Below, in pieces: positions 1 through 64,000 of a DNA stretch of 64,000 bases. Every line of letters begins with the position of its first letter. Positions within the stretch are counted from its first letter, which is position 1. The stretch covers positions 1 to 64,000 of the forward strand of contig PCXA01000014.1 of the NCBI GenBank assembly GCA_002796325.1, in the 5' to 3' direction. The notes beneath the pieces are model-generated. The model was not told where the DNA came from. It saw only the letters and a program-made list of their open reading frames with translations, and did not search any database. Made by a program: the position numbers and the translations under genes. Origin of the DNA: Deltaproteobacteria bacterium CG11_big_fil_rev_8_21_14_0_20_47_16 (GTDB lineage Bacteria; UBA10199; GCA-002796325; 1-14-0-20-47-16).

Positions 1-886
1 GGCCCGTGGGATCGAGCGCTAATGTAACCGAACTGCCGCTACCATAACTATAACGATAAGAAATAATTCCAGGCCATGCGTTGGGGTCCGTGTTGGCCTT
101 GGGTTTGACCCATGCGGTGATTGTGAAGTGGTCAGTTGTAATGGGTAGCCCCTCTTTGGGGATGCTCAGATAGCCGTCCGGGTGAGACACGGCATCAAAG
201 TTCATGCTAAAATCGGGAATGTTGGGGTCCTTTTGTGGGGTGATATATTGTGCAGGTCGATTGGTATAAAGATCTGCGTTTTGTGCATCATCAAGCGCAG
301 CGCTGTAGAAGTTAACATCGCCGATATTGCCTTTCCAAAGGTACTGCGAGCTCGACACACCATATAATTGCAGTGATCCAATAAAGACCGGCACGTTGAA
401 ACTTTTTGGAAGTCCTGTTTGGGCGACGCTGCCGACTTGTACGCCGTCGACATAGAGTTTGGCGTTACGTCCATCGTAGGTTCCCGCAATCAAATGCCAT
501 TCATCGGATCGAATGGCGGCTGTTGCCGTGATGGTTTGTAATCCAGATGCTGTGTTGATGACGTAAACAGGGTGTCCCGTGGGATCAAGCGCTAATGTAA
601 CCGAGCTGTCGCTGCCGTAGCTATAGCGATATGAAACAATTCCAGGCCATGCCCTGGGATCCGTGTTGGCAATGGGCTTCACCCATGCCGTAATAGTGAA
701 ATGGTCTGTGGTGATGGGTACTCTGTCTTTGGAGACCGTGATATAGCCATCGGGGTGTGGGGTGCTGTCAAAATTAACGCTGTATACTGGTTGTTCAGTT
801 GCAGAGACGATGCCTGCCAAGGTCATTGTAACGACCATGGTGCATATCCATAATATAATTGGTGCAATTTTGGAGCGTCGCCGCAC
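1..886 (-). CDS. Secreted LamG-domain (concanavalin-like lectin) protein, 3' end cut by window edge
   Basis: The minus-strand reading frame is open from a GTG at 884-886 to the window edge, so only the N-terminal ~295 residues are present. The GTG follows a strong GGAGGGGG ribosome site. The first ~30 residues form a signal peptide: an RRRSK basic start, a hydrophobic stretch, then LAGIVSA. Two consecutive copies of a ~191-residue module follow. Each has an ITAWVKP strand, a Trp-rich SYRYSYGS segment and a W-L-AGTYDG-LYVDG core, all typical of LamG/laminin_G_3 jelly-roll domains. Such proteins bind carbohydrate or surface ligands outside the cell. More copies may lie beyond the left edge. The GTG start also excludes the ATG-initiated shadow frames. 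Family call is confident; ligand unknown. Confidence 0.8.
   Translation of the reverse strand, partial: MRRRSKIAPIILWICTMVVTMTLAGIVSATEQPVYSVNFDSTPHPDGYITVSKDRVPITTDHFTITAWVKPIANTDPRAWPGIVSYRYSYGSDSSVTLALDPTGHPVYVINTASGLQTITATAAIRSDEWHLIAGTYDGRNAKLYVDGVQVGSVAQTGLPKSFNVPVFIGSLQLYGVSSSQYLWKGNIGDVNFYSAALDDAQNADLYTNRPAQYITPQKDPNIPDFSMNFDAVSHPDGYLSIPKEGLPITTDHFTITAWVKPKANTDPNAWPGIISYRYSYGSGSSVTLALDPTG
3..780 (-). repeat. 573-bp tandem repeat encoding LamG modules
   Basis: The segment at 3-207 recurs at 576-780, an offset of exactly 573 bp (191 codons). Identity is high, with mostly synonymous or conservative changes. Module duplication inside one gene explains it; the repeat may continue to the left of the window. 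Confidence 0.8.
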
Positions 887-1075
887 GTCCCCCTCCGATC
901 AAGAGGATGATAAGCAAGTTGCGTACCATGTTTTTTTTTATTATTTTTCAGCGGGTTAAGATGTATTCATGGTCCTGAAATCGTCAAAAAACCACTATTT
1001 GGTGGGTATTTTGTTACGAATTTTCGTTTTGAGAGCTTGTCTCTGTATCAGTGTCCAAGTTAATGGTCGGAGTCT

Positions 1076-1381
1076 ATGGCGCACATTATTCTTGCTGGTA
1101 CAGTATGTGAAAAATTAGGGAAAGAGCTGGCACATGTGACAGGTCGTCCACTCTATGTCTTGGGTCAACTTATTGAACGAGGTGAAACTATTCCGATAGC
1201 AACAATTATTCAAGATGAGGGTGTTGATGCTTACCGTGAAATTGAATCGGTATATTTGGAAAGTGTCTTACGACGGGAGCCTGGTGTAGTTGTTTTGCAC
1301 CCGCAAACACTTGAAAATCAGCGAAATTACAATATGGTTGTCGGGCATTGTGTTATTCATGTTGCCAACCCAAACTGCTGA
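1076..1381 (+). CDS. Degenerate, truncated shikimate-kinase-like protein
   Basis: This 101-residue protein aligns by eye with the N-terminal ~100 residues of shikimate kinase (family length ~170). It keeps the IIL-G start strand, the KLGKELA helix, the LIERG segment, the EGVDAYREIE helix with the shikimate-binding Arg, and a VVVLHPQTLEN strand at the place of the GGG loop. The Walker A Gly-Lys-Ser/Thr is lost: the loop reads GTVCEKLGK. The Asp-x-Asp before the LIER helix and the GGG motif are also gone, and it stops before the lid. No downstream frame continues the domain. It precedes a TPR gene and aroQ, a shikimate-pathway setting. It is either a catalytically dead regulatory remnant or a decaying gene. 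Start chosen at ATG 1076, with GGAG close upstream. Confidence 0.5.
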   Translation: MAHIILAGTVCEKLGKELAHVTGRPLYVLGQLIERGETIPIATIIQDEGVDAYREIESVYLESVLRREPGVVVLHPQTLENQRNYNMVVGHCVIHVANPNC

Positions 1382-1433
1382 TCGGGCTTGCAGTTCCGGT
1401 CGTCTTTGGACTAGTATGCCCCACACTTAAATT

Positions 1434-2138
1434 ATGCACCCCGACCTCTTAAATAATCCTGCGTTTGTACGCTACTACGATGCTTGGCAGCAAAATCCTG
1501 CCTCTATTGTATTTGCACCAATCGCCGAATTTTATTGTCAGTATAAACTATATGCCGATGCCCGCCGCATTTGTGAGGCGGGTCTTAAAAGCAATCCGCA
1601 ATCTGTTTTGGCCCACTACACCATGGCACGTACCTATGTGTGTACGCGTGAGTGGCATGCGGCGCGTCACGAGGCACAGTGGGTGTTGGCGCGAGTGTCG
1701 GGGCATACTGGTGCATTAGAGGTTTTACAAAAGGTGGATCATGCATTGGGTGGTGCTCGCCTACGTGCTGTACCTACACAATCAATATCATCGCAAGTAC
1801 AGGCACCTGCAGGGCGCTCCAGTGATCCAAAACCGCCCGCAAAACCAGTGGTGATGGTGCAAGATGTAGAGCCAGCGGGTTTTGAAACTGTTGTAACGGT
1901 TGCACCAGCGCCACAAGAAGTGCCCAAGGAAAAACCTGTGAAAGTTCAACGTAGCAAGGTGATACGTCCTGCACCATGGCATACGGTGACGATGGCAAAA
2001 ATTTATGCCCAGCAAGGCCACTATGTCAAAGCACGTACAATTTATAAAACGATTCTTAATCTGGATCCCGAAAACAACGAAGCCCAAACCGGTCTTGCCA
2101 CGGTAGAACGGAAGATGCGCGATGCCGCCAGCACGTAA
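1434..2138 (+). CDS. TPR protein upstream of aroQ
   Basis: This 234-residue protein has TPR-like helix pairs at both ends. The first ~100 residues contain FAPIAEFYCQYKLYADARRI and AHYTMARTYV segments. The last ~50 residues contain a clear repeat ending in KTILNLDPENNEAQ. The ends are joined by a Pro/Val/Lys-rich linker of ~70 residues. There is no signal peptide or membrane segment, so a cytoplasmic scaffold is likely. It overlaps aroQ by 17 nt, implying translational coupling. It has the same two-ended TPR design as the larger TPR gene after aroQ. Function unknown beyond protein-protein interaction. Confidence 0.7.
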   Translation: MHPDLLNNPAFVRYYDAWQQNPASIVFAPIAEFYCQYKLYADARRICEAGLKSNPQSVLAHYTMARTYVCTREWHAARHEAQWVLARVSGHTGALEVLQKVDHALGGARLRAVPTQSISSQVQAPAGRSSDPKPPAKPVVMVQDVEPAGFETVVTVAPAPQEVPKEKPVKVQRSKVIRPAPWHTVTMAKIYAQQGHYVKARTIYKTILNLDPENNEAQTGLATVERKMRDAAST

Positions 2139-2625
2139 ACCAAAAAAGACAAGTCACACCAAGCAGCCACTGATTGTGGTGTTGAATGGTCCAAACCTGC
2201 ATCTACTAGGTAAGCGTGAAACCCATATTTATGGGGATGCTGACTGGGCTCAGATTGAAAAGAAATTGCAGGCATTGTCCAAGACCCTAGGTATCCGTAT
2301 TGAAATCCATCATGATGATCACGAAGGACATTTAATAGAACGGCTTCATCGCTATGCCCAAAAGGCAGATGCTATTGTTCTCAACCCAGGTGGTCTAAGT
2401 CACGTGAGTGTTGCCCTGCGGGACGCTGTGGCAGCCTCGCCCATTCCAGTTATTGAGGTCCATGTGTCCAATTTGGCCCGCCGGGAACAATTTCGATCAC
2501 ATTCCTATATTTCCGCGGTCTCTTCTGGTATCATCATGGGGTTCGGTATTTTAGGCTACGAAATGGCCCTTTGGGCTGCACATAAAAAGGTGGGGGAGCG
2601 TCGCAATGCCCGAGGTTCTAAATAA
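2122..2625 (+). CDS. aroQ: Type II 3-dehydroquinate dehydratase
   Basis: Dehydrates 3-dehydroquinate to 3-dehydroshikimate, step three of the shikimate pathway, as a cytoplasmic dodecamer. At 167 residues it is slightly longer than the usual ~145 because of a basic N-terminal extension (PPARKPKKTSHTKQ). Type II hallmarks are present: NGPNLHLLGKRE with the catalytic Arg, the catalytic Tyr in IYG, HHDDHEGHLIE, LNPGGLSHVSVALRDAV and PVIEVHVSNLARREQFRSHS. The usual GAYTH loop is replaced by GGLSH but keeps the His. It overlaps the TPR genes on both sides (17 and 20 nt), so the three form one coupled unit. Confidence 0.92.
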   Translation: MPPARKPKKTSHTKQPLIVVLNGPNLHLLGKRETHIYGDADWAQIEKKLQALSKTLGIRIEIHHDDHEGHLIERLHRYAQKADAIVLNPGGLSHVSVALRDAVAASPIPVIEVHVSNLARREQFRSHSYISAVSSGIIMGFGILGYEMALWAAHKKVGERRNARGSK

Positions 2626-4018
2626 AGAAAAATTGCTCGAACAGGCCAAGCTGTTGGCCGATCAAGGTAAACTGGATCGGGCAGTCCAGGAATATCAAAA
2701 AGTATTACAGATGGATCCCAAGGACCTGCGTCTTAAATTGCGTGTTGCCGAACTCTACGTCAAACAAAAGAAGATGACCGAGGCCATTCAGACCTATCAA
2801 GAAGTGGCCGATAGCTATTGTGAAGACGCTTTTTATCTTAAAGCCGTTACTGTTTATAAAAATATCCTTCGACTCAATCCATCGCTCCTGGATGTTAATC
2901 GTAAGTTGGCGGACCTATATGAAAAAATGGGTTTGGCAACGGATGCCATTCATCAATACCAAATCGTTGCCAATATGTTGGAGCAAAAGGGAATGGATAA
3001 GGAATTGTTAGAGGTGCGCGAGAAGATTGTGGCGATTGCGCCCGAAACATCTGTGCATCGTATTCGCTTGGCCGAGGCATATCAATTGTGTGGTGATGAA
3101 GATAAGGCTTTGAATGAATATGAAGTGTTGGTTCAGCAACTTCGTGAAAGTGGAACGCCTGAACAGTTGATCGAATTATACGAAAAAATCCTGGCGCATC
3201 GTCCCGATAATGTTGAAATGGTCCGTGCCCTTTGTGCAACGTATACCAAAATGGGTGAATGGAAAAAAGCGCTCAAGCGCATGGAAACAAGTCAGACAAT
3301 TGTATTGCAAGATCCGGAAATGTTGACCCAGATGGCTGAGTTCTATGCGCGTCAGAATCAGATGGCAACTGCCGGTGAAAAGTACAGTGATTTGGCAGAA
3401 CTTTATATTGCACGACAAGAAATTGAAAATGCCATCAAGGCCTATGCAGCCAGTGTGGTGTATACCCCCGAGGAGGAAGCACACGTGAAAGAAGTTGTTG
3501 AGCAGTTATCTCCGAATGCTGGTGATTTGTTTGGTAAGGCAATTGAAGAAAGGCGTGCGTGGCTGGCGCAGAAGGAGGCGGACGAAGAGGCGGCTGAGAC
3601 TGCGCGCGTTGCCAATGAGGCTGCTACAAAGGAATTGGAGGCTGCGGCTGTCGCCACAAAATCAATCCCAGCTGCTGCGCAAGTTGTGGAGGGCTCTCCT
3701 GCCAAAGTTAAAATTGTAGATGTCAAAGCGCTGAAGCGCGATATTGAATCAGCATTGCAGTTAGTTGTGACTTATTTACAAATGTCGCTCATGGATGAGG
3801 CCAAAGAAGAATTGCATAAAGCCGAGGTGGCATACAATTCACTTTTGCAGGGGGCTGCAGAAGATGCGACGCTTAAAGCGCGTATTGATGATTGCCGTGC
3901 TAAGTTTTCAGGCCCTGCTAAGCCCGTTTCGTCTGCACCGCAGAAGGCATCGCCCGCACGGCCGTCGGGCACGCGGCTTCCCGGTGCTGAAAAGAAAAAG
4001 CGCATTTCGTTTGTATAA
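2606..4018 (+). CDS. TPR-repeat protein with Ala/Glu-rich coiled-coil linker
   Basis: This 470-residue protein has at least six TPR units in the first ~300 residues, starting LLEQAKLLADQGKLDRAVQE and including AVTVYKNILRLNPS, KALNEYEVLV and KALKRMETSQ. They are followed by an Ala/Glu-rich, probably coiled-coil or disordered segment around 320-375. A further helical pair (SALQLVVTYLQMSLMDEAKEEL) and a basic Pro/Ala tail complete it. No signal peptide is seen. It begins inside aroQ with a GGGGGAG ribosome site. The architecture resembles scaffold TPR proteins common in deltaproteobacteria. Partner unknown. Confidence 0.75.
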   Translation: MPEVLNKEKLLEQAKLLADQGKLDRAVQEYQKVLQMDPKDLRLKLRVAELYVKQKKMTEAIQTYQEVADSYCEDAFYLKAVTVYKNILRLNPSLLDVNRKLADLYEKMGLATDAIHQYQIVANMLEQKGMDKELLEVREKIVAIAPETSVHRIRLAEAYQLCGDEDKALNEYEVLVQQLRESGTPEQLIELYEKILAHRPDNVEMVRALCATYTKMGEWKKALKRMETSQTIVLQDPEMLTQMAEFYARQNQMATAGEKYSDLAELYIARQEIENAIKAYAASVVYTPEEEAHVKEVVEQLSPNAGDLFGKAIEERRAWLAQKEADEEAAETARVANEAATKELEAAAVATKSIPAAAQVVEGSPAKVKIVDVKALKRDIESALQLVVTYLQMSLMDEAKEELHKAEVAYNSLLQGAAEDATLKARIDDCRAKFSGPAKPVSSAPQKASPARPSGTRLPGAEKKKRISFV

Positions 4019-4046
4019 TTCACATTTTAAGACCTAAAGAGGGGTT

Positions 4047-5174
4047 ATGTCGACGCCATCCGGACCGTTTGATTTACAACGCTTACTCAAAACTGTTTTT
4101 GATCCACAGCCTGGGGAGCACGTTACAATTTTAATAGATCTTCCAAATCCGCGGGATGTCATTCATTTTAAATTTCTACAAAATCCTCAGTTATCCATTC
4201 AGAAGTACGCCCATGATATTTTCTATCAAGGATTACAATGCGGTGTTCTTAAACAATTGGGGTTAACGGGTGGCAATTTCTTTGCATACAAAGAAACGGG
4301 TGGAAGTAATTTGGATCTCCCTGATCAGGCGTTCTCTCCCGAGGGCCAAGAACTGAGTCTGACACGAGATGTGTTTCCAAAGACCGATATTGTACTGTGT
4401 ATTTCAACATATTCAGCAACGGCACCGCTGACGGCTCTGGCTAAGACGGTTGGATTTCGTGGGGCAACCATGCATGGGCTGAATGCCATCATTTTAGAAA
4501 CGGGCTTGTCGGTTGATTATAATCTTGTCAGCCAAGATGCAGAAAAAATGCGTCAGAAGATGACTCGTGCCGACCGATTTGAACTTGAATTTCAAATAGC
4601 GGGAAAGACACTTAATCTAAAATTAGACTGCAGCCAGCAGGAAGCTCAAAAGAGTCACGGTCTTTGTCGTGGCAAGGTGCCGGATATTGCCAATCTGCCA
4701 GCGGGAGAAGTTTATTTTGTGCCAACAGGTGCTGAGGGGCAGTTCCCAATGCGCTATGAAAGTGGTACGCTGGCAATTGCGAAAATTCGAGATGGCCGTG
4801 TAGTGGAAATGGAATTGATATCTGGAAATTCTAATGAAGTGGATATCCATAACCAATTGCTGCAATCAGACCCTGCAACAGGGGTTATTGGTGAGTTGGG
4901 TTTTGGTACACAAACGTTACCGCCGTCAGGTCGGGATATTCAAGATGAAAAGATTTTGGGGACATTTCATGTGGCGACCGGACGAAATGATCATCTGGGC
5001 GGCCATTTGACACCCCAAGAATTTCATGAAAAACGGCATGCAACCCACGATGATATCCTCTTTGCACCGTGGAAAACGCCGGAAGTGACCGGCGTCAGGG
5101 TTACAATGGTGCGAGATGGTAAGACACAGGACATTATAACCAATTATGTTCCAACGTCTTATCTTCATCTCTAG
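4047..5174 (+). CDS. M29-like (aminopeptidase T family) metallopeptidase homologue
   Basis: The 375-residue protein carries the C-terminal signature of the M29/aminopeptidase T superfamily. It shows LPAGEVYFVPTGAEGQFP, an IGELGFGTQ segment, DEKILGTFHVATG and a GGHL...H...HDD segment holding candidate metal ligands. The N-terminal ~170 residues are the usual Rossmann-like half, with VTILIDLPNPRD near the start. Members are Co/Zn aminopeptidases or related hydrolases and dioxygenases, so the exact substrate cannot be read. A clear AGAGGGG ribosome site precedes the ATG. It lies 28 nt after the TPR gene in the same direction. Confidence 0.7.
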   Translation: MSTPSGPFDLQRLLKTVFDPQPGEHVTILIDLPNPRDVIHFKFLQNPQLSIQKYAHDIFYQGLQCGVLKQLGLTGGNFFAYKETGGSNLDLPDQAFSPEGQELSLTRDVFPKTDIVLCISTYSATAPLTALAKTVGFRGATMHGLNAIILETGLSVDYNLVSQDAEKMRQKMTRADRFELEFQIAGKTLNLKLDCSQQEAQKSHGLCRGKVPDIANLPAGEVYFVPTGAEGQFPMRYESGTLAIAKIRDGRVVEMELISGNSNEVDIHNQLLQSDPATGVIGELGFGTQTLPPSGRDIQDEKILGTFHVATGRNDHLGGHLTPQEFHEKRHATHDDILFAPWKTPEVTGVRVTMVRDGKTQDIITNYVPTSYLHL

Positions 5175-5210
5175 ACAACCGAAAAAAACTTGGTATAGGG
5201 CTCGGCCTTT

Positions 5211-6056
5211 ATGGATTACTTAGACTATTACGGACTCACACAAGAACCTTTCTCAGTCATGCCGCTCAACCGATTTTATTACCACAGCGAGCAACATGAT
5301 CGTGCCATGGAAAAACTGGAGCGCGCTGTTGAGGCCATGAAGGGGTTGGCGGTGGTCGTGGGGGATGTGGGGACCGGAAAAACAACCCTTGCGCGTCGTT
5401 TACTGGATAGCCTTCCCGAGGATGAATACGAAGCGTCGTTGATGGTGATTGTACACACCGATGTGGACGGCAATTGGTTGCTCAAACGTATTGCCATTCA
5501 GTTGGGTGTTCCCAATCCTTCTGAAAAGCGGGTCGAAGTCTTGGGTCAGCTGTTTCGTCGGCTTGTGCAAATCGCAGAGTCGGGCAAAAAGGCGGTTATT
5601 CTGATTGATGAAGCCCAGATGTTGAAGAGTGCCAATTTGATGCAAGAGTTTCGTGGTTTGCTCAATCTGGAATTGCCCGAGCAAAAGCTTGTTTCATTCG
5701 TGTTCTTTGGTCTGCCAGAATTGGAAGGTGTTTTGCGGCAAGACCCCGCATTGGTGCAGCGTATTGCGGTCAAACATCGCCTTACGCCATTCCAACCTGA
5801 AATTACGGCTGATTATGTGCGTCACCGTTTGCACTTGAGCGGTGTTGATCGTCCTATTTTTACAGATGGTGCCATTCACTGTCTGCATGAATATGCACAA
5901 GGGATTCCCCGTCTTATTAATGTCATCTCTGACAATGCCTTGTTTGAGGGGTATATTCGCAAGATGGACCTTATTGATTACGATGTCATTGATAGTGTGG
6001 CGGATGATTTGGGCTTGTTACCCAATGCGGATATGTCCCCCTTGCACGCCTTATAA
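5211..6056 (+). CDS. ExeA/GspA-like AAA ATPase
   Basis: This 281-residue P-loop ATPase starts with MDYLDYYGLTQEPFSVMP, the YYGL-x-PF signature of ExeA/GspA-type proteins. Walker A is GDVGTGKTT near residue 52. Walker B with a DEAQ box (VILIDEAQML) is near residue 130, and an FFGLPEL sensor segment follows. ExeA proteins help assemble secretin complexes, but here the C-terminal transmembrane and peptidoglycan-binding parts are absent, so this is the soluble ATPase only. It ends four bases before the next gene. A role with the secretin at the right end of the window is possible but unproven. Confidence 0.8.
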   Translation: MDYLDYYGLTQEPFSVMPLNRFYYHSEQHDRAMEKLERAVEAMKGLAVVVGDVGTGKTTLARRLLDSLPEDEYEASLMVIVHTDVDGNWLLKRIAIQLGVPNPSEKRVEVLGQLFRRLVQIAESGKKAVILIDEAQMLKSANLMQEFRGLLNLELPEQKLVSFVFFGLPELEGVLRQDPALVQRIAVKHRLTPFQPEITADYVRHRLHLSGVDRPIFTDGAIHCLHEYAQGIPRLINVISDNALFEGYIRKMDLIDYDVIDSVADDLGLLPNADMSPLHAL

Positions 6057-6059
6057 CCA

Positions 6060-6770
6060 ATGTCATTCAATAAATCCCAACGTCTATTTGTTATACTTGT
6101 CGCATTTCTGATTACCAATGCAGTGGTTGCCGAAGTAGTTTCCCCAAAATCATTTAGCATTTTTGGTCGTGTGATGAGCAGCGGCGTTATTATGTGGCCG
6201 TTTGTATTTATCATGACTGATTTGATTAATGAATATTTTGGAAAGAAGAGTGTGCGATTTGCGACCTATGTAGCGATGTCCATGATTGCGTATCTATTTT
6301 TTATCGTAACGGTCACTACACAAATTCCAGCGGAGCCAAGTTCCTGGATTAATGATCTTATGTTTAATCGTGTATTTGGGTCCTCCCTTTGGATTATCGC
6401 TGGTTCTATAACGGCATTTCTGCTGAGTCAGTTGATTGATGTTACTGTTTTTCACGCCATCCGAAAACGCACACGTCACCGATTTTTATGGCTACGTGCC
6501 ACAGGTTCGACCATTGTTTCCCAGCTTGTTGACTCGTTTGTTGTGCTGTTTATTTCCTATTATCTGTCTGGATTTAAGCCGTTTGGTGAAACAATGGCTA
6601 TGGCATTCAATGAATACATCTATAAGTTTCTGATTGCAGTGGCGGTAACACCATTAGTCTATCTGGGGCATTATGCCATTGATCGCTATTTGGGCCCCGA
6701 ATTGTCCCTGCATTTGCAACAGCATAGTGACAAGTCACGTATTCCCCCTGATGGTCCCCCTATTGCCTAG
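6060..6770 (+). CDS. Queuosine precursor transporter (YhhQ/DUF165 family)
   Basis: This 236-residue integral membrane protein has about six hydrophobic helices. It matches the VUT/DUF165 family: NAVVAEVVSPKSF in TM1, PFVFIMTDLINEYFGKK after TM2, LLSQLIDVTVFHAIR, and STIVSQLVDSFVVLFI near the end. Family members import queuine or preQ0 for tRNA wobble modification. It sits three bases behind the ExeA-like gene, so co-transcription is likely. Family assignment is strong; the exact substrate is by analogy. Confidence 0.85.
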   Translation: MSFNKSQRLFVILVAFLITNAVVAEVVSPKSFSIFGRVMSSGVIMWPFVFIMTDLINEYFGKKSVRFATYVAMSMIAYLFFIVTVTTQIPAEPSSWINDLMFNRVFGSSLWIIAGSITAFLLSQLIDVTVFHAIRKRTRHRFLWLRATGSTIVSQLVDSFVVLFISYYLSGFKPFGETMAMAFNEYIYKFLIAVAVTPLVYLGHYAIDRYLGPELSLHLQQHSDKSRIPPDGPPIA

Positions 6771-6838
6771 TCTTTTATTTGCCTCAATAAACTGAAATAA
6801 TAGGTGTATGCATGCAGTGATTCAGTTACACTGCGCGC

Positions 6839-7909
6839 GTGAAAAGACTCTCCCTAATATTGTTAATACTCACACTCACCGGTTGCGGCAGTATTACAGA
6901 CTATTTTACGAAGCCATTCACCAGTCTCTTTAGTAATGATGATGATGATGATGGTGGTGCAACCACGCCCACGGTAACTGATGAACCTGTGGTGGAATCG
7001 ACAGCCAAGTATGCATTGGCGATGGGTGGCGTGGCGCCTGGTCGCGATCAGTTGGTGATTGATCCAGCGCCGACTCAAGAGCTAACATTTTCAACAACGT
7101 CAGACATTGTTGGATTTTTGCCGTTATCAGGTAAGACAACTTTTACGGAAGGCTCTGGTGCTCAGATTGTTCCGCAAAAGGAGGGCACCACAACTGTTCA
7201 TTACAGCGAAGGCGGTGTTGAAAATTCGACAGTCTATTCAGTTGTCATTCCACCCCAATCATTGATTCAAATTCTAATTGGAGAAGCCCGGGGTCAAATT
7301 GCGGATGATGTAACATTAAGTAATGATGCGGTAGCACTCACCAGTCGCAGTACAACTGCAGAGGCGATTGCTTGGGTGGTGCGTAATCGTGTGGCATTGA
7401 TTGATTCTAAAAATAATCCGAGTTTGTTTAAAGCAGATGCGACTGCGTATGCTTCTGGTGGTGATGCGGCAAAATACAATGCAGTTATTTCAGCAATCTC
7501 AGATGGCGTTTATCAATTTTCACCGGTTGACCCCAGTGATGATAGTCACGATGAATATCAGAATGCAGAAGCACGTAGCTTCTTGGACAAATCTCTCTAT
7601 GCGGCATATGACCAATCGGTGTTGTCGGCGGCCTTTGTTTTTAACGGGACATTAAGTGATCCAACCAATGGGGCGTTTGGGTTTCGAACACCTACGGTGG
7701 ACGAAGGGTTGTGTTTAGATTTGGCAGCACAATCATCATCACCAACGCTGTTGGCGAGTTGTGATGATCCAGATGCACGCTTTCCGACTTTGGCACCGAT
7801 TCAGGTGCTGATTTTGCCCGGGGTGCCTCGGCTATCAGATGGTCGACCCGCATTTATCTTTTATCGTGCACGTACGATTACAGAACCTGCCGTCACAACA
7901 ACTCCTTAG
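6839..7909 (+). CDS. Lipoprotein with SleB-like cell-wall hydrolase domain
   Basis: This 356-residue protein starts at GTG 6839 and has a lipoprotein signal, LILLILTLTGC, with Cys at residue 16. A short Asp run (five GAT codons, residues 36-40) and a Thr-rich linker follow. Residues ~145-260 resemble the cell wall hydrolase SleB/Hydrolase_2 fold: QILIGEARGQ, then AEAIAWVVRNRV, then NPSLFKADATAYASGG and YNAVISAISDGVYQFSP. The glutamate of GEARG is the expected catalytic acid. It may therefore trim peptidoglycan from the outer membrane's inner face. The hydrolase call is from motif order only and is moderate. Confidence 0.55.
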   Translation: MKRLSLILLILTLTGCGSITDYFTKPFTSLFSNDDDDDGGATTPTVTDEPVVESTAKYALAMGGVAPGRDQLVIDPAPTQELTFSTTSDIVGFLPLSGKTTFTEGSGAQIVPQKEGTTTVHYSEGGVENSTVYSVVIPPQSLIQILIGEARGQIADDVTLSNDAVALTSRSTTAEAIAWVVRNRVALIDSKNNPSLFKADATAYASGGDAAKYNAVISAISDGVYQFSPVDPSDDSHDEYQNAEARSFLDKSLYAAYDQSVLSAAFVFNGTLSDPTNGAFGFRTPTVDEGLCLDLAAQSSSPTLLASCDDPDARFPTLAPIQVLILPGVPRLSDGRPAFIFYRARTITEPAVTTTP

Positions 7910-7913
7910 AAAA

Positions 7914-7929
7914 CGCCAATCTTTTGGCG
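7914..7929 (+). terminator. Short stem-loop after the SleB-like gene
   Basis: CGCCAA and TTGGCG form a perfect 6-bp stem with a 4-nt loop, 5 bases after the stop codon. It is flanked by A-rich sequence, but only three T follow, so termination would be weak. Confidence 0.4.
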
Positions 7930-8058
7930 ATTTCGAGATAAAAAACACCCAATTTGCCAATATGGTAAATATAACTATATGAAAAATAATGGATTTTATC
8001 GAAAAAACCTTGGTATGTCTCTTGCAACTCTGTTGGGTGAACCACTAGAGGAGGCCAC

Positions 8059-8397
8059 ATGGGTCGTTTTGCATTGAGTTTGATGTTTATTCTTTTCCTG
8101 TCAATTGGTGCGATGTCTATAGCTCATGCTCAGGCGATGTTGCCATGGGCCAACGCAGACCAAGTGATTCAACAACAGCAGAACTACAACAGTCAGCAGC
8201 AACGGTTGTCCCCCCGAAATCGTGTATTTTTGGCGCCGACTTATTATCGTCAGGATCCACAAAATCCTACACAGTATTATGACGCAATGACGATCAATAA
8301 ATATCTGATGGGTTATCCGAGTACTGATTACCGCGTGAGGCCTCTTGTAAAGCAGCCTATGTATAATCGTCCAGGTACGGGCGATACGATCAAATAG
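8059..8397 (+). CDS. Small secreted Gln/Tyr-rich protein
   Basis: This 112-residue protein has an excellent ribosome site (GAGGAGG) and a Sec signal peptide ending around AMSIAHA, residues ~18-24. The mature part is polar and rich in Gln, Asn, Tyr and Pro, with the segment QNPTQYYDAMTINKYLMGYP. No known domain was recognised. It stands alone between lipoprotein genes and is probably periplasmic or surface-exposed. Function unknown. Confidence 0.65.
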   Translation: MGRFALSLMFILFLSIGAMSIAHAQAMLPWANADQVIQQQQNYNSQQQRLSPRNRVFLAPTYYRQDPQNPTQYYDAMTINKYLMGYPSTDYRVRPLVKQPMYNRPGTGDTIK

Positions 8398-8535
8398 TGG
8401 GTGTATTGGATCTTATTTTGAGAAAAAGTGGTTTTATTCTACCCACACCTTTCAGTATAAAAATTGTAACCTATTGATATTAAATAATTTAACTTCTCCT
8501 TCTTTGGCATGTCATTTGCTCTATACATACTAGGT

Positions 8536-10092
8536 ATGAGTTGCGAGATCTTAAAACGTGTGTGTTGGTGTGTCGCCTTGGCGGCCGGGGCTGCGATTGG
8601 CTTTGTTGCTTGTGGGGCGGGCGGGAGTGCTGCGCCCTCTGGCGGTGCAAGTGCCCCAGTGGCGATTGAAATTCCAGCTCTGGGCGAGGTCTCAGGATTG
8701 CCATTTGCGTCAGGTATTGTGATCGTGGGATCCAGCGACATTTCAGCGCCAATTAAATCTTTTGCGCCATTGAGTAAGACCGTGGGCGTTAGTGGGAATT
8801 CGTTTGAGGAGGGAGACAGTATTGTCTTCTGCGAAACGGTGAACAGTTGGCGCTTGCTTTTGGATGCCGCTACCATTCCTGACCAATCACTATGCATCTT
8901 GCAAGATAATACAACGACCGCAACGGATGCCGGGGTTGATTTGTATGATGGGCAATACCATGTCTATGCAACGTCGACCTCTCAATCTGGGATTGCGGAC
9001 AAATTTAAGGTTAAATTTGTCCGTAGCAGCAGTACAGACACTATTACGTCTTATGAAATGTTTGCTTGTAGCGCCAATGTGCAACAGACGTACACATTGT
9101 ATACCATTGATGGTAGCGGTTTGACTGTGACTTCCAAAACGTTGCGTGCTGCTCAACCCCAACGTTCCGCACTCGATCTGACAGGTACCATCGACACCAG
9201 TGATCCCACCCAATACACGGCTAAAACAATTGCATACGACTACAGTGGCACAAATGATTCTGGTGCATTTTATGGCAGTGGCAGCATGACGCAACGTACG
9301 AGTAATATGCTGCTGGATAGTTTTGATAGCCACGGTGATGGTGGTAATGTTTCCCGAATATATTCGCAGGCAGATGAAACAGATCCTTCTACTACACCAT
9401 TTGATCCTCGTGAATATGCGTTGGGGAGCGGCGCAGGAACGGCCATCTTGAATGGAGATAGTCAGACGCAATGTTGGGATGGAACAAGTTTGCTGCCAGT
9501 CGCTTGTTTGGAGAGCAATTCAAACTACACTGCCATCCAAGGAAAAACGCCGGTCGCGGTATCAACTGTTAGCATTGCAGATTTCTCTGGAAGTGAAGTC
9601 TGGGATTGTTCCGGAACACCAGAATTCACTGTAACATTTAGTGATGAAGACTTTAATGACAGTGATTCTTGCTTCCAACGCTTTAGTTTGAATTCGTCAT
9701 ATATTGATTGCACTACAGCAACGCAGCCCGCGTTTGATGTGGTGGCGCAGGTCAATGGTAGTACCTTGTCCACTAACCAGAGTTCGCCCACAACTGTGTC
9801 TGCATCGGATACCTTCGTGATGGTGGCCAATCGCAAAGCCAATACCAGTAGCTTCATTGCCTCAACTCTTGTATTTGTGCGGACCTCAGACAATACAACA
9901 CTTCCATCCTTAACATATACCAATTGGAATGCTGCTGAAACCGAGTTGACCCTTGATCCTGATAATAGTGACCTAATATCAGGTAACTATAAATTAACCA
10001 TTGTGAGTGGTAATGATGGTGTGCGTGGCATTGGCACAGGAGCAGGTACTACAATGGCTGCAGATAAAGTGTACTACTTCACAATTCCTTAA
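8536..10092 (+). CDS. Large lipoprotein of unknown function
   Basis: From the ATG at 8536 the product has 518 residues. A lipoprotein signal is visible: KRVCWCVALAAGAAIGFVAC, followed by a Gly/Ala/Ser-rich linker. A nine-codon-longer start at 8509 exists but only adds residues ahead of the basic start of the signal. The body is rich in Ser, Thr, Asp and Asn, looks beta-sheet rich and contains several Cys pairs. The last ~100 residues (VRTSDNTTLPSLTYTNWN, then LTLDPDNSDLISGNYKLTI) resemble a bacterial Ig-like strand pattern. This suggests a surface or periplasmic adhesin-like lipoprotein. No family recognised. Confidence 0.6.
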   Translation: MSCEILKRVCWCVALAAGAAIGFVACGAGGSAAPSGGASAPVAIEIPALGEVSGLPFASGIVIVGSSDISAPIKSFAPLSKTVGVSGNSFEEGDSIVFCETVNSWRLLLDAATIPDQSLCILQDNTTTATDAGVDLYDGQYHVYATSTSQSGIADKFKVKFVRSSSTDTITSYEMFACSANVQQTYTLYTIDGSGLTVTSKTLRAAQPQRSALDLTGTIDTSDPTQYTAKTIAYDYSGTNDSGAFYGSGSMTQRTSNMLLDSFDSHGDGGNVSRIYSQADETDPSTTPFDPREYALGSGAGTAILNGDSQTQCWDGTSLLPVACLESNSNYTAIQGKTPVAVSTVSIADFSGSEVWDCSGTPEFTVTFSDEDFNDSDSCFQRFSLNSSYIDCTTATQPAFDVVAQVNGSTLSTNQSSPTTVSASDTFVMVANRKANTSSFIASTLVFVRTSDNTTLPSLTYTNWNAAETELTLDPDNSDLISGNYKLTIVSGNDGVRGIGTGAGTTMAADKVYYFTIP

Positions 10093-10142
10093 TTTAAATC
10101 GTTTGACGACCCTTCCAAGCATTTGTTACGTCCGCGCACCTT

Positions 10143-11408
10143 ATGACGAAATATACTGCTGTAAAGGGCATGAATGATTGCTTGCCACCAGAGACCCGTA
10201 AATGGCAGGCGTTGGAGCAACTTGCCCGCGATACATTCGCCAGCTATGGCTATTCTGAGATTCGTACGCCGATTGTTGAAAAAACAGCACTTTTCACACG
10301 ATCTGTAGGTGAAACCACCTCCATCGTTGAAAAAGAGATGTATTCGTTTGTGGATCAGGGTGATGAAGCGCTGACGTTGCGCCCTGAAGGCACCGCACCC
10401 GTCGTACGTTCGTATATTGAATCGGGTATGGCCAACCAGCATCCAAATGCCAAGTTGTATTATATGGGGCCTATGTTTCGTCGGGAACGTCCTCAAAAGG
10501 GTCGCTATCGCCAGTTTCATCAAATCGGTGTCGAAATCTTTGGAACGGCAGCACCCGCAGCCGATGCTGAAATGATTGCGATGGTTTGGGACCTGTTGGA
10601 TCATCAGCTCCACTTGCCGGACTTGGCGCTAGAAATTAATTCCATTGGATGTGCAGGTTGCCGACCAGAATTCTTGCGGACGTTAGAGACGTATCTTGCA
10701 AGCCGTGCGGAAAAGCTGTGCACGGATTGTCAGCGGCGCATGAAAAAGAATCCCATGCGCGTACTCGATTGCAAAAATGAAAAATGTCGTGAGTTGCTAC
10801 AAGATGCGCCATCCATTCATGAGTTTTGGTGTGAAGGGTGCCAGTCGCACTTTACAGAAGTACAAGCTATGCTGAAACTGCTTCATGTGCCCTATATCGT
10901 CAATCATCGTATTGTGCGCGGCTTGGATTATTATATGCGTACGGCATTTGAAGTAATTACGACGCGCCTGGGCGCTCAAAGTGCCGTGGTGGCGGGTGGT
11001 CGCTATGATGGCTTGGTTCGCCAATTGGGTGGGCCCGATGTGCCGGGTGTTGGATTTGCAATTGGTGAAGAACGATTGATGTTGCTTTTGGAAGATGCCG
11101 GCACGCTTTCTGTTAAAGAAGAGCAACATGTCTGTTTTGCGTTGTTGGGTGAAGCGGCACGTAAGGCGCTTTTGCCCGTTATTCGTGAATTGCGCCATCA
11201 CGGTGTATCTGTCCAGTGGGATTATGAAGATCGCTCACTTAAAGCCCAAATGAAACATGCGGATAAATTGGGGGCCAAGTGGGTGGTGATTGTTGGTGAT
11301 GAGGAATTGGCCAATAAGGTAGTGCAGGTCAAAACACTTGCCACTGGTGATCAGGAAACAATGTCGATCGACAAATTAGTCACTTATTTTTCGGAGAAAT
11401 GTTCATGA
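10143..11408 (+). CDS. hisS: Histidyl-tRNA synthetase
   Basis: Charges tRNA-His in the cytoplasm as a class II homodimer. The 421-residue length is typical. Visible motifs include the N-terminal VKGMNDCLPPE, motif 1 GYSEIRTPIVE, TLRPEGTAPVVR, motif 2 MFRRERPQKGRYRQFHQ, the histidine-specific RGLDYYMRTAFEV, and motif 3 GVGFAIGEERL. A C-terminal anticodon-binding domain ends the protein (VSVQWDYEDRSLKAQMKHAD). A Cys-rich insertion around residues 160-240, with several C-x2-C pairs, may bind zinc; such insertions are known in some HisRS. It overlaps aspS by the 4-nt ATGA. Confidence 0.95.
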   Translation: MTKYTAVKGMNDCLPPETRKWQALEQLARDTFASYGYSEIRTPIVEKTALFTRSVGETTSIVEKEMYSFVDQGDEALTLRPEGTAPVVRSYIESGMANQHPNAKLYYMGPMFRRERPQKGRYRQFHQIGVEIFGTAAPAADAEMIAMVWDLLDHQLHLPDLALEINSIGCAGCRPEFLRTLETYLASRAEKLCTDCQRRMKKNPMRVLDCKNEKCRELLQDAPSIHEFWCEGCQSHFTEVQAMLKLLHVPYIVNHRIVRGLDYYMRTAFEVITTRLGAQSAVVAGGRYDGLVRQLGGPDVPGVGFAIGEERLMLLLEDAGTLSVKEEQHVCFALLGEAARKALLPVIRELRHHGVSVQWDYEDRSLKAQMKHADKLGAKWVVIVGDEELANKVVQVKTLATGDQETMSIDKLVTYFSEKCS

Positions 11409-13165
11409 AGCGTACCCAGTATTGTAATGATGTGCGAGCCAAAGATGTGGAATCCCGCGTAACGGTATGTGGATGGGTGGACACCCGTCGCGATCACGGC
11501 GGTGTTGTATTTTTGGATCTGCGCGACAGAACAGGTCTTGTGCAAATTGTACTAAATCCCAGTACGAACGATGCTGTTGCAAAGGTTGCACATGATGTGC
11601 GTACCGAATTTGTGTTGGCTGCCAGTGGTGTGGTGAGGTTGCGTCCGGATGGTAATGCCAATCCCAATATGGATACCGGTGAAATCGAAGTGATGATTGA
11701 TGACTGCGAAATTTTAAATCGTGCCAAGACACCCCCATTTGAAATCTCAGAGGATTGTGCAGCCGCTGAAGAAACGCGTCTTAAGTACCGCTTTTTGGAT
11801 TTGCGTCGCCCCAATTTGCAGCGCATTTTGATGTTGCGGCATAAAGCAGCGCAATATGTGCGCCGCTATTTGTCGGACCATGGGTTTATTGAAGTTGAAA
11901 CACCTGTTTTGACAAAAAGTACGCCGGAAGGGGCTCGCGATTATCTTGTACCATCCCGCGTTAACAAAGGTCACTTCTTTGCATTGCCCCAATCTCCACA
12001 GCTGTTCAAACAGCTTTTGATGGTTGCGGGATTTGATCGCTATTTTCAAATTGTGAAATGCTTCCGTGACGAAGATTTGCGTGCGGATCGTCAGCCTGAA
12101 TTTACCCAAATCGATATTGAAACATCATTTTTGGATCGAGAAGATCTGTTTAAGATTATGGAAGGTCTAATCTCGGGTCTCTGGAAAGACACGGTGGGTG
12201 TGGATTTGCCGTTACCGTTCAGACGCATGTCTTATGCCGAGGCGATTTCCAAATATGGCATTGATCGTCCAGATTTACGTGTACCCTGGGAACTTAAAGA
12301 AATTACATCCCACTTTGGTAAGAGTGGATTCTCCACTTTTGACGGAATTGTTGAGAAGGGTGGAATTGTAAAAGCTGTGAACTGTAAGGGGATGATGGAG
12401 AAGTTCCCACGTAGTGTGCTAGATGCCATGAAAGATGTTGTGGCCCCATACGGTGCAAAAGGTGCGCTCTACATTCGTGTACAACCAGATGGTAGCTGGC
12501 AGTCTCCGCTTGCCAAGGCGATTTCACCCGAGTTGCAGAAGGCAATTGCTGCTGAGTTGGATATGACACCTGGTGATATTGTTTTTATCGTCGCGGATGT
12601 TCCTAAGGTTGTGAACGACAGTTTGGCATTTTTACGTGTTCACCTTGGCAAGTTCTGCGGTGTATTAGACGAAAAACAGAGCGAATTACTTTGGGTTACT
12701 GACTTTCCACTTTTGGATTATGATGCCAAAGATAAGCGCTATGTAGCCATGCACCATCCATTTACGTCGCCACATCCTGATGATATTGCACTATTTGAAA
12801 CAGATCCTCTCAAAATTCGCGCGCTGGCATATGACTTGGTGTTGAATGGTAGCGAGTTGGGTGGCGGATCGATTCGTATCCATTCCAGCGATGTGCAGAG
12901 CAAGGTGTTTCGTGCATTGGGCATCGAAGAAAAAGAAGCCCGAGAGAAATTTGGATTTTTGCTAGATGCCTTGAGTTTTGGTGCGCCACCACACGGGGGT
13001 ATCGCTTTTGGTTTTGATCGTCTGATTATGATGTTGGCAGGGACGGAATCCATTCGCGATGTGATTGCATTCCCCAAAACATCTTCGGCAAGCGATCTCA
13101 TGTGCGACGCACCCTCTGCAGTCGACGCCCGTCAACTTAAAGATTTGCACATCAAACTCACATAA
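11405..13165 (+). CDS. aspS: Aspartyl-tRNA synthetase, probably non-discriminating
   Basis: Class II synthetase of the bacterial type with an inserted GAD domain, 586 residues. Start placed at ATG 11405: GGAG lies eight bases upstream and the codon overlaps the hisS stop as ATGA. An ATG two codons earlier is too close to the ribosome site. Domains: N-terminal OB-fold (VTVCGWVDTRRDHGG), LDLRRP, FIEVETPVLTKSTPEGARDY, FALPQSPQLFKQ, motif 2 CFRDEDLRADRQPEFTQ, GAD insertion, and motif 3 GIAFGFDRLIMM. Residues His31 and Gly83 match those I recall for non-discriminating AspRS, which also makes Asp-tRNA-Asn for conversion by GatCAB. Confidence 0.95.
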   Translation: MKRTQYCNDVRAKDVESRVTVCGWVDTRRDHGGVVFLDLRDRTGLVQIVLNPSTNDAVAKVAHDVRTEFVLAASGVVRLRPDGNANPNMDTGEIEVMIDDCEILNRAKTPPFEISEDCAAAEETRLKYRFLDLRRPNLQRILMLRHKAAQYVRRYLSDHGFIEVETPVLTKSTPEGARDYLVPSRVNKGHFFALPQSPQLFKQLLMVAGFDRYFQIVKCFRDEDLRADRQPEFTQIDIETSFLDREDLFKIMEGLISGLWKDTVGVDLPLPFRRMSYAEAISKYGIDRPDLRVPWELKEITSHFGKSGFSTFDGIVEKGGIVKAVNCKGMMEKFPRSVLDAMKDVVAPYGAKGALYIRVQPDGSWQSPLAKAISPELQKAIAAELDMTPGDIVFIVADVPKVVNDSLAFLRVHLGKFCGVLDEKQSELLWVTDFPLLDYDAKDKRYVAMHHPFTSPHPDDIALFETDPLKIRALAYDLVLNGSELGGGSIRIHSSDVQSKVFRALGIEEKEAREKFGFLLDALSFGAPPHGGIAFGFDRLIMMLAGTESIRDVIAFPKTSSASDLMCDAPSAVDARQLKDLHIKLT

Positions 13166-13247
13166 AATCGATTATCCGATACTGGGGTTTGGTCGCCGAA
13201 CGATGGCGTGCGTTGAACTGAATGAACTTCGTATAATCGGTTTTATG
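13161..13247 (+). repeat. 15-bp inverted repeat with 57-nt loop at a convergent gene junction
   Basis: CATAAAATCGATTAT (13161-13175) can pair with ATAATCGGTTTTATG (13233-13247) with one G-U pair. The pair spans the end of aspS and the gap before the convergent minus-strand gene. It could be a bidirectional terminator or a structured transcript end; the T run is inside the stem. Confidence 0.45.
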
Positions 13248-13253
13248 GTGCAG

Positions 13254-13811
13254 TTAGCTGTTTGATTTGACAGCGCGTTGGAGCGTCTTGACGATGTTCA
13301 TGATGTCAGATTGGATAATCCGATACGTTTCTTTAGCGAGTCTGCCAGTCTGTTCCAATGACACAACAGCCCTTTCGCCATTTTCACCTGCAAGGTTAAT
13401 GCGCTCACGTGCTTCGACAGTGTGCATGGCATTGGGCAAATCCTTAATCTCGTACCCGTTACCTTGTTCATCGCGTAAATGAATGCTCAACCCTTTAATG
13501 ATGACCGTTCCCTTCAGATTGTTATCGATCGCATCATGAGATGGCATGGCGGATATATTGTTGCCGTTTTCAATAAAGATGTGATGCAGCTCACCATGAA
13601 CTTCAATAGGGCGACTATGTGTTTTTGTTTTGAGCTGTCGACATGTGAGTGGTGAATGTTCAGGCCCGACCTTGATCTGATAAGTGCCGTAATTCGCGTT
13701 CACATTAAAGACCCGGATTTCTTTAGGCCGCATCTTTTTCAGAGTTGGATCGTAAGCCATCAATATCTTGAGAAACGATTTTGGTGCTTTTGCTTTTGTG
13801 CGCTGTGCCAT
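13254..13811 (-). CDS. Hypothetical cytoplasmic protein
   Basis: This 185-residue protein has a basic N-terminus (MAQRTKAKAPKSFLK) and no signal peptide or membrane helix. The middle is predicted beta-rich (TYQIKVGPEHSPLTC, then GTVIIKGLSIHLRDEQGNGY). The C-terminal third is helical and ends LAKETYRIIQSDIMNIVKTL. Start at 13811 follows a G-rich GGGGGG ribosome site; an ATG six codons upstream is also possible. It converges with aspS. A nucleic-acid or PilZ-like role cannot be supported. No family recognised. Confidence 0.6.
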   Translation of the reverse strand: MAQRTKAKAPKSFLKILMAYDPTLKKMRPKEIRVFNVNANYGTYQIKVGPEHSPLTCRQLKTKTHSRPIEVHGELHHIFIENGNNISAMPSHDAIDNNLKGTVIIKGLSIHLRDEQGNGYEIKDLPNAMHTVEARERINLAGENGERAVVSLEQTGRLAKETYRIIQSDIMNIVKTLQRAVKSNS

Positions 13812-13978
13812 TGTCCCCCCACCATTCATATCACGGTGTGAACCCCCTTAACCGCAACAGGCTTAAGTAGAGCAAACACCGTGCCAGCCCTAATTTTAAC
13901 AATTTATGTATAAGTATTTGAAAAACATGGTTTTTCTAGTGACAAAGTTAGGCCCATTTTGATAAGGACGGGTAATTC

Positions 13979-15592
13979 GTGACTAATGTGTCAAAAACTG
14001 GACTAAAAACCATGGGTGAGTTTGACCTGATTGTTGTGGGTGGTGGGATTAACGGGGCAGGAATTGCGCGTGATGCCGCACTCCGTGGCCTGCGTGTACT
14101 GCTACTTGAAAAGCACGATTTTGGAAGCGGCACTTCAAATGCATCCACGGGATTTATTCACGGGGGCGCACGCTATTTGTTGTCGGACCTTGGCACGACG
14201 CGTGCCTCTTGTATTGATAGCGGACATATTCGCCATATCGCACCTCATCTTGCTTTTCGCATTCCGGTGGTCTATCCCGTTGAACGTCCATTTCAAGGCT
14301 TGCTCGTGGAGAGCTTCTTTTCCGCGTACGATCATTACTCCAAATATAAAGATGGCAAGGCCCACTGTTGGTTGACAGCCAAAGAGTTGCGTACGCTGAT
14401 TCCAGATATCCCTGCGGATTATAATGGTGCAGCAACATTTGATGAATGGGGCGTGCATGCGCATCGTCTGGTGATTGCCAATTTGCGGGATGCTGCCGTA
14501 CATGGTGCGCAGCTTCACTCCTATACCGAAGTATTACGTTTTCTAGTTGAAGAGCAAAAGGGCCAAAAGCGGGTTGTGGGTGTGGAAGCCGTCAATCGGT
14601 TGACGGGAGAACATGTTCAATACCGCGCGAATATGGTCTGCAATGCCACAGGTCCTTGGAGTATGGATTTTGCAGCGCGTAACGACCTGAATGTTCCGCT
14701 GCGTCCCGCCAAAGGAATCCACGTGGTCATTCCGCGCCGCGTGCTACCATTTGGGATTATGTTTAAAGCGATTGATGGACGACTCATCTTTATTGTTCCA
14801 CATGGTGATGTCACCATTGTGGGGACAACAGATGATGATAGCTTTGAAACACCTGAGCAGGTTGTGCCCACATATGATGATGTGGCGTATTTATGTGAAG
14901 GGCTTCAGCATATCTGTCCCTCACTACTGACGGAACGGCCTACCATGACGTATTGGGGTGTGCGCCCGACCTTATATGGTCGCAATTGTTATGAAGATGA
15001 TTTATCGCGTGAGCATCATCTCTTCGACCACGCCAAGACAGATCGTGTTGAGGGTGTGGTTTCAATTGCAGGTGGAAAACTTGCAACCTACCGAGTGATG
15101 TCCGAAGAAACGACCAATTTGATCATGCAAAAATTGGGTAAGCAAGCACCCTGTCAAACGGCCGAGCGATTATTGCCAGGTGCTGAAGCGGTAGATCTTG
15201 CATACGACTGTCGCAGCTTGCAGCAAATCAATTCACGACTGCCAAAATTGTTGTACCACCGGTATGGCAGCGATGTTCGTGTCATGGAAACCATGGTTGA
15301 AGAAAACCCCAATTTGGCCATAGTGCTGGATGAGACCACGTTATTAACCGCAGCGGAATTGTGCTACGTCATTCGGCATGAATGGGCGACAACACTTCTA
15401 GATGTATCGCGTCGAACGCAGTGGGGGATCTCACATCGCATTACAACAGAAGCTGCGAGTCGGGTGTGTCGTGTAATGGGCGAGGAATTGGGGTGGGATT
15501 CTGAACAGCACACTGTTGAAATCCGACGCCTTACCGATTTTCAAGAATTAGCGATTCAGCCACTCAGCGCGTGGAGGTCATATAATGAATAA
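13979..15592 (+). CDS. glpD: FAD-dependent glycerol-3-phosphate dehydrogenase
   Basis: Oxidises sn-glycerol 3-phosphate to dihydroxyacetone phosphate at the membrane, passing electrons to quinone. The product has 537 residues. The dinucleotide-binding motif FDLIVVGGGINGAGIARDA is near residue 15, followed by LRVLLLEKHDFGSGTSNAST and the IHGGARYL substrate-side loop. Later come NATGPW, GTTDDD, GVRPTL and the closing SIAGGKLATYR motif. The C-terminal DAO_C domain is present (ELCYVIRHEWATTLLDVSRR). Start GTG 13979 has an AAGGACGGG ribosome site; ATG 14012 is an alternative. No glpK or glpF is adjacent. A microprotein overlaps its last codons. Confidence 0.93.
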   Translation: MTNVSKTGLKTMGEFDLIVVGGGINGAGIARDAALRGLRVLLLEKHDFGSGTSNASTGFIHGGARYLLSDLGTTRASCIDSGHIRHIAPHLAFRIPVVYPVERPFQGLLVESFFSAYDHYSKYKDGKAHCWLTAKELRTLIPDIPADYNGAATFDEWGVHAHRLVIANLRDAAVHGAQLHSYTEVLRFLVEEQKGQKRVVGVEAVNRLTGEHVQYRANMVCNATGPWSMDFAARNDLNVPLRPAKGIHVVIPRRVLPFGIMFKAIDGRLIFIVPHGDVTIVGTTDDDSFETPEQVVPTYDDVAYLCEGLQHICPSLLTERPTMTYWGVRPTLYGRNCYEDDLSREHHLFDHAKTDRVEGVVSIAGGKLATYRVMSEETTNLIMQKLGKQAPCQTAERLLPGAEAVDLAYDCRSLQQINSRLPKLLYHRYGSDVRVMETMVEENPNLAIVLDETTLLTAAELCYVIRHEWATTLLDVSRRTQWGISHRITTEAASRVCRVMGEELGWDSEQHTVEIRRLTDFQELAIQPLSAWRSYNE

Positions 15593-15713
15593 ATTATTGG
15601 CAATATTGTTTTTGGGATACAATTTCTTCAAAACACTATTCAATCGTGCGCTTGGGCGTCGCCGTGGCTTGGACGCATTCCGCCGGGATTACGGTATTAC
15701 TGGCAATGAGTGA
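15585..15713 (+). CDS. Microprotein coupled to glpD
   Basis: This 42-codon frame starts inside the glpD end (8-nt overlap) with an ideal GGAGG ribosome site seven bases ahead of the ATG. The product begins MNKLLAILFLGYNFFKTLF, a short hydrophobic helix. It then turns strongly basic (NRALGRRRGLDAFRRDYG) and ends in ITGNE. Size and coupling suggest a small membrane-associated partner of the peripheral membrane enzyme GlpD, or the remnant of a longer gene. Its last 17 bases overlap the 3' end of the convergent lipoprotein gene. Confidence 0.5.
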   Translation: MNKLLAILFLGYNFFKTLFNRALGRRRGLDAFRRDYGITGNE

Positions 15714-16206
15714 ATGTGCCCGTGTCTGATCCGCTTTCATCTGTAAAGCTGAGTGAGCCGCCGTCGACTTTGATTGTTGCAGTGCCCGTCATGCCAGATC
15801 GTAACCATTTAATTTGAAATGTACCGCTTGTGGCAGCAGTTGCAGTGCCGGTGCCAGGTGCTTGTTGGGTGGCGGTGTCTTTTTGTACAGACTTGCTTGC
15901 GGATTGATTTTCAATTGGCGCTACAATAGATGAATCCTGAATGACGATTTTGGTGAATGGGGCGGTGCCATCCTTTAAGCACCAGGAGCCCTTTGCAGCT
16001 GCCGCAAGTCCGTCATCTACAATTGATAGTGGGGGTGTTGTTGGAGGTGCTGCCAATTCACCTGTTGCAGCTGCGACTGCAGGAGGAAGATCAGAGGTTC
16101 CTTGTGTTGCATTTGGGGTTCCAGCCACATCTGAAGTGGGGGCGGCCGCTTGAGTGCAGGCACCCAAAGCGAGACAAGCTGCAGCGACGATGATGTATTT
16201 ATTCAT
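15697..16206 (-). CDS. Small lipoprotein, unknown function
   Basis: This 169-residue product has a clear lipoprotein signal, MNKYIIVAAACLALGAC, then a ~60-residue Ala/Thr/Pro-rich linker. A small C-terminal beta domain follows (GSWCLKDGTAPFTKIVIQDS to GTFTHCQ) with two Cys that could pair. ATG 16206 is preferred because GGAG lies seven bases upstream; a start four codons earlier would put extra acidic residues before the signal. It starts three bases after the gltA stop in the same direction, so it may be transcribed with citrate synthase. Confidence 0.65.
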   Translation of the reverse strand: MNKYIIVAAACLALGACTQAAAPTSDVAGTPNATQGTSDLPPAVAAATGELAAPPTTPPLSIVDDGLAAAAKGSWCLKDGTAPFTKIVIQDSSIVAPIENQSASKSVQKDTATQQAPGTGTATAATSGTFQIKWLRSGMTGTATIKVDGGSLSFTDESGSDTGTFTHCQ

Positions 16207-16208
16207 AG

Positions 16209-17348
16209 TTAGCTCCATTTCTGTTCAGTCTTGCCCGTATAAAGCGCGCGTGGCCGGAAAATCCGGTTTTGCGGCAGGAACTCAACTAAACGTGACACCC
16301 ATCCCGTAATACGGGCAACTGCAAAGATGGGCGTAAACATCTCAGTTGAAATTCCCATACCATGGTACAAAATACCGGAATAGAAATCAACATTAGGATA
16401 AAGGCCCTTGGCGCCAAATACAGCTGTGGCCTGTTTTTCCAGTTCACAAGCTGTTAGGAAATCATTTTTCAACTTGTTTGATTGGGCAGAGACTTGCTCA
16501 GCATATTTTTTGAGAATGGTCGCACGGGGATCAATGACTTTGTAGACACGGTGTCCCACGCCTGGGACCTTCTTTTTATTTGCAACAACATCATCCATGT
16601 AGGCCGTTACATTCGTTGGTGATCCAATTTTTTCCACGTTACGCAGGGCGTTTTCATTGGCGCCACCATGCAACGATCCTTTTAGACTGCCAATCGCAGC
16701 AGTAATGGAGGAATACATGTCAGTCAGTGATGAGGATACAACCATTGCTGCAAATGTGGATGCAGGGACTTCATGATCGGCATGCAGAGTGAGCGCAACG
16801 TCCATCATCTTGGCAATTTCAGCCGTCGGTTTTTCACCGGTCATCATATACATAAAGTTGGCGGCATGGCTCAATGAACTGTCAGGAGCAACAGGGTCTT
16901 TGCCACTGCGGATGCGCCAAACGGCTGCGGTAATGGTAGCAAGTTGACTGATCAATTGGGTGCCAATGGTCAGGTCATTTTCAACAGTGATGGTGTTTGC
17001 AGTTTTGTCCGTACAGCCGAGTGCTGCAACAGCGACTTCCATGGCTGCCATTGGATGGGCATCATGGGGCAACGTCTTAATGGCTTCGATGACTGCCTTG
17101 GGAATGGCGCGGGCCGCTACCAGTTTGGCTGTAAAATCTTTTAGCTCAACTGTGGTAGGGCGATTGCCGTAGAGTAGCAAATAAGAAACTTCTTCGAAGC
17201 TGGCTTTTTCAGCTAGGTCGAAAATATTATAACCGCGGTAAGTGAGTACACCATTGATGCCATCTACATCGCTTACGGATGATTCACACACTAAAACATC
17301 TTCGAGTCCGCGGATAATTTGTTCACGAGGGTCTGCTGCTGTTGCCAT
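16209..17348 (-). CDS. gltA: Citrate synthase (small, Gram-positive-like type)
   Basis: Condenses oxaloacetate and acetyl-CoA to citrate. At 379 residues it belongs to the shorter citrate/2-methylcitrate synthase class. Catalytic blocks are visible: SLKGSLHGGANENAL with the first His, PGVGHRVYKVIDPRA with the second His, and PNVDFYSGILYHGMG with the Asp. RIFRPRALYTG closes the active site near the C-terminus. The TCA genes just downstream on the other strand support citrate synthase over methylcitrate synthase, but prpC cannot be fully excluded. A GGAG ribosome site precedes the ATG. Confidence 0.93.
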   Translation of the reverse strand: MATAADPREQIIRGLEDVLVCESSVSDVDGINGVLTYRGYNIFDLAEKASFEEVSYLLLYGNRPTTVELKDFTAKLVAARAIPKAVIEAIKTLPHDAHPMAAMEVAVAALGCTDKTANTITVENDLTIGTQLISQLATITAAVWRIRSGKDPVAPDSSLSHAANFMYMMTGEKPTAEIAKMMDVALTLHADHEVPASTFAAMVVSSSLTDMYSSITAAIGSLKGSLHGGANENALRNVEKIGSPTNVTAYMDDVVANKKKVPGVGHRVYKVIDPRATILKKYAEQVSAQSNKLKNDFLTACELEKQATAVFGAKGLYPNVDFYSGILYHGMGISTEMFTPIFAVARITGWVSRLVEFLPQNRIFRPRALYTGKTEQKWS

Positions 17349-17461
17349 GCGATCTCCTTCATTCTTAGGTTGTTGCCAGTTGTAAGGCGTTTGAAATATC
17401 AGAGAGAGCGGGTAGCTGAACTACTTGCAGGTGTCAACGATTGATCGTTCGCAACAAACCG

Positions 17462-18091
17462 CTATGCAGGGTCTTGTGAGGAATTAAACCAGTTCTGTGG
17501 TGGTGTTGCAATAAATGACCATGCAGCGGTAGCTGTTTTGAATGCCGCAGATGCGGCCCCAATAATGAGTACTTTTTGGGTAGTTGTGGTTTGCCCAAAG
17601 ATGCCGGGTTTTAGCCAATTAGGTAATGCGAATGTCGGTTGTGCCTCTGGCTTTTCGCCAGTAACCCATGTTGCACGTTCTTCTAGATCGACTTCTGTTA
17701 CCACAGCTGGATTACCACCGGGTCCATCATCCTTGCTGAAATATCGGCAGCGTTTTGGCTCGGCCAAGTTGTTGGCAGAGGTTTGCATGGCATGATGGCT
17801 GCCCTGATCGCTGGCAGGTCCAATCGATTTTGAAATGACGTTCCTGCCCCTTGGAAAGACGTTGTATGTATTGCCATCTAGCCCCGATACGCGGGTTGCA
17901 CCACCCTTTGGAAGTCCTATGGCACAATTTTTAATGAAGGCTGAGGTATTTGTGGGCTCTGGGATGTGACCCTTTGCTACACATGCCCGTAAGACCTGCG
18001 TGCAGAATTCTAGCTTGGTTTCGATTGTTGATATATTTTGTGGTTGTGAACGGAGACCTAGTGAAGATCCGTCGGTACCTGGCCATGCCAT
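17462..18091 (-). CDS. Unknown protein with conserved hydrophobic tail, paralogue A
   Basis: This 209-residue protein has no N-terminal signal. The N-terminal domain contains Cys30, Cys37 and Cys56 (C-x6-C-x18-C) and a later Cys near residue 118. The last ~55 residues form a module starting LKPGIFGQTT, continuing into a hydrophobic helix (QKVLIIGAASAAF, then TATAAWSFIATPP) and ending in SSQDPA. The same module ends the neighbouring paralogue B, where the DNA is also highly similar. The hydrophobic segment lies ~20-45 residues from the C-terminus, as in tail-anchored proteins. Ribosome site AAGGAG is good. No family recognised. Confidence 0.65.
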   Translation of the reverse strand: MAWPGTDGSSLGLRSQPQNISTIETKLEFCTQVLRACVAKGHIPEPTNTSAFIKNCAIGLPKGGATRVSGLDGNTYNVFPRGRNVISKSIGPASDQGSHHAMQTSANNLAEPKRCRYFSKDDGPGGNPAVVTEVDLEERATWVTGEKPEAQPTFALPNWLKPGIFGQTTTTQKVLIIGAASAAFKTATAAWSFIATPPQNWFNSSQDPA

Positions 18092-18231
18092 AAAAACTCC
18101 TTAGTCAGTAAATTCATGCTTGCTGCTTCAGTATTGTCGACCAATTAATAGAAAGGTTGCGTCGATTTGTATAGAAATTCCCAAAGGATGAATAGAATGA
18201 AAATATGTCTTTATTATTCAAATGGTTATAA

Positions 18232-18882
18232 TTATATAATCTGTGAGGAATCAAGCCAGGTTTGGGGTGGTGTTGCAATAAATGACCATGCGGCGGTGGC
18301 AGTTTTGAGTGCTGCAGATGCGGCGCCAATGGCTAATACAGCCCCTATGATGAGTACCTTTTGAGACATTGTGGTTTGTCCAAAGATACCAGGTCTTAGA
18401 AGGTCCGGCAAAATCATGTCGCGTTGTACATCATCATTTTTTTTGCGAACGTCTGCCCTTTGGGGCGCGTGTGTTATCACACGCGCAGCCTCTCCATTAG
18501 TAGGGGGGCGGCACATGTCGTCCATATCCTTTTGAAACAGCTGTCGTAGAAGGTAGTTTCCATCGCGAGTGCTGCCCTTGGGATCATCGCTCACGATACG
18601 CATGAGTGCATCGTCACGACTGGCTGATGGAGACATATAAATACGCACTGCATATGAGTTCATACTTGCTTGGCGAAGAGTAAATGTTTTTTCTCGCACA
18701 CCTGACCCAACTGCTTTGCCGACAGTTTGAAAGAAGTCGAGGCAGTTTTCAACAAAGTCTGATTTTAGTGCCTCTGTGAATGGCGGCAAATCGGGGTTCT
18801 TTTGTGAACACTGGTCTGCCATTTCTTGGCAATAATTTTTAATGAGTTTAAGAGAATTGGGGATTGGGTTCATGGTACTCAT
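18232..18882 (-). CDS. Unknown protein with conserved hydrophobic tail, paralogue B
   Basis: This 216-residue paralogue of the adjacent gene has Cys18, Cys25 and Cys47 (C-x6-C-x21-C) and a fourth Cys near residue 133, the same order as in A. The middle is diverged and charged (VREKTFTLRQASMNSYAVRI). The tail module reads LRPGIFGQTT, then QKVLIIGAVLAIGAASAALK, then AAWSFIATPP; it carries a short insertion relative to A. There is no signal peptide. GGAG precedes the ATG. 140 nt separate it from A, so each may have its own leader. Function unknown; a secreted or membrane-inserted effector is one possibility. Confidence 0.65.
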   Translation of the reverse strand: MSTMNPIPNSLKLIKNYCQEMADQCSQKNPDLPPFTEALKSDFVENCLDFFQTVGKAVGSGVREKTFTLRQASMNSYAVRIYMSPSASRDDALMRIVSDDPKGSTRDGNYLLRQLFQKDMDDMCRPPTNGEAARVITHAPQRADVRKKNDDVQRDMILPDLLRPGIFGQTTMSQKVLIIGAVLAIGAASAALKTATAAWSFIATPPQTWLDSSQII

Positions 18883-19009
18883 TTAGGCTCCTATGTTGTT
18901 TTGATAAGGTGGTTCAAATAACGAATCGGGTGAAGTGTTCGTTAACATGGACCCTGTATCGGTCCTTCTCTGAAAAAGTTGCTAAATTTACGTTTTTCCC
19001 ATGTAAGCC

Positions 19010-19038
19010 TTGACGCGTGGGGGTGCGATTTATATACC
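19010..19038 (+). promoter_or_regulatory. Candidate sigma-70 promoter of icd and the TCA block
   Basis: TTGACG at 19010-19015 is followed after 17 bases by TATACC at 19033-19038. This places initiation roughly 35-40 bases before the icd start codon. It is the only good -35/-10 pair seen ahead of icd. Confidence 0.45.
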
Positions 19039-19081
19039 CGCCGCGCCTAATGAATTCAATTGCATAACCAAAGGAATTTTC

Positions 19082-20338
19082 ATGATATTTCAACTGTCTC
19101 AGCCTGAAATGGGTAGCCCCATCACCATGAACAACGGTACTTTAACCGTGCCGGATATGCCGATTGTGCCTTTTATTGAAGGTGACGGGATTGGGGTGGA
19201 TATTTGGGGACCGTCACGCATGGTCTTTGATGCGGCTGTGGAAAAGGCCTATGGCGGTAAACGCAAGATTGCATGGTACGAAATCTATGCTGGTGAAAAG
19301 GCCAAGGCCAAATATGGCGATGCTTGCCCAGCCAATTATTTGCCTGAAGAAACCTTGGACGCCATTCGCAAGTACCTTGTTGCGATTAAGGGGCCGCTCA
19401 CCACACCCGTGGGTAAAGGCATTCGCAGTATCAACGTGGCGCTGCGCCAATCTCTGGATTTGTACACGTGCTTGCGTCCCGTGCGCTACTTTAAGGGTAG
19501 CCCATCGCCTGTGAAGCACCCTGAAAAAGTCGACATGGTCATCTTCCGCGAAAACACCGAAGACATTTATGCCGGCATTGAATGGGAAGCGCTTTCGGGC
19601 GACGTACGCAAGGTGATTGGATTTTTGCAAAATGAAATGGGTGTAACAAAGATTCGTTTTCCGGAAACATCGGCCATTGGCATTAAGCCCGTTTCAATCG
19701 AAGGCTCCAAACGCTTGATTCGTGCAGCTATCAAATACGCAATTGATCATAAGCGCCGCAACATCACACTCGTGCACAAGGGTAACATCATGAAGTTCAC
19801 CGAAGGTGGATTCATGCGCTGGGGCTATGAGTTGGCCAAGGAAGAGTTCGGCGACAAAGTCGTCAGTTGGGAAGAGTGTGGCGGTAAAGCACCTGCTGGA
19901 AAAATTTTGATTCAAGATGTCATCGCCGACAATTTCTTGCAGCAAACACTGCTGCGCCCCGAAGAATATGATGTCATTGCGACATTGAATTTGAATGGGG
20001 ACTATTTGTCGGATGCCTTGGCGGCCCAAGTGGGCGGGATTGGTATTGCTCCTGGGGGCAACATCAATTACGTCACGGGCTACGCGGTGTTTGAAGCCAC
20101 ACATGGCACAGCGCCTAAGTATGCGGGCAAAGACAAAGTCAACCCAGGGTCGGTGATTTTGTCGGGTGTCATGATGTTGGAATATTTGGGTTGGACCGAA
20201 GCTGCAGATTTGATTGTGAAGGCGCTTGAGAAAACCATTCAGGCTAAAACGGTCACGTACGATTTTGCTCGTGATGTGCCTGGTTCCACAGAGTTGAAGT
20301 GCTCTGAATTTGGCAAGGCAGTCGTTGGAAATTTATAA
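19082..20338 (+). CDS. icd: Isocitrate dehydrogenase (NADP-type)
   Basis: Converts isocitrate to 2-oxoglutarate and CO2. From ATG 19082 the protein has 418 residues, matching the enterobacterial length. The longer frame from 19010 overlaps the promoter and has no ribosome site, whereas AAAGGA precedes 19082. Motifs: [13 protein letters not shown], the [19 protein letters not shown] loop with the regulatory-type Ser, [49 protein letters not shown] and [15 protein letters not shown]. It heads the block icd-mdh-sdhCAB. Confidence 0.95.
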
Positions 20339-20358
20339 CAATTGATTAAGGAGAGGTT

Positions 20359-21288
20359 ATGGCTCGTAAAAAGATTGGGTTGATTGGTGGTGGTCAAATT
20401 GGTGGTGTAATTGCGCAACTCGCCGCAACGCGCGAATTGGGCGATGTGGTGATTCTGGATGTCACCGAAGGCGTGCCGCAGGGCAAGGCATTGGACATGT
20501 GGGAAGGCATGCCGGTCTTTGGATCAGATGCTAAAATCACCGGCACCAACAACTATGCGGACCTGAAGGGTTGCGACGCCATTGTGATTACAGCCGGTGT
20601 GCCACGCAAACCCGGCATGAGCCGCGATGATCTGTTGAATATCAATATTGGTATCATGAAAAATGTGGCAGATAATTTAAAACAACATTGCCCCGATGCA
20701 TTTGTGGTGGTGGTGTCAAATCCATTAGATGTTATGGTCTATGCCTGTCAGAAGTTGACCGGATTCCCCGCCAACAAGGTCTGCGGTATGGCAGGTCTGT
20801 TGGATTCTGCACGCTTCCGCGCATTTGTAGCTGCTGAAATTGGTGTGAGCGTTGAAGATGTGAGCGCCATGGTCTTGGGTGGTCACGGTGACAGCATGGT
20901 GCCATTGGTGGATTATTGCACAGTGAACGGTATTCCAATCACCAAGTTCTTATCTGCAGATACTATCAAAGCAATTGTGGATCGCACCAAGCAAGCGGGT
21001 GGTGAAGTGGTGGCATTACTCAAAACCGGTTCTGCATTTGTGTCGCCAGCTGTTTGCGCACTCGAGATGGTGGAGTCCTATTTGAAAGACAAAAAACGTT
21101 TGATCGCTTGTGCCGCTAAATTGAACGGCGAATATGGCAAAGAAGGTTACTACATTGGCGTGCCCACCATTATTGGCGCAGGCGGTGTCGAAAAAATTGT
21201 GGATTTAGAATTGAATACAGCTGATAAGGCGTTATTCGATACATCGTTCGGTCACGTGAAGGAGATGATTGATGGCCTCAAATTCTAA
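20359..21288 (+). CDS. mdh: Malate dehydrogenase (LDH-like)
   Basis: Oxidises malate to oxaloacetate with NAD. At 309 residues it is of the LDH-like MDH class. It shows KKIGLIGGGQIGGVIAQLAA (NAD fold), the VILDVTEG acidic residue that selects NAD, GVPRKPGMSRDDLL with catalytic-loop Arg residues, VSNPLDVMVY, and GLLDSARFR with the Asp-Arg pair. The MVLGGHGDSMVP active-site His is also present. AAGGAG lies seven bases ahead of the ATG. Its end overlaps sdhC by 17 nt. Confidence 0.95.
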   Translation: MARKKIGLIGGGQIGGVIAQLAATRELGDVVILDVTEGVPQGKALDMWEGMPVFGSDAKITGTNNYADLKGCDAIVITAGVPRKPGMSRDDLLNINIGIMKNVADNLKQHCPDAFVVVVSNPLDVMVYACQKLTGFPANKVCGMAGLLDSARFRAFVAAEIGVSVEDVSAMVLGGHGDSMVPLVDYCTVNGIPITKFLSADTIKAIVDRTKQAGGEVVALLKTGSAFVSPAVCALEMVESYLKDKKRLIACAAKLNGEYGKEGYYIGVPTIIGAGGVEKIVDLELNTADKALFDTSFGHVKEMIDGLKF

Positions 21289-21886
21289 TTACTTTTGGTT
21301 ACGTCGTGTGCATTCCTTGTTGGGAATTGTGCCGATTGGCGCGTTCGTATTCGAACATTTCTTTTCCAACTCCTATGTGTTTCAGGGAGCGGATCAATTC
21401 AATAAGATGGTGGAAAATCTACAAGGTTTGCCACTGGTGCTGTTCTTGGAAATTGGCCTGATCGCTGCGCCACTCTTGTTGCACGTCATTTTGGGATTTG
21501 TGATTATGTTCACAGGCTCTGTGAATGTGGGTCACTATAATAAATACCGTAACTGGATGTATGTTTTGCAACGCGTGACCGGCATGATTGCATTTATCTT
21601 CATTGGCTACCACGTTTACACCACACGCATTAGCGCGGGTCTGGCTGATCAATTGATTACCTATACCGACATGCAGCATCTATTGGCACCCACATGGGCC
21701 AAGTGGTTCTATATTATCGGTATTGTTTCCGTGATTTTCCATCTGTCGAACGGCATCGCAACCAGCCTGATGACCTGGGGGATTACCGTATCACAAGCTG
21801 CTCAACGCCGCGCCAGCATCGTTTGTTGGGGAATCTTTGTCGCAATGACGTTCTGGGGCATTAAAATCGTGTTTGCGTTTGCATAA
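21272..21886 (+). CDS. sdhC: Succinate dehydrogenase cytochrome b558 subunit (single-subunit anchor)
   Basis: This 204-residue membrane anchor has five hydrophobic helices, as in the Bacillus-type SdhC that binds two haems and needs no SdhD. Candidate haem-ligand His residues sit in RRVHSLLG, FEHFF, LLHVILG, GYHVYTTR and IFHLSNG, one per helix region. Start at ATG 21272 fits an AAGGAG seven bases upstream, located inside mdh. No sdhD gene follows, consistent with the five-helix type. It is the first gene of sdhCAB, twelve bases before sdhA. Confidence 0.9.
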   Translation: MASNSNYFWLRRVHSLLGIVPIGAFVFEHFFSNSYVFQGADQFNKMVENLQGLPLVLFLEIGLIAAPLLLHVILGFVIMFTGSVNVGHYNKYRNWMYVLQRVTGMIAFIFIGYHVYTTRISAGLADQLITYTDMQHLLAPTWAKWFYIIGIVSVIFHLSNGIATSLMTWGITVSQAAQRRASIVCWGIFVAMTFWGIKIVFAFA

Positions 21887-21898
21887 TTGGAGAACAAA

Positions 21899-23635
21899 AT
21901 GGCACAACCTAAAGTAATCGTAGTCGGTGGTGGTTTGGCAGGGCTCATGGCCACCATTAAAATCGCAGAAACAGGCACACCTGTTGAACTCTTTTCAGTC
22001 GTTCCTGTGCGGCGTTCGCATTCGGTCTGCGCACAAGGCGGCATCAATGCCTCGGTGAACACCAAGGGCGAAGGGGATTCCCCCGCACAGCATTTCTATG
22101 AAACCGTTTTGGGCGGCGACTTTTTGGCCAATCAAGAATTGCCCAAGCGCATGTGCGAAGCCGCGCCCTCTATTATATATATGTTCGACCGCATGGGAGT
22201 GCCGTTTTCGCGCACACCCGAAGGCAACATCGACTTCCGCCGTTTCGGTGGCACGCTTTTCCATCGCACCGCATTTGCAGGCTCCACCACGGGTCAGCAA
22301 TTGTTGTACGCATTAGACGAACAGGTGCGTCGCTATGAAGCCGAAGGTCTTGTTAAAAAATATGAAGGTTGGGAATTTTTAAGTGGTGTGATGGATGACG
22401 ACAAAACCTGTCGTGGGATTACTGCCATTAACTTGGTCACCATGGAAACCCGCGTCTTCCCGGCCGATGCGGTGATTATTGCCACAGGTGGTTGCGGTTC
22501 CGTGTTTGGTCGCTCTACCAATTCCATGATTTGCACCGGTTCTGCGGCATCTTCGCTTTATCAACAAGGCGCGGTGTACGCGAACGGTGAGTTTATTCAA
22601 ATCCATCCCACATCCATTCCGGCTGATGACAAGTTCCGCTTGATGAGCGAAGCCTGCCGCGGTGAAGGGGGACGTGTGTGGGTGCCGCGCGACGGCAAGC
22701 CTTGGTACTTCCTAGAAGAAATGTATCCCAAGTATGGCAACCTTGTCCCACGCGATGTGGCGAGCCGCGCGATTCATAAAGTGGTGCATGACATGGGCTT
22801 GGGTGTTGATGGCGAACCGGTTGTGTATTTGGATTTGTCGCAACTCGATTCCAAGAAGGTCACACAAAAGCTCGGTGGCATTGTTGAAATTTACGAAAAA
22901 TTTGTGGGCGATGATCCCCGCAAGGTACCCATGCGCATTTTCCCCGGTATGCATTACAGCATGGGTGGCATGTGGATTGATGATAATCACATGACCAACA
23001 TCCCAGGTCTTTTTGCAGCCGGCGAAGTGGATTATCAATATCATGGCGCCAATCGCTTGGGCGCGAACTCGCTTCTGTCGTGTGTGTTTGGCGGTATGGT
23101 GTCGGGACCAGAAGCGGTCAAGTACGCCAAGGGATTAAGTCGTCATACAACTGATATGCCGCAGGAAATTTACGATCGCGAACTCAAGCGTCAAAAGGAA
23201 TACAACTCCCGCGTGCTCAAGATGGATGGCAAAGAAAATGCCCACGTCTTGCACAAAGAGTTGGGCGACATCATGACCAAGAACGTGACGATTGAACGTC
23301 ACAACGATCGCTTGAAAGAAACCGATACCAAGATTTTGGAATTGATGGAACGTTGGAACAACATTGGTGTGGAAGATGAAAGCAGTTGGGCCAATGGCGA
23401 GTTAGTATTTGTGCGCGAGTTTTACAATATGTTGCAGTTGGCTCGCGTCATTGTGGTGGGAGCGCTCGCCCGCGACGAAAGCCGCGGCGCACATTACAAG
23501 CCTGCCTTCCCAGATCGCAATGACAAGGATTGGCTCAAGACTACCAAGGCAACGTATACTGCCAATGGTCCCAAATTGGATTATGAACCCGTTAACATTA
23601 AATACCATGAACCTAAACTGAGAAACTATGCTTAG
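21899..23635 (+). CDS. sdhA: Succinate dehydrogenase flavoprotein subunit
   Basis: Catalytic FAD subunit of complex II, oxidising succinate to fumarate. From ATG 21899 (GGAG upstream) it has 578 residues. Visible: VIVVGGGLAGLMATIKIAE (FAD fold), RRSHSVCAQGGINASVN with the His that carries covalent FAD, and HRTAFAGSTTGQQLLYALD. Also present are IATGGCGSVFG, HPTSI, RDVASRAIHK with the catalytic Arg, HYSMGGMWID, FAAGEVDYQYHGANRLGANS and SRGAHYKPAFP. An upstream in-frame TTG would add four residues only. A palindromic element separates it from sdhB. Confidence 0.95.
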   Translation: MAQPKVIVVGGGLAGLMATIKIAETGTPVELFSVVPVRRSHSVCAQGGINASVNTKGEGDSPAQHFYETVLGGDFLANQELPKRMCEAAPSIIYMFDRMGVPFSRTPEGNIDFRRFGGTLFHRTAFAGSTTGQQLLYALDEQVRRYEAEGLVKKYEGWEFLSGVMDDDKTCRGITAINLVTMETRVFPADAVIIATGGCGSVFGRSTNSMICTGSAASSLYQQGAVYANGEFIQIHPTSIPADDKFRLMSEACRGEGGRVWVPRDGKPWYFLEEMYPKYGNLVPRDVASRAIHKVVHDMGLGVDGEPVVYLDLSQLDSKKVTQKLGGIVEIYEKFVGDDPRKVPMRIFPGMHYSMGGMWIDDNHMTNIPGLFAAGEVDYQYHGANRLGANSLLSCVFGGMVSGPEAVKYAKGLSRHTTDMPQEIYDRELKRQKEYNSRVLKMDGKENAHVLHKELGDIMTKNVTIERHNDRLKETDTKILELMERWNNIGVEDESSWANGELVFVREFYNMLQLARVIVVGALARDESRGAHYKPAFPDRNDKDWLKTTKATYTANGPKLDYEPVNIKYHEPKLRNYA

Positions 23636-23637
23636 CT

Positions 23638-23696
23638 CGTCATGCCGGACTCGATCCGGCATCCAGCACTGGATTCCCGCTTTCGCGGGAATGACG
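23638..23696 (+). repeat. Interspersed palindromic element between sdhA and sdhB
   Basis: A 59-bp element bounded by CGTCAT and ATGACG contains three nested hairpins: GCCGGA/TCCGGC, TCCAG/CTGGA and TTCCCGC/GCGGGAA. This CCCGC-tttc-GCGGGAATGACG design is a well-known widespread intergenic repeat class in bacteria. It begins two bases after the sdhA stop and can be translated in the sdhB frame without a stop. Confidence 0.85.
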
Positions 23697-23710
23697 TATG
23701 GGAGTCCAAT

Positions 23711-24457
23711 ATGTCTAAAGTGATTCGCTTAAAAGTTAAACGCCGCGACAACCCCAACCAGGCGCCTTTTTGGGAAGAGTTTGAAATTCCCTATCGCCCG
23801 CGCATGAATGTGATTTCGGTGTTGATGGAAATTCAGCGCAATCCCAAGAATGCGAAAGGTGAAACCGTTCGCCCCGTGCATTGGGAAAGCAGCTGTCTGG
23901 AAGAAGTCTGCGGATCTTGCACCATGGTCATTAATGGGAAAGCGCGTCAGGCATGTAGCGCGTTGATTGATCATTTGGAGCAGCCTGTAACGGTTGAACC
24001 CATGAGCAAGTTTCCCATCATTCGCGATTTGCAAGTCGACCGCAGCGCGATGTTCAACACACTCAAAAAAGTTAAAGCCTGGATTCCATTGGATGGTAGT
24101 CACAACTTGGGCCCGGGTCCCAAAATGTCGCCAGAGCTGGCGAACGAACGCTACGAATTTTCCAAGTGCATGACCTGCGGTTGCTGCTGCGAAGCCTGCC
24201 CGCAATTCAAACTGGATGGTCCATTTATGGGGGCCTTCTCGTTTGGCCAAGTGCACTATTTCAACGAACATCCCACCGGCAAGATGCAGGAAGATCAGCG
24301 TCTGGACGCCGTCATGGACATTGGTGGTTTGGTGGATTGCGGCAATGCGCAAAACTGCGTCGCTGCTTGCCCCAAGGGTATTCCACTCGCCAACGCCATT
24401 GCTGAACTCGGCTGGGACACCACCAAGCGCGCCTTCAAAAAATTGTTTGATGAATAA
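23711..24457 (+). CDS. sdhB: Succinate dehydrogenase iron-sulfur subunit
   Basis: Electron-transfer subunit of complex II, 248 residues. Ligands: SSCLEEVCGSC with a fourth Cys in RQACSAL for the 2Fe-2S centre; CMTCGCCCEACP and CGNAQNCVAACPKG for the 4Fe-4S and 3Fe-4S centres. Start at ATG 23711 has GGGAG six bases upstream. The frame is open further up to 23642, but that part is only the translated palindromic repeat and is not typical SdhB sequence. The GH81 gene lies between it and the succinyl-CoA synthetase genes. Confidence 0.95.
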   Translation: MSKVIRLKVKRRDNPNQAPFWEEFEIPYRPRMNVISVLMEIQRNPKNAKGETVRPVHWESSCLEEVCGSCTMVINGKARQACSALIDHLEQPVTVEPMSKFPIIRDLQVDRSAMFNTLKKVKAWIPLDGSHNLGPGPKMSPELANERYEFSKCMTCGCCCEACPQFKLDGPFMGAFSFGQVHYFNEHPTGKMQEDQRLDAVMDIGGLVDCGNAQNCVAACPKGIPLANAIAELGWDTTKRAFKKLFDE

Positions 24458-24589
24458 GTTCTTTGTTTTCAGATGATTAGATCGTGTTGAATTGTTTCAC
24501 ATTTGACACAGTTCGTTTTGAAGCGCACACTTTTCGCACGTAATCATACACACATTATTAAATGATCGATGATGGGGGGTGAGCTGTGC

Positions 24590-27500
24590 ATGTCCTTGAA
24601 GCTGCCTTGTATTGCGGGAGTAGTGGTTGCATTAACGATCTGCTTGTTTGCTTGGTCGCCCGCTAGTGCCGATACGGTGCCGGTGAGTCGCGGAGCAGGA
24701 TCCTACGCCAGCGGTGTGCCTCAGGGCTATCCGGTTCCGTCGGATTTCAACAACAACCCAGTGTTGCCCAAAGTAACGTCCAGTTTCAACCAGCCATCAG
24801 TTACAAATAAATTTTGGTCGTCATTCATATACAAGTTTCACAACCACGGTTCGCACTCGCTCAATGTTTACCCGCATCCACTCGTTGTGAAGGGACAAGC
24901 GCAGGGCTTAGATGTGCATTATCCAACGCATGCAACTTCGCAGATATTCAACAGCGCTCCGGGTAATTTTATCGAGGCGTTTTGGTATACCGATCAAGTG
25001 GACTTTACGCTTGGATTGGAAGGTTTGAACGCTGCTGATGCTAAAGTGGATGCCTATTCAGATTGGACGGTGACTGCCGATTGGAATGACGGTGCACGCG
25101 ATTTGAAAGTGACCTTGGGTCATGGATTTCCGTACATATATGCGAAAGGTGCGGGCGCTAATGCCAGAATTGCATTCAACGGCACGCCCACTCTGTGGTC
25201 TGATCAAGGAAATGTGCGTGGCGTAAGTATCAATGGCCACCACTATGGATTGTTTGCTCCGAGTGGTTCGAATTGGAGTGGGTTAGGTGTGATGAATGCG
25301 CCACTATCTAGCGCCAAAAATTATTTTGCGATTGCGGTCTTGCCATCACCATCGCTTGAGATGCTCGCGCTGTTTAAAAAACACGCGTATGTGTTCCCGT
25401 CTAACACAGTTGTTACATGGGATTATGATAAGCAGCTTGCTCGTGTGAATACGCACTTTCACATTGATTCACAAGTTTTAGAAGGCAGCGAAACAAAACC
25501 GCTCATTACATTATATCCACACCAGTGGCGGAATAGCGATGTTCAGCTCGTTAGCAATGTATTCTATGATTCACCAAGGGGAGTGCTTAAATCTGCTGAG
25601 GTATCCGACTTCACCACTTCTATAAAAACCAATGGGATCCTGCCATCGCTACCAACCGCTGCGGGTGTCGATCGTAATCGGTTGAAAGCGTATATTGATG
25701 ATTACTATCACAACCCAAACTTATTTTCGACGGGCGATGTGTATTTTAGCGGAAAGGCAATGGGGCGGGTGAGGGACTTAATTCTTCTGTCGCACGAAAT
25801 TGGTTATGTTGAAGCCAGGGATTATTTCTTAGAAAAGCTAAAAGTCGAAATGGAAAATTGGTTCACGTACTCTGGTTCTGGTGACAATAAGTTCATTGCT
25901 TACGATCAACCATGGCGCACAGCGATTGCGTATCCTGATTCGTTTTTCTCTGCAGGTATGATGAACGATCACCATTTTGATTACGGATATTATGTAATGG
26001 CTGCTGCAACAATTGCACAGTTCGACCCTGCGTGGGCATCTGACCTGGCTTGGGGGCCGATGGTTGAACTGCTCATTAAAGACTCCGCCAACTGGGAGCG
26101 TAACGATACACAGTTTCCATTTCTGCGAACGTTTGATTGTTACGAAGGACACTCATGGGCGTCTGGTCATAGTGGATTTGATTCCGGTGCTAACGAAGAA
26201 TCTAGTTCAGAAGCAATCAACTATGCCGCTGGCATTGCACTATGGGGCGCTGCCAAGGGTGATGATGCAATCAGAAATCTGGGATTGATGCTTTATGCGA
26301 ATGAAGTGACGGCGGTTGAAGAATACTGGTTTGATATGCATCACGAAAATTTTCCGTCGGACTTTTCTGAGGACGTTGTGGGAATGATTTGGAGCAATGG
26401 TGGATCATTCTCAACATGGTGGACGGCTTCAACCGAAGAAATTCACGGTATCAACATGCTCCCGATCACAGGAGCATCATTGTACTTGGGTCGCGATCCC
26501 AATTTTGTGAGAACCAACTATCAGAGTATGGTGGACACCAATGGCGGGCCAGAGGCGTTTTGGTATGATATTATTTGGAGCTACCAAGCGCTGGCTGATC
26601 CTAACGTTGCCATGCAAAAGTTTGATGCCAATCCATCTTACCCACAAGAGGAAGGTGACACGCGTGCGCGGACGTATCAGTGGATTAGAGGCTTACAGGA
26701 TTTTGGGAATTTCGATTTCAGCGTGACATCTGATTCGCCCACCGCGGTGACGTTTAATAAAAGTGGAGTTAAGACGCACGTGGCCTTCAATCCGGGTAAC
26801 AGCGCGCTCGCTGTTAATTTTTCCGATGGTGCTGTTTTGAATGTGCCGGCACGAAGTATGATCACCGATCAAAGTGGTGCAGATCAGCCACCGGCACCAC
26901 CGCCTGTTGAACCCACACCAACGCCAGATCCAACGCCGGCACCTGACCCTACACCGACACCTGACCCTACACCGACACCTGACCCAATGCCGACGCCGGA
27001 ACCAACACCTGAACCACAACCCACACCAGAGCCTGCGCCAAGCCCTGACGCACCAGCAAACATTGATGCCTACAGTCGCATCGAAGCGGAATGGGCAAGC
27101 AATGTGACAGGCGCCAATGTCTCTTATTTAAATGATGCATCGCTGGGTAAAGCTGTTGCCCAATTGAAAAATGGATCGGTATTAAGATTCGACAATGTGG
27201 ACTTCGGTAATAACAATCCGTTCCAGATTTATCTGCGCATGGGTAGCAACACTAGTGGATCTGCGTTGGTAGAATTCAGACTGGATAGTCCAACGGGCCC
27301 ATTGGTCACCGATTTGGGTGTAACCGGTACTGGCGGTTGGACCACATGGAAAACGGTGCCGATGAATGTTATGGGTTCGGCGCAAGGGAAGCACGCCGTG
27401 TTCATGGTTGTCAAAACCAGTTACACGGACGACATTTTGAATCTCGACTGGATCCAGTTTGGAAGGATGGGCGACCCACAACCATCGAATGTGCCTTTGC

Positions 27501-28054
27501 CTGCAGGTGCAACTCCGGAACCTGAACCAGTACCGGACCCCACACCAGCGCCCGACCCAACACCTGTTCCAGATCCATTACCAACACCAGACCCTGTTCC
27601 GGAGCCACCGCCACAATCATCAATCAATCTAGATGCCTACAGTCGTATTGAAGCTGAAATGGCGGCGAGCATTGCGGGCGCCAATATCTCCAGCATTGGT
27701 GGTGCTTCCCAAGATAAGGCAGTGACCCAACTCAAAAATGGGTCAGTGTTACGCTTCGACAATGTGGACTTTGGCAACAATAGCCCGTTCCAGATTTACA
27801 TCCGCATGGCGAGTGCGACCGGTGGCTCAGCATTGGTGGAATTCAGGCTAGATAGTGTGAACGGTCCTTTGGTGACCAACCTTGGCGTTGCAGGGACCGG
27901 CGGCTGGACAGCCTGGCGAACCGTACCCATGAATATCTTGGGCAACGCACAAGGTGAACACAGCGTATTTATGACCGTTTCCACTAACTACACCGAAGAC
28001 ATTTTGAATCTCGACTGGATCCAGTTTGGCAAAATTGGGGATCCGATTCCGTAA
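24590..28054 (+). CDS. Secreted GH81 endo-beta-1,3-glucanase with two C-terminal CBM6-like domains
   Basis: This 1154-residue protein begins with a signal peptide (LKLPCIAGVVVALTICL to SPASA). Residues ~60-760 match glycoside hydrolase family 81. DHHFDYGYYVMAAA has the candidate acid Asp460. FDCYEGHSWASGHSGFD is followed by ANEESSSEAINYAAG with candidate catalytic Glu residues near 536-541. A proline-threonine linker with PTPDP units (~765-820), a beta-domain (AYSRIEAEWAS to LNLDWIQFG), a second PDPTP linker and a second near-identical domain complete it. These resemble CBM6/CBM35 carbohydrate-binding modules. It likely degrades laminarin or fungal and algal beta-1,3-glucan outside the cell. 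Start chosen at 24590, behind a GGTGAG site. Confidence 0.88.
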   Translation: MSLKLPCIAGVVVALTICLFAWSPASADTVPVSRGAGSYASGVPQGYPVPSDFNNNPVLPKVTSSFNQPSVTNKFWSSFIYKFHNHGSHSLNVYPHPLVVKGQAQGLDVHYPTHATSQIFNSAPGNFIEAFWYTDQVDFTLGLEGLNAADAKVDAYSDWTVTADWNDGARDLKVTLGHGFPYIYAKGAGANARIAFNGTPTLWSDQGNVRGVSINGHHYGLFAPSGSNWSGLGVMNAPLSSAKNYFAIAVLPSPSLEMLALFKKHAYVFPSNTVVTWDYDKQLARVNTHFHIDSQVLEGSETKPLITLYPHQWRNSDVQLVSNVFYDSPRGVLKSAEVSDFTTSIKTNGILPSLPTAAGVDRNRLKAYIDDYYHNPNLFSTGDVYFSGKAMGRVRDLILLSHEIGYVEARDYFLEKLKVEMENWFTYSGSGDNKFIAYDQPWRTAIAYPDSFFSAGMMNDHHFDYGYYVMAAATIAQFDPAWASDLAWGPMVELLIKDSANWERNDTQFPFLRTFDCYEGHSWASGHSGFDSGANEESSSEAINYAAGIALWGAAKGDDAIRNLGLMLYANEVTAVEEYWFDMHHENFPSDFSEDVVGMIWSNGGSFSTWWTASTEEIHGINMLPITGASLYLGRDPNFVRTNYQSMVDTNGGPEAFWYDIIWSYQALADPNVAMQKFDANPSYPQEEGDTRARTYQWIRGLQDFGNFDFSVTSDSPTAVTFNKSGVKTHVAFNPGNSALAVNFSDGAVLNVPARSMITDQSGADQPPAPPPVEPTPTPDPTPAPDPTPTPDPTPTPDPMPTPEPTPEPQPTPEPAPSPDAPANIDAYSRIEAEWASNVTGANVSYLNDASLGKAVAQLKNGSVLRFDNVDFGNNNPFQIYLRMGSNTSGSALVEFRLDSPTGPLVTDLGVTGTGGWTTWKTVPMNVMGSAQGKHAVFMVVKTSYTDDILNLDWIQFGRMGDPQPSNVPLPAGATPEPEPVPDPTPAPDPTPVPDPLPTPDPVPEPPPQSSINLDAYSRIEAEMAASIAGANISSIGGASQDKAVTQLKNGSVLRFDNVDFGNNSPFQIYIRMASATGGSALVEFRLDSVNGPLVTNLGVAGTGGWTAWRTVPMNILGNAQGEHSVFMTVSTNYTEDILNLDWIQFGKIGDPIP

Positions 28055-28129
28055 ATCCAAAAGCGTTTTTATCCTTGTCGTACTCCATTTCCCTGCCTAT
28101 AGGGCCCCATCATTTAAAAAGGACTATTC

Positions 28130-29290
28130 ATGAAACTACACGAATATCAGGCCAAGGATCTCTTGGCCAAATTTGGCGTCTCGGTCCCCAAGGGCAAAGT
28201 CGCTGCCACACCCGACGATGTGGTCACTATTGCCGAAGGCCTGGGCTATCCCTGCGTGGTTAAGGCGCAGATTCATGCCGGTGGGCGCGGTAAAGGTGGC
28301 GGCATCAAGCTCGTCAAAAACAAAGACGAAGCGCGTGAAGCCGCGAATGCGATTTTGGGCATGACACTGGTTACGCACCAAACTGGCCCCGAAGGCCGCT
28401 TGGTGAAAAAGGTGCTCGTGGAACAAGGTTCACAAATTGCGAAAGAATATTATTTGGGCATGACGCTGGATCGTTCCAAATCCCGTTTGTGCATGATGGC
28501 CTCCACCGAAGGCGGCATGGAAATCGAAGAAGTAGCCGCAAAATCGCCAGATAAAATTTTGAAGGAGTGGGTGGATCCAGCTGTGGGTTTCCAGGCCTAT
28601 CAAGGTCGCAACTTGGCATACAAGTTGGGACTGCCGCAGGAACTGGTAAGTACCTTTGTGAAATTTGCAATGGCGCTGGCCAATGCCTACGTGGGCCTGG
28701 ATGCATCGCTCATGGAAATCAATCCGCTTGTTGTGACCAAAGATAATAAAATGCTCGCACTCGATTGTAAATTGGCAATCGATGACTCCGCCATGTTCCG
28801 TCACAAGGACATGATGGAATTGCGTGACATGGACGAAGAAGATCCTGCAGAAATGGAAGCCAAGAAATTTGACCTCAACTACATCAGCTTGGATGGCAAC
28901 ATCGGCTGCATGGTGAACGGTGCAGGCTTGGCAATGGCTACCATGGACATCATCAAGTTGTACGGTGGTGATCCCGCCAACTTCTTGGACGTGGGCGGTG
29001 GCGCCACCAAGGAAAACGTGACCGAAGCCTTCAAGATCATTTTGAATGATCCCAAGGTGAAGGGCGTGTTGGTCAACATCTTCGGCGGCATCATGCGCTG
29101 TGATGTGGTGGCCGAAGGTATTGTGGCTGCCGCTAAAGAATTGCATGTGAAGGTGCCATTGGTGGTGCGCTTGCGCGGTACCAATGTGGAAAAGGGTCGC
29201 GAAATTTTATCCAAGTCGGGTCTCAACATTACGCCAGCTGAAGGTTTGGCCGAAGCCGCCGACAAAATTGTGAAAGCGAGTGTGATATGA
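28130..29290 (+). CDS. sucC: Succinyl-CoA synthetase beta subunit
   Basis: ADP- or GDP-forming succinate-CoA ligase, beta chain, 386 residues. ATP-grasp features are visible: [17 protein letters not shown] at the start, [14 protein letters not shown] nucleotide loop, [10 protein letters not shown] with metal ligands, [16 protein letters not shown] and [33 protein letters not shown] and [11 protein letters not shown] follow in the CoA-ligase half. The start has an AAAGGA site. It overlaps sucD by the 4-nt ATGA. Only sucCD is present; the 2-oxoglutarate dehydrogenase genes are not in the window. Confidence 0.95.
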
Positions 29291-30159
29291 GCATTTGGGT
29301 CAATAAAGATACAAAAGTGATTGTTCAGGGTATCACCGGTGGTGCCGGTGCATTCCACGCACGCGCATGTGCAGAGTACGGTACCAAAATTGTAGCAGGT
29401 GTGACCCCTGGTAAAGGTGGTCAAACATTTGAAGGCATTCCCGTGTACAACACGGTCGCCGAAGCCAAAAAAGCAAGTGGCGCAAACGCCTCTGTAATCT
29501 TTGTGCCAGCTGCATTTGCTGCCGATGCCATTTTGGAAGCGGTGGAAGCCGGCATTGAATTGGTGATTTGTATTACCGAAGGAATTCCCGCACTCGACAT
29601 GGTGCGTGTGAAACGTGCAATTGAAGGCAGTAAGACCCGCCTCATTGGCCCCAACTGCCCTGGCATCATCACACCTGGCGAATGCAAAATCGGCATTATG
29701 CCCGGCAGCATTCACCGTCCCGGAAAAATCGGTATTGTGTCCCGCAGTGGTACATTGACCTATGAAGCCGTGGACCAAGTGACCGCATTGGGTTGGGGAC
29801 AATCCACCTGCGTGGGTATTGGTGGTGACCCTGTTCCAGGCACCAACTTTATTGATTGCTTAAAGGCGTTCCAAGATGATCCCGATACCGAAGCCATCAT
29901 TATGATCGGCGAAATCGGGGGCAGTGCCGAAGAAGAAGCGGCAGATTTTATTAAGTCCTACGTTAAAAAACCGGTGGTTGGATTTATTGCGGGCCAAACC
30001 GCCCCAGAAGGCAAGCGCATGGGCCATGCCGGTGCGATCATTGCGGGTGGCAAGGGTACAGCTGCAGAAAAAGTGGCCGCATTAACCGCCGCTGGTGTGC
30101 GTATGGCAAAGAATCCCGCCGAGCTCGGAAAAACATTAAAAGAGGTTGTGCAGCATTAA
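29287..30159 (+). CDS. sucD: Succinyl-CoA synthetase alpha subunit
   Basis: Alpha chain of succinate-CoA ligase, 290 residues. It shows [23 protein letters not shown] (CoA-binding fold), [32 protein letters not shown] and [25 protein letters not shown] comes next. The phosphorylated catalytic His is in [17 protein letters not shown]. Start overlaps the sucC stop, so translation is coupled for 1:1 stoichiometry. The next gene is ndk, whose product makes NTPs from the nucleotides handled here. Confidence 0.95.
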
Positions 30160-30179
30160 GGGATATCGTAGGTGCAGTT

Positions 30180-30213
30180 CCCTCTCCCTTGGGAGAGGGT
30201 TAGGGTGAGGGGG
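30180..30213 (+). repeat. Interspersed repeat with CCCTCTCCC hairpin
   Basis: CCCTCTCCC (30180-30188) and GGGAGAGGG (30191-30199) form a perfect 9-bp hairpin, followed by TTAGGGTGAGGGGG. This hairpin-plus-tail is a widely scattered intergenic repeat type in bacterial genomes. It sits between sucD and ndk. Confidence 0.8.
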
Positions 30214-30236
30214 CAGGACAATTAAAGGAGACTGAA

Positions 30237-30671
30237 ATGGCAGCAGAAAGAACACTCGCAATCATTAAGCCAGACGCACTTGAAAAGGGTGTGATCGGGC
30301 AAATCGTCAACCGCATGGAAGAAAATGACCTGAAGGTTGTGGCCATGCGCATGATGCAACTTTCAAAAGAAAAGGCCGAAGGTTTTTATGCTGTTCATAA
30401 AGACAAGCCATTCTTTGGTGAACTGGTGACATTCATGACATCAGGCCCAGTCGTGGTAATGTGTCTTGAAGGCAAAGATGCTGTGGCAAAGTGGCGCACA
30501 GTAATGGGTGCCACCGATCCATCGAAGGCAGCCGAAGGCACTGTGCGCGCTGACTTTGGAACGGACATTCAATGCAACGCCACCCACGGTAGCGATGCTG
30601 CGGAAACCGCCAAACAAGAAATCGCGTACTTCTTTGAAAACAGCGACATCGTCAAATACGAATGGAATTGA
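30237..30671 (+). CDS. ndk: Nucleoside diphosphate kinase
   Basis: Transfers gamma-phosphate between nucleoside di- and triphosphates; 144 residues, standard length. It begins [15 protein letters not shown] (Lys12-type motif) and has the [20 protein letters not shown] helix and loop and the [20 protein letters not shown] nucleotide site. The catalytic His lies in [15 protein letters not shown] precedes the ATG. A strong terminator lies ~60 bases downstream, so it ends the TCA-block transcript. Confidence 0.95.
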
Positions 30672-30678
30672 TTTAGGT

Positions 30679-30716
30679 GTCATTGCGAGGCCCTGTAAGG
30701 GCCGCGGCAATCTCAC
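30679..30716 (+). repeat. Interspersed GTCATTGCGAG palindrome
   Basis: GTCATTGCGAG-GCCCTgtaAGGGC-CGCGGCAATCTCAC has imperfect outer complementarity and a GCCCT/AGGGC hairpin. The GTCATTGCGAGG...GCGGCAATCTCA framework is another widespread intergenic repeat class. It follows ndk by seven bases. Confidence 0.8.
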
Positions 30717-30730
30717 AAGAGAATTTAAAA

Positions 30731-30769
30731 AACCGCCTATCAGTTCAACTGACAGGCGGTTTTTGTTTT
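30731..30769 (+). terminator. Rho-independent terminator after ndk, probably bidirectional
   Basis: AACCGCCT-a-TCAG and CTGA-c-AGGCGGTT form a 12-bp stem with one internal mismatch and a TTCAA loop. TTTTTGTTTT follows on the plus strand and an A-run precedes it, which can serve the convergent TPR gene. Confidence 0.9.
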
Positions 30770-30776
30770 GGGGATG

Positions 30777-31961
30777 TTACCAAGATTTACACCAGGCGTT
30801 GGGTGAGTCGTAATACCATCCCAATTTTCTCAATACCACAGCACGATTATGGAGTGCTGTGGTATCTGTAGGATCGATTTGAATAGCGCAATTGTAGGCC
30901 ATGAGGGCGTCATGTAGTTGACCCCATTGCGATAATACAAAACCTCGACCATTGTGAGCGCTGACGCTGTTGGGATCGATTTGAATAGCGCGATCAAAGG
31001 CCGCAAGGGCACCGCTCAGTTGACCCCATTCCTCTAATATAATACCACGATTATGATGAGCGATTGTATTATTTGGGTCGAGTTGAGTTGCTCGATCGAA
31101 GGCCGCAAGGGCGCCACGCAGTTCACCTATGGTCACTAATGTATTGCCGCGATTAAATAGAAACAAACTTTCTAATTGGAGGTTGCTTTGTGTGATAAGA
31201 AAAGCTCCTTGTTCCTCAGATTTGGGATGTATATTCAATTCAGATCGATACACAGAGTCGAGTATATTATCTCCAAAATCAATGTTAAATACATGGCCGT
31301 CCTTGTCGATGCCCCTTAAAAAAATGTGGTTTGGAGCTGCAACTGTTGCAAAAGTTAAGCCTATTTCATCACCAACGGCAATGGTTGCAAAACTGGATGT
31401 GTCGCAGTCCAATTGATGGTCTCGGATGTTATTTACGAAGGATAAGTTATGCTGATTGGCAAATATAATTCTCATTCCCATCTGCATACCATCGTAGATA
31501 AATTCGGCGAGTTCTTGATTGGACAAGTTCATTCCATCCATTGCTTCAACAAGCATAGCTGTTAAGTCAGCTAAAAATTCGTAGGCGCCCTCGATAAGTG
31601 CGGCGTCATGCAGGTCAGATTCCAGATACATCAATTGATGGATGCGATTTCGGACAGAGAGTTTTTCACCGTACTTAAAGAAGGGCACCGCATTTGACAG
31701 GGCATTTCGGTTTTTTTCGAGATACAGCTGATAGTCTTCACGGTCGCCGATGACGCCGTTTTGGTTGAGATCCCCAAAGACCTCAGATCCCTCAGTTTTG
31801 CCATTTTTGTCTAAATCGGCCCCATTTTTGGTCTGAAAATCGGCAAAATAGTCCTTTAAGACCCCTTCAACCCAGAATTTGGTGATATCGACCTTCATTA
31901 ACATATTATCGGCAGAAACATGAAAAAGTTGCCTGCAGGAAGCACTTAGGGTGTCCCACAC
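30777..31961 (-). CDS. TPR protein with SirB1/transglutaminase-like core and EF-hand-like loops
   Basis: This 394-residue protein has two calcium-loop-like stretches, DLDKNGKTEGSE and DLNQNGVIGDRED, near residues 49-75. The central part shows CDTSSFATIAVGDEIGL and APNHIFLRGIDKDGHVFNI. This is the Cys and His pattern of the SirB1-like transglutaminase fold often joined to TPRs. Four TPR units end it (GALAAFDRATQLDPNNTIAH and similar), encoded by ~102-bp DNA repeats at 30880-31130. The start is uncertain; an internal ATG near residue 20-22 is possible. It converges on the ndk terminator. Enzyme activity unproven. Confidence 0.6.
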   Translation of the reverse strand: MWDTLSASCRQLFHVSADNMLMKVDITKFWVEGVLKDYFADFQTKNGADLDKNGKTEGSEVFGDLNQNGVIGDREDYQLYLEKNRNALSNAVPFFKYGEKLSVRNRIHQLMYLESDLHDAALIEGAYEFLADLTAMLVEAMDGMNLSNQELAEFIYDGMQMGMRIIFANQHNLSFVNNIRDHQLDCDTSSFATIAVGDEIGLTFATVAAPNHIFLRGIDKDGHVFNIDFGDNILDSVYRSELNIHPKSEEQGAFLITQSNLQLESLFLFNRGNTLVTIGELRGALAAFDRATQLDPNNTIAHHNRGIILEEWGQLSGALAAFDRAIQIDPNSVSAHNGRGFVLSQWGQLHDALMAYNCAIQIDPTDTTALHNRAVVLRKLGWYYDSPNAWCKSW

Positions 31962-32048
31962 CTCAGGTGCAGGGTAAAATCAATAAGTTTGGAAAGGTGT
32001 AAGGTGTAACCTTACGCTTCATGGTTATCGTAGAGCTCAAGTGGCGAA

Positions 32049-32684
32049 TTAAATCTTAACCAGCATCTCTTCAGCGGCAATGCGCACCTTGGCAGCAGTG
32101 GCGTGGTGATCGTCAGTAGCGCGATAACCCACAGGCATGACAAGGGCTGCAGAAAGCCCCAGTTCGTCGAGGCCCAAGATTTCATTGTACTTCTTCTCAT
32201 CAAAACCTTCCATGGGGCAGGTGTCCACATTCAGAAGGGCGGCGGTTTCCATCAAAAAGCCGGATGCAATGTAGGCCTGTTTGCTGGCCCACATTTTAAT
32301 TTTTTCAGCGCTCATGCCCTGCAAAAATCCTTTCATCATGTTGCCATAGCCTTCCAATTTTTCAGCGCTCACGCCGCGGGTTTTGACGGTCAGATCAATG
32401 AACTTGTCGACATAGGCGCTGTCGACGTTGTTCAATGTGGCAAATACTAAGAGGGTGGAGGCATCTTTGACCTGGGTTTGACCCCACGATACGGCCACGA
32501 GTTTTTCACGCTGTGCGGGATCGGTGACTTGCACCAGTCGAAACGGCTGAAGCCCGAATGACGTGGGCGCCAGGCGAACGGATTCAACGATCAACTTCAA
32601 ATCTGCATCGCTGACCGCTTTACTCGGGTCAAACTTCTTGGTGGCATAGCGCCAGTTAAGGGCATCTGTAATGGTATTGGACAT
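32049..32684 (-). CDS. Nitroreductase-family NAD(P)H oxidoreductase (NfsB-like)
   Basis: FMN-dependent reductase family, 211 residues. It begins with the DALNWRYATKKFD motif (R-S/Y-x-R/K-F type) and has SVRLAPTSFGLQPFRLVQVTD, the FMN-site signature. Helical segments ASKQAYIASGFLMETAALL and the GFDEKKYNEILG loop follow. VMPVGYRATDDHHA near the C-terminus matches NfsB-like enzymes. Members reduce quinones, flavins or nitro compounds; the substrate is unknown. GGAG lies seven bases upstream of the ATG. It is monocistronic. Confidence 0.88.
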   Translation of the reverse strand: MSNTITDALNWRYATKKFDPSKAVSDADLKLIVESVRLAPTSFGLQPFRLVQVTDPAQREKLVAVSWGQTQVKDASTLLVFATLNNVDSAYVDKFIDLTVKTRGVSAEKLEGYGNMMKGFLQGMSAEKIKMWASKQAYIASGFLMETAALLNVDTCPMEGFDEKKYNEILGLDELGLSAALVMPVGYRATDDHHATAAKVRIAAEEMLVKI

Positions 32685-32752
32685 TGTGGTCTCCTTGATA
32701 TTTCCTTTGAAATCACAGAGACTCTATATTACCAAGCATAAAAGTGAATTCT

Positions 32753-32823
32753 GCGGGCGTAGTTCATCGGTAGAATGCGAGCTTCCCAAGCTTGAGAGGA
32801 GGGTTCGATTCCCTCCGCCCGCA
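32753..32823 (+). tRNA. tRNA-Gly (anticodon CCC)
   Basis: A 71-nt cloverleaf with acceptor GCGGGCG/CGCCCGC, D-arm GTTC..GAAT with GGTA loop, anticodon stem around loop TTCCCAA (anticodon CCC), and T-arm GAGGG-TTCGATT-CCCTC. The discriminator is A and CCA is not encoded, so CCA must be added enzymatically. Confidence 0.95.
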
Positions 32824-32843
32824 CAAAGAAAAGCTCCCATGAT

Positions 32844-33332
32844 TCAGGAATGATTTCTTGGAATCACACTGATGGTGCCCGTATCTTCCAGTACCGCAAA
32901 CTGCACATCCTTTGGGTCCAAAACGCCATTCTTGCGTAATGCGGCGTCTAGATCGTCCATTGTAATTAGTTCCCTTTGTAAATGTTTGTGAATCACATGC
33001 CCTTTGTAAATTAGGAGCGAAGGGTTGGGTTCCAGAATGTGCCGCATGCGTGGTGAGTAATATGTGATGCGCACAAATAAATAGTTCAGCCCCAAAATGG
33101 TAACAGCTCCAATGATGGCGCCGCTAATGGAATTGTCAGGTCCGATGATTGCATTTTGCACCACGTTGGCGATGATCAAGAGAACCACTAAATCAAATGG
33201 CGTGAGTTGGCCCACTTGGCGCTTGCCACTGAAGCGGAATGCAATGAGTACAAAAATATAAATTACTGCGGACCGGACAATCTTTTCTAATATGGGAATT
33301 TCGGGCATCAATAGATGTGCTAGGTTGGCCAT
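32844..33332 (-). CDS. YetF/DUF421-family membrane protein
   Basis: This 162-residue protein has three N-terminal transmembrane helices and a soluble C-terminal domain. Family marks: FRFSGKRQVGQLTPFDLVVL, LLIIANVVQNAIIGPDNSI, the PSLLIYKGHVIHKHLQRELI strand pair, and VQFAVLEDTGTISVIPR at the end. Start at 33332 has GGAG six bases upstream; the longer frame adds a non-family leader that overlaps the neighbouring gene. Function of the family is poorly defined. Confidence 0.88.
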   Translation of the reverse strand: MANLAHLLMPEIPILEKIVRSAVIYIFVLIAFRFSGKRQVGQLTPFDLVVLLIIANVVQNAIIGPDNSISGAIIGAVTILGLNYLFVRITYYSPRMRHILEPNPSLLIYKGHVIHKHLQRELITMDDLDAALRKNGVLDPKDVQFAVLEDTGTISVIPRNHS

Positions 33333-33361
33333 AAAATCTCCTTGTCTGAGGATCGAAGGAG

Positions 33362-34795
33362 TTAAGAACATGTTCCAGCAGCATCGTCAATATTCTGGAA
33401 ATATCGCATGCCGATTTTATCATCATAGCTGAGACCTAAGTGGCATAGTTGGGTGGTGGTGAGTGCATTGAATTGAGATGCCGTAACGCCAGATAATGTA
33501 GCATTAGACGATGTCCATGTAATGCTGCCACTTGCTGATGTTTTGGGAATGGTGATGTTGAATGTGGTGTTGCTATTATTGTCGACGCGTATGGAAATTG
33601 TTGCGCCATCGCCTGCAACTAGAATGGCTAATTCATCTGTTGTGGCGAGCGTCCATCCTGTTGCAGTTTTTTCCATCCATTTATAATCCACACTGGCAAT
33701 TGTACAGCTGGTCGCGCAGCTTGAGTCGCTCTTTACAAATTTGATGAATGGGAAAATGCGGCCAGTTGGTGCGGTAAGCTCGGCGAGGCTCGGAGCTTGG
33801 ACATCTGAAAATGTTAGAGTCTTACTGCCAGCGGTGAAAATAATGGTTCCAGTTGGAAGTTCTGAGGTGCTGGTTGTGTTGGGGCCGAACCCGTAATATC
33901 CAGAAAAACTGTTTTGGGTGACATCAGACGTTGCTGTGTTTTGTGCAATGCTGCCGCCTTCGGATGTGGTAACGGCTGCATCTTGAAATTTGACAGATCC
34001 GGTGGTGGCACTTGAAAAACTTGTGGGATAAGCTACGTAAATACCTGTGCTGTTGTAGGAGGAAGTAGTCGTTGTGTCATCTAAGTAGCTGTCAATGATG
34101 TTTGCTATTGTTGCTTTGGTGCCGTTAAGCTTCATGTCAAATCGCACATGGAAATCGAGGACAAACTTATTGGTGTCGCTGGAGGTATCGCAATCTGCGC
34201 TACCATCACCGTCCGTGTCAGGGTTGCTATAGCGCCGAATGGCATCGTCCAGGCCACCCATGAATCCCGAAAGCGCAGAGGTCATTCCAAATGCGGACAT
34301 GATGTCGCTATGAGAACTGCTTGAGGAGGCCTTTCCTGTATCAGCGTCAATAGTGACGGTTCCCAAATCTGCCGAACCGGTCGTGCTGGCCGGTGTAAAG
34401 GCATCCCAACTCGAACTGAAGATGCGGCCCATAAACATGTTGCTGCCAATTTTGCTACTGTCGTAAAAATATAATAGCCACGGATTGAGTCCCGTCAGTT
34501 CAAGGCTGAATGTACCGCCTGAACCCACGGCTGCTTGCTTACAGCTAACACCGCCAACGGTTGGAGACACGGCCATAATATGTGTTGCAGTACCCGAAAC
34601 AGACTTGCTGAGAGAGGTCCCCACGGTTGTGTCGCTAAGCGTACCAGAAACAGTGAATGCAGTGCCGCTTGTACCCCCACTACCACCCGTCCCCGAATCA
34701 CCCCCGGAGCTTGCCGTTCCAGACGAGCCACCGCAGGCAACCATAAGGGCAAAGAAAGGCACCACTATATACTGCCATGGAAAGTGGTCGTTCAT
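33362..34795 (-). CDS. Large Ser/Thr-rich lipoprotein of unknown function
   Basis: From ATG 34795 the product has 477 residues. A lipoprotein signal (YIVVPFFALMVAC) is followed by a Gly/Ser linker with GGSSGTASSGGDSGTGG. The body is Ser/Thr/Asp-rich and includes a DTDGDGSADCD calcium-loop-like stretch. Its first domain (FTVSGTLSDTTVGTSLSKSV) looks like a beta-sandwich. It ends with AAGTCS. It resembles the other large lipoproteins of the window in composition (8.5-10.1 kb). The upstream frame to 34870 would hide the signal peptide. No family recognised. Confidence 0.6.
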   Translation of the reverse strand: MNDHFPWQYIVVPFFALMVACGGSSGTASSGGDSGTGGSGGTSGTAFTVSGTLSDTTVGTSLSKSVSGTATHIMAVSPTVGGVSCKQAAVGSGGTFSLELTGLNPWLLYFYDSSKIGSNMFMGRIFSSSWDAFTPASTTGSADLGTVTIDADTGKASSSSSHSDIMSAFGMTSALSGFMGGLDDAIRRYSNPDTDGDGSADCDTSSDTNKFVLDFHVRFDMKLNGTKATIANIIDSYLDDTTTTSSYNSTGIYVAYPTSFSSATTGSVKFQDAAVTTSEGGSIAQNTATSDVTQNSFSGYYGFGPNTTSTSELPTGTIIFTAGSKTLTFSDVQAPSLAELTAPTGRIFPFIKFVKSDSSCATSCTIASVDYKWMEKTATGWTLATTDELAILVAGDGATISIRVDNNSNTTFNITIPKTSASGSITWTSSNATLSGVTASQFNALTTTQLCHLGLSYDDKIGMRYFQNIDDAAGTCS

Positions 34796-34832
34796 GCGTA
34801 CACAATGATACGCGTTATGAAGGAGTAGTGCT

Positions 34833-34849
34833 ATTCTCAATATGAGAAT
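34833..34849. promoter_or_regulatory. 17-bp perfect palindrome in a divergent promoter region
   Basis: ATTCTCA-ATA-TGAGAAT is a perfect inverted repeat with 7-bp arms. It lies between the divergent lipoprotein gene (start 34795) and the epimerase gene (start 34899). Size and symmetry fit a dimeric repressor operator; the regulator is unknown. Confidence 0.4.
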
Positions 34850-34898
34850 CAAGCGCAGGCCGATGGACATTGGGCTGGGAGTTTGTCATAGTGAATTA

Positions 34899-35756
34899 AT
34901 GAAAATTGCAGTTTCAGGCGCAACGGGGTTTGTGGGATCGCACCTTCAGCCATTTCTGGTGCAGCGTGGCCATAATGTTATTCCTATTTCACGCAGTTTT
35001 TTTTCAAATCCAAACTCGCAACTGTTTGAAGGCTGCGATGCGGTTGTGCATTTGGCGGGCGCCAATATTGCGGATCATCGTTGGAGCGAATCTTACAAAA
35101 ATACAATTCTGACCAGTCGCACATTTACCACAAATGCAGTTGCAAAGGCGTTTGCAGGTTGCGCCAATCCACCCAAAGTTTTAATCTCTGCATCCGCAAT
35201 TGGATTTTATGGTGATCGTAGTGATGATATTCTTGATGAATCAAGTACTGTGGGGTCTGGCTTTTTAGCAAGTGTTGCACACGATTGGGAAGCGGCATGT
35301 GATCCTGTTCGTGACAAAGGAATTCGTGTGGTGAACCCCCGCTTTGGTATGATTCTTTCCAAAGAGGGTGGTGCGCTTGCAAAAATTTTGCCCATGTTTC
35401 GGTGGGGACTAGGGGGTGTGTTGGGTTCCGGCAAACAATGGATCAGTTGGATCGCGTTGCAAGATGTCTTAAGCGCCATTATGTTTGCGATTGAAACCCC
35501 AACCCTACATGGGCCAGTCAATGTGGCTAGCCCTGAACCTGTACGCCAAACCGAATTTGCACATTTGCTGGGGCAGTTGTTGCATCGTCCAGTGTTGCCG
35601 GTTCCGGCGTGGAGTCTTAAACTCACCGTTGGGGATATGGCAGAAGATGTGTTGTTGGCCAGTCAGCGTGTCATTCCATCGCAACTGATTGCACATAAAT
35701 TTCCATTCCAATATCCGCTATTGGAACCATTGCTTGAAAGTATTGTCGCGGCTTAA
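34899..35756 (+). CDS. TIGR01777-family NAD-dependent epimerase (YfcH-like)
   Basis: This 285-residue short-chain dehydrogenase-like protein starts MKIAVSGATGFVGSHLQPFL with the GxxGxxG cofactor loop. VVHLAGANIADHRWSESYK, PKVLISASAIGFYGDR and DESSTVGSGFLASVAHDWE are TIGR01777/SDR39U1 signatures. GPVNVASPEPVRQTEFAHLL and a C-terminal DUF1731-type end complete it. Start 34899 gives the usual family N-terminus; the longer frame from 34842 runs through the palindrome. Substrate unknown. Confidence 0.88.
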   Translation: MKIAVSGATGFVGSHLQPFLVQRGHNVIPISRSFFSNPNSQLFEGCDAVVHLAGANIADHRWSESYKNTILTSRTFTTNAVAKAFAGCANPPKVLISASAIGFYGDRSDDILDESSTVGSGFLASVAHDWEAACDPVRDKGIRVVNPRFGMILSKEGGALAKILPMFRWGLGGVLGSGKQWISWIALQDVLSAIMFAIETPTLHGPVNVASPEPVRQTEFAHLLGQLLHRPVLPVPAWSLKLTVGDMAEDVLLASQRVIPSQLIAHKFPFQYPLLEPLLESIVAA

Positions 35757-36467
35757 TTACGAAAGTGGCAGAAGATAGTGGTAGATCAAATAAAAGTGGC
35801 AAAGCGCAGCCACCAACACAAACAAATGCCAAATTTCATGAAAGCCAAAGATACCTGGAACGGGATTGGGGCGCTCCCACATGAAAATAGCAGAGCCGAT
35901 TGTATAAATGACGCCACCCGCCACAAGTAACCCTAAGGCCTCTGCGCCGCATGTAATATAGAGACTGGGGACAACTATAATTCCCATCCATCCCATGATC
36001 AGATAGATAGCGGTGGTAATGGCCTTGGGAACGCGAGGGCATACGGTTTTCAAAAAAATACCTGTGACACACAAAACCCATTCGATGGCCAATGTGATCC
36101 AACCTACTTTGTTGGGCATCAGTACTAGAATGAAGGCCGTTTGCGTGCCGGCAATCATTAAGAAGATGGCACAGTAGTCCAGTAAGCGAAATAGGTCTTC
36201 GGTTTTTTCATCAGCATCAATACCATGATGCAAAACGCTCATTGCAAATAAAGTAACAGTGCCAACCCCATAGGCCACATAACCCCACATGTGCCAAAAC
36301 TGCTGGCGAACGAATGTGTCATGTACCATGATGATGCTTCCAATAGTAATGATCACCGCGCCTGCAATTGCGATCCATGTATTGTAAAATTCATCAGTCA
36401 CATGCACGCTGCCATCTTTGCTGATGCTGCGGAGTGGTGTTTTTCGGGAGATCCATTTCATAGCCAT
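35757..36467 (-). CDS. Hemolysin III / PAQR-family membrane protein
   Basis: This 236-residue protein has seven predicted membrane helices. It carries SVLHHGID after TM2, LLDYCAIFLMIAGTQTAF, and GIFGFHEIWHLFVLVAALCHF at the last helix, the conserved His/Asp/Ser set of the PAQR (YqfA/HlyIII) zinc site. Start at 36467 fits family length and skips an upstream Cys/Gln-rich leader. It stops one base after the convergent epimerase stop. Probable membrane hydrolase or lipid-homeostasis protein by family. Confidence 0.85.
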   Translation of the reverse strand: MAMKWISRKTPLRSISKDGSVHVTDEFYNTWIAIAGAVIITIGSIIMVHDTFVRQQFWHMWGYVAYGVGTVTLFAMSVLHHGIDADEKTEDLFRLLDYCAIFLMIAGTQTAFILVLMPNKVGWITLAIEWVLCVTGIFLKTVCPRVPKAITTAIYLIMGWMGIIVVPSLYITCGAEALGLLVAGGVIYTIGSAIFMWERPNPVPGIFGFHEIWHLFVLVAALCHFYLIYHYLLPLS

Positions 36468-36547
36468 TATGCGCCTCTGCCATAAAGTTGTAGCAGCCTG
36501 CAAGAGTACTGTGGTAAAACCGCCGCACATTTTTCAAAGGGGGAATT

Positions 36548-37066
36548 ATGAACTTTGCATGGTCGTTAATTTGGCGTGGGTTGTTTGCAGTATTGTTTGG
36601 TTGTTTGGCACTCTTCATGTCGGGTGTGACCGTTGCAGTACTCATGATCTGGTTTGGTGCCTTTGTGTTAGTGAGTGGCATCTTTGCAACCATGGCGTCG
36701 TTTCAAGCTGCAAGGGAACATACCCAATGGGGATTTCTTCTTTTCAACGGCATTTTGGGAATCGTTGTCGGTGTATTGACTTTGGCGTCACCGAGTCAAA
36801 TGGCTGTGGCGCTCGTTTGGGTTTTGGGTGTGTGGGCATTGATGGCGGGCATTTTTGAAATCGTTGCTGCGGTCACATCGCCCTGGGTTGTGGGGAACAA
36901 GGGTCTCTTGGCCTTCGTGGGTATTATATCAATTCTCTTTGGCGTCATGATCATTGCCAATCCATTAGCCGGTGCCATCAGCATCGTCTGGCTCATGGGT
37001 GCTTATGCGCTACTTGTTGGGTTCACTCTGATTGTTCTCGGATTTAAACTTAAACAGTCAGCTTAA
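36548..37066 (+). CDS. HdeD/DUF308-family membrane protein
   Basis: This 172-residue protein has six transmembrane helices arranged as three pairs, each with the Gly-rich DUF308 pattern (GILGIVVGVLTLASPS, GIISILFGVMIIANPLAGA). A GGGGG ribosome site precedes the ATG. HdeD proteins are linked to acid resistance in enterobacteria; here only the family can be claimed. It overlaps the convergent SrkA-like gene by 4 nt. Confidence 0.85.
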   Translation: MNFAWSLIWRGLFAVLFGCLALFMSGVTVAVLMIWFGAFVLVSGIFATMASFQAAREHTQWGFLLFNGILGIVVGVLTLASPSQMAVALVWVLGVWALMAGIFEIVAAVTSPWVVGNKGLLAFVGIISILFGVMIIANPLAGAISIVWLMGAYALLVGFTLIVLGFKLKQSA

Positions 37067-38034
37067 GCCAGTGCGTCTTGCATGGCCCCAATTTGTTCTT
37101 TGATGGCGAGCAGGAATTCTTCCCAGTAGCGATTTTGTGTGTAGTAGGGGAACGCGCGCTGAAAAGCGGGGTCATCATAGCGTTGACCAATCCATGCGGC
37201 GTGGCGGATCATGCGTAACGTGCGCAGGGGTTCGGCTAGGCGCAAACTGCCGTAATCAAATTTGCGAAACAGTTCGTAACCTTCAAAAAAAGCATCCCTT
37301 TGGGTCTTTTGTTCTTCTGCCGTGCCGTGAAAAAGCATCCATACGTCTTGCACGGGTGGGCCAATTACCATGTCGTCAAAATCCACAAAGTGAGGGCCAT
37401 CGTTATTCCATAAAATGTTCCCCATGTGGCAGTCGCCATGGATGGGAAATGTTTTGAGGTCGGGCGTGAACAGTGGTGTCAATGTTGTGAGTGCTTGATT
37501 GAGGCAAAACTCAACGCTGCGTTTCAAATCGTCTGCAATAAAGGGCTGGTTCAAAATAAATTTCACACTGTCATAACCATAGGTTTGTGGTGTGAGTGCC
37601 AAGCGGTGAGGTGTTTGCAGGTGTTCGCCGGCATTGTGCATGCGTGCGATCATTCGTCCCAGCCATTTGCGATCGTCATTTGATAATTCGTCTCGCGCGC
37701 GCCCGCGGAATTTGGGTGTAATCGTATAATAGAAAGATGCAGCCTCGGCGACAGTGGGAATTGCTGCCAAAGGGTGGGGGAGCTTTAATGATGGCACCAC
37801 CGGAATTTCAAAGTCGGCTAACGAAGCGATAAAGTTCTGTTCATCCCCAATCGCCTCTGCCGACCAACGGCCAGGGCGATAGAATTTGGCAATAATCGGT
37901 TCCCCCTCATCCAGCGGAATTTCATAAACCCGGTTTTCGTAGCTGTTAAGAGGGAAGAGCGCGCCAGTCGGGGAGTAACCTTGGGATGCGACGGCGTCGC
38001 AAATCGTATTAGGAAGCAAGTCTTCAAAATTCAT
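37063..38034 (-). CDS. srkA: SrkA/YihE-like serine/threonine protein kinase
   Basis: This 323-residue stress-response kinase belongs to the choline-kinase-like fold. N-terminal GALFPLNSYENRVYEI is the nucleotide loop, and IIAKFYRPGRWSAEAIGDEQ contains the ATP Lys and helix Glu. The catalytic loop is FPIHGDCHMGNILWN with Asp and Asn. HFVDFDDMVIGPPVQDVWML is the metal-binding segment. The length is close to E. coli SrkA (~328). It lies divergently from the ion-channel gene. Confidence 0.88.
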   Translation of the reverse strand: MNFEDLLPNTICDAVASQGYSPTGALFPLNSYENRVYEIPLDEGEPIIAKFYRPGRWSAEAIGDEQNFIASLADFEIPVVPSLKLPHPLAAIPTVAEAASFYYTITPKFRGRARDELSNDDRKWLGRMIARMHNAGEHLQTPHRLALTPQTYGYDSVKFILNQPFIADDLKRSVEFCLNQALTTLTPLFTPDLKTFPIHGDCHMGNILWNNDGPHFVDFDDMVIGPPVQDVWMLFHGTAEEQKTQRDAFFEGYELFRKFDYGSLRLAEPLRTLRMIRHAAWIGQRYDDPAFQRAFPYYTQNRYWEEFLLAIKEQIGAMQDALA

Positions 38035-38095
38035 AGGCCCCGCATAAACCCCTTTTATGTTGTCTTTTCAAGGTCTGATTTGATAATGCGGCGGC

Positions 38096-38818
38096 ATGTC
38101 CACTATTAAAGCCGTTGTCAATGAGCTATTCACCCGCAGGTATGCGTACCTGTTTATCTGTCTTTTATTGCCGTACGTTTTACACCCCTTAATTGAAACT
38201 GAAGTGATTGGTGTGACCATCCTCGACGTTGCGTTTACGTTGGTGCTGATCGTTGCCATGTTCGCCATGAGTGATAACCGGCGCTTTGCGTTACCCGCAC
38301 TCGTGATTATGGTTATTGTTCAGGTGTGCTCGTGGTCTGCAAATCTCACCAATTCACCCATGACCCAGATTGTCGCGCTTGGGCTTAACGCATTGTTCAT
38401 GTCCTACACGGTTGTGTATTTGCTTAATCGTATTTTGACCCGCGAAACGGTCACCATCAACACTATCTTTGCATCGCTCTGTGTGTATCTGCTGATCGGT
38501 TATGTATGGTCATTCCTGTATGCTATTCTTGATTTGTCTGTTCCAGGTTCGTTTGCAATTGATAACAAACTGTTTCAGCATGTGTTTGACTTGAGTCAGG
38601 TGTTCTCAAAGTTGTACTACTTTATGTACTATAGTTTTACGACACTCACTTCGTTGGGTTTGAGTGATATCATGGCCGCAAACCCGACGGCCCGTGTTTT
38701 AACAGTTTTAGAAGCCATTATGGGGCAATTATACTTGGTGGTTTTGGTTTCCAGGTTGATTAGTATTCACATTACCCAAGCAACGACTCGGCCCAAAAAG
38801 AAGGTGGATGTTGTATGA
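38096..38818 (+). CDS. Ion channel-like membrane protein (Ion_trans_2 pore) with atypical filter
   Basis: This 240-residue protein has about seven hydrophobic segments. The C-terminal two flank a pore loop, KLYYFMYYSFTTLTSLGLSD, at residues ~172-191. The expected T-x-GYGD selectivity filter reads TSLGLSD. The helix after it (TVLEAIMGQLYLVVLVSRL) matches the inner-helix pattern of two-TM K-channel domains. It overlaps the AI-2E family gene by ATGA. Without GYG, potassium selectivity cannot be assumed. Confidence 0.75.
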   Translation: MSTIKAVVNELFTRRYAYLFICLLLPYVLHPLIETEVIGVTILDVAFTLVLIVAMFAMSDNRRFALPALVIMVIVQVCSWSANLTNSPMTQIVALGLNALFMSYTVVYLLNRILTRETVTINTIFASLCVYLLIGYVWSFLYAILDLSVPGSFAIDNKLFQHVFDLSQVFSKLYYFMYYSFTTLTSLGLSDIMAANPTARVLTVLEAIMGQLYLVVLVSRLISIHITQATTRPKKKVDVV

Positions 38819-39867
38819 ATAAAGATCATGCCAAATGGTTTTTTCTCTGTTTCTTTATTGCCAGCGTTATTGTGTTTGGATTGCTGCTGAATATGTTCTG
38901 GGTTCCGATGGGGCTTGGAGCTGTTATCGCACTGACCTGTAATCCTGTTTATCAAATGGTGCTGAAACGAATGCGATATCGTTACATTGCTGCTGCTGTC
39001 ATGACCTTAAGTGTTTTCTTGGTTGTCTTGGTTCCCATGGGCGCCATTATGGCGGTACTGGTAAGCCAGGTGATCAAGTTTTCGCAAATGCTCTCGCTGC
39101 AGCTGCAGGATGGGTCGTTGGCGACAATAGTTGATCAAATTGGAAGGACGACAGCCGGATGGTTGAGTTTGCTTACAAATTCAGATGTTCAAAGTATTGA
39201 TTTGCGTGCGAGCTTGATTGGTTTTCTAAAGGATGCGGTTCAAAGCTTGTATCAATATTCACCCAAGGTCTTGAGTTCCACATTTCATATCTTCTTGAAT
39301 TCAATGTTATGCCTTTTCTTCACCTTTGTGTTCTTTGCAGATGGTGGTCAACTGTATGGCATTCTAATCAATGCGCTTCCCATATCCATTTCCCATGAAA
39401 ATCAAATTATGTCGCAGGTACGTCAAATGGTGACGGCCACACTGTTGGGCATGATTGTGAACGCCATTATGAATGGCTTGCTCATTGGTTTGGCATTTTG
39501 GGTCTGTGGGTTGCCAAAGCCGGTACTGTGGGGAATTGTTGCCATTGGCTTCTCGCTGATCCCCGTTGTGGGCGCATTCATCATTTGGGGCGGTGGTGTT
39601 GTTGTGCTCTTGTTACAAGGGCAGATGCACTTTGCATTGGGTCTGATGGCGTATGGACTTATTATTATTGCCCAAACGGATAACGTGGTGAAGCCAATCG
39701 TAATGCGTGGCAAAGTCAATATTCATCCGGCCCTGTTAATGATGTGTTTGTTGGGTGGTATGCAATTGTTTGGTCCCAGTGGTTTGGTGTTTGGGCCAGT
39801 GATGTTATCGTTGATTGTTGCAACATTGCGCATTTACCAACAAGAATATGCCCCGAGGCGTGCGTGA
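38815..39867 (+). CDS. AI-2E family transporter (PerM/YdiK-like)
   Basis: This 350-residue membrane protein has ~8 helices. Typical features: an early hydrophobic pair, [20 protein letters not shown], a long amphipathic middle ([20 protein letters not shown]), and [37 protein letters not shown] and [17 protein letters not shown] follow, ending in [21 protein letters not shown]. Family members export small molecules or ions; true AI-2 export is not implied. It overlaps genes on both sides by 4 nt. Confidence 0.88.
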
Positions 39868-40094
39868 AAGAGAATCGTGTCAAAGCAGCACATTTGTGCC
39901 CATATTGTAAGGCAGTCACTCCGTGGGAGGGTAATCCGTGGCGCCCATTTTGTTCGGAGCGTTGCAAGATGGTGGATTTAGGGCATTGGACGATGGAACA
40001 GTATCGTATAGCGGGCAAGCCGACAGAGGAGCAGGGGGAATCCAGCTCCAGACCTGGGTCTTCGGATCATGAGGATGGTGACGATGTGGATTGA
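39864..40094 (+). CDS. yacG: Zinc-binding DNA gyrase inhibitor YacG-like
   Basis: This 76-residue protein starts at GTG 39864, overlapping the transporter stop as GTGA. It has the four-Cys zinc finger [20 protein letters not shown] followed by [12 protein letters not shown], the YacG signature. The C-terminal tail is acidic (EDGDDVD). In E. coli YacG binds GyrB and inhibits gyrase. Length is typical (65-75). An apparent longer ATG frame from 39744 is only a shadow of the transporter gene. Confidence 0.88.
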
Positions 40095-40344
40095 AGTAAT
40101 TGGTATTGTTGGCATGGTGTTGTTGTTAGGAACATTTTATCTCGCCTCCAGTAAACGCATTCAGGATAATCATTATCTCTATCATATTCTTAATTTGATT
40201 GGTGCCATTGCAGTTTTGGTGAACGCATTTTTTAATCACGTCATGTCGGTGGCCGCTGTTGAGGTGGCCTGGTCGATCATTGCACTTGTGGGATTGTGGA
40301 ATATATGGCGCGCCCACAGAAAGGCCAAAGATGCATTGGAGTGA
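40084..40344 (+). CDS. CBU_0592-like small membrane protein, copy 1
   Basis: This 86-residue protein has three hydrophobic helices. It begins [19 protein letters not shown] and contains [20 protein letters not shown], the pattern of the CBU_0592 family. It overlaps yacG by 11 nt and the next homologue by 14 nt. A start five codons earlier (40069) is possible. Function unknown; the family usually occurs as small membrane partners. Confidence 0.7.
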
Positions 40345-40582
40345 CTATGTGGGCTGGCTTGGCTTTGCAATTGTATTGGGCAGCTACTTGATGGTGGCGT
40401 TGCAAAAGTGGCGCGTGCGTTCGATTCCAAATCAGTTGGGGAATATTGTTGGGCCCGGCTCCTTGGGCATTAATAGTCTTTATCACCAGGCATGGGTGCC
40501 AGTAACATTAAATGTTATTTGGGTTTCAGTAGCATTATTTACATTAATTCAAATTATTCATCATGGTCGAAAATCTCAATAA
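40331..40582 (+). CDS. CBU_0592-like small membrane protein, copy 2
   Basis: This 83-residue protein is related to the preceding gene: YVGWLGFAIVLGSYLMVALQ, then NQLGNIVGPGSLGINSLYHQ, then a hydrophobic segment VPVTLNVIWVSVALFTLIQI. It starts within copy 1 and ends 20 nt inside the guanine deaminase gene. The pair probably acts together as a heteromer; no function is known. Confidence 0.65.
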   Translation: MHWSDYVGWLGFAIVLGSYLMVALQKWRVRSIPNQLGNIVGPGSLGINSLYHQAWVPVTLNVIWVSVALFTLIQIIHHGRKSQ

Positions 40583-41801
40583 TGCAGTACATGCCGTTCG
40601 TGGGCATATTCAATATATGCAAGATGCGACTACTCTTGTTGAAATTCAGGATGGTCTTCTTGCTTGGGATTCTACAGGTCACATTGTTGCTTGTGATGAG
40701 CATAAAAAAATAAACTCTCTATTACCCAAATCTGTGAACGTCGACAACCATTCGGGAAAGCTTGTGGTGCCAGGGTTTGTGGACTGCCACGTTCATTTGC
40801 CGCAACTTGATTGTCGGAATAAAACCGGTCACACACTTTTAGATTGGCTTAAAAATTATATTTTTCCTGCAGAAGCAGCATTCTCAGATGTGATCTTTGC
40901 GCGCTCAATAGCGAAACGATTTTTTTTGGAAATTTTGCAAAATGGTACAACCACTGCAATGATCTATTCAACGATTCATGAGGCAGCAACCAATGTTGCA
41001 TTTGAAGAAGCGGATAACTGTGGTATTCGTGCAATTATTGGCAAAGTAATGATGGATCAAAATTGTCCTGATGCGCTCAAGGAGAATACAAAAGAGTCTC
41101 TGAGTGGGTCTGAGCGTCTTATTTCAAAATGGCATGGTCATAAAGATCGGCTTTTCTATGCAATGACGCCCCGGTTTGCCCTTACTTGCAGTCGTGATCT
41201 CATCGTGGGTGCAGGTCAAATGGCACAAGATGCCAATGTTTATTTTCAGACCCATCTTTCTGAAACGCCTGATGAGGTGGCATTTGCCAAGGAGATGCAT
41301 GGATTTTCTGATTACGTTGACTTTTATGGTGACTGTCACTGTCTTGGTAAAAAATCGATGTACGCCCACTGCATTTATCCCACAGATTCTGAATGGCAGG
41401 GGCTATCACAATCCCAGTCTGCAATTGCGCATTGCCCCTCATCCAACATCTTTTTGCGGAGTGGCCGCATGCCTTACGAGAAGATTGCTGAGTATCATGT
41501 GCGTTGTGGCTTGGGAAGTGATGTGGGGGCAGGTCCAAAGTTCTCAATGTGGGATGTGATGCGCTGTGGGCAAGAGCAGCATACTAAAAACGTGTTTTCC
41601 AATAAGAACGCCTTTTATCATGCGACACTGGGTGGGGCAGAGGCGCTCGGGCTTTCAGATCAAATTGGTTCATTTCATGTAGGCAAGAAGGCCGACGTCG
41701 TAGTCTTTGATGTACCGACAAGTTTCAATGCAATCGAGCAGATACCAATGGCTGCTGCAACATATGTGAGTGGTAAAATGTGCTACTTAGGTAAAGAGTA
41801 A
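40563..41801 (+). CDS. guaD: Guanine deaminase-like amidohydrolase
   Basis: Hydrolyses guanine to xanthine and ammonia in purine salvage; 412 residues. Metal-site signatures: LVVPGFVDCHVHLPQ, VYFQTHLSETPDE, SMYAHCIYPTDSEW, AIAHCPSSNIFLRSGRMP and CGLGSDVGAGPKFSMWDVM. TLGGAEALGLSDQIGSFHVG and KADVVVFD close the barrel. The HCPSSN-GLGSDVGAG order fits guanine deaminase rather than atrazine or cytosine hydrolases. A purine nucleoside phosphorylase lies 1.7 kb away. Confidence 0.88.
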   Translation: MVENLNNAVHAVRGHIQYMQDATTLVEIQDGLLAWDSTGHIVACDEHKKINSLLPKSVNVDNHSGKLVVPGFVDCHVHLPQLDCRNKTGHTLLDWLKNYIFPAEAAFSDVIFARSIAKRFFLEILQNGTTTAMIYSTIHEAATNVAFEEADNCGIRAIIGKVMMDQNCPDALKENTKESLSGSERLISKWHGHKDRLFYAMTPRFALTCSRDLIVGAGQMAQDANVYFQTHLSETPDEVAFAKEMHGFSDYVDFYGDCHCLGKKSMYAHCIYPTDSEWQGLSQSQSAIAHCPSSNIFLRSGRMPYEKIAEYHVRCGLGSDVGAGPKFSMWDVMRCGQEQHTKNVFSNKNAFYHATLGGAEALGLSDQIGSFHVGKKADVVVFDVPTSFNAIEQIPMAAATYVSGKMCYLGKE

Positions 41802-42805
41802 GTAGGAAGGTCTATAGAGAAGGTTGTACCTATTCCTGGTGTAGATTGAGCTGTTAGTTGACCGTGGTGCTTTTCAATAATTTCTCGTACAATCGTCATT
41901 CCAACGCCGTTCCCGTTTGCCTTTCCATGTGAAAAACCACCTTGCAGTACCTTAGACAGGATCTCAGGCGTCATGCCGGGGCCGTTGTCCTTAATATGGA
42001 TGGCAACGCCACGGTCAGAGGTGTCGGTTTTGATGTGGATTGTACCAACGTTGCACATTGCCTCAATTGCGTTGGTAATAATGTTGCCAATGGCTCTTTG
42101 AATTTCAATCTTGGTTGCTGTGACTGGGATTGTGGGTTGGTGATATTCAATGACAAAGTTCAGTTGATTGTATTGCTTTGATTTAATTTCTGTAACCAAA
42201 TCATCAATCGCATTGTGTAGTAGTGTTGGCGATTGATGTTCGTGGTCCTTTCGCTTGTTCAAAAGATCTTCGGCAATGTTTTTGATGCGATCAATGCTGA
42301 GTTTAAGGATGTGAAGAAACTCGGCATAGTCTGGGTCGCCATTTTTCTGTTCCGACAAGTAGTGGGCCACCACATTTAACGATGCAAGAGGAGAACGAAT
42401 GTCGTGAGCTACTTGAGATGCCACTTTTGTGAGCGACCGTTCTGCGGCATGTTGCTTTTCTTGTTCGGCAGCAATTTCAATAGAAGAAGCCATTTCATTA
42501 AACCCATGAAACAACTGCTGCATTTCAAAACTACCTTCAACATGTAGTCTGTATTTTAAATTGCCATTTTGGATTTTGGTTTGCGCATTTTTAAGTTGGT
42601 GGAGTGGGCGCTTTAGGATTGTGACGACAAGGCCTGCCAGACATAGTGTGGAAATGGTTGATACAATCAACAAAAGTCCTGTCAGCATTTTAAATTGTTC
42701 GATTTGAAGATGAGAAGGGAGTGCAAAGGCAATGGCAATAATCAATGTAGGGACAACACCCAACCCAATAAAGAGTGCCAGGCTCCGATGAAATAAACGC
42801 CACAT
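41783..42805 (-). CDS. Membrane sensor histidine kinase
   Basis: This 340-residue kinase has two transmembrane helices (residues ~8-30 and ~42-64), then a HAMP domain (LKRPLHQLKNAQTKIQNGNL). The dimerisation helix carries QVAHDIRSPLASLNVV, with phospho-acceptor His134. The ATPase domain has N-box IGNIITNAIEAM, G1 KDNGPGMTPE and G2 GKANGNGVGM. Start at ATG 42805 overlaps the upstream gene's stop (TAATG). No response regulator is encoded nearby. The very short periplasmic loop suggests it senses through its membrane partner gene. Confidence 0.85.
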   Translation of the reverse strand: MWRLFHRSLALFIGLGVVPTLIIAIAFALPSHLQIEQFKMLTGLLLIVSTISTLCLAGLVVTILKRPLHQLKNAQTKIQNGNLKYRLHVEGSFEMQQLFHGFNEMASSIEIAAEQEKQHAAERSLTKVASQVAHDIRSPLASLNVVAHYLSEQKNGDPDYAEFLHILKLSIDRIKNIAEDLLNKRKDHEHQSPTLLHNAIDDLVTEIKSKQYNQLNFVIEYHQPTIPVTATKIEIQRAIGNIITNAIEAMCNVGTIHIKTDTSDRGVAIHIKDNGPGMTPEILSKVLQGGFSHGKANGNGVGMTIVREIIEKHHGQLTAQSTPGIGTTFSIDLPTYSLPK

Positions 42806-43395
42806 TATTGCCACCATCCATTCACAGTTAGTCCCTCTTCGGCCATGATGGGGCCCAGACACTTTAAAAGAGGCCATCCTAGGATGAGCGATATGGGAAT
42901 GTTGGCCACCAGCCATCGCAAGAATGGAAACCACATTTGTTCAATAGGTTGATTGCTGGGATGAAAGATGATGGTGGCAATGATTGCACCAACAATGTTG
43001 GGTATTAAGGTTGCAAAGAGCAAATAGGATTTGAATGAGAACACTTCCGGTCCCCACCCAAAACGCTTAATTTGATTACGGTAATACCAGGCGGGAATTA
43101 ATGCCTGAATCAAATCAGGAATGCTGAATCCAAGAATAATATGAAGGCTGCCTACTTTGATTACATCAACGATAACTGCAGATAAGACTGTTGCCACAAT
43201 GCCCCAACCACCCAAGAGAATAGCGCCAACGCCGTGCAATATGGCGCCGGGCCAAATAACGGCAATGCTGTCGATGGGTTCGTTGGCGGGGTTAAAGCCG
43301 AGTGTGCACAAAATAACCCAAATGGTTGTGACAATTGCTGTGACCACAATGTTCTGGATGAGTTTGGATTTTTTGACTGGGAGTGTGTTGTCCAT
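42805..43395 (-). CDS. Multi-helix membrane protein coupled to the histidine kinase
   Basis: This 196-residue protein has about five or six hydrophobic helices: IVVTAIVTTIWVILCTLGF, then AVIWPGAILHGVGAILLGGW, then GIVATVLSAVIVDVIK, a mid segment FATLIPNIVGAIIATIIF and NIPISLILGWPLL. The stop overlaps the kinase start by one base, so it is coupled. The pattern recalls MASE1-type or small-molecule-binding membrane domains but is not a clear family match. It probably feeds a signal to the kinase. A TTG start three codons upstream is possible. Confidence 0.65.
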   Translation of the reverse strand: MDNTLPVKKSKLIQNIVVTAIVTTIWVILCTLGFNPANEPIDSIAVIWPGAILHGVGAILLGGWGIVATVLSAVIVDVIKVGSLHIILGFSIPDLIQALIPAWYYRNQIKRFGWGPEVFSFKSYLLFATLIPNIVGAIIATIIFHPSNQPIEQMWFPFLRWLVANIPISLILGWPLLKCLGPIMAEEGLTVNGWWQ

Positions 43396-43485
43396 GGGGC
43401 CCAACTAATAGAGCTGCTTGTAGAATGCAAGCCGGAAACACGTTGATTTTGTTCAGATTTCTGGAAAAGTGTTCGGATTTCTGCA

Positions 43486-44313
43486 CTAAATGCGATCTAC
43501 AATCCCCTGAAGCAGTTTGATGACTTTGGGTTGCATGTCTTTCATCGCCTTGATGACGTGGTCATGGGACATGACGCCTTGGAAGCGATCGGCAGACACG
43601 TTTGAAATACAATTGAATGTCAGCACTTTCATGCCCAAAAAATTACAGGCAATCGTTTCAAATACAGTGGACATGCCCACGGTATCTGCACCCATTTGGC
43701 GGAACATGCGAATTTCAGCAGGGGTTTCGTAGCTGGGGCCTGGTGTGCCCAAGTAGACACTTTCTTTCAGCTCAATGCTTTCAGATTGGGCAACGTCGTG
43801 TGCAATGCCGCGCAGTTCCTTGTTGTATGCATCTTGCATGCTGGTGAACTGGTTGGTCTTGCGGCTCATGGCAAGGCCAATCAATGGGTTGGTGCCCATC
43901 ATGTTGATGTGATCCGTCACCACAGAAATATCGCCCACATTCAGTTTTTCAGTAATCGCACCGACCGCATTCGTGGTGATAGAGACCATCGCGCCCAATT
44001 TGTTCATTACAAAATAGGGAAAGACCACGTCTTGCGGGCTGTGTCCTTCATAATAGTGGTAACGTCCTTGTAGGGCTACAAGTGGCACACCTGCATAATT
44101 ACCAAATGTAAGTTTCCCGGTGTGTCCTTCAACGCGCGTTGTGGGGAAGTGGGGAATGTCGCCTGCGGAAATAGTGACCTTGTCAGTCATCGCTTCTACA
44201 AATCCATCCATGCCGCCGGATAGCACGAGCATGGCCTTGGGTTGGATTGTGGTTTTGCTGCTCAAAAATTTCGCAGCTTCATCAACATGTTGAAAATAGG
44301 CTTGGATATTCAT
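43486..44313 (-). CDS. Purine nucleoside phosphorylase (inosine/guanosine type)
   Basis: Cleaves purine nucleosides with phosphate; 275 residues from ATG 44313 (AAGGAG site). Family blocks are present: IPHFPTTRVEGHTGKL, ALQGRYHYYEGHSPQDVVFP, GTPGPSYETPAEIRMFRQMG and DTVGMSTVFETIA. The phosphate loop is LSGGMDG rather than GSGLG, TNAAGG is TNAVGA, and the base-binding Asn lies in FNCISNVSADR. These changes may alter specificity (for example MTA versus inosine). Together with guanine deaminase it suggests purine salvage. Confidence 0.85.
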   Translation of the reverse strand: MNIQAYFQHVDEAAKFLSSKTTIQPKAMLVLSGGMDGFVEAMTDKVTISAGDIPHFPTTRVEGHTGKLTFGNYAGVPLVALQGRYHYYEGHSPQDVVFPYFVMNKLGAMVSITTNAVGAITEKLNVGDISVVTDHINMMGTNPLIGLAMSRKTNQFTSMQDAYNKELRGIAHDVAQSESIELKESVYLGTPGPSYETPAEIRMFRQMGADTVGMSTVFETIACNFLGMKVLTFNCISNVSADRFQGVMSHDHVIKAMKDMQPKVIKLLQGIVDRI

Positions 44314-44369
44314 GGGGACTCCTTTATGAGGCTTCAATCACATTTAAATAACATAAATCAAGGACGCAT

Positions 44370-45242
44370 ATGAAACCACGCATTGGATTTATTGGACTCG
44401 GACTCATGGGAGCCCCCATGTGCAAACGCTTTCTCAAAGCGGGCTACAAGGTCACGGTTTGGGGGAGGCATGCCAAACGCTGCGCGCCGCTCGTCAAGGC
44501 TGGGGCCAAGCAAGCAGCGACTCCTGCAGAGTTGGCCGTTGCAAGCGATGTGGTTATCACGATTGTGACGGCCCCCAGAGATGTGGGCGAAGTGCTGTTT
44601 GCCAAGAATGGTGTGGTGGATGGGGCGCATGATGGGCTTACTGTGATTGATATGAGTACCATTGGTCGTCAGGCAGCGCGCGGCATTTCAGATGGCCTGG
44701 CCGATTATGGTATTGAATTTATGGATGCGCCAGTAACGGGCAGTGTTCCGTCTGCAGAAGCAGGAACCTTGGTCATTATTGCGGGCGGTTCAAAAAAAAT
44801 GTTCAAGCGTTGTGAAAAAATTCTCAAGGTTATGGGCATGCCTCACTTGATGGGCGACACTGGTTCAGGCCAACTTGTGAAGACGATGCAAAATATGATT
44901 GGTGCATCTGAGCTGTGCGCATTGGGCGAAGCCTTGGCGCTGTGTGAGTCTTATGGCGTGCCACGCAAGCGTGCGGGTGATTTGCTGTCACTCACAGGTG
45001 TGGCATCGCCTCTGATTAAAATGAAAATCCCATCGATGGTAAAAGAAAAGTATCCCACACTCTTTTCGTTAGCGAACATGTTGAAGGATTTGAAATTGGG
45101 TCAACTAGAAGCGCGTCGTGCTGGACTTAAACTGCGCGTGGGTCGCGCCGCCGAAACATCGTATGTGCTGGCCAATGATATGGGGTTGAGCCACCAAGAT
45201 TTTGCTGCAGTGGCGAAAGTGTCTCAAAGGAAAAAACGCTAA
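44370..45242 (+). CDS. Beta-hydroxyacid dehydrogenase (3-hydroxyisobutyrate / tartronate semialdehyde type)
   Basis: This 290-residue NAD(P)-dependent dehydrogenase has the N-terminal cofactor fold RIGFIGLGLMGAPMCKRFLK. MSTIGRQAARGISDGL is followed by the substrate loop FMDAPVTGSVPSAEAGTLVI. The catalytic Lys is in GQLVKTMQNM. The C-terminal domain is helical. The Lys helix and DAPVTGS fit the 3-hydroxyisobutyrate dehydrogenase family, but closely related enzymes (GarR, GLYR) cannot be separated. It overlaps the convergent Ppx/GppA gene by 4 nt. Confidence 0.85.
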   Translation: MKPRIGFIGLGLMGAPMCKRFLKAGYKVTVWGRHAKRCAPLVKAGAKQAATPAELAVASDVVITIVTAPRDVGEVLFAKNGVVDGAHDGLTVIDMSTIGRQAARGISDGLADYGIEFMDAPVTGSVPSAEAGTLVIIAGGSKKMFKRCEKILKVMGMPHLMGDTGSGQLVKTMQNMIGASELCALGEALALCESYGVPRKRAGDLLSLTGVASPLIKMKIPSMVKEKYPTLFSLANMLKDLKLGQLEARRAGLKLRVGRAAETSYVLANDMGLSHQDFAAVAKVSQRKKR

Positions 45243-46141
45243 AGCCGATACGCCAGGCCCCAGCGGATGCCGTGGTGGCAGGCGACAATGGAATTTTTAC
45301 CAAAATGTTCCATGGCTTCTTCCAAGATGAGCGCGCCAGGGTAGATTACATCGGCACGTTTGGGTTCCAGGCCGGGGAGCTTCTTTCGCTCTTCTGTACT
45401 CAGCGGTAATAAATCACTCAAAATGCGTTCCACATCGGCCATGCTCAGCACGTGGCCATGTACTTGTTCGTGGTCGTACTTTTCAAGCTGCAGCGTCATG
45501 GCAGCGAGTGTGGTGACGGTTCCCGCAATGCCCACCATGGTCAGGCCTTTGGTATCCGCAAGGGCACTCTCAGGGAGCATTCCCAAATATTCTAAAACAG
45601 CGCCTTCCATTTCTACAGCATCTTCGGTGCCCAGCGGATCATGTTGTCCGTAATTTTCCTGCAAGGTTACAGCGCCCAGTTTAAGGCTTTGGGTGTGTAA
45701 TCCTTGGGCCGTCTTCCAAATAAATTCGGTGGAGCCGCCCCCAATATCGATGACCAAAATGTTGTCGCCAAATTCGGCACGTGCGGCATCAAAAGACAAT
45801 GACGCTTCTTCATCGCCACTAATGATTTGAACTTGAATGCCGGTTTCCTTTTGAATGCGGTCTACAAATTCTTGTGCGTTGGTCGCGCGACGAAATGCCG
45901 ATGTGCCCACAGCCACAATGGGGGATGCCTGATACTTCTTACAAATATCGGCATATGCTTTGAGTGTATCCAATGTGCGCTGCATGCCATCGGGATGAAG
46001 CCTGTTGCTACTACCCAGGCCTTGCCCCAGGCGTGTGAGTTCCGCAGATTCGTGAATGGAGGTGATTTTACCGTCGGCGGCTTTTTCACCGATCAGCAAG
46101 AGAACTGCATTGGTACCAATGTCGATTGTGGCGAATGGCAT
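45239..46141 (-). CDS. Ppx/GppA-family exopolyphosphatase / pppGpp phosphatase
   Basis: This 300-residue phosphatase matches the ASKHA fold: FATIDIGTNAVLLLI (phosphate-1), SPIVAVGTSAFRRATNAQEF, IISGDEEASLSFDAA, LVIDIGGGSTEFIW (phosphate-2) and GIAGTVTTLAAM. VIYPGALILEEAM ends the family core. Short members of this length act on polyphosphate or pppGpp; the HD extension of long Ppx is absent. Confidence 0.88.
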   Translation of the reverse strand: MPFATIDIGTNAVLLLIGEKAADGKITSIHESAELTRLGQGLGSSNRLHPDGMQRTLDTLKAYADICKKYQASPIVAVGTSAFRRATNAQEFVDRIQKETGIQVQIISGDEEASLSFDAARAEFGDNILVIDIGGGSTEFIWKTAQGLHTQSLKLGAVTLQENYGQHDPLGTEDAVEMEGAVLEYLGMLPESALADTKGLTMVGIAGTVTTLAAMTLQLEKYDHEQVHGHVLSMADVERILSDLLPLSTEERKKLPGLEPKRADVIYPGALILEEAMEHFGKNSIVACHHGIRWGLAYRL

Positions 46142-46181
46142 GCTGCCATCATGAAAGATCGTTCAATCAAATACAATGTAT

Positions 46182-46598
46182 TTATAGAAAGATTGCTTTT
46201 TGTTCTACATTGCCTTGGGTGGGTATCAGTTGGGGACTGGCAATCTTTTTAGGATGATGCAATTGAAGGCTATACGCAAAGAGGGGTTGCGTAACGTTAA
46301 ACCGCAGAAACTCTTGTGTTGATTTTACCCAGCCGTTCCATGTGGTAACGATTTTTTCTTGGGGTGTCGTTTGAGTTAATGCATCTATGCTATTGAGTAG
46401 TCCCACCGCATTATGATGAGAGTGCTCATCTTGAACCAATTGCTGAAGTCGTTCCTTAAGGTCAATGAGGGGGTCTTGGACGATAAAATGATCTAATGCC
46501 CGCTCTAATTTGATTGTTCCAACAATGAGGCGGTCCGAAATGGCCGTAGAAGCGCTAAAAAGACCATCTTTTATAGTTTTTACAAGGTCGAGTTCCAT
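46182..46598 (-). CDS. Hypothetical helical cytoplasmic protein
   Basis: This 138-residue protein has no signal peptide or membrane helix. It looks mostly helical: TIKDGLFSASTAISDRLIVG, then PLIDLKERLQQLVQDEH, then a KIVTTWNGWVKSTQEFLRF segment. The segment EHSHHN is His-rich. No ribosome site is obvious. It follows the Ppx gene in the same direction after 40 nt. No family recognised. Confidence 0.5.
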   Translation of the reverse strand: MELDLVKTIKDGLFSASTAISDRLIVGTIKLERALDHFIVQDPLIDLKERLQQLVQDEHSHHNAVGLLNSIDALTQTTPQEKIVTTWNGWVKSTQEFLRFNVTQPLFAYSLQLHHPKKIASPQLIPTQGNVEQKAIFL

Positions 46599-46643
46599 AT
46601 CTACTATTATTATCGGCAGATTTTCAGAAAAGTTGTGTGCACG

Positions 46644-47186
46644 TTACTGCTTTGCACCAAACAGACAATAGCCTGGGACACTGAACAGGGGGTTGACCCA
46701 ATTGCATTGAGCTTGACGGTTAAATAATCCAAGCTGGAATAGTGAATCAGTTTGGTGCGTTATATTGGTAACAAAGCCTATTTGTACGCCGTGAGTGCGC
46801 TGGCCAGCAAAGTTGCATCCAGCAATTTGAAAGCCAGAAACATTGCCCAATGCATAATTTACAAGGCCCAATTGAAATCCAGAAATGTTACGTTGAGCTT
46901 GGTTTGTGATTACCCCAAGTTGAAATCCGGTAATGTCACCAGATGATTTGTTGACACCTGACAACATGACGCCTGTTGCATCACCCTCTACAATACATTT
47001 GCCGCCGATGCAAAGTCCCTCAAAACTGCCTTTGATATGAGTTTCTAAGCCGATGGCAATACCTTGTATGGTCGTTTTACATGGGCCGTTTGATTGTGAC
47101 TCTGATTTGTTGCGCCCAATAGAAATACTGAGTGGCCACCATCTTCCACTGTAGTGAATGCTGTTTGTGCAGTTGTTGGGTTCCAT
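46644..47186 (-). CDS. GFQLG-repeat protein (LA_2272-like surface repeat)
   Basis: This 180-residue protein has ~5 degenerate repeats of 18-22 residues with the core GFQLGV/ILN: DITGFQLGVITNQAQ, NISGFQLGLVNYALG, VSGFQIAGCNFAGQ, THGVQIGFVTN and LFQLGLFN. This is the pattern of LA_2272-type surface repeat proteins, thought to fold as a beta-solenoid or barrel. No signal peptide or lipobox is seen in this frame, so export is unproven or the start is wrong. It precedes the helical gene in the same direction. Confidence 0.55.
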   Translation of the reverse strand: MEPNNCTNSIHYSGRWWPLSISIGRNKSESQSNGPCKTTIQGIAIGLETHIKGSFEGLCIGGKCIVEGDATGVMLSGVNKSSGDITGFQLGVITNQAQRNISGFQLGLVNYALGNVSGFQIAGCNFAGQRTHGVQIGFVTNITHQTDSLFQLGLFNRQAQCNWVNPLFSVPGYCLFGAKQ

Positions 47187-47248
47187 AACGTAAGGGGTTA
47201 TCGGCCACAGTTAGAATTGGTTGCTAGAAAATTTGTGACATTTTTGTA

Positions 47249-47623
47249 TCATAGTTGGCAGCTGCCATCGTCGCAGTTGAAGCGGTGACGGTTTTTGGCG
47301 ATGATTTTGTAGACCATTTGGGCGATCAAGCGAATACCTGGAAGCAATATAAAATGCCCCAGTAGGCGCCAACCAGCCCCCGGTAAATAGGTAAGTGCTG
47401 TGGCGGTGGCATATTCACCCGATCGAATTTCACCAGTGGGGAGCACCAACTGAACGGCACCCTGGTATTTGGCATCGTTTAATTGCGGATAACGTGATTC
47501 ACGTTCTGGGGATTGTCTTGGTAAAAAATCAATGCGGCTCGGCAAGTCATGTGCCTTAAACCACGCCATGCTGCGCCGGCAGAAACTGCAATCACCATCA
47601 TAAATCAAAATTGGTTTGCTCAT
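47249..47623 (-). CDS. DCC-family thiol-disulfide oxidoreductase (DUF393)
   Basis: This 124-residue thioredoxin-like protein starts PILIYDGDCSFCRRSMAWF. It carries the family C-x2-C site at the end of strand one with YDGDC. FLPRQSPERESRYPQLN is followed by GEIRSGEYATATALTYLPG, typical of DUF393. A C-terminal helix and a Cys pair (NCDDGSCQL) complete it. Family members may be redox or disulfide proteins. AGGGA precedes the start. Confidence 0.88.
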   Translation of the reverse strand: MSKPILIYDGDCSFCRRSMAWFKAHDLPSRIDFLPRQSPERESRYPQLNDAKYQGAVQLVLPTGEIRSGEYATATALTYLPGAGWRLLGHFILLPGIRLIAQMVYKIIAKNRHRFNCDDGSCQL

Positions 47624-47787
47624 TCCCTAAGTCTGTCATGAACCTGGGTAAAAGACAAGTGCTCGCAAACGAGCCATTGGCACTGTTTGTGCAGTGTTGC
47701 TGTTTTGGTCGAGATCCCAATTGACAACTTTTGTTGAAAGGAGCAGGGAGATGGAACGCAAAAAAGGGTAAAAAGACGGAGTACGAA

Positions 47788-48072
47788 ATGGCGGCTGAAG
47801 TACGATATTTTAATATTCTATTGGAAGAAATGCGCGGGCACTTTCAATTGTTGACCGAAGGCTTGGTGTCACTTGGTGAGCGCATGGATCGGCGGTTTGC
47901 GGAGCAAGATGCCAAATGGGAAGCGCGTTTTGGAACACTTGAAATGGCAGTGCGGCAAAACAGCCAAGATATACAATCACTGCAACGCGACGTGACCTCA
48001 TTACATACGAAATATGACCGACATGAGAGTGATATCGGTGTTTTAAAAGTTGCTGTGGGTGTCGAAAGTTAA
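47788..48072 (+). CDS. Small coiled-coil protein upstream of the RHS gene
   Basis: This 94-residue protein starts at ATG 47788 with GGAG seven bases upstream (a longer frame from 47731 has no site). It is almost entirely helical with heptad character: RGHFQLLTEGLVSLGERMDR, then RFGTLEMAVRQNSQDIQSLQ, then a closing VTSLHTKYDRHESDIGVLKV. There is no signal peptide. It ends 95 nt before the RHS start codon. A link to the RHS protein is only positional. Confidence 0.6.
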   Translation: MAAEVRYFNILLEEMRGHFQLLTEGLVSLGERMDRRFAEQDAKWEARFGTLEMAVRQNSQDIQSLQRDVTSLHTKYDRHESDIGVLKVAVGVES

Positions 48073-48167
48073 ACACGACACTGTCTTATTTCTGAACAGT
48101 CCCACCTCTTATGTATCATTAAAATCTTTAAAAACCATTGGCATGTTCCGTGCAGCACACACCGTGC

Positions 48168-51100
48168 ATGGATTGGTTTCTGAAGTGGTATAAATTATGG
48201 GTGGGCGTATGGATGGTGACACTGATGGGGAGTGTGGCGCCTGTACATGCCACACTTTTCGAAAAACCGGGTGCCGTTTCTGAAACCACCACGCAAGTTC
48301 GTCAAGATTCCGCACATATTTTGTCCCAAGCCTATCAACTCTCCGGTCTCAAAGAGACAACTCAAAATTTGGCAGCACGGTATTTAAACGAAGCCCTTTC
48401 CCAAAAGGCAGCGGATTGGGTGGGGCAGGCGATTACGTCTGTCATTGCTGAACATAAAGGTCCCAGTTTTCGAGAAAAATTAAATGATCCCAAGCTGCGC
48501 GCCGAGATGAAGATGCGCGTTGCGGCACGTATTCGCGAAGAGATGCCCAAGCTTGCCAAGAAAGTTGTCTATGAGCGCCTCATGCAGGGGGCGTTATCCG
48601 AAACCGATCCTGTGGCGCAAAAGATGGTGGGACATATGGTTGATGCGATGACAACGCCGCTGAATACGCAAATCGATCAGTGGGCCGATACTGCTTATAA
48701 TACAGCGATCGGTCAGGTGGATCGGTATTTGAAAACAAGTGTCTCGTTGGGACGTGGGAACACGCTTAACCTGGATGCCACGGATCTGCGCGGGACGATT
48801 GATCGGGCTGTGCGTCTGGAGACGATTACAGATGCGATTGCTACGCCCATGGCACATGCCTTGGGTGAATCCACGTTTACGAATATGCAAGAACGGCTTT
48901 CGACATTTTTGGATGATGAGCTGCCACCGGAAATAGCGCACGCGATTCGTGCGGGGCCCGAACAAGTCGATGCGTGGATTGCGCAAGGGAAAGGGTATTT
49001 GCCAAGCGAACAAATGAGTCGTTTGAAAGATAAAGTCCTGTCGATGCCGGTCATCACTATTCCCAACGAAGTTTATGGCCCCACATTGGCGGGTTCTGCT
49101 GCACGGCATTTTGCACTCGCGTTTGCCGACTTCCCGATTGTGAATGCCTATGAATTGAATCGTGGTCGTGAAGTGACGCAGGTCATGATTTGGCAGCTGC
49201 GCAATAAAACGGGCATTACGCTGAATGTGGGCCAACTGTTGGACTTAAGTCAGTGGGCGTTGGGTCAAGTTGGGGGTCTGGGGCAATTTGGGCGAAGCGT
49301 TGCCGAGATGCGGGGGCAAATTAATGAGATTGAGTCGCAGTTAAAAGGAATTGAGGGGCAACTTACCGGAGCCGTCGATCAGTACAATGCGTTACTCAAA
49401 GAAAAGGTCGCGCAACTCGAGGCCTCACTCAAAAAATATCAGGAGATGGCGGCAGCACCGGTGCGTGATGGGATTGCATGGGCCAATGAGTCATTAGGTG
49501 GAGCGCGCGACTGGCTCACGGATCAGTTGCCGGAAAATATGAATGGGATTCCTTCGACATGGGGAGATTTTAAAAGGACGGCAGGGATTCCCGATAAAGT
49601 GCTGGGTGATTTTGGTGATAAGTCGCCTATGGATATAACTGGTGTGGCTGAAAAGTTGAAGACGTGGAATGCAGCCTTGGCCGATCAAATGGCCAATGTA
49701 CTGGTGGATAAAGCGCATGCATTGTTGCCCCAGCCTGAAATTGCACCAGAAGAAGAAAATCCGGCACAAAACCCAAGCGAAAGTGAGGACTACGACCCTG
49801 TGGTGTTGCACAATGGTGAATTTGTGCATCCGGTTGTAGATGTTATGATTCCAGGTCGCGGTTTGAATTTTGAATTTAAACGCATCTATCGCAGTCGCAG
49901 TCATTTTATAGGACGACTGGGGTGGAATTGGACCAGTAATCTAGATGAATCGCTGCAAACCTGGGTTGCGCCCTCTGGTCCTGGCATTACGTGGGTGGAT
50001 GCGGATGGGCGTAAGTTCTTTTTTGCAGCGCGCACAGATCAGTTAGGTGCGTTTGTATCTCCTGCAGGTGTTTTTGTTCAACTGCGTACCATTTGGAATG
50101 ATGGTGAAAAGTTCTTTGAAATTAAAACGCCTGAAGGCCAGGTGACGCGCTTTGATCATCGGGGGCTACTCCTTTCAACTTGTGATCGTTATGATAACTG
50201 TTTGCGTTATGAGCGTGATGCCAGCGGTTTGCTCTCGTCAGTTCTTGATACGGTGGGGCGTCGCGTGGTGTTTTCATATGACCATGTTGGGCGTTTACAG
50301 AAGATGACGGATAGCGCCAGTCGTGAATGGCGTTATGATTATGATGCCAACGGCGATCTTGTGCATGCTGTTTCCCCCAATAACATTGTGACAGCTTATT
50401 ATTACAGCAGTGGACAGCCCGATGAGTCGCTTAATCACAACATGACAGCGACACGTGATCCAAGAGGTAATCTATATTTGCGTAACATTTATGGGAAATC
50501 AGGATTTGCGCATGATCAAGTGGTTGCGCAGTCCTATGGTGGTGGCAATCATGTGGTGAAAAGTCGATGGGTGATGCTGCGTCCTTTGTGGGTGGCGCGC
50601 CAAATGCCAGACTCAATGAATGTGGCGGTCAGTCGTGTGGACTTGCGTGACCGGCGCGGCATTGTGAAGCGGTATTGGCATAACGCGGCGGGGAATGTAC
50701 TCAAAAATGATCTGATTGATAGTGCGGGTCGCGTGCATTTGGGGATGCGGTATCGCTATGATGATAATAGTTTGCGCGTTGCTGAAATTCTGCCGAGTGG
50801 CGTGCGAATTCAAAAGCAGTATCACAATGCACAGATTGCTCTGTATCAAGTGAACGATCGCAAAACGATAGTTCAGTACGAGGATCGCTGGAACGCCCCA
50901 ATGCGCATGACTACGCCAGATGGTCTTGTGACTGAATGGCATTATGATGCACGCGGGTCGCTGTGCTTGATGCGCCGGTTTCCGGAAAATGACCCCGCCC
51001 ACGTTATTCAATCCCATTTTCAATCCAACCACTACGGACAACGTGATCAGATGAAAGATGCCGTGGGCGCTGTCACGAGCTATACGTATGCTGGTGCAAA

Positions 51101-54100
51101 TTTGGTTGCCATGGTTCGGGATGCAACAGGGCTGCGTGAGGCAACGCAATATCGTTATGACGCGATAGGTAATATTATAGAAATGATACTCCCCAATGGG
51201 GGTGTTCGAAAATTTGATGTGGATGCGCAGAATCAAATTTATCGTGAAACCACACCAATGGGATACGTGTACCGGTATGCGTATGATGCTAATGGCAATA
51301 TGATTGCAATGCATGTTGGTGATACCAAATATCAATTCGAATACGATATCTTGGATCGCTTGGTAATGAAAGACGATGCCGTTTCAAAGACTCGCTATGC
51401 ATATGATGTGAATAGTCATCTCATTGAAGTTGTGTGGCCTGAAGGAAATGCCACGCGCTATATCTACGATGCCATGGGTCGCGTGACACAGATGATTAAG
51501 GGAAAACCGGGTCGTGTACGTACTCAGTATCAGTATGATGTTGATGGTAATATCGTGGGAATTGGTGATGGTACGGGAAATCTGACAATCGTTCATCGAA
51601 ATGCATATGGAGAAGTAACGTCTGTTAAAAACCCAAATGGTCTTTTGCAGGAGTGGGATCGCAATACATGGGGAGTGGTTGTTGCAGAACGGTCTAGTGG
51701 CCGTGATGGATTACGTTTGGCGGAGACGCGCTTTTCGCAAGATGCTCTGAGGCTTCAAAAGACAACCTCACGTTGGGATTCAGATCATCAAAAATGGCTA
51801 ACGACAGTGGATCGCTTTGATGCGTTGGGTCGACTAATACGTCAGCAGTCTCCTTCGGGGGCGATTGTTCAGAGGTCTTATGATGGCATAGGGAATTTAC
51901 TACGCCTCGAATTACCAGAAGGGGTTGGGTACCGTTGGGAGTATAGTGCGCTGGGTCTTCCTAAAAGGGAAGTTGCGCCTGGTGGCGGGGTAACTCAGTT
52001 CGAGTATGATCTTCAGGGGCGTCTTGTTTCTCAACGACTACCTAATTTGGCACTGACAACATATTCCTATAATGCGCATGACAATATTACTGAGATCCAC
52101 CCTCCAGAAGGTGCAGTGATTCGCTATTCCTATGATGCAGCAGGAAGACGGACGGTTGTAGATGCCGAAGGTCGTGTGACGCGTTACGACTGGGATGGAA
52201 ACGGACGGTTGCGACGCTTGGTGGATCACGAAGGTGCCGAGACGTTGTATGGTTACGATAACGAAGATCGGTTGCAGCAGATGCAGTATCCCGATGGTGG
52301 TGTAGAATCGTATCAATATGATCGCAATGACTATGAAGTAGGGCGATGTTTGGATGCACACTGTATTGCTTCCCAAGTGGATGTGATGGGGAATGTGACG
52401 CAGCGGCGTGCGGGGGATGTTCAACAGCGTATGATTTATGATCCGTTGGGTCGCATGGTTGATGCTGAGCAGGGCGATTCTAAAATAACCATTCAATATA
52501 ATACGCTATCCCAGGTGAACCGTGTGAATCAAAACCAGTTTGATGTGGTGATGCGCTACAATGACGATGGGTTTCGCCAATCGCTTTCATACTCAGATAG
52601 TCAATCAATTGAATGGCAGCGTGATGCGTTAGGGCGCGTGACGAAAATCAACTCGGGTCCAGTGCAAGTGCCACAGGTTTGGGATAGTTATGGGCCTAGC
52701 CGGGTGCAGCTTGGTAAACAGGTAGATGGATATCAATACGATGCGATGGGAAATGTTGTGTCACAAATGGTCGCTGGTAATGTTTCTCATTACCACTATA
52801 ACGCATTGGGTGATGTGACGTCACAGAACAATATTCAGTATACTTATGATCCTTGGGAGCAATTGCGCACAGCAGGCCATCAGATATTTGAATACCATAA
52901 AAAGCCAGAGCCGACCTATGATCGCCGCGGTAATTTAATGCAAGATGGTCAACTCATTTATCACTATGATGCATTGGATCGATTGAGTGCTGTAGATAAT
53001 GCAAGTGGAATTCCGATTGCTCGATATTTTTATGATGCCCTGAATCGTCGAATTGCCAAAGAGATTTACAAAAAAAATGGTGGCTGGACACATATAGACT
53101 ATCGCTATGATGGATGGGAGCTGGTGGATATCGTCGAAGCCAATCAACAGATTCAATATGTGAGTGAAGATCGTTTGGATGGCATTGTCGCGATGCGTGT
53201 TACAATTAATGGGCTAGAGCAAGGTTATTATTTGCATCGGGATCGCCTGGGAAATGTGATTAGTGTCAGTGATGCCGCTGGTAAAATTGTCGAGCGATAT
53301 GCGTATGATCCGTTTGGTCAACCACAAACGATTTCAAAAATGGGCAATGTGCGCATGTTCACAGGTCAAGTCTATGACGCAGAAACAGGTCTCTATTATA
53401 TGCGCAATCGGTATTATTCCCCGCGCCTCAGGCAGTTTCTAACGCGGGATCCCATTGGGTATAAGGCACTTCTGTATAGCCCATCGTCTGTACCAATGCC
53501 TGTAGGGTTTTCGTTCCATCGAAGCCTAGGTGCAACAACTCATGCGAGTTTACCCAACCAAATGGGGGGTATGTTGCTTGATACATCGTTATATGTGTCC
53601 AATCTGCTTGCCCAAAATGGCGTGGGTGTTGAGACAAATTTGTATACTTATGTTGGCAATAATCCACTCAATGAAACGGATCCCTTGGGGCTTTATTACA
53701 TGCGGCTTAATCGGGACCGTGGGTTGATGTATTTGTACTCTCAGACTGGTAACTATATTGATGGCTGGGATGTGGGAACGCGTGGCAGTCACGACAATCG
53801 TCTTAAACGCTTGGGTGACACCCCAAATGGGATTTATAAGGTTACATCGGCAACGGGTGGGCTTGATTATCGGCACCCTAAAATTACAATGACAGTGAAC
53901 GGTAAAAGGCGGGTGATTGGCCCTGAATCATATGGGTTGGGCTATCTTGGACTTCAGCCAATCGCGATAGAACCAGGGGCAAAAGGGCGTAGTGGTTTGG
54001 CGATTCATGGGGGCGGTTCAGGGCTTAAAAATGCCCTGGAAAATACGCACCAGAAATTGGTTTCGACTTATGGCTGTGTGCGTATGCATAATGACGACAT

Positions 54101-54275
54101 TATTCATCTTGTGGACCATGTTCATCAGCTTGAGGCGCAAGGTGACGATCAAGGAACATTGTTGGTCTATAGTGAGTCTATGTCTGCAACAGCCGATCCA
54201 TTTAACGAGCGGGTGCGTTCGGATTATCGGTATTTGCCGGGGGCGGTTGGGGGGAATGCCTATGTCTTACATTAA
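48168..54275 (+). CDS. RHS-repeat polymorphic toxin with C-terminal L,D-transpeptidase (YkuD-like) tip
   Basis: From ATG 48168 the protein has 2035 residues. A Sec signal peptide (FLKWYKLWVGVWMVTLMGS to APVHA) is followed by ~510 mostly helical residues without known domain. From ~545 come DUF6531-like sequence (HNGEFVHPVVDVMIPGRGLN) and dozens of YD repeats (YRYDANGN type). The RHS core has YLHRDRLGNVISVSDAAGK, AYDPFGQPQ and RNRYYSPRLRQFLTRDPIGY. After an unusual ~60-residue insert, NPLNETDPLGL matches the P-x4-DPxGL autoproteolysis site (Leu1842). The released tip (~193 residues) has IHGGG (His1947) and STYGCVRMHN (Cys1970), an L,D-transpeptidase signature in which the usual Ser-His-Gly-Cys has Tyr for His. 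It likely attacks peptidoglycan. Start uncertain: no strong ribosome site; TTG 48138 is an alternative. Confidence 0.82.
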   Translation: MDWFLKWYKLWVGVWMVTLMGSVAPVHATLFEKPGAVSETTTQVRQDSAHILSQAYQLSGLKETTQNLAARYLNEALSQKAADWVGQAITSVIAEHKGPSFREKLNDPKLRAEMKMRVAARIREEMPKLAKKVVYERLMQGALSETDPVAQKMVGHMVDAMTTPLNTQIDQWADTAYNTAIGQVDRYLKTSVSLGRGNTLNLDATDLRGTIDRAVRLETITDAIATPMAHALGESTFTNMQERLSTFLDDELPPEIAHAIRAGPEQVDAWIAQGKGYLPSEQMSRLKDKVLSMPVITIPNEVYGPTLAGSAARHFALAFADFPIVNAYELNRGREVTQVMIWQLRNKTGITLNVGQLLDLSQWALGQVGGLGQFGRSVAEMRGQINEIESQLKGIEGQLTGAVDQYNALLKEKVAQLEASLKKYQEMAAAPVRDGIAWANESLGGARDWLTDQLPENMNGIPSTWGDFKRTAGIPDKVLGDFGDKSPMDITGVAEKLKTWNAALADQMANVLVDKAHALLPQPEIAPEEENPAQNPSESEDYDPVVLHNGEFVHPVVDVMIPGRGLNFEFKRIYRSRSHFIGRLGWNWTSNLDESLQTWVAPSGPGITWVDADGRKFFFAARTDQLGAFVSPAGVFVQLRTIWNDGEKFFEIKTPEGQVTRFDHRGLLLSTCDRYDNCLRYERDASGLLSSVLDTVGRRVVFSYDHVGRLQKMTDSASREWRYDYDANGDLVHAVSPNNIVTAYYYSSGQPDESLNHNMTATRDPRGNLYLRNIYGKSGFAHDQVVAQSYGGGNHVVKSRWVMLRPLWVARQMPDSMNVAVSRVDLRDRRGIVKRYWHNAAGNVLKNDLIDSAGRVHLGMRYRYDDNSLRVAEILPSGVRIQKQYHNAQIALYQVNDRKTIVQYEDRWNAPMRMTTPDGLVTEWHYDARGSLCLMRRFPENDPAHVIQSHFQSNHYGQRDQMKDAVGAVTSYTYAGANLVAMVRDATGLREATQYRYDAIGNIIEMILPNGGVRKFDVDAQNQIYRETTPMGYVYRYAYDANGNMIAMHVGDTKYQFEYDILDRLVMKDDAVSKTRYAYDVNSHLIEVVWPEGNATRYIYDAMGRVTQMIKGKPGRVRTQYQYDVDGNIVGIGDGTGNLTIVHRNAYGEVTSVKNPNGLLQEWDRNTWGVVVAERSSGRDGLRLAETRFSQDALRLQKTTSRWDSDHQKWLTTVDRFDALGRLIRQQSPSGAIVQRSYDGIGNLLRLELPEGVGYRWEYSALGLPKREVAPGGGVTQFEYDLQGRLVSQRLPNLALTTYSYNAHDNITEIHPPEGAVIRYSYDAAGRRTVVDAEGRVTRYDWDGNGRLRRLVDHEGAETLYGYDNEDRLQQMQYPDGGVESYQYDRNDYEVGRCLDAHCIASQVDVMGNVTQRRAGDVQQRMIYDPLGRMVDAEQGDSKITIQYNTLSQVNRVNQNQFDVVMRYNDDGFRQSLSYSDSQSIEWQRDALGRVTKINSGPVQVPQVWDSYGPSRVQLGKQVDGYQYDAMGNVVSQMVAGNVSHYHYNALGDVTSQNNIQYTYDPWEQLRTAGHQIFEYHKKPEPTYDRRGNLMQDGQLIYHYDALDRLSAVDNASGIPIARYFYDALNRRIAKEIYKKNGGWTHIDYRYDGWELVDIVEANQQIQYVSEDRLDGIVAMRVTINGLEQGYYLHRDRLGNVISVSDAAGKIVERYAYDPFGQPQTISKMGNVRMFTGQVYDAETGLYYMRNRYYSPRLRQFLTRDPIGYKALLYSPSSVPMPVGFSFHRSLGATTHASLPNQMGGMLLDTSLYVSNLLAQNGVGVETNLYTYVGNNPLNETDPLGLYYMRLNRDRGLMYLYSQTGNYIDGWDVGTRGSHDNRLKRLGDTPNGIYKVTSATGGLDYRHPKITMTVNGKRRVIGPESYGLGYLGLQPIAIEPGAKGRSGLAIHGGGSGLKNALENTHQKLVSTYGCVRMHNDDIIHLVDHVHQLEAQGDDQGTLLVYSESMSATADPFNERVRSDYRYLPGAVGGNAYVLH

Positions 54276-54356
54276 ATTGGAGTTTCCTTTGCTCTGTGAC
54301 GTAAAGTGACTTGACGAAATGGTTGCTTTGAGAAATGACTAGTTCCAGTTCATCAT

Positions 54357-54890
54357 ATGAAAAAATATCTTACATTGATTTTGTGTATCGGCGTTATTAT
54401 TTCTGCGCCTGCCCAAGCCGGCATGATGGTGTGGGGTGTTGGTTATGCCATGTCGGTTCCAGAGCCTGATGGATGGGTAGCAACAGGTGATGTTAAGCAA
54501 ATTGATACTATTGCAATGGGTCTATATCAAAAGGGCTATAATTGGGACAGCTCTCCTGCAGTAATGTATGCACACCTGATGCTAAATCAAACATCTCTTA
54601 AGAAGGCTGTGTCACAATATATTTCTAAGGCTCAGATGGAATGTCCAACTTTAAAAGTTGAGAAGATTGATTCGCATACTAAAAGATTTATTTGCAATGA
54701 AGGCAGCTCTCCCACCTATCGCCTAGTACGCTTCATAAATATTAATAGAATGAATGTACTCTGGATTTTAAGTTCACATTCAATAGATAGTCTAAGTGCG
54801 TCTGCGCCCATTTTTGAAGAGGTTTCCCAGTCTGCAACCTTGGAAAGAAAGCTTGTCCCTTGGAATCATCGTACCTATACGGTCCACTAA
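54357..54890 (+). CDS. Candidate periplasmic immunity protein for the RHS toxin
   Basis: This 177-residue protein has a Sec signal peptide (MKKYLTLILCIGVIISAPAQA, cut after AQA). The mature part begins GMMVWGVGYAMSVPEPDGW and contains two Cys in its centre (QMECPTLKVEK, KRFICNEGS) that may pair. It has a mixed alpha/beta look with VRFININRMNVLWILSSHS. It lies 81 nt after the RHS gene in the same direction and nothing else separates them. Position, small size and periplasmic export fit an immunity protein against a cell-wall toxin. No homologue was recognised, so this is inference. Confidence 0.55.
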   Translation: MKKYLTLILCIGVIISAPAQAGMMVWGVGYAMSVPEPDGWVATGDVKQIDTIAMGLYQKGYNWDSSPAVMYAHLMLNQTSLKKAVSQYISKAQMECPTLKVEKIDSHTKRFICNEGSSPTYRLVRFININRMNVLWILSSHSIDSLSASAPIFEEVSQSATLERKLVPWNHRTYTVH

Positions 54891-54960
54891 TAGTTGAACA
54901 CCTGCTGTCTATTTTTTGAACAGTTAATCCTATCAAGTCAGTTATACCATAAGCTTAAAC

Positions 54961-54976
54961 TGGCATCCTTCCTGCA
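54961..54976 (+). promoter_or_regulatory. Candidate sigma-54 promoter for the Tad operon
   Basis: TGGCAT-CCTTCC-TGCA places GG and GC exactly 10 bases apart, the diagnostic -24/-12 spacing. TGGCA and TGCA match the consensus; positions between are imperfect. Transcription would start about 10-12 bases further on, near 54987. Confidence 0.35.
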
Positions 54977-54989
54977 GATGTAGTCCTCC

Positions 54990-55142
54990 ATGAAACGCTG
55001 CGCTGGCACAAGCTCAACTGAATTTATGCTGATGGTGGTTCTGTTAACCACTATGGCCGTTCTGTGTCGTTACCGACTGTGGTGGTCGGTAGTCGATCTA
55101 ACAGCACAAGTTGTGAATGTTGTTGCAAGGGAGGGAATATGA
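54990..55142 (+). CDS. Minimal Flp-like prepilin ahead of flp
   Basis: This 50-residue product begins MKRCAG, then TSSTEFMLMVVLLTTMAV. The short basic leader ends in Gly6, followed by Glu at position +5 and a hydrophobic helix, precisely the type IV/Flp prepilin processing rule. The remainder is short (LWWSVVDLTAQVVNVVAREG). It overlaps flp by ATGA. No good ribosome site precedes it. It is shorter than most prepilins and could be a minor pilin or assembly initiator. Confidence 0.55.
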   Translation: MKRCAGTSSTEFMLMVVLLTTMAVLCRYRLWWSVVDLTAQVVNVVAREGI

Positions 55143-55351
55143 AATCCATTTTTAAGAGACTAAGCCGCAATCAACGCGGGGTGGCCGCAACTGAATATAT
55201 GTTGATTATTGCGGTCATTGTCATTGCGGTGGTGGTGATTGGTAAAAAGGTTTTTGTAGATCAATTCTTCACGCAGGGCGTAACCGCTGCCGGTAGCACC
55301 GTTCAAAAGTGGCTGACCTGTGACCCGAGCAACGCAGACTGCAATGAATAG
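55139..55351 (+). CDS. flp: Flp-type major pilin
   Basis: This 70-residue prepilin has a basic leader MKSIFKRLSRNQRG, cleavage after Gly14, Glu at +5 and Tyr at +6 (VAATEYMLII), the Flp signature, then a hydrophobic helix IAVIVIAVVVIG. The C-terminus carries two Cys (TCDPSNADC), possibly a disulfide. GGAGG lies ahead of the ATG, within the preceding mini-gene. It ends 8 nt inside the tadE gene. Confidence 0.85.
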   Translation: MKSIFKRLSRNQRGVAATEYMLIIAVIVIAVVVIGKKVFVDQFFTQGVTAAGSTVQKWLTCDPSNADCNE

Positions 55352-55706
55352 GCAACGGGGGTCAGCGGCTGTGGAGACCATGCTTGTGATGCCACTTTTA
55401 TGTCTACTGCTGGTTGTGGTTTTGCGATTTGCGCTGCTCTGTATTGAAGGGCAGTTGGTAGAGTATGCAGTGTTCATGGCATCACGCAGCTATCGTGTGA
55501 TGGGGGATGTGGTGTCAGAAGTTAAACGCATTGCTCCGTGGATGCATGTGACAATTGATAGTGAGTCGCAAACCCTTTATGTGCGGGGACGTCCGTCGCT
55601 TTTCTCTGCCGGTTTACAGAAATCGCTTATCGTAACCCCACACCCACAGACTCATACCAATGCCGAAGACAATCCCATTTGTAGCGCTGGGGGTGACGCA
55701 TGCTGA
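55344..55706 (+). CDS. TadE-like pseudopilin
   Basis: This 120-residue protein starts MNRQRG, then SAAVETMLVMPLLCLLLVVV: cleavage after Gly6 with Glu at +5, as in TadE/TadF pseudopilins. The rest is a soluble domain with a Pro/His-rich end and Cys residues (ICSAGGDAC). Start at 55344 overlaps flp; the upstream extension of the frame is flp shadow. It ends 7 nt inside the TadG-like gene. Confidence 0.8.
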   Translation: MNRQRGSAAVETMLVMPLLCLLLVVVLRFALLCIEGQLVEYAVFMASRSYRVMGDVVSEVKRIAPWMHVTIDSESQTLYVRGRPSLFSAGLQKSLIVTPHPQTHTNAEDNPICSAGGDAC

Positions 55707-56443
55707 CGACATTTATGGCGATCATGATGCCGGTTATCGCACTCCTGATGATTGCCGTGATCAATGTCAGTCATGTGGTCTATGCGAAGATACGATTGCA
55801 AGATGCAGCCGATCGCGCGGCCTATGTGGGTGCTGCCAAGCAGGCTTATATTATGAATCGCATGGGTGAAGATAATCTGGCGATTCAGAAAAGGTTTTCT
55901 GATCTGAAAGAGGAGCTCACGCATAATAGTAAGCAAACGGTGGAGAAAGGGCGTGAACGCGTATCTCAGGTGCGCAGTGAAATCATGGGACGCTGGCAAG
56001 AGATGGAGGCGTGGAATGATGGTGCGTGGGAGACTGTTCGTACCACATCGCAAGACTTGCTTTCTAAGGGCTATGCAGGCGCTTGGCTTATTCCACAAAA
56101 GTCCTCGCGACTTCTGACGCTTTTGGATCATGCAGAAACAGATCAATATCAAAAATTAAAATTTGATGGCATGCGCGGGGACTTGTTCTTCGATCCTGCT
56201 GATCACGATGATGGTGAAGATTCAATATTGAGCTATCTCGTCAAGGATCCGCTGCATGAAGTGCGTTGGGAAGTCACGGCTTGTGCTGTTATGCCCAACC
56301 TTCTGTTGGCCTCCAAATTTCAAAATATCAATCATCAGCTGTGTGCAAGCGCGGCGGCCCAACCCCATGGCGGCAGTATTCGCAGTGGTGCGCCCTACCA
56401 AGTGAGTTTTGTTCCAATCCGGAGGGACCATGTACGCCAATGA
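55700..56443 (+). CDS. TadG-like membrane protein
   Basis: This 247-residue protein has an N-terminal transmembrane helix (FMAIMMPVIALLMIAVIN) followed by VYAKIRLQDAADRAAYVGAA, the TadG/Tad_N pattern where a helix precedes an alanine-rich D-AADAAA-like turn. The remainder is a long helical periplasmic domain (RFSDLKEELTHNSKQTVEKG). The usual von Willebrand domain of TadG is absent. It overlaps both neighbours. Confidence 0.65.
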   Translation: MLTTFMAIMMPVIALLMIAVINVSHVVYAKIRLQDAADRAAYVGAAKQAYIMNRMGEDNLAIQKRFSDLKEELTHNSKQTVEKGRERVSQVRSEIMGRWQEMEAWNDGAWETVRTTSQDLLSKGYAGAWLIPQKSSRLLTLLDHAETDQYQKLKFDGMRGDLFFDPADHDDGEDSILSYLVKDPLHEVRWEVTACAVMPNLLLASKFQNINHQLCASAAAQPHGGSIRSGAPYQVSFVPIRRDHVRQ

Positions 56444-56675
56444 GCGCGGATCGGCGATGCTAGAGTTGTTGTGGTGGTCAGTGGCGATCGCATGGCTTAT
56501 CCATATGATGATCATGTTCGTTGTAAAGCCCGTTTTGGTGCATGACCACAGATGGATGTCGCGCATTTCCGAGACGCACACGCTCGTTGGTCACACGGTA
56601 TGTTTAGAAACACTCAAGTCAGACGTGAATCACAATACCACATTTGTGCAGGAGGCCGTATGTCAGGGATTTTAA
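56430..56675 (+). CDS. Second TadE-like pseudopilin
   Basis: This 81-residue protein begins MYANERG, then SAMLELLWWSVAIAWLIHMM. It has a Gly before the cleavage site, Glu at +5 and a hydrophobic helix, the pseudopilin rule. GGAGGG precedes the ATG. The rest is short and polar with one pair of Cys (VCLETLK, EAVCQGF). It overlaps the TadG-like gene by 14 nt and cpaB by 16 nt. Confidence 0.65.
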   Translation: MYANERGSAMLELLWWSVAIAWLIHMMIMFVVKPVLVHDHRWMSRISETHTLVGHTVCLETLKSDVNHNTTFVQEAVCQGF

Positions 56676-57481
56676 ATCGCCTTACAGAGAAAAATCTCTG
56701 GATGATTGTGTTAGCCGCGGGAGTCATTGCAGCGTTGAGTGTTGTGGTTTTTCTGTCGGGACTGTGGCGACAGTATCAGTTTCAAAGTCAGCCGGTCTAT
56801 GTGGTGATGGCCGCGCGTAATATTGCGCCGCAAACTGAAATTTTAGCAGGCGACGTGGTGCTTCAAAGTGTGCCGCGTCGCTATGCGCCGCCGGCAGCCA
56901 TTCAACAATTGGTGGCTGCTGTCGGGCGTATTGCGGCAACGGCGATTCCAGAAGGGACTGTCCTAACCTTGGCTACCACAATGGCACCAACGGCCAAGGC
57001 AGGGATCGCAGGGAGTTTGCCGCCAGGAAAACGTGCCGTTTCAATTGCAGTCGATGATGTCAATGGTGTGGCGGGTCTCATTCGCCCCGGTAATTTTGTA
57101 GATTGTCTGCTCACGGTGGATTTTGGCGATGATGTGGGGAGCCGCTTTACCACATTGACGCTGCTTGAAAATATTCCGGTCATTGCGATTAATCATAACC
57201 TCTTTCCGCCGGCGGTTTCTCCTCAGGAAGGAAAGGCTAAAAAGTTCACTTCCGATGATCATGAAGGTCGTCAAATGGTAACGGTCGCAGTCTCACCAGA
57301 TGCGGCAGCAACACTCATGCTTGCACAAGAAAGTGGTCGCATTCACCTGACACTTAGGCCGCAGTCAGATCCGGAAATGAGCCATGTTGCGCCCATGACA
57401 TTGGATCGTATGACGCAGATGCGTGGTGTGGTGCGTCCCCGATCACGGCCGGCATATATGGAATATCGAGGTGGACGATGA
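56660..57481 (+). CDS. cpaB: Flp pilus assembly protein CpaB/RcpC
   Basis: This 273-residue protein has one N-terminal membrane helix (NLWMIVLAAGVIAALSVVVF), then a SAF domain: VYVVMAARNIAPQTEILAGD, then AIPEGTVLTLATT. LPPGKRAVSIAVDDVNGVAG starts the RcpC/CpaB domain, with RPGNFVDCLLTVDF following. Start at 56660 has GGAGG; the longer frame is shadow. CpaB helps build or gate the secretin. It overlaps cpaC by ATGA. Confidence 0.88.
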   Translation: MSGILNRLTEKNLWMIVLAAGVIAALSVVVFLSGLWRQYQFQSQPVYVVMAARNIAPQTEILAGDVVLQSVPRRYAPPAAIQQLVAAVGRIAATAIPEGTVLTLATTMAPTAKAGIAGSLPPGKRAVSIAVDDVNGVAGLIRPGNFVDCLLTVDFGDDVGSRFTTLTLLENIPVIAINHNLFPPAVSPQEGKAKKFTSDDHEGRQMVTVAVSPDAAATLMLAQESGRIHLTLRPQSDPEMSHVAPMTLDRMTQMRGVVRPRSRPAYMEYRGGR

Positions 57482-58983
57482 TGAATCATTTTGTCACCCG
57501 AATTTGTGTGTTGATGTATGTAGTCGGATTTTCGGTAATGCTCCATGCTGCTCAAATTGGCCCACAAAATATTGTGCGCGGTCAGTCGACATCGATTGAG
57601 ACAGATTACGATATTGGCAATGCAGCAATGAGCGACTCTGCAATTTGTGACTATGTCATCCAATCCAATCGGCATGAAATTTATTTAAATGGGCGCAAGG
57701 CAGGAACTGTCACGCTGACACTATGGGATACCCAGGGTGCGCGTCGTGATGTGGTCCCTATTTCGGTTTCCAGTCAAGATATGGCGCAACTTTCACAAGA
57801 AGCCGCTGAAATTTTTGGACCCGGTACGCAATTGAAATTGTCGCGCACCGGGGACCAAGTGGTGATTGATGGGGAAGCGGCAACAGCAGCTGAAGTTAGT
57901 AAGATAGATGATTACCTGCAACGTAATCCCAGTGTGCGTAGTGTCGCGCGATTGTCTGGTGCTGCACAATCCGAGTTGGCACACAAAATTGAAGCAGAGA
58001 TTGAAACACCAGGTATTCATGTACGTGCGGTCAAGGGGCGTTTGCTCATGGAAGGTCTGGCGTATAGTGCAGAAGCAGCCAGTCGTGCTGAAAAAATCGC
58101 CAAACTATTCGATCCCAATATTATGAATCTCATTGAAGTCAAGGAAACCAAGCGCCGTCCGGGTCGTGAACCCATGGTGGTGTTGGATGTCTATTTTATG
58201 GAAGTCAAAAAATCGGTCATCCGAACGCTGGGTATTAATTGGACACCTGGGGGAACCCCCTCCAGTGGAATGAGAGGCGCAGGTGGTATGTTTGGTAATT
58301 TGATTGGGTCTGCGGTTGGTACGGTCTTTAATCTCTTGCCTAAAATTCAGTGGATTCACGAAACGGGTAACGGACGTGTGTTGGAACATCCGTCATTACT
58401 TGTAAAGAGTGGTGATTCCGGAGAGCTGTTTAGTGGAACAGAGGTGCCGTATTACTCCGCACAGAATGTGCAATTCAAAAATGTGGGTATTAAGTTGGAA
58501 GCAGAACCCATTTCTTCAGGTGGTGCCGTGGACCTCAAAATTTCCGCCACACTTTCAACATTATCAGCGGGTGTGAATCAAGGCATCGATACCCACACAG
58601 TCAACACAACCGCATATTGCAAATCCGGTGAAAGTATTGTGCTCGCGGGGCTGTATCGTAATGGCGATTCCAAGACGTGGAATCGCTTGCCGACGGGAGT
58701 GGACACCTCATCGGCACTCTTTACGTTAGCATTTTCGCGCGACTTTCAAAGTCATACTACCGACTTGCTCATATTTGTCACACCCCGAGTGGTGGATGCG
58801 GGTGTCGATGCGCAAGCGCAGATCCAAAAATTCAACACGCTTGATGAGGCGATCACAAAGAAACGGTCTAAAAAGGAATGGCGCAGACAGAATGTCACTG
58901 ACATTGAAACTCACGATATTGCGTCACACCCTTATACCATCGAACTCCCAACAAGTTTGCAGCCTAACGGGGGTAACTCATGA
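57478..58983 (+). CDS. cpaC: Flp pilus outer-membrane secretin CpaC/RcpA
   Basis: This 501-residue secretin has a signal peptide (CVLMYVVGFSVMLHA), an N-terminal pilus-assembly domain (YDIGNAAMSDSAICDYVIQS, GRKAGTVTLTLWD), a BON-like/N1 region and a C-terminal secretin core. The core shows MVVLDVYFMEVKKSVIRTLG, VLEHPSLLVKSGDSGELFSG, GIKLEAEPI and SHTTDLLIFVTPRVVD, the secretin signature. It forms the outer-membrane pore for Flp. The insert GMRGAGGMFGNLIGSAVG is the expected gate or membrane loop. Confidence 0.92.
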   Translation: MMNHFVTRICVLMYVVGFSVMLHAAQIGPQNIVRGQSTSIETDYDIGNAAMSDSAICDYVIQSNRHEIYLNGRKAGTVTLTLWDTQGARRDVVPISVSSQDMAQLSQEAAEIFGPGTQLKLSRTGDQVVIDGEAATAAEVSKIDDYLQRNPSVRSVARLSGAAQSELAHKIEAEIETPGIHVRAVKGRLLMEGLAYSAEAASRAEKIAKLFDPNIMNLIEVKETKRRPGREPMVVLDVYFMEVKKSVIRTLGINWTPGGTPSSGMRGAGGMFGNLIGSAVGTVFNLLPKIQWIHETGNGRVLEHPSLLVKSGDSGELFSGTEVPYYSAQNVQFKNVGIKLEAEPISSGGAVDLKISATLSTLSAGVNQGIDTHTVNTTAYCKSGESIVLAGLYRNGDSKTWNRLPTGVDTSSALFTLAFSRDFQSHTTDLLIFVTPRVVDAGVDAQAQIQKFNTLDEAITKKRSKKEWRRQNVTDIETHDIASHPYTIELPTSLQPNGGNS

Positions 58984-60779
58984 AAGTGATTTGCTTTGTG
59001 GGCGCCAAGGCGGGGGTGGGTACAACGACAACGGCAGTGAATGTGGCCTTGCGTCTACAGTCAGCAGGTGAACGCGTTTGCATTGTAGATGCGGCCCCTG
59101 ATGGCTGCCCTGACGTCGGATTTTTGCTGGGCTGCCCGTCGCCACTGCGCCTGGCGGAGCAATTGCTTTCTCATCGCAATCAATTGGTGGCGAGTCAGGT
59201 GCCGGGGTATCTGTTTATTCCTCGGGTGGGTATTTCCGCTGTGCATCTCAGTCGTATGGAAGACTGGTTGGAGCTGCGTGAAATGCTCTCGGCCTTCTCA
59301 GTTGTTGTTGTAGATGGTCTTGTTGCCAATCCAGATTGTGTCATGATGCATGCGTCGCCCGATCCATTGTCACTGCGTGCCATTAAAGCCGCACTGGAAC
59401 GTCTACACGATCAGCTCATATCCCCGCAGCGCATCTCTTTTGTGATGAATCTTTGTGAGTCGAGCGATGGGGGTGTCAAAGAAGTCGTGCAGGAGCTGTG
59501 TGGTGATCGTCCCATCCATTTTATACAATCGGAATCCGCTATGATGCGACAGGCGGCACTTTCAGGATCCCCATTGGCGCTTCGAAGTGAATCACACCGC
59601 ATCCATCAAGAGTGGGATCGGATTGCCTCAGCGATTCGCGAGCTACCCGAATGGCGTCTTGATGTTGCTGCCAGTGCAGAGTCGTTGCATCAGAAACTGC
59701 TTACACAGTTTCAGGATCAAAAGTCGGACATAACAGATCGCTCAGAAGCACTGCTGCATATTCGTCAATTGCTGGCAAAAATTTCCGAAGAGGATCGCAT
59801 CGGGATTGATGTGGAAGTATTAGTGTCCAGCGTGGCAAATGACGCCCTTGGTTTGGGTCCATTGGAACCCATTATGCAGGATCCAACAGTGACTGAAATT
59901 ATGATCAACGGGTCCAAGCAAATTTATGTGGAACGATTGGGGAAGCTGTCACAACTGGCAACATCAATCCCAGAAGAATCAATTTCACGCATTGTAGAGC
60001 GCATTTTGGCGCCATTGGGTCGACGTGTGGATGAAAGCACACCGATGGTGGATGCGCGTCTTGCCGATGGTTCGCGTGTCAATATCGTCATTCCGCCACT
60101 GGCGCTCAATGGGGCCACGATTACGATTCGTCGCTTTTCTCCTACATCGTGGTCTTTGGAGGATTTGATTCGGATGGGAAGTGTGACGTTGGAAATGTCC
60201 GCGATATTGCGCGATGCAGTGAATCGCCGCAAAAATATCATTGTCTCGGGGGGAACCGGTTCAGGAAAAACAACGTTACTCAATGTGTTGTCGTCGGAAA
60301 TCTCAGCCGATGAACGTATCATTACGATTGAAGATGCTGCCGAACTCAAGCTCTCACAACCCCATGTGGTGCGATTGGAATCGCGACCTGCTAATTTGGA
60401 AGGGCGTGGTGCAGTGACAATTCGCGACTTGGTCAAGAACGCGCTGCGCATGCGTCCCAATCGCATCATTGTTGGGGAATGTCGTGGTGCTGAAGCGCTC
60501 GACATGTTGCAGGCGATGAATACGGGACATGATGGCTCACTTACGACGGTGCATGCCAATAGTCCGCGTGCGGCACTTTCCCGTTTGGAAACCTTGGTGA
60601 TGTTTGCCGGGATGGATTTGCCTGCGCGCGCTATTCGGGAGCAACTTGCCGGTGCAGTGCAGATGATTGTCCAAATTGCCCGTCGCCCCAATGGTCAACG
60701 GGTCGTGACCGAGATTGCAGAATTGGTTGGCATTGATGGTGATCAACTTGTTCTCAATACTACAGGAGCGGCTGCATGA
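58980..60779 (+). CDS. CpaE-CpaF (TadZ-TadA) fusion ATPase
   Basis: This 599-residue protein joins two Tad proteins normally encoded separately. Residues ~1-235 are a CpaE/TadZ-like MinD ATPase: KVICFVGAKAGVGTTTTAVN has the deviant P-loop Lys but no GKT Lys, as in CpaE. A receiver domain is absent. Residues ~270-599 are TadA/CpaF secretion ATPase. It shows LGLGPLEPIMQDPTVTEIMI, Walker A GGTGSGKTT (424-432), IIVGECRGAEALDMLQAMNT, and the HDGSLTTVHANSP His box. Walker B and arginine fingers are intact. The start overlaps cpaC by ATGA. Confidence 0.9.
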   Translation: MKVICFVGAKAGVGTTTTAVNVALRLQSAGERVCIVDAAPDGCPDVGFLLGCPSPLRLAEQLLSHRNQLVASQVPGYLFIPRVGISAVHLSRMEDWLELREMLSAFSVVVVDGLVANPDCVMMHASPDPLSLRAIKAALERLHDQLISPQRISFVMNLCESSDGGVKEVVQELCGDRPIHFIQSESAMMRQAALSGSPLALRSESHRIHQEWDRIASAIRELPEWRLDVAASAESLHQKLLTQFQDQKSDITDRSEALLHIRQLLAKISEEDRIGIDVEVLVSSVANDALGLGPLEPIMQDPTVTEIMINGSKQIYVERLGKLSQLATSIPEESISRIVERILAPLGRRVDESTPMVDARLADGSRVNIVIPPLALNGATITIRRFSPTSWSLEDLIRMGSVTLEMSAILRDAVNRRKNIIVSGGTGSGKTTLLNVLSSEISADERIITIEDAAELKLSQPHVVRLESRPANLEGRGAVTIRDLVKNALRMRPNRIIVGECRGAEALDMLQAMNTGHDGSLTTVHANSPRAALSRLETLVMFAGMDLPARAIREQLAGAVQMIVQIARRPNGQRVVTEIAELVGIDGDQLVLNTTGAAA

Positions 60780-61351
60780 GAATTATTACGCAATGGAAAG
60801 AGGTGCGCCGTCGGCGTGCGTTTGAGGCGGAATTGGTGGCAGGTCTTACTTTTATTAACAATGCGCTGCGTGCAGGGTTGGGGCTCGCGCAGGCCATTGC
60901 ATTGCTCTCGGAAGAAACAAATGGTGCATTTGCATCTGAAATGAAGTGGATTACCGAACGTCAGAAGGTGGGAGTGAGTTTAACAAATGCGCTCGTAGAG
61001 TCTGCACGTACAACAGCCGTTCCCGATTGGCAGATGACTGTGCATGCCTGTTTGATTTTATTGGAGACGGGCGGCAACCTCATTGAAAGTTTTCAACTCA
61101 TTTTGGAAACCATTCGTGACCGCCAACGGGTTGTCAGTAAAATGAGAACGGTCACAGCGCAGGGTCGTGCGCAGGCCATCATTATTTCTGCAATGCCATT
61201 TGGCATAGCGGGGCTACTGGCGTCGTTTTCTCCAGATTATATTGACCCTCTCGTGACCACTCCAATGGGGTGGGGAATTTGTGCCATGGGGGTATTGCTC
61301 ATGGCAGGTGGTCTTGTGTGGATGCGATTTATTCTGGATGTGGAGGTTTAA
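60776..61351 (+). CDS. tadB: TadB-like inner-membrane protein (T2SSF domain)
   Basis: This 191-residue protein has a cytoplasmic helical domain (VAGLTFINNALRAGLGLAQA) followed by two hydrophobic helices (AIIISAMPFGIAGLLASFS and GWGICAMGVLLMAGGLVWM). This is the type II secretion F domain of TadB, but the usual N-terminal membrane helices are missing, so it is shorter than typical (~300). It overlaps cpaEF by ATGA. With TadC it forms the inner-membrane platform. Confidence 0.82.
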   Translation: MRIITQWKEVRRRRAFEAELVAGLTFINNALRAGLGLAQAIALLSEETNGAFASEMKWITERQKVGVSLTNALVESARTTAVPDWQMTVHACLILLETGGNLIESFQLILETIRDRQRVVSKMRTVTAQGRAQAIIISAMPFGIAGLLASFSPDYIDPLVTTPMGWGICAMGVLLMAGGLVWMRFILDVEV

Positions 61352-61352
61352 G

Positions 61353-61823
61353 GTGAAGATGATTCCATTCATCATGGTTTTTTCTTTGTGGGCGTGCACC
61401 GTGCAGGCGGCAGAGTATGATGTTGTGACGTGGGATGCGAATCACCAGTCGCTTTCGGTGCAACGTGGTGTAACGATGGATACAGTTGATCCTCAAGCGC
61501 CCATTGCATTGGATGCGCTTACGCGATCACCACTGATCATGGCGATTCCAAATGATACGACCCATGCTTGGGAAATGGACGTACCACTGCTTCTTTCCGA
61601 TGATACGGTGGTGCATTTGATAGGTCGTGCAACCGCACAGTCCGTGAATGACTCCTTCACCGAAGTCAATGCGACCGTTCAATCTGTACAAAACACCAAT
61701 TGCGCTGCAGTTATTTCATCTTTGCTGCGATCCAAAACAATTGTTGCCCAAAAAGTATCTGTCCAATGTCTGAATCAATCGCTTCATGTGGCTTCTGCAT
61801 TAATAGAAGGGAGCGACGCATGA
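61353..61823 (+). CDS. Secreted protein of the Tad operon, unknown function
   Basis: This 156-residue product starts at GTG 61353, six bases after a GGAGG (ATG 61359 is an alternative). It has a signal peptide, MIPFIMVFSLWACTVQA, then a periplasmic domain beginning AEYDVVTWDANHQSLSVQRG with a Cys pair near the end (NCAAVI, VQCLN). It overlaps TadC by ATGA. Such small periplasmic genes sit in Tad loci as TadD- or pilotin-like parts; no TPR is seen here, so it is not TadD. Confidence 0.6.
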   Translation: MKMIPFIMVFSLWACTVQAAEYDVVTWDANHQSLSVQRGVTMDTVDPQAPIALDALTRSPLIMAIPNDTTHAWEMDVPLLLSDDTVVHLIGRATAQSVNDSFTEVNATVQSVQNTNCAAVISSLLRSKTIVAQKVSVQCLNQSLHVASALIEGSDA

Positions 61824-62443
61824 TTTGGGCAAGCCTTTCAACGTTGGCGACAACAGTGGCTGCAATGGCGCTTTCGCTATTGGTGTTTCGTCTTTACCAG
61901 CGGATGCAGTTGTCGCAGCGCATGGGACAAAATAGGACATTGGTCGTTCTGCCAAAACCCGTCGCTCAATTTTTTCGCCGTCGTCGCGAGCGTCCCCATC
62001 TTGAGCGAAAATTTCCATTTGTCTTGGATATGCTGTGTTTGTCGCTCGAAGCGGGTCTTGATTTTGTTTCTGCAATTGCGCGTATTGCCGACCAGCTACC
62101 CAATCATCCCATGGGGCGCGCTTTGCAGTCGCTGTTGGCAGACCTTCGTTTGGGTCGTCCACGTGCCGATGCCCTGCGGCGCTTTCGGTTGCATGTGAAT
62201 TTACCAGCAGCAACACGGCTAACATCGTTACTTATTCAAGCGGATATGCTGGGGGCCCCAATTGCAAATTTGCTCCGCGACGAAGCCAGCAGTTTACGAT
62301 TTGAGCGATTTCAGAATGCCGAGCGTGTCGGCCAGGTGGCTGCCCAAAAATTATTATTTCCACTCGTTTTCTGCATTATGCCCGTTGTCTTTTTGGTTGT
62401 CTTTGGACCATTGGCCGTTCAGTTGGCGCAAGGTGGTCTATGA
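61820..62443 (+). CDS. tadC: TadC-like inner-membrane protein
   Basis: This 207-residue T2SSF protein has one N-terminal helix (LATTVAAMALSLLVFRLYQ) and a cytoplasmic core (FPFVLDMLCLSLEAGLDFVS, then RALQSLLADLRLGRPRADAL), typical of TadC. LIQADMLGAPIANLLRDEAS follows, and a C-terminal hydrophobic helix FPLVFCIMPVVFLVVFGPL closes it. Pairing with TadB forms the platform that CpaF drives. It overlaps both neighbours by 4 nt. Confidence 0.85.
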   Translation: MIWASLSTLATTVAAMALSLLVFRLYQRMQLSQRMGQNRTLVVLPKPVAQFFRRRRERPHLERKFPFVLDMLCLSLEAGLDFVSAIARIADQLPNHPMGRALQSLLADLRLGRPRADALRRFRLHVNLPAATRLTSLLIQADMLGAPIANLLRDEASSLRFERFQNAERVGQVAAQKLLFPLVFCIMPVVFLVVFGPLAVQLAQGGL

Positions 62444-63192
62444 CCATTACCCAATCGTTGCGTATTGCTATTGTTGTGACTGTTGCGCTTTTGTTGGGGT
62501 CCGTTGTTCTGCCCCTGTCGCTGCACACACTCAGTTTGCACCAAATACAGAATGCCACGTTTGCGGCCGTGCGATTTGCTGCCGAAAAGGATCCCACGCA
62601 ATTGTCGTCACTTCCTGTTCGGGATTGGCATGAAGATGCTGCGCGCATGCCCGCGTCTGTTAAACGCATGGGTTGGGCGCAGTTTGAAATGCGCGTCCCG
62701 CGTGAATCGTCGACGGTTGTAGCGACGGTTGATTTGCGCAGCACCATTGCGCCACTCTTTCTGGGTGCAGGTGGCTGGTTGCGTGTCATTCTTGGTCTTC
62801 TGGTGAGTGGAACCCTTGTGTTCTTGGGATTGCGGTACCTGCAGCGACTGCCATCAGAGCCCCATTCCACTCGACGGATATCACATGAGTTGATGGCTGG
62901 ATCAAATCACATCTGCGATGACTTATTACACGCTGCACTTTTACAGCTGCCATTTCCGGCCATTGTTTTTGATCGCTATCATCAGGTGTCACTTTGGAAT
63001 GATGTCGCAGCCAATGAATTTAGTAATCTCAATTGGTCTCAAGGGTTGCATCTATTGGATGTCGCCGAAAAGTTAGAGTGGGGTACCACCTTGTTAGAAA
63101 GAGTTGATGATGCAGTGGCGTCAGCGGCAACACAATGGTCACAGTTGCTGGTGACACGAAAGGAAGGGGTTGTATGCGTTACACTTGGGTAA
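62440..63192 (+). CDS. Membrane protein with PAS-like C-terminal domain, Tad operon
   Basis: This 250-residue protein has an N-terminal helix (IAIVVTVALLLGSVVLPLS), a ~90-residue periplasmic segment, a second helix (LRVILGLLVSGTLVFLGL) and a cytoplasmic domain. The last shows LLQLPFPAIVFDRYHQVSLW and NDVAANEF, the pattern of a PAS fold (a-LP-A-hD-x-G-x-hWN-x-A). It has the layout of a single-domain sensor without kinase. It overlaps tadC and the next small gene. It may couple a signal to pilus assembly. Confidence 0.6.
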   Translation: MTITQSLRIAIVVTVALLLGSVVLPLSLHTLSLHQIQNATFAAVRFAAEKDPTQLSSLPVRDWHEDAARMPASVKRMGWAQFEMRVPRESSTVVATVDLRSTIAPLFLGAGGWLRVILGLLVSGTLVFLGLRYLQRLPSEPHSTRRISHELMAGSNHICDDLLHAALLQLPFPAIVFDRYHQVSLWNDVAANEFSNLNWSQGLHLLDVAEKLEWGTTLLERVDDAVASAATQWSQLLVTRKEGVVCVTLG

Positions 63193-63371
63193 TGCCACTT
63201 TTGGCGGCGGTTGTAATGTCGCAAACACCAGCACCCGAAAAAATTCTCGCGCAGCGTCTGGAGCGTCAGGCCCAGTTTTTAAAACGCATGGGTCGTGAAA
63301 ATAATACTTACAATCAAACTCGAGTGATCAAATGGCTGACAATGAAAGGAAAATCCAATGTCCGCAATTGA
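63174..63371 (+). CDS. Small secreted or membrane peptide of the Tad operon
   Basis: This 65-residue product has an N-terminal hydrophobic segment (YTWVMPLLAAVVMSQTPA) and a basic helical remainder (ILAQRLERQAQFLKRMG, then VIKWLTMKGKSNVRN). AAGGAAGGGG precedes the ATG. It overlaps neighbours by 19 and 14 nt. The signal may be cleaved after AAVVMSQ or may stay as an anchor. Unknown function. Confidence 0.5.
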   Translation: MRYTWVMPLLAAVVMSQTPAPEKILAQRLERQAQFLKRMGRENNTYNQTRVIKWLTMKGKSNVRN

Positions 63372-63795
63372 ACTACGCCCAACAGTGGGCGGCAAACCAA
63401 TCATCAGTGCTGGAGATGCTTCTCTATTATATTTGGTGGGTCAGAATGGAAGCTTTCATTGGGTGGATCGCATCGATAATGACATGCTTCCCGTTTTAGT
63501 GGCAACACCATCGCAGGGTGGTGTGAGTTTTGCGCCACTTCATCCCATGTGCCATTTGGGTGCCGATGTGGGGCGCGTGGTACAAGTGAAGTCGGGCGAT
63601 GTCATTCATGTTGGGGTGACCGCAATGTCAGTGCATCTGCAGAAACTCCCATTTTTAAAACGCATACAGCGGCGCTCTCTATGGGTTGTGATGTTGGCGA
63701 TTTTGATCTTTATGACAGGGTGGTGCCTGCGAGGCCTTGTTTATAGCGACTCTTCCGTTGCATCGCAATCTCAAGAAGAGCCGTATGTGTTTTGA
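63358..63795 (+). CDS. FHA-like membrane protein of the Tad operon
   Basis: This 145-residue protein starts MSAIELRPTVGGKPIISAGD. Its middle, VSFAPLHPMCHLGADVGRVV then QVKSGDVIHVGVTAMSVHLQ, resembles the end of an FHA fold (variable loop, then V-GD-I-VG). One membrane helix follows (RRSLWVVMLAILIFMTGW), then a short polar tail. FHA/TM proteins occur in Tad loci as regulators, but this FHA match is weak and the Arg/Ser phosphothreonine residues are not clear. Confidence 0.5.
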   Translation: MSAIELRPTVGGKPIISAGDASLLYLVGQNGSFHWVDRIDNDMLPVLVATPSQGGVSFAPLHPMCHLGADVGRVVQVKSGDVIHVGVTAMSVHLQKLPFLKRIQRRSLWVVMLAILIFMTGWCLRGLVYSDSSVASQSQEEPYVF

Positions 63796-63967
63796 GTGGT
63801 GGCAAGCCATTGATTCTCAATCAAAAACCAAATTGGCAGTTTTGCAATTTGACAATCACAACGCTTCAAACTGCCGCCAATCGCTAAGCACCCGTAATTC
63901 CTTGACTAAACTCACCAGCGCCCAATGGATTGAGACCCGTCTTCAGATCATAGGATTTCAGAATTAA
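63785..63967 (+). CDS. Short hypothetical ORF at the window's right edge
   Basis: A 60-codon frame starting inside the FHA-like gene (ATG 63785, 11-nt overlap) encodes MCFEWWQAIDSQSKTKLAVL and a polar remainder. No good ribosome site is seen and no domain is recognised, so it may be non-coding. The rest of the gap to 64000 holds nothing else supportable. Confidence 0.25.
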   Translation: MCFEWWQAIDSQSKTKLAVLQFDNHNASNCRQSLSTRNSLTKLTSAQWIETRLQIIGFQN

Positions 63968-64000
63968 ACACGCGGGAAGCTTGTACGGAATGCCTCACCA

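What the first reader, a model, noticed from the sequence alone, without database searches (positions are those of the whole stretch)
48168..54890. RHS toxin ending in an L,D-transpeptidase-like domain with a downstream periplasmic immunity candidate
The C-terminal tip after the P-x4-DPxGL autoproteolysis site carries IHGGG and STYGCVRMHN, an L,D-transpeptidase signature, with a Tyr where most have His. The next gene is a small protein with a cleavable signal peptide. RHS tips are usually nucleases or deaminases. A peptidoglycan-editing tip recalls the type VI effectors of the Tlde1 class, but here it sits on a Sec-signal RHS protein. The pair forms a plausible cell-wall-directed toxin/immunity module that I do not recognise as described.
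Basis: partly seen in the sequence, partly recalled or inferred. Interest (0 to 1): 0.88.

Follow-up and report, generated by a model that had tools for sequence, protein, structure and literature searches.

The report
RHS cell-wall toxin with immunity candidate
A large secreted RHS protein ends in an enzyme domain that edits bacterial cell walls and is followed by a small exported protein that probably protects the producer; this kind of toxin was already described in 2012, but its protector family appears to be unregistered.

Summary
The window encodes a 2035-aa RHS protein with an apparent signal peptide and a P-x4-DPLGL site. Its 193-aa tip scores above Pfam's cut-off for YkuD (L,D-transpeptidase). 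The Foldseek ranks 1-8 of its (mediocre) model are all L,D-transpeptidases. The Tyr is not unusual: relatives carry Y, H, Q, K, F or L there. The module type is not new: Zhang et al. 2012 (PMC3482391) list "Tox-LD-peptidase" as an RHS toxin domain, including Sec/T2SS versions with linked immunity. New here is the partner. The 54357 gene (ImmA) matches no Pfam or NCBIfam family, yet homologues directly follow the same RHS-YkuD tip in two other genera of this small phylum. In three other genomes an unrelated exported helical protein (ImmB) takes that place and occurs nowhere else in the phylum's 46 genomes. Two cautions. Four relatives carry RHS-YkuD tips without a visible immunity gene, so a self-directed wall function is not excluded. 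Best reading: an antibacterial peptidoglycan-targeting RHS toxin/immunity pair, a new member of a known kind. Toxicity, wall activity and neutralisation are untested.

The parts
48168..48251 (+). predicted Sec signal peptide of the RHS protein (MDWFLKWYKLWVGVWMVTLMGSVAPVHA)
   Evidence: read from the sequence; ATG 48168 preferred over TTG 48138; no signal-peptide predictor was run
48168..54275 (+). RHS polymorphic-toxin-type protein, 2035 aa (2045 from TTG 48138)
   Evidence: Pfam DUF6531 and RHS_repeat, NCBIfam YD_repeat and Rhs_assc_core
49794..50018 (+). DUF6531 domain at the start of the RHS shell
   Evidence: residues 553-627 (TTG numbering)
53304..53468 (+). Rhs_assc_core domain
   Evidence: residues 1723-1777 (TTG numbering)
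53664..53693 (+). P-x4-DPLGL autoproteolysis-type site
   Evidence: sequence; DPxGL precedes the tip in all tip-bearing relatives
53694..54275 (+). C-terminal L,D-transpeptidase (YkuD) tip, 193 aa
   Evidence: PF03734 over cut-off; Foldseek ranks 1-8 are L,D-transpeptidases
54003..54017 (+). IHGGG motif holding the presumed catalytic His
   Evidence: invariant IH
54063..54077 (+). STYGC motif holding the presumed catalytic Cys
   Evidence: invariant T-x-G-C
54357..54890 (+). ImmA: exported 177-aa immunity candidate (apparent signal peptide 54357-54419)
   Evidence: homologues directly follow the same tip in G024 (L013:7655-8188) and G005 (L015:2443-2964); no Pfam/NCBIfam family

Best explanation
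A Sec-exported RHS polymorphic toxin. The RHS/YD repeats form a shell, and autoproteolysis at P-x4-DPLGL frees a tip of about 21 kDa with the L,D-transpeptidase fold inside it. Delivered into the periplasm of a neighbouring Gram-negative cell, the tip uses Cys1970/His1947 to attack the meso-DAP3-D-Ala4 bond of peptidoglycan stem peptides. It would trim tetrapeptides or exchange D-Ala4, and so disturb cross-linking. The downstream exported protein ImmA would neutralise the tip in the producer's own periplasm. Shown: architecture, fold family, intact motifs, recurrent pairing. Inferred: autocleavage, delivery, wall activity, toxicity, neutralisation.
For: YkuD over cut-off and RHS domains. L,D-transpeptidases are the first eight Foldseek hits. 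Catalytic motifs are invariant across seven RHS tips. ImmA homologues lie directly downstream in three genera, with an 81-bp gap in the window and no terminator-like site, an 11-bp gap in G005 and a 4-bp overlap in G024. In G007, G019 and G014 an unrelated exported protein (ImmB) overlaps the same position and occurs nowhere else in 46 genomes: one toxin kind with exchangeable small periplasmic partners. In family f5, where most loci carry immunity genes, tips (29-42% identity) have diverged more than the RHS shell (45-49%). One carrier has a metallopeptidase-like tip and another an unrelated tip plus a small exported protein. ImmA has lower GC (0.41) than the RHS gene (0.48). In G033 an ImmA homologue follows a non-RHS protein with IHKGG..SKGCQ, beside a VgrG3-C-like enzyme followed by an LprI lysozyme inhibitor.
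Against: G034, G032, G011 and probably G037 (contig ends there) carry RHS-YkuD tips with no immunity gene visible next to them. Most carriers in the phylum keep a YkuD tip, so the tip turns over slowly for a polymorphic toxin. ImmA relatives elsewhere are stand-alone. No T6SS sheath gene exists in the genome, so the delivery route is unknown. The tip model has pLDDT 63.
Confidence: 0.68

Rival explanations
1. The RHS-YkuD protein is a self-directed surface protein: the transpeptidase domain links or anchors the RHS shell to the cell's own peptidoglycan, or remodels it, and the small downstream genes are regulators or accessory factors.
For: In family f9 (G032, G011, G037) the YkuD tip is better conserved (45-57%) than the shell (31-36%), and no immunity gene follows it in G032 or G011. 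In family f5 the locus keeps a fixed place beside uvrB.
Against: The tip sits exactly behind the P-x4-DPxGL release site, which would separate it from the shell. Some orthologous carriers have quite different tips. Two unrelated exported partners recur at the tip-bearing loci.
Confidence: 0.2
2. The tip is a toxin but ImmA is not its immunity protein: it is a stand-alone secreted protein of a broad family that happens to sit next door.
For: Stand-alone members in six other genomes outside the phylum and in G015. Support for a clade of the RHS-linked members is weak, 56/41.
Against: A single-copy gene directly follows the tip in three genera with different surroundings, which chance does not explain.
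Confidence: 0.1
3. The tip is an inactivated or pseudo-enzymatic domain.
For: None beyond the substitution of His by Tyr before GC.
Against: His and Cys motifs are intact and invariant, and the substituted position is variable even in B. subtilis YkuD.
Confidence: 0.02

Closest known systems
Tox-LD-peptidase of polymorphic toxin systems (Zhang et al. 2012, PMC3482391)
   Same: YkuD-type thiol peptidase as C-terminal domain of RHS proteins, including T2SS/Sec-exported ones, with linked immunity proteins; predicted to attack stem-peptide cross-links
   Different: the listed partners are Imm16 (DUF2750) and Imm57; neither ImmA nor ImmB was matched by any immunity family in Pfam scans
Tlde1 (DUF2778/PF10908) T6SS effectors with Tldi1
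   Same: L,D-transpeptidase-fold toxin with an exported immunity protein; Tlde1a shows L,D-carboxypeptidase and exchange activity (PMC9638812)
   Different: no Tlde1_dom match for this tip at E<=0.1; no T6SS sheath gene in the genome; carried by an RHS protein
Phage-encoded L,D-transpeptidases in IMG/VR
   Same: GDTPPGLYKIG, IHGGG and ST(H/Y)GCVRMHN signature, up to about 38% identity
   Different: stand-alone or fused to a lytic domain; in a tree they lie apart from all RHS tips
Cellular Ldt/YkuD enzymes (two ordinary ones in this genome)
   Same: same Pfam family
   Different: short exported enzymes without an RHS shell

Membership tests
RHS polymorphic toxin | RHS/YD repeats with RHS-associated core followed by a DPxGL site and a separate C-terminal domain | tested here: met
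RHS polymorphic toxin | orthologous carriers with exchanged tips | tested here: met
   10 carriers have YkuD tips of two types, G002 a metallopeptidase-like tip, G029 another tip; the shell rejects grouping G000 with G034 while the tip mildly rejects grouping G000 with G005 (modest and post hoc)
RHS polymorphic toxin | adjacent immunity gene | tested here: inconclusive
   6 of 7 type-1 tips have a small exported gene next door, G034 has none; type-2 tips show none; neutralisation untested
RHS polymorphic toxin | toxicity of the released tip | not testable with these tools
   needs expression
Tox-LD-peptidase / YkuD PF03734 | sequence score over the family cut-off | tested here: met
   31.7 bits against 23.4
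Tox-LD-peptidase / YkuD PF03734 | catalytic His, [ST] and Cys | tested here: met
Tox-LD-peptidase / YkuD PF03734 | fold | tested here: met
   first 8 Foldseek hits are L,D-transpeptidases, but model pLDDT is 63 and TM about 0.33
Tlde1 effector (PF10908) | Tlde1 domain match | tested here: not met
   no match at E<=0.1
Tlde1 effector (PF10908) | delivered by a T6SS | tested here: not met
   no VipB/TssC in a 99.75% complete genome
Imm16 / Imm57 for the 54357 gene | match to a described immunity family | tested here: not met
   no Pfam match at E<=0.1 or E<=1
PsbP/MOG1 fold for the 54357 gene | profile similarity to PsbP | tested here: inconclusive
   one distant homologue matches PsbP below cut-off, E 0.006; hhalign with one CyanoP gives 0.8% probability

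The most novel reading that the evidence does not exclude
In this phylum the RHS-YkuD protein is an ancestral, self-directed wall-modifying or wall-anchored surface protein, kept without immunity in some families, from which exchangeable toxin/immunity versions (ImmA, ImmB) were derived. RHS shells would then not be only weapon carriers.
Probability: 0.15. Interest if true: 0.6.

Novelty: new member of a known kind. Interest (0 to 1): 0.38.

Why it matters
It extends RHS-borne L,D-peptidase toxins to a small, poorly studied phylum. It names two candidate periplasmic immunity families (ImmA, ImmB) that match no Pfam or NCBIfam model and could be tested as inhibitors of L,D-transpeptidases, a group of enzymes involved in beta-lactam tolerance. 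The contrast between tips with and without immunity genes inside one orthologous carrier makes it testable whether such RHS proteins are always weapons.

Tried and rejected
(1) 'Undescribed module': rejected by PMC3482391. (2) 'Tyr is unusual': rejected. (3) Tlde1 membership: not met. (4) T6SS delivery: no sheath gene. (5) PsbP/MOG1 fold for ImmA, suggested by one weak hit and by the PsbP/MOG1-like fold of the immunity protein Tsi3 (PMC3792639): not supported by hhalign; a single-sequence AlphaFold model was useless (pLDDT 44). (6) ImmA or tip on plasmids, tip in INPHARED phages, ImmA in IMG/VR: no match. (7) Homology of the G033 effector domain (IHKGG..SKGCQ) to YkuD: only suggestive (4.9% probability with a single-sequence template). 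(8) The 7-row tip alignment was too divergent for the genome-contig scan; a 3-row one returned three loci.

Full report
OBSERVATION. Pfam places YkuD over its curated cut-off in the tip: 31.7 bits for the tip alone and 27.7 for the whole protein, against 23.4. DUF6531, RHS repeats and the RHS-associated core are present. Two ordinary YkuD proteins exist elsewhere in the genome. The downstream 177-aa protein has an apparent signal peptide, no Pfam or NCBIfam family, and one copy in the genome.

FOLD. A 19-row alignment (RHS tips plus phage and cellular enzymes) gave a mediocre model (pLDDT 63, pTM 0.63). Even so, the first eight Foldseek matches in the PDB are all L,D-transpeptidases, led by LdtMt2 (E 5e-3, probability 0.99, TM 0.33). 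Profile search hits B. subtilis YkuD at the catalytic motif. The position before GC, a Tyr here, is H, Q, K, F or L in relatives, so the substitution carries no message.

RELATIVES. The held set has 46 genomes for the whole phylum, which here equals the class. The RHS amino-terminal part is found in 14 of them. Seven genomes have the type-1 YkuD tip. Three more (G032, G011, G037) have a divergent YkuD tip that scores just under the cut-off but keeps IHGG..T-x-GC-x-R. G002 carries a metallopeptidase-like tip (HEGGHWFGLPD), and one G029 copy has an unrelated tip followed by a small exported protein. In a tree, RHS tips, including one from a Pyrinomonadaceae genome, lie apart from phage and cellular L,D-transpeptidases, though support is weak (74/89).

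PARTNERS. Directly after type-1 tips lies ImmA (like the window's gene) in G000, G024 and G005, or ImmB (an unrelated small exported helical protein) in G007, G019 and G014. Several overlap or nearly touch the RHS stop codon. ImmB occurs in the phylum only in this position. G034 shows no partner. The type-2 tips of G032 and G011 show none; G037's contig ends there. An ImmB-like protein also follows the Pyrinomonadaceae RHS-YkuD gene, with one more ORF between. ImmA belongs to a wider secreted family: 11 of 385 genomes have a member. Three follow RHS-YkuD, one follows a non-RHS protein with an IHKGG..SKGCQ motif in a G033 locus that also pairs a VgrG3-C-like enzyme with an LprI lysozyme inhibitor, and seven stand alone. 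ImmA's fold is unresolved.

EVOLUTION. Among family f5 loci the shell is 45-49% identical but the tips only 29-42%; in family f9, where no immunity gene was seen, it is the reverse (shell 31-36%, tips 45-57%). The shell data reject grouping G000 with G034, while the tip is closest to G034 and mildly rejects G000 with G005. This was tested after seeing the identities, with long branches, so it is only suggestive of tip exchange. ImmA has lower GC (0.41) than the RHS gene (0.48).

KNOWN OR NEW. Zhang et al. 2012 (PMC3482391) list Tox-LD-peptidase as a polymorphic toxin domain on RHS proteins, with T2SS, T6SS and TcdB/TcaC routes and immunity families Imm16 and Imm57, and propose cell-wall cross-link hydrolysis. 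Tlde1 (PMC9638812) is a functional analogue, not the same family: no PF10908 match, no T6SS sheath gene. What seems unregistered is the identity of the two partner families.

VERDICT. Most likely an antibacterial, peptidoglycan-targeting RHS toxin with a periplasmic immunity protein (0.68). The main rival is a self-directed wall protein (0.2), kept alive by the relatives without immunity genes. Steps shown are architecture, fold family and recurrent pairing. Autocleavage, delivery, wall chemistry, toxicity and neutralisation are inferred.

Noticed in passing
window 55064-60779: A Tad/Flp pilus cluster (Flp-like pilin, TadE/G-like, RcpC/CpaB, secretin, TadZ/TadA-type ATPase) starts right after the module; in several relatives the RHS gene instead sits by uvrB, so a delivery link is unproven.
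   Followed up: partly
L023:5037-12798 (G033): Array of proteins that seem to share an amino-terminal region but carry different C-terminal enzymes (one LDT-motif-like, one VgrG3-C-like), followed by exported immunity-like genes (ImmA homologue, LprI); looks like another peptidoglycan-effector locus.
   Followed up: partly
L051-L104 (IMG/VR): Many viral contigs encode L,D-transpeptidases with the GDTPPGLYKIG..IHGGG..STHGCVRMHN signature, some fused to an amino-terminal domain that looks like a glucosaminidase; their role in phage biology is unclear.
   Followed up: no
window about 53465-53665; same region in L012, L013, L016, L017: These RHS proteins carry an insertion of about 55 aa (GYK..SYH-x-G-x-GG..LLD-x-DL) between the first DPxG and the final DPLGL, apparently typical of the phylum.
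   Followed up: no
L127:6289-6873 (G002): Orthologous RHS carrier with a metallopeptidase-like tip (HEGGHWFGLPD), below Pfam cut-offs for several peptidase families.
   Followed up: partly
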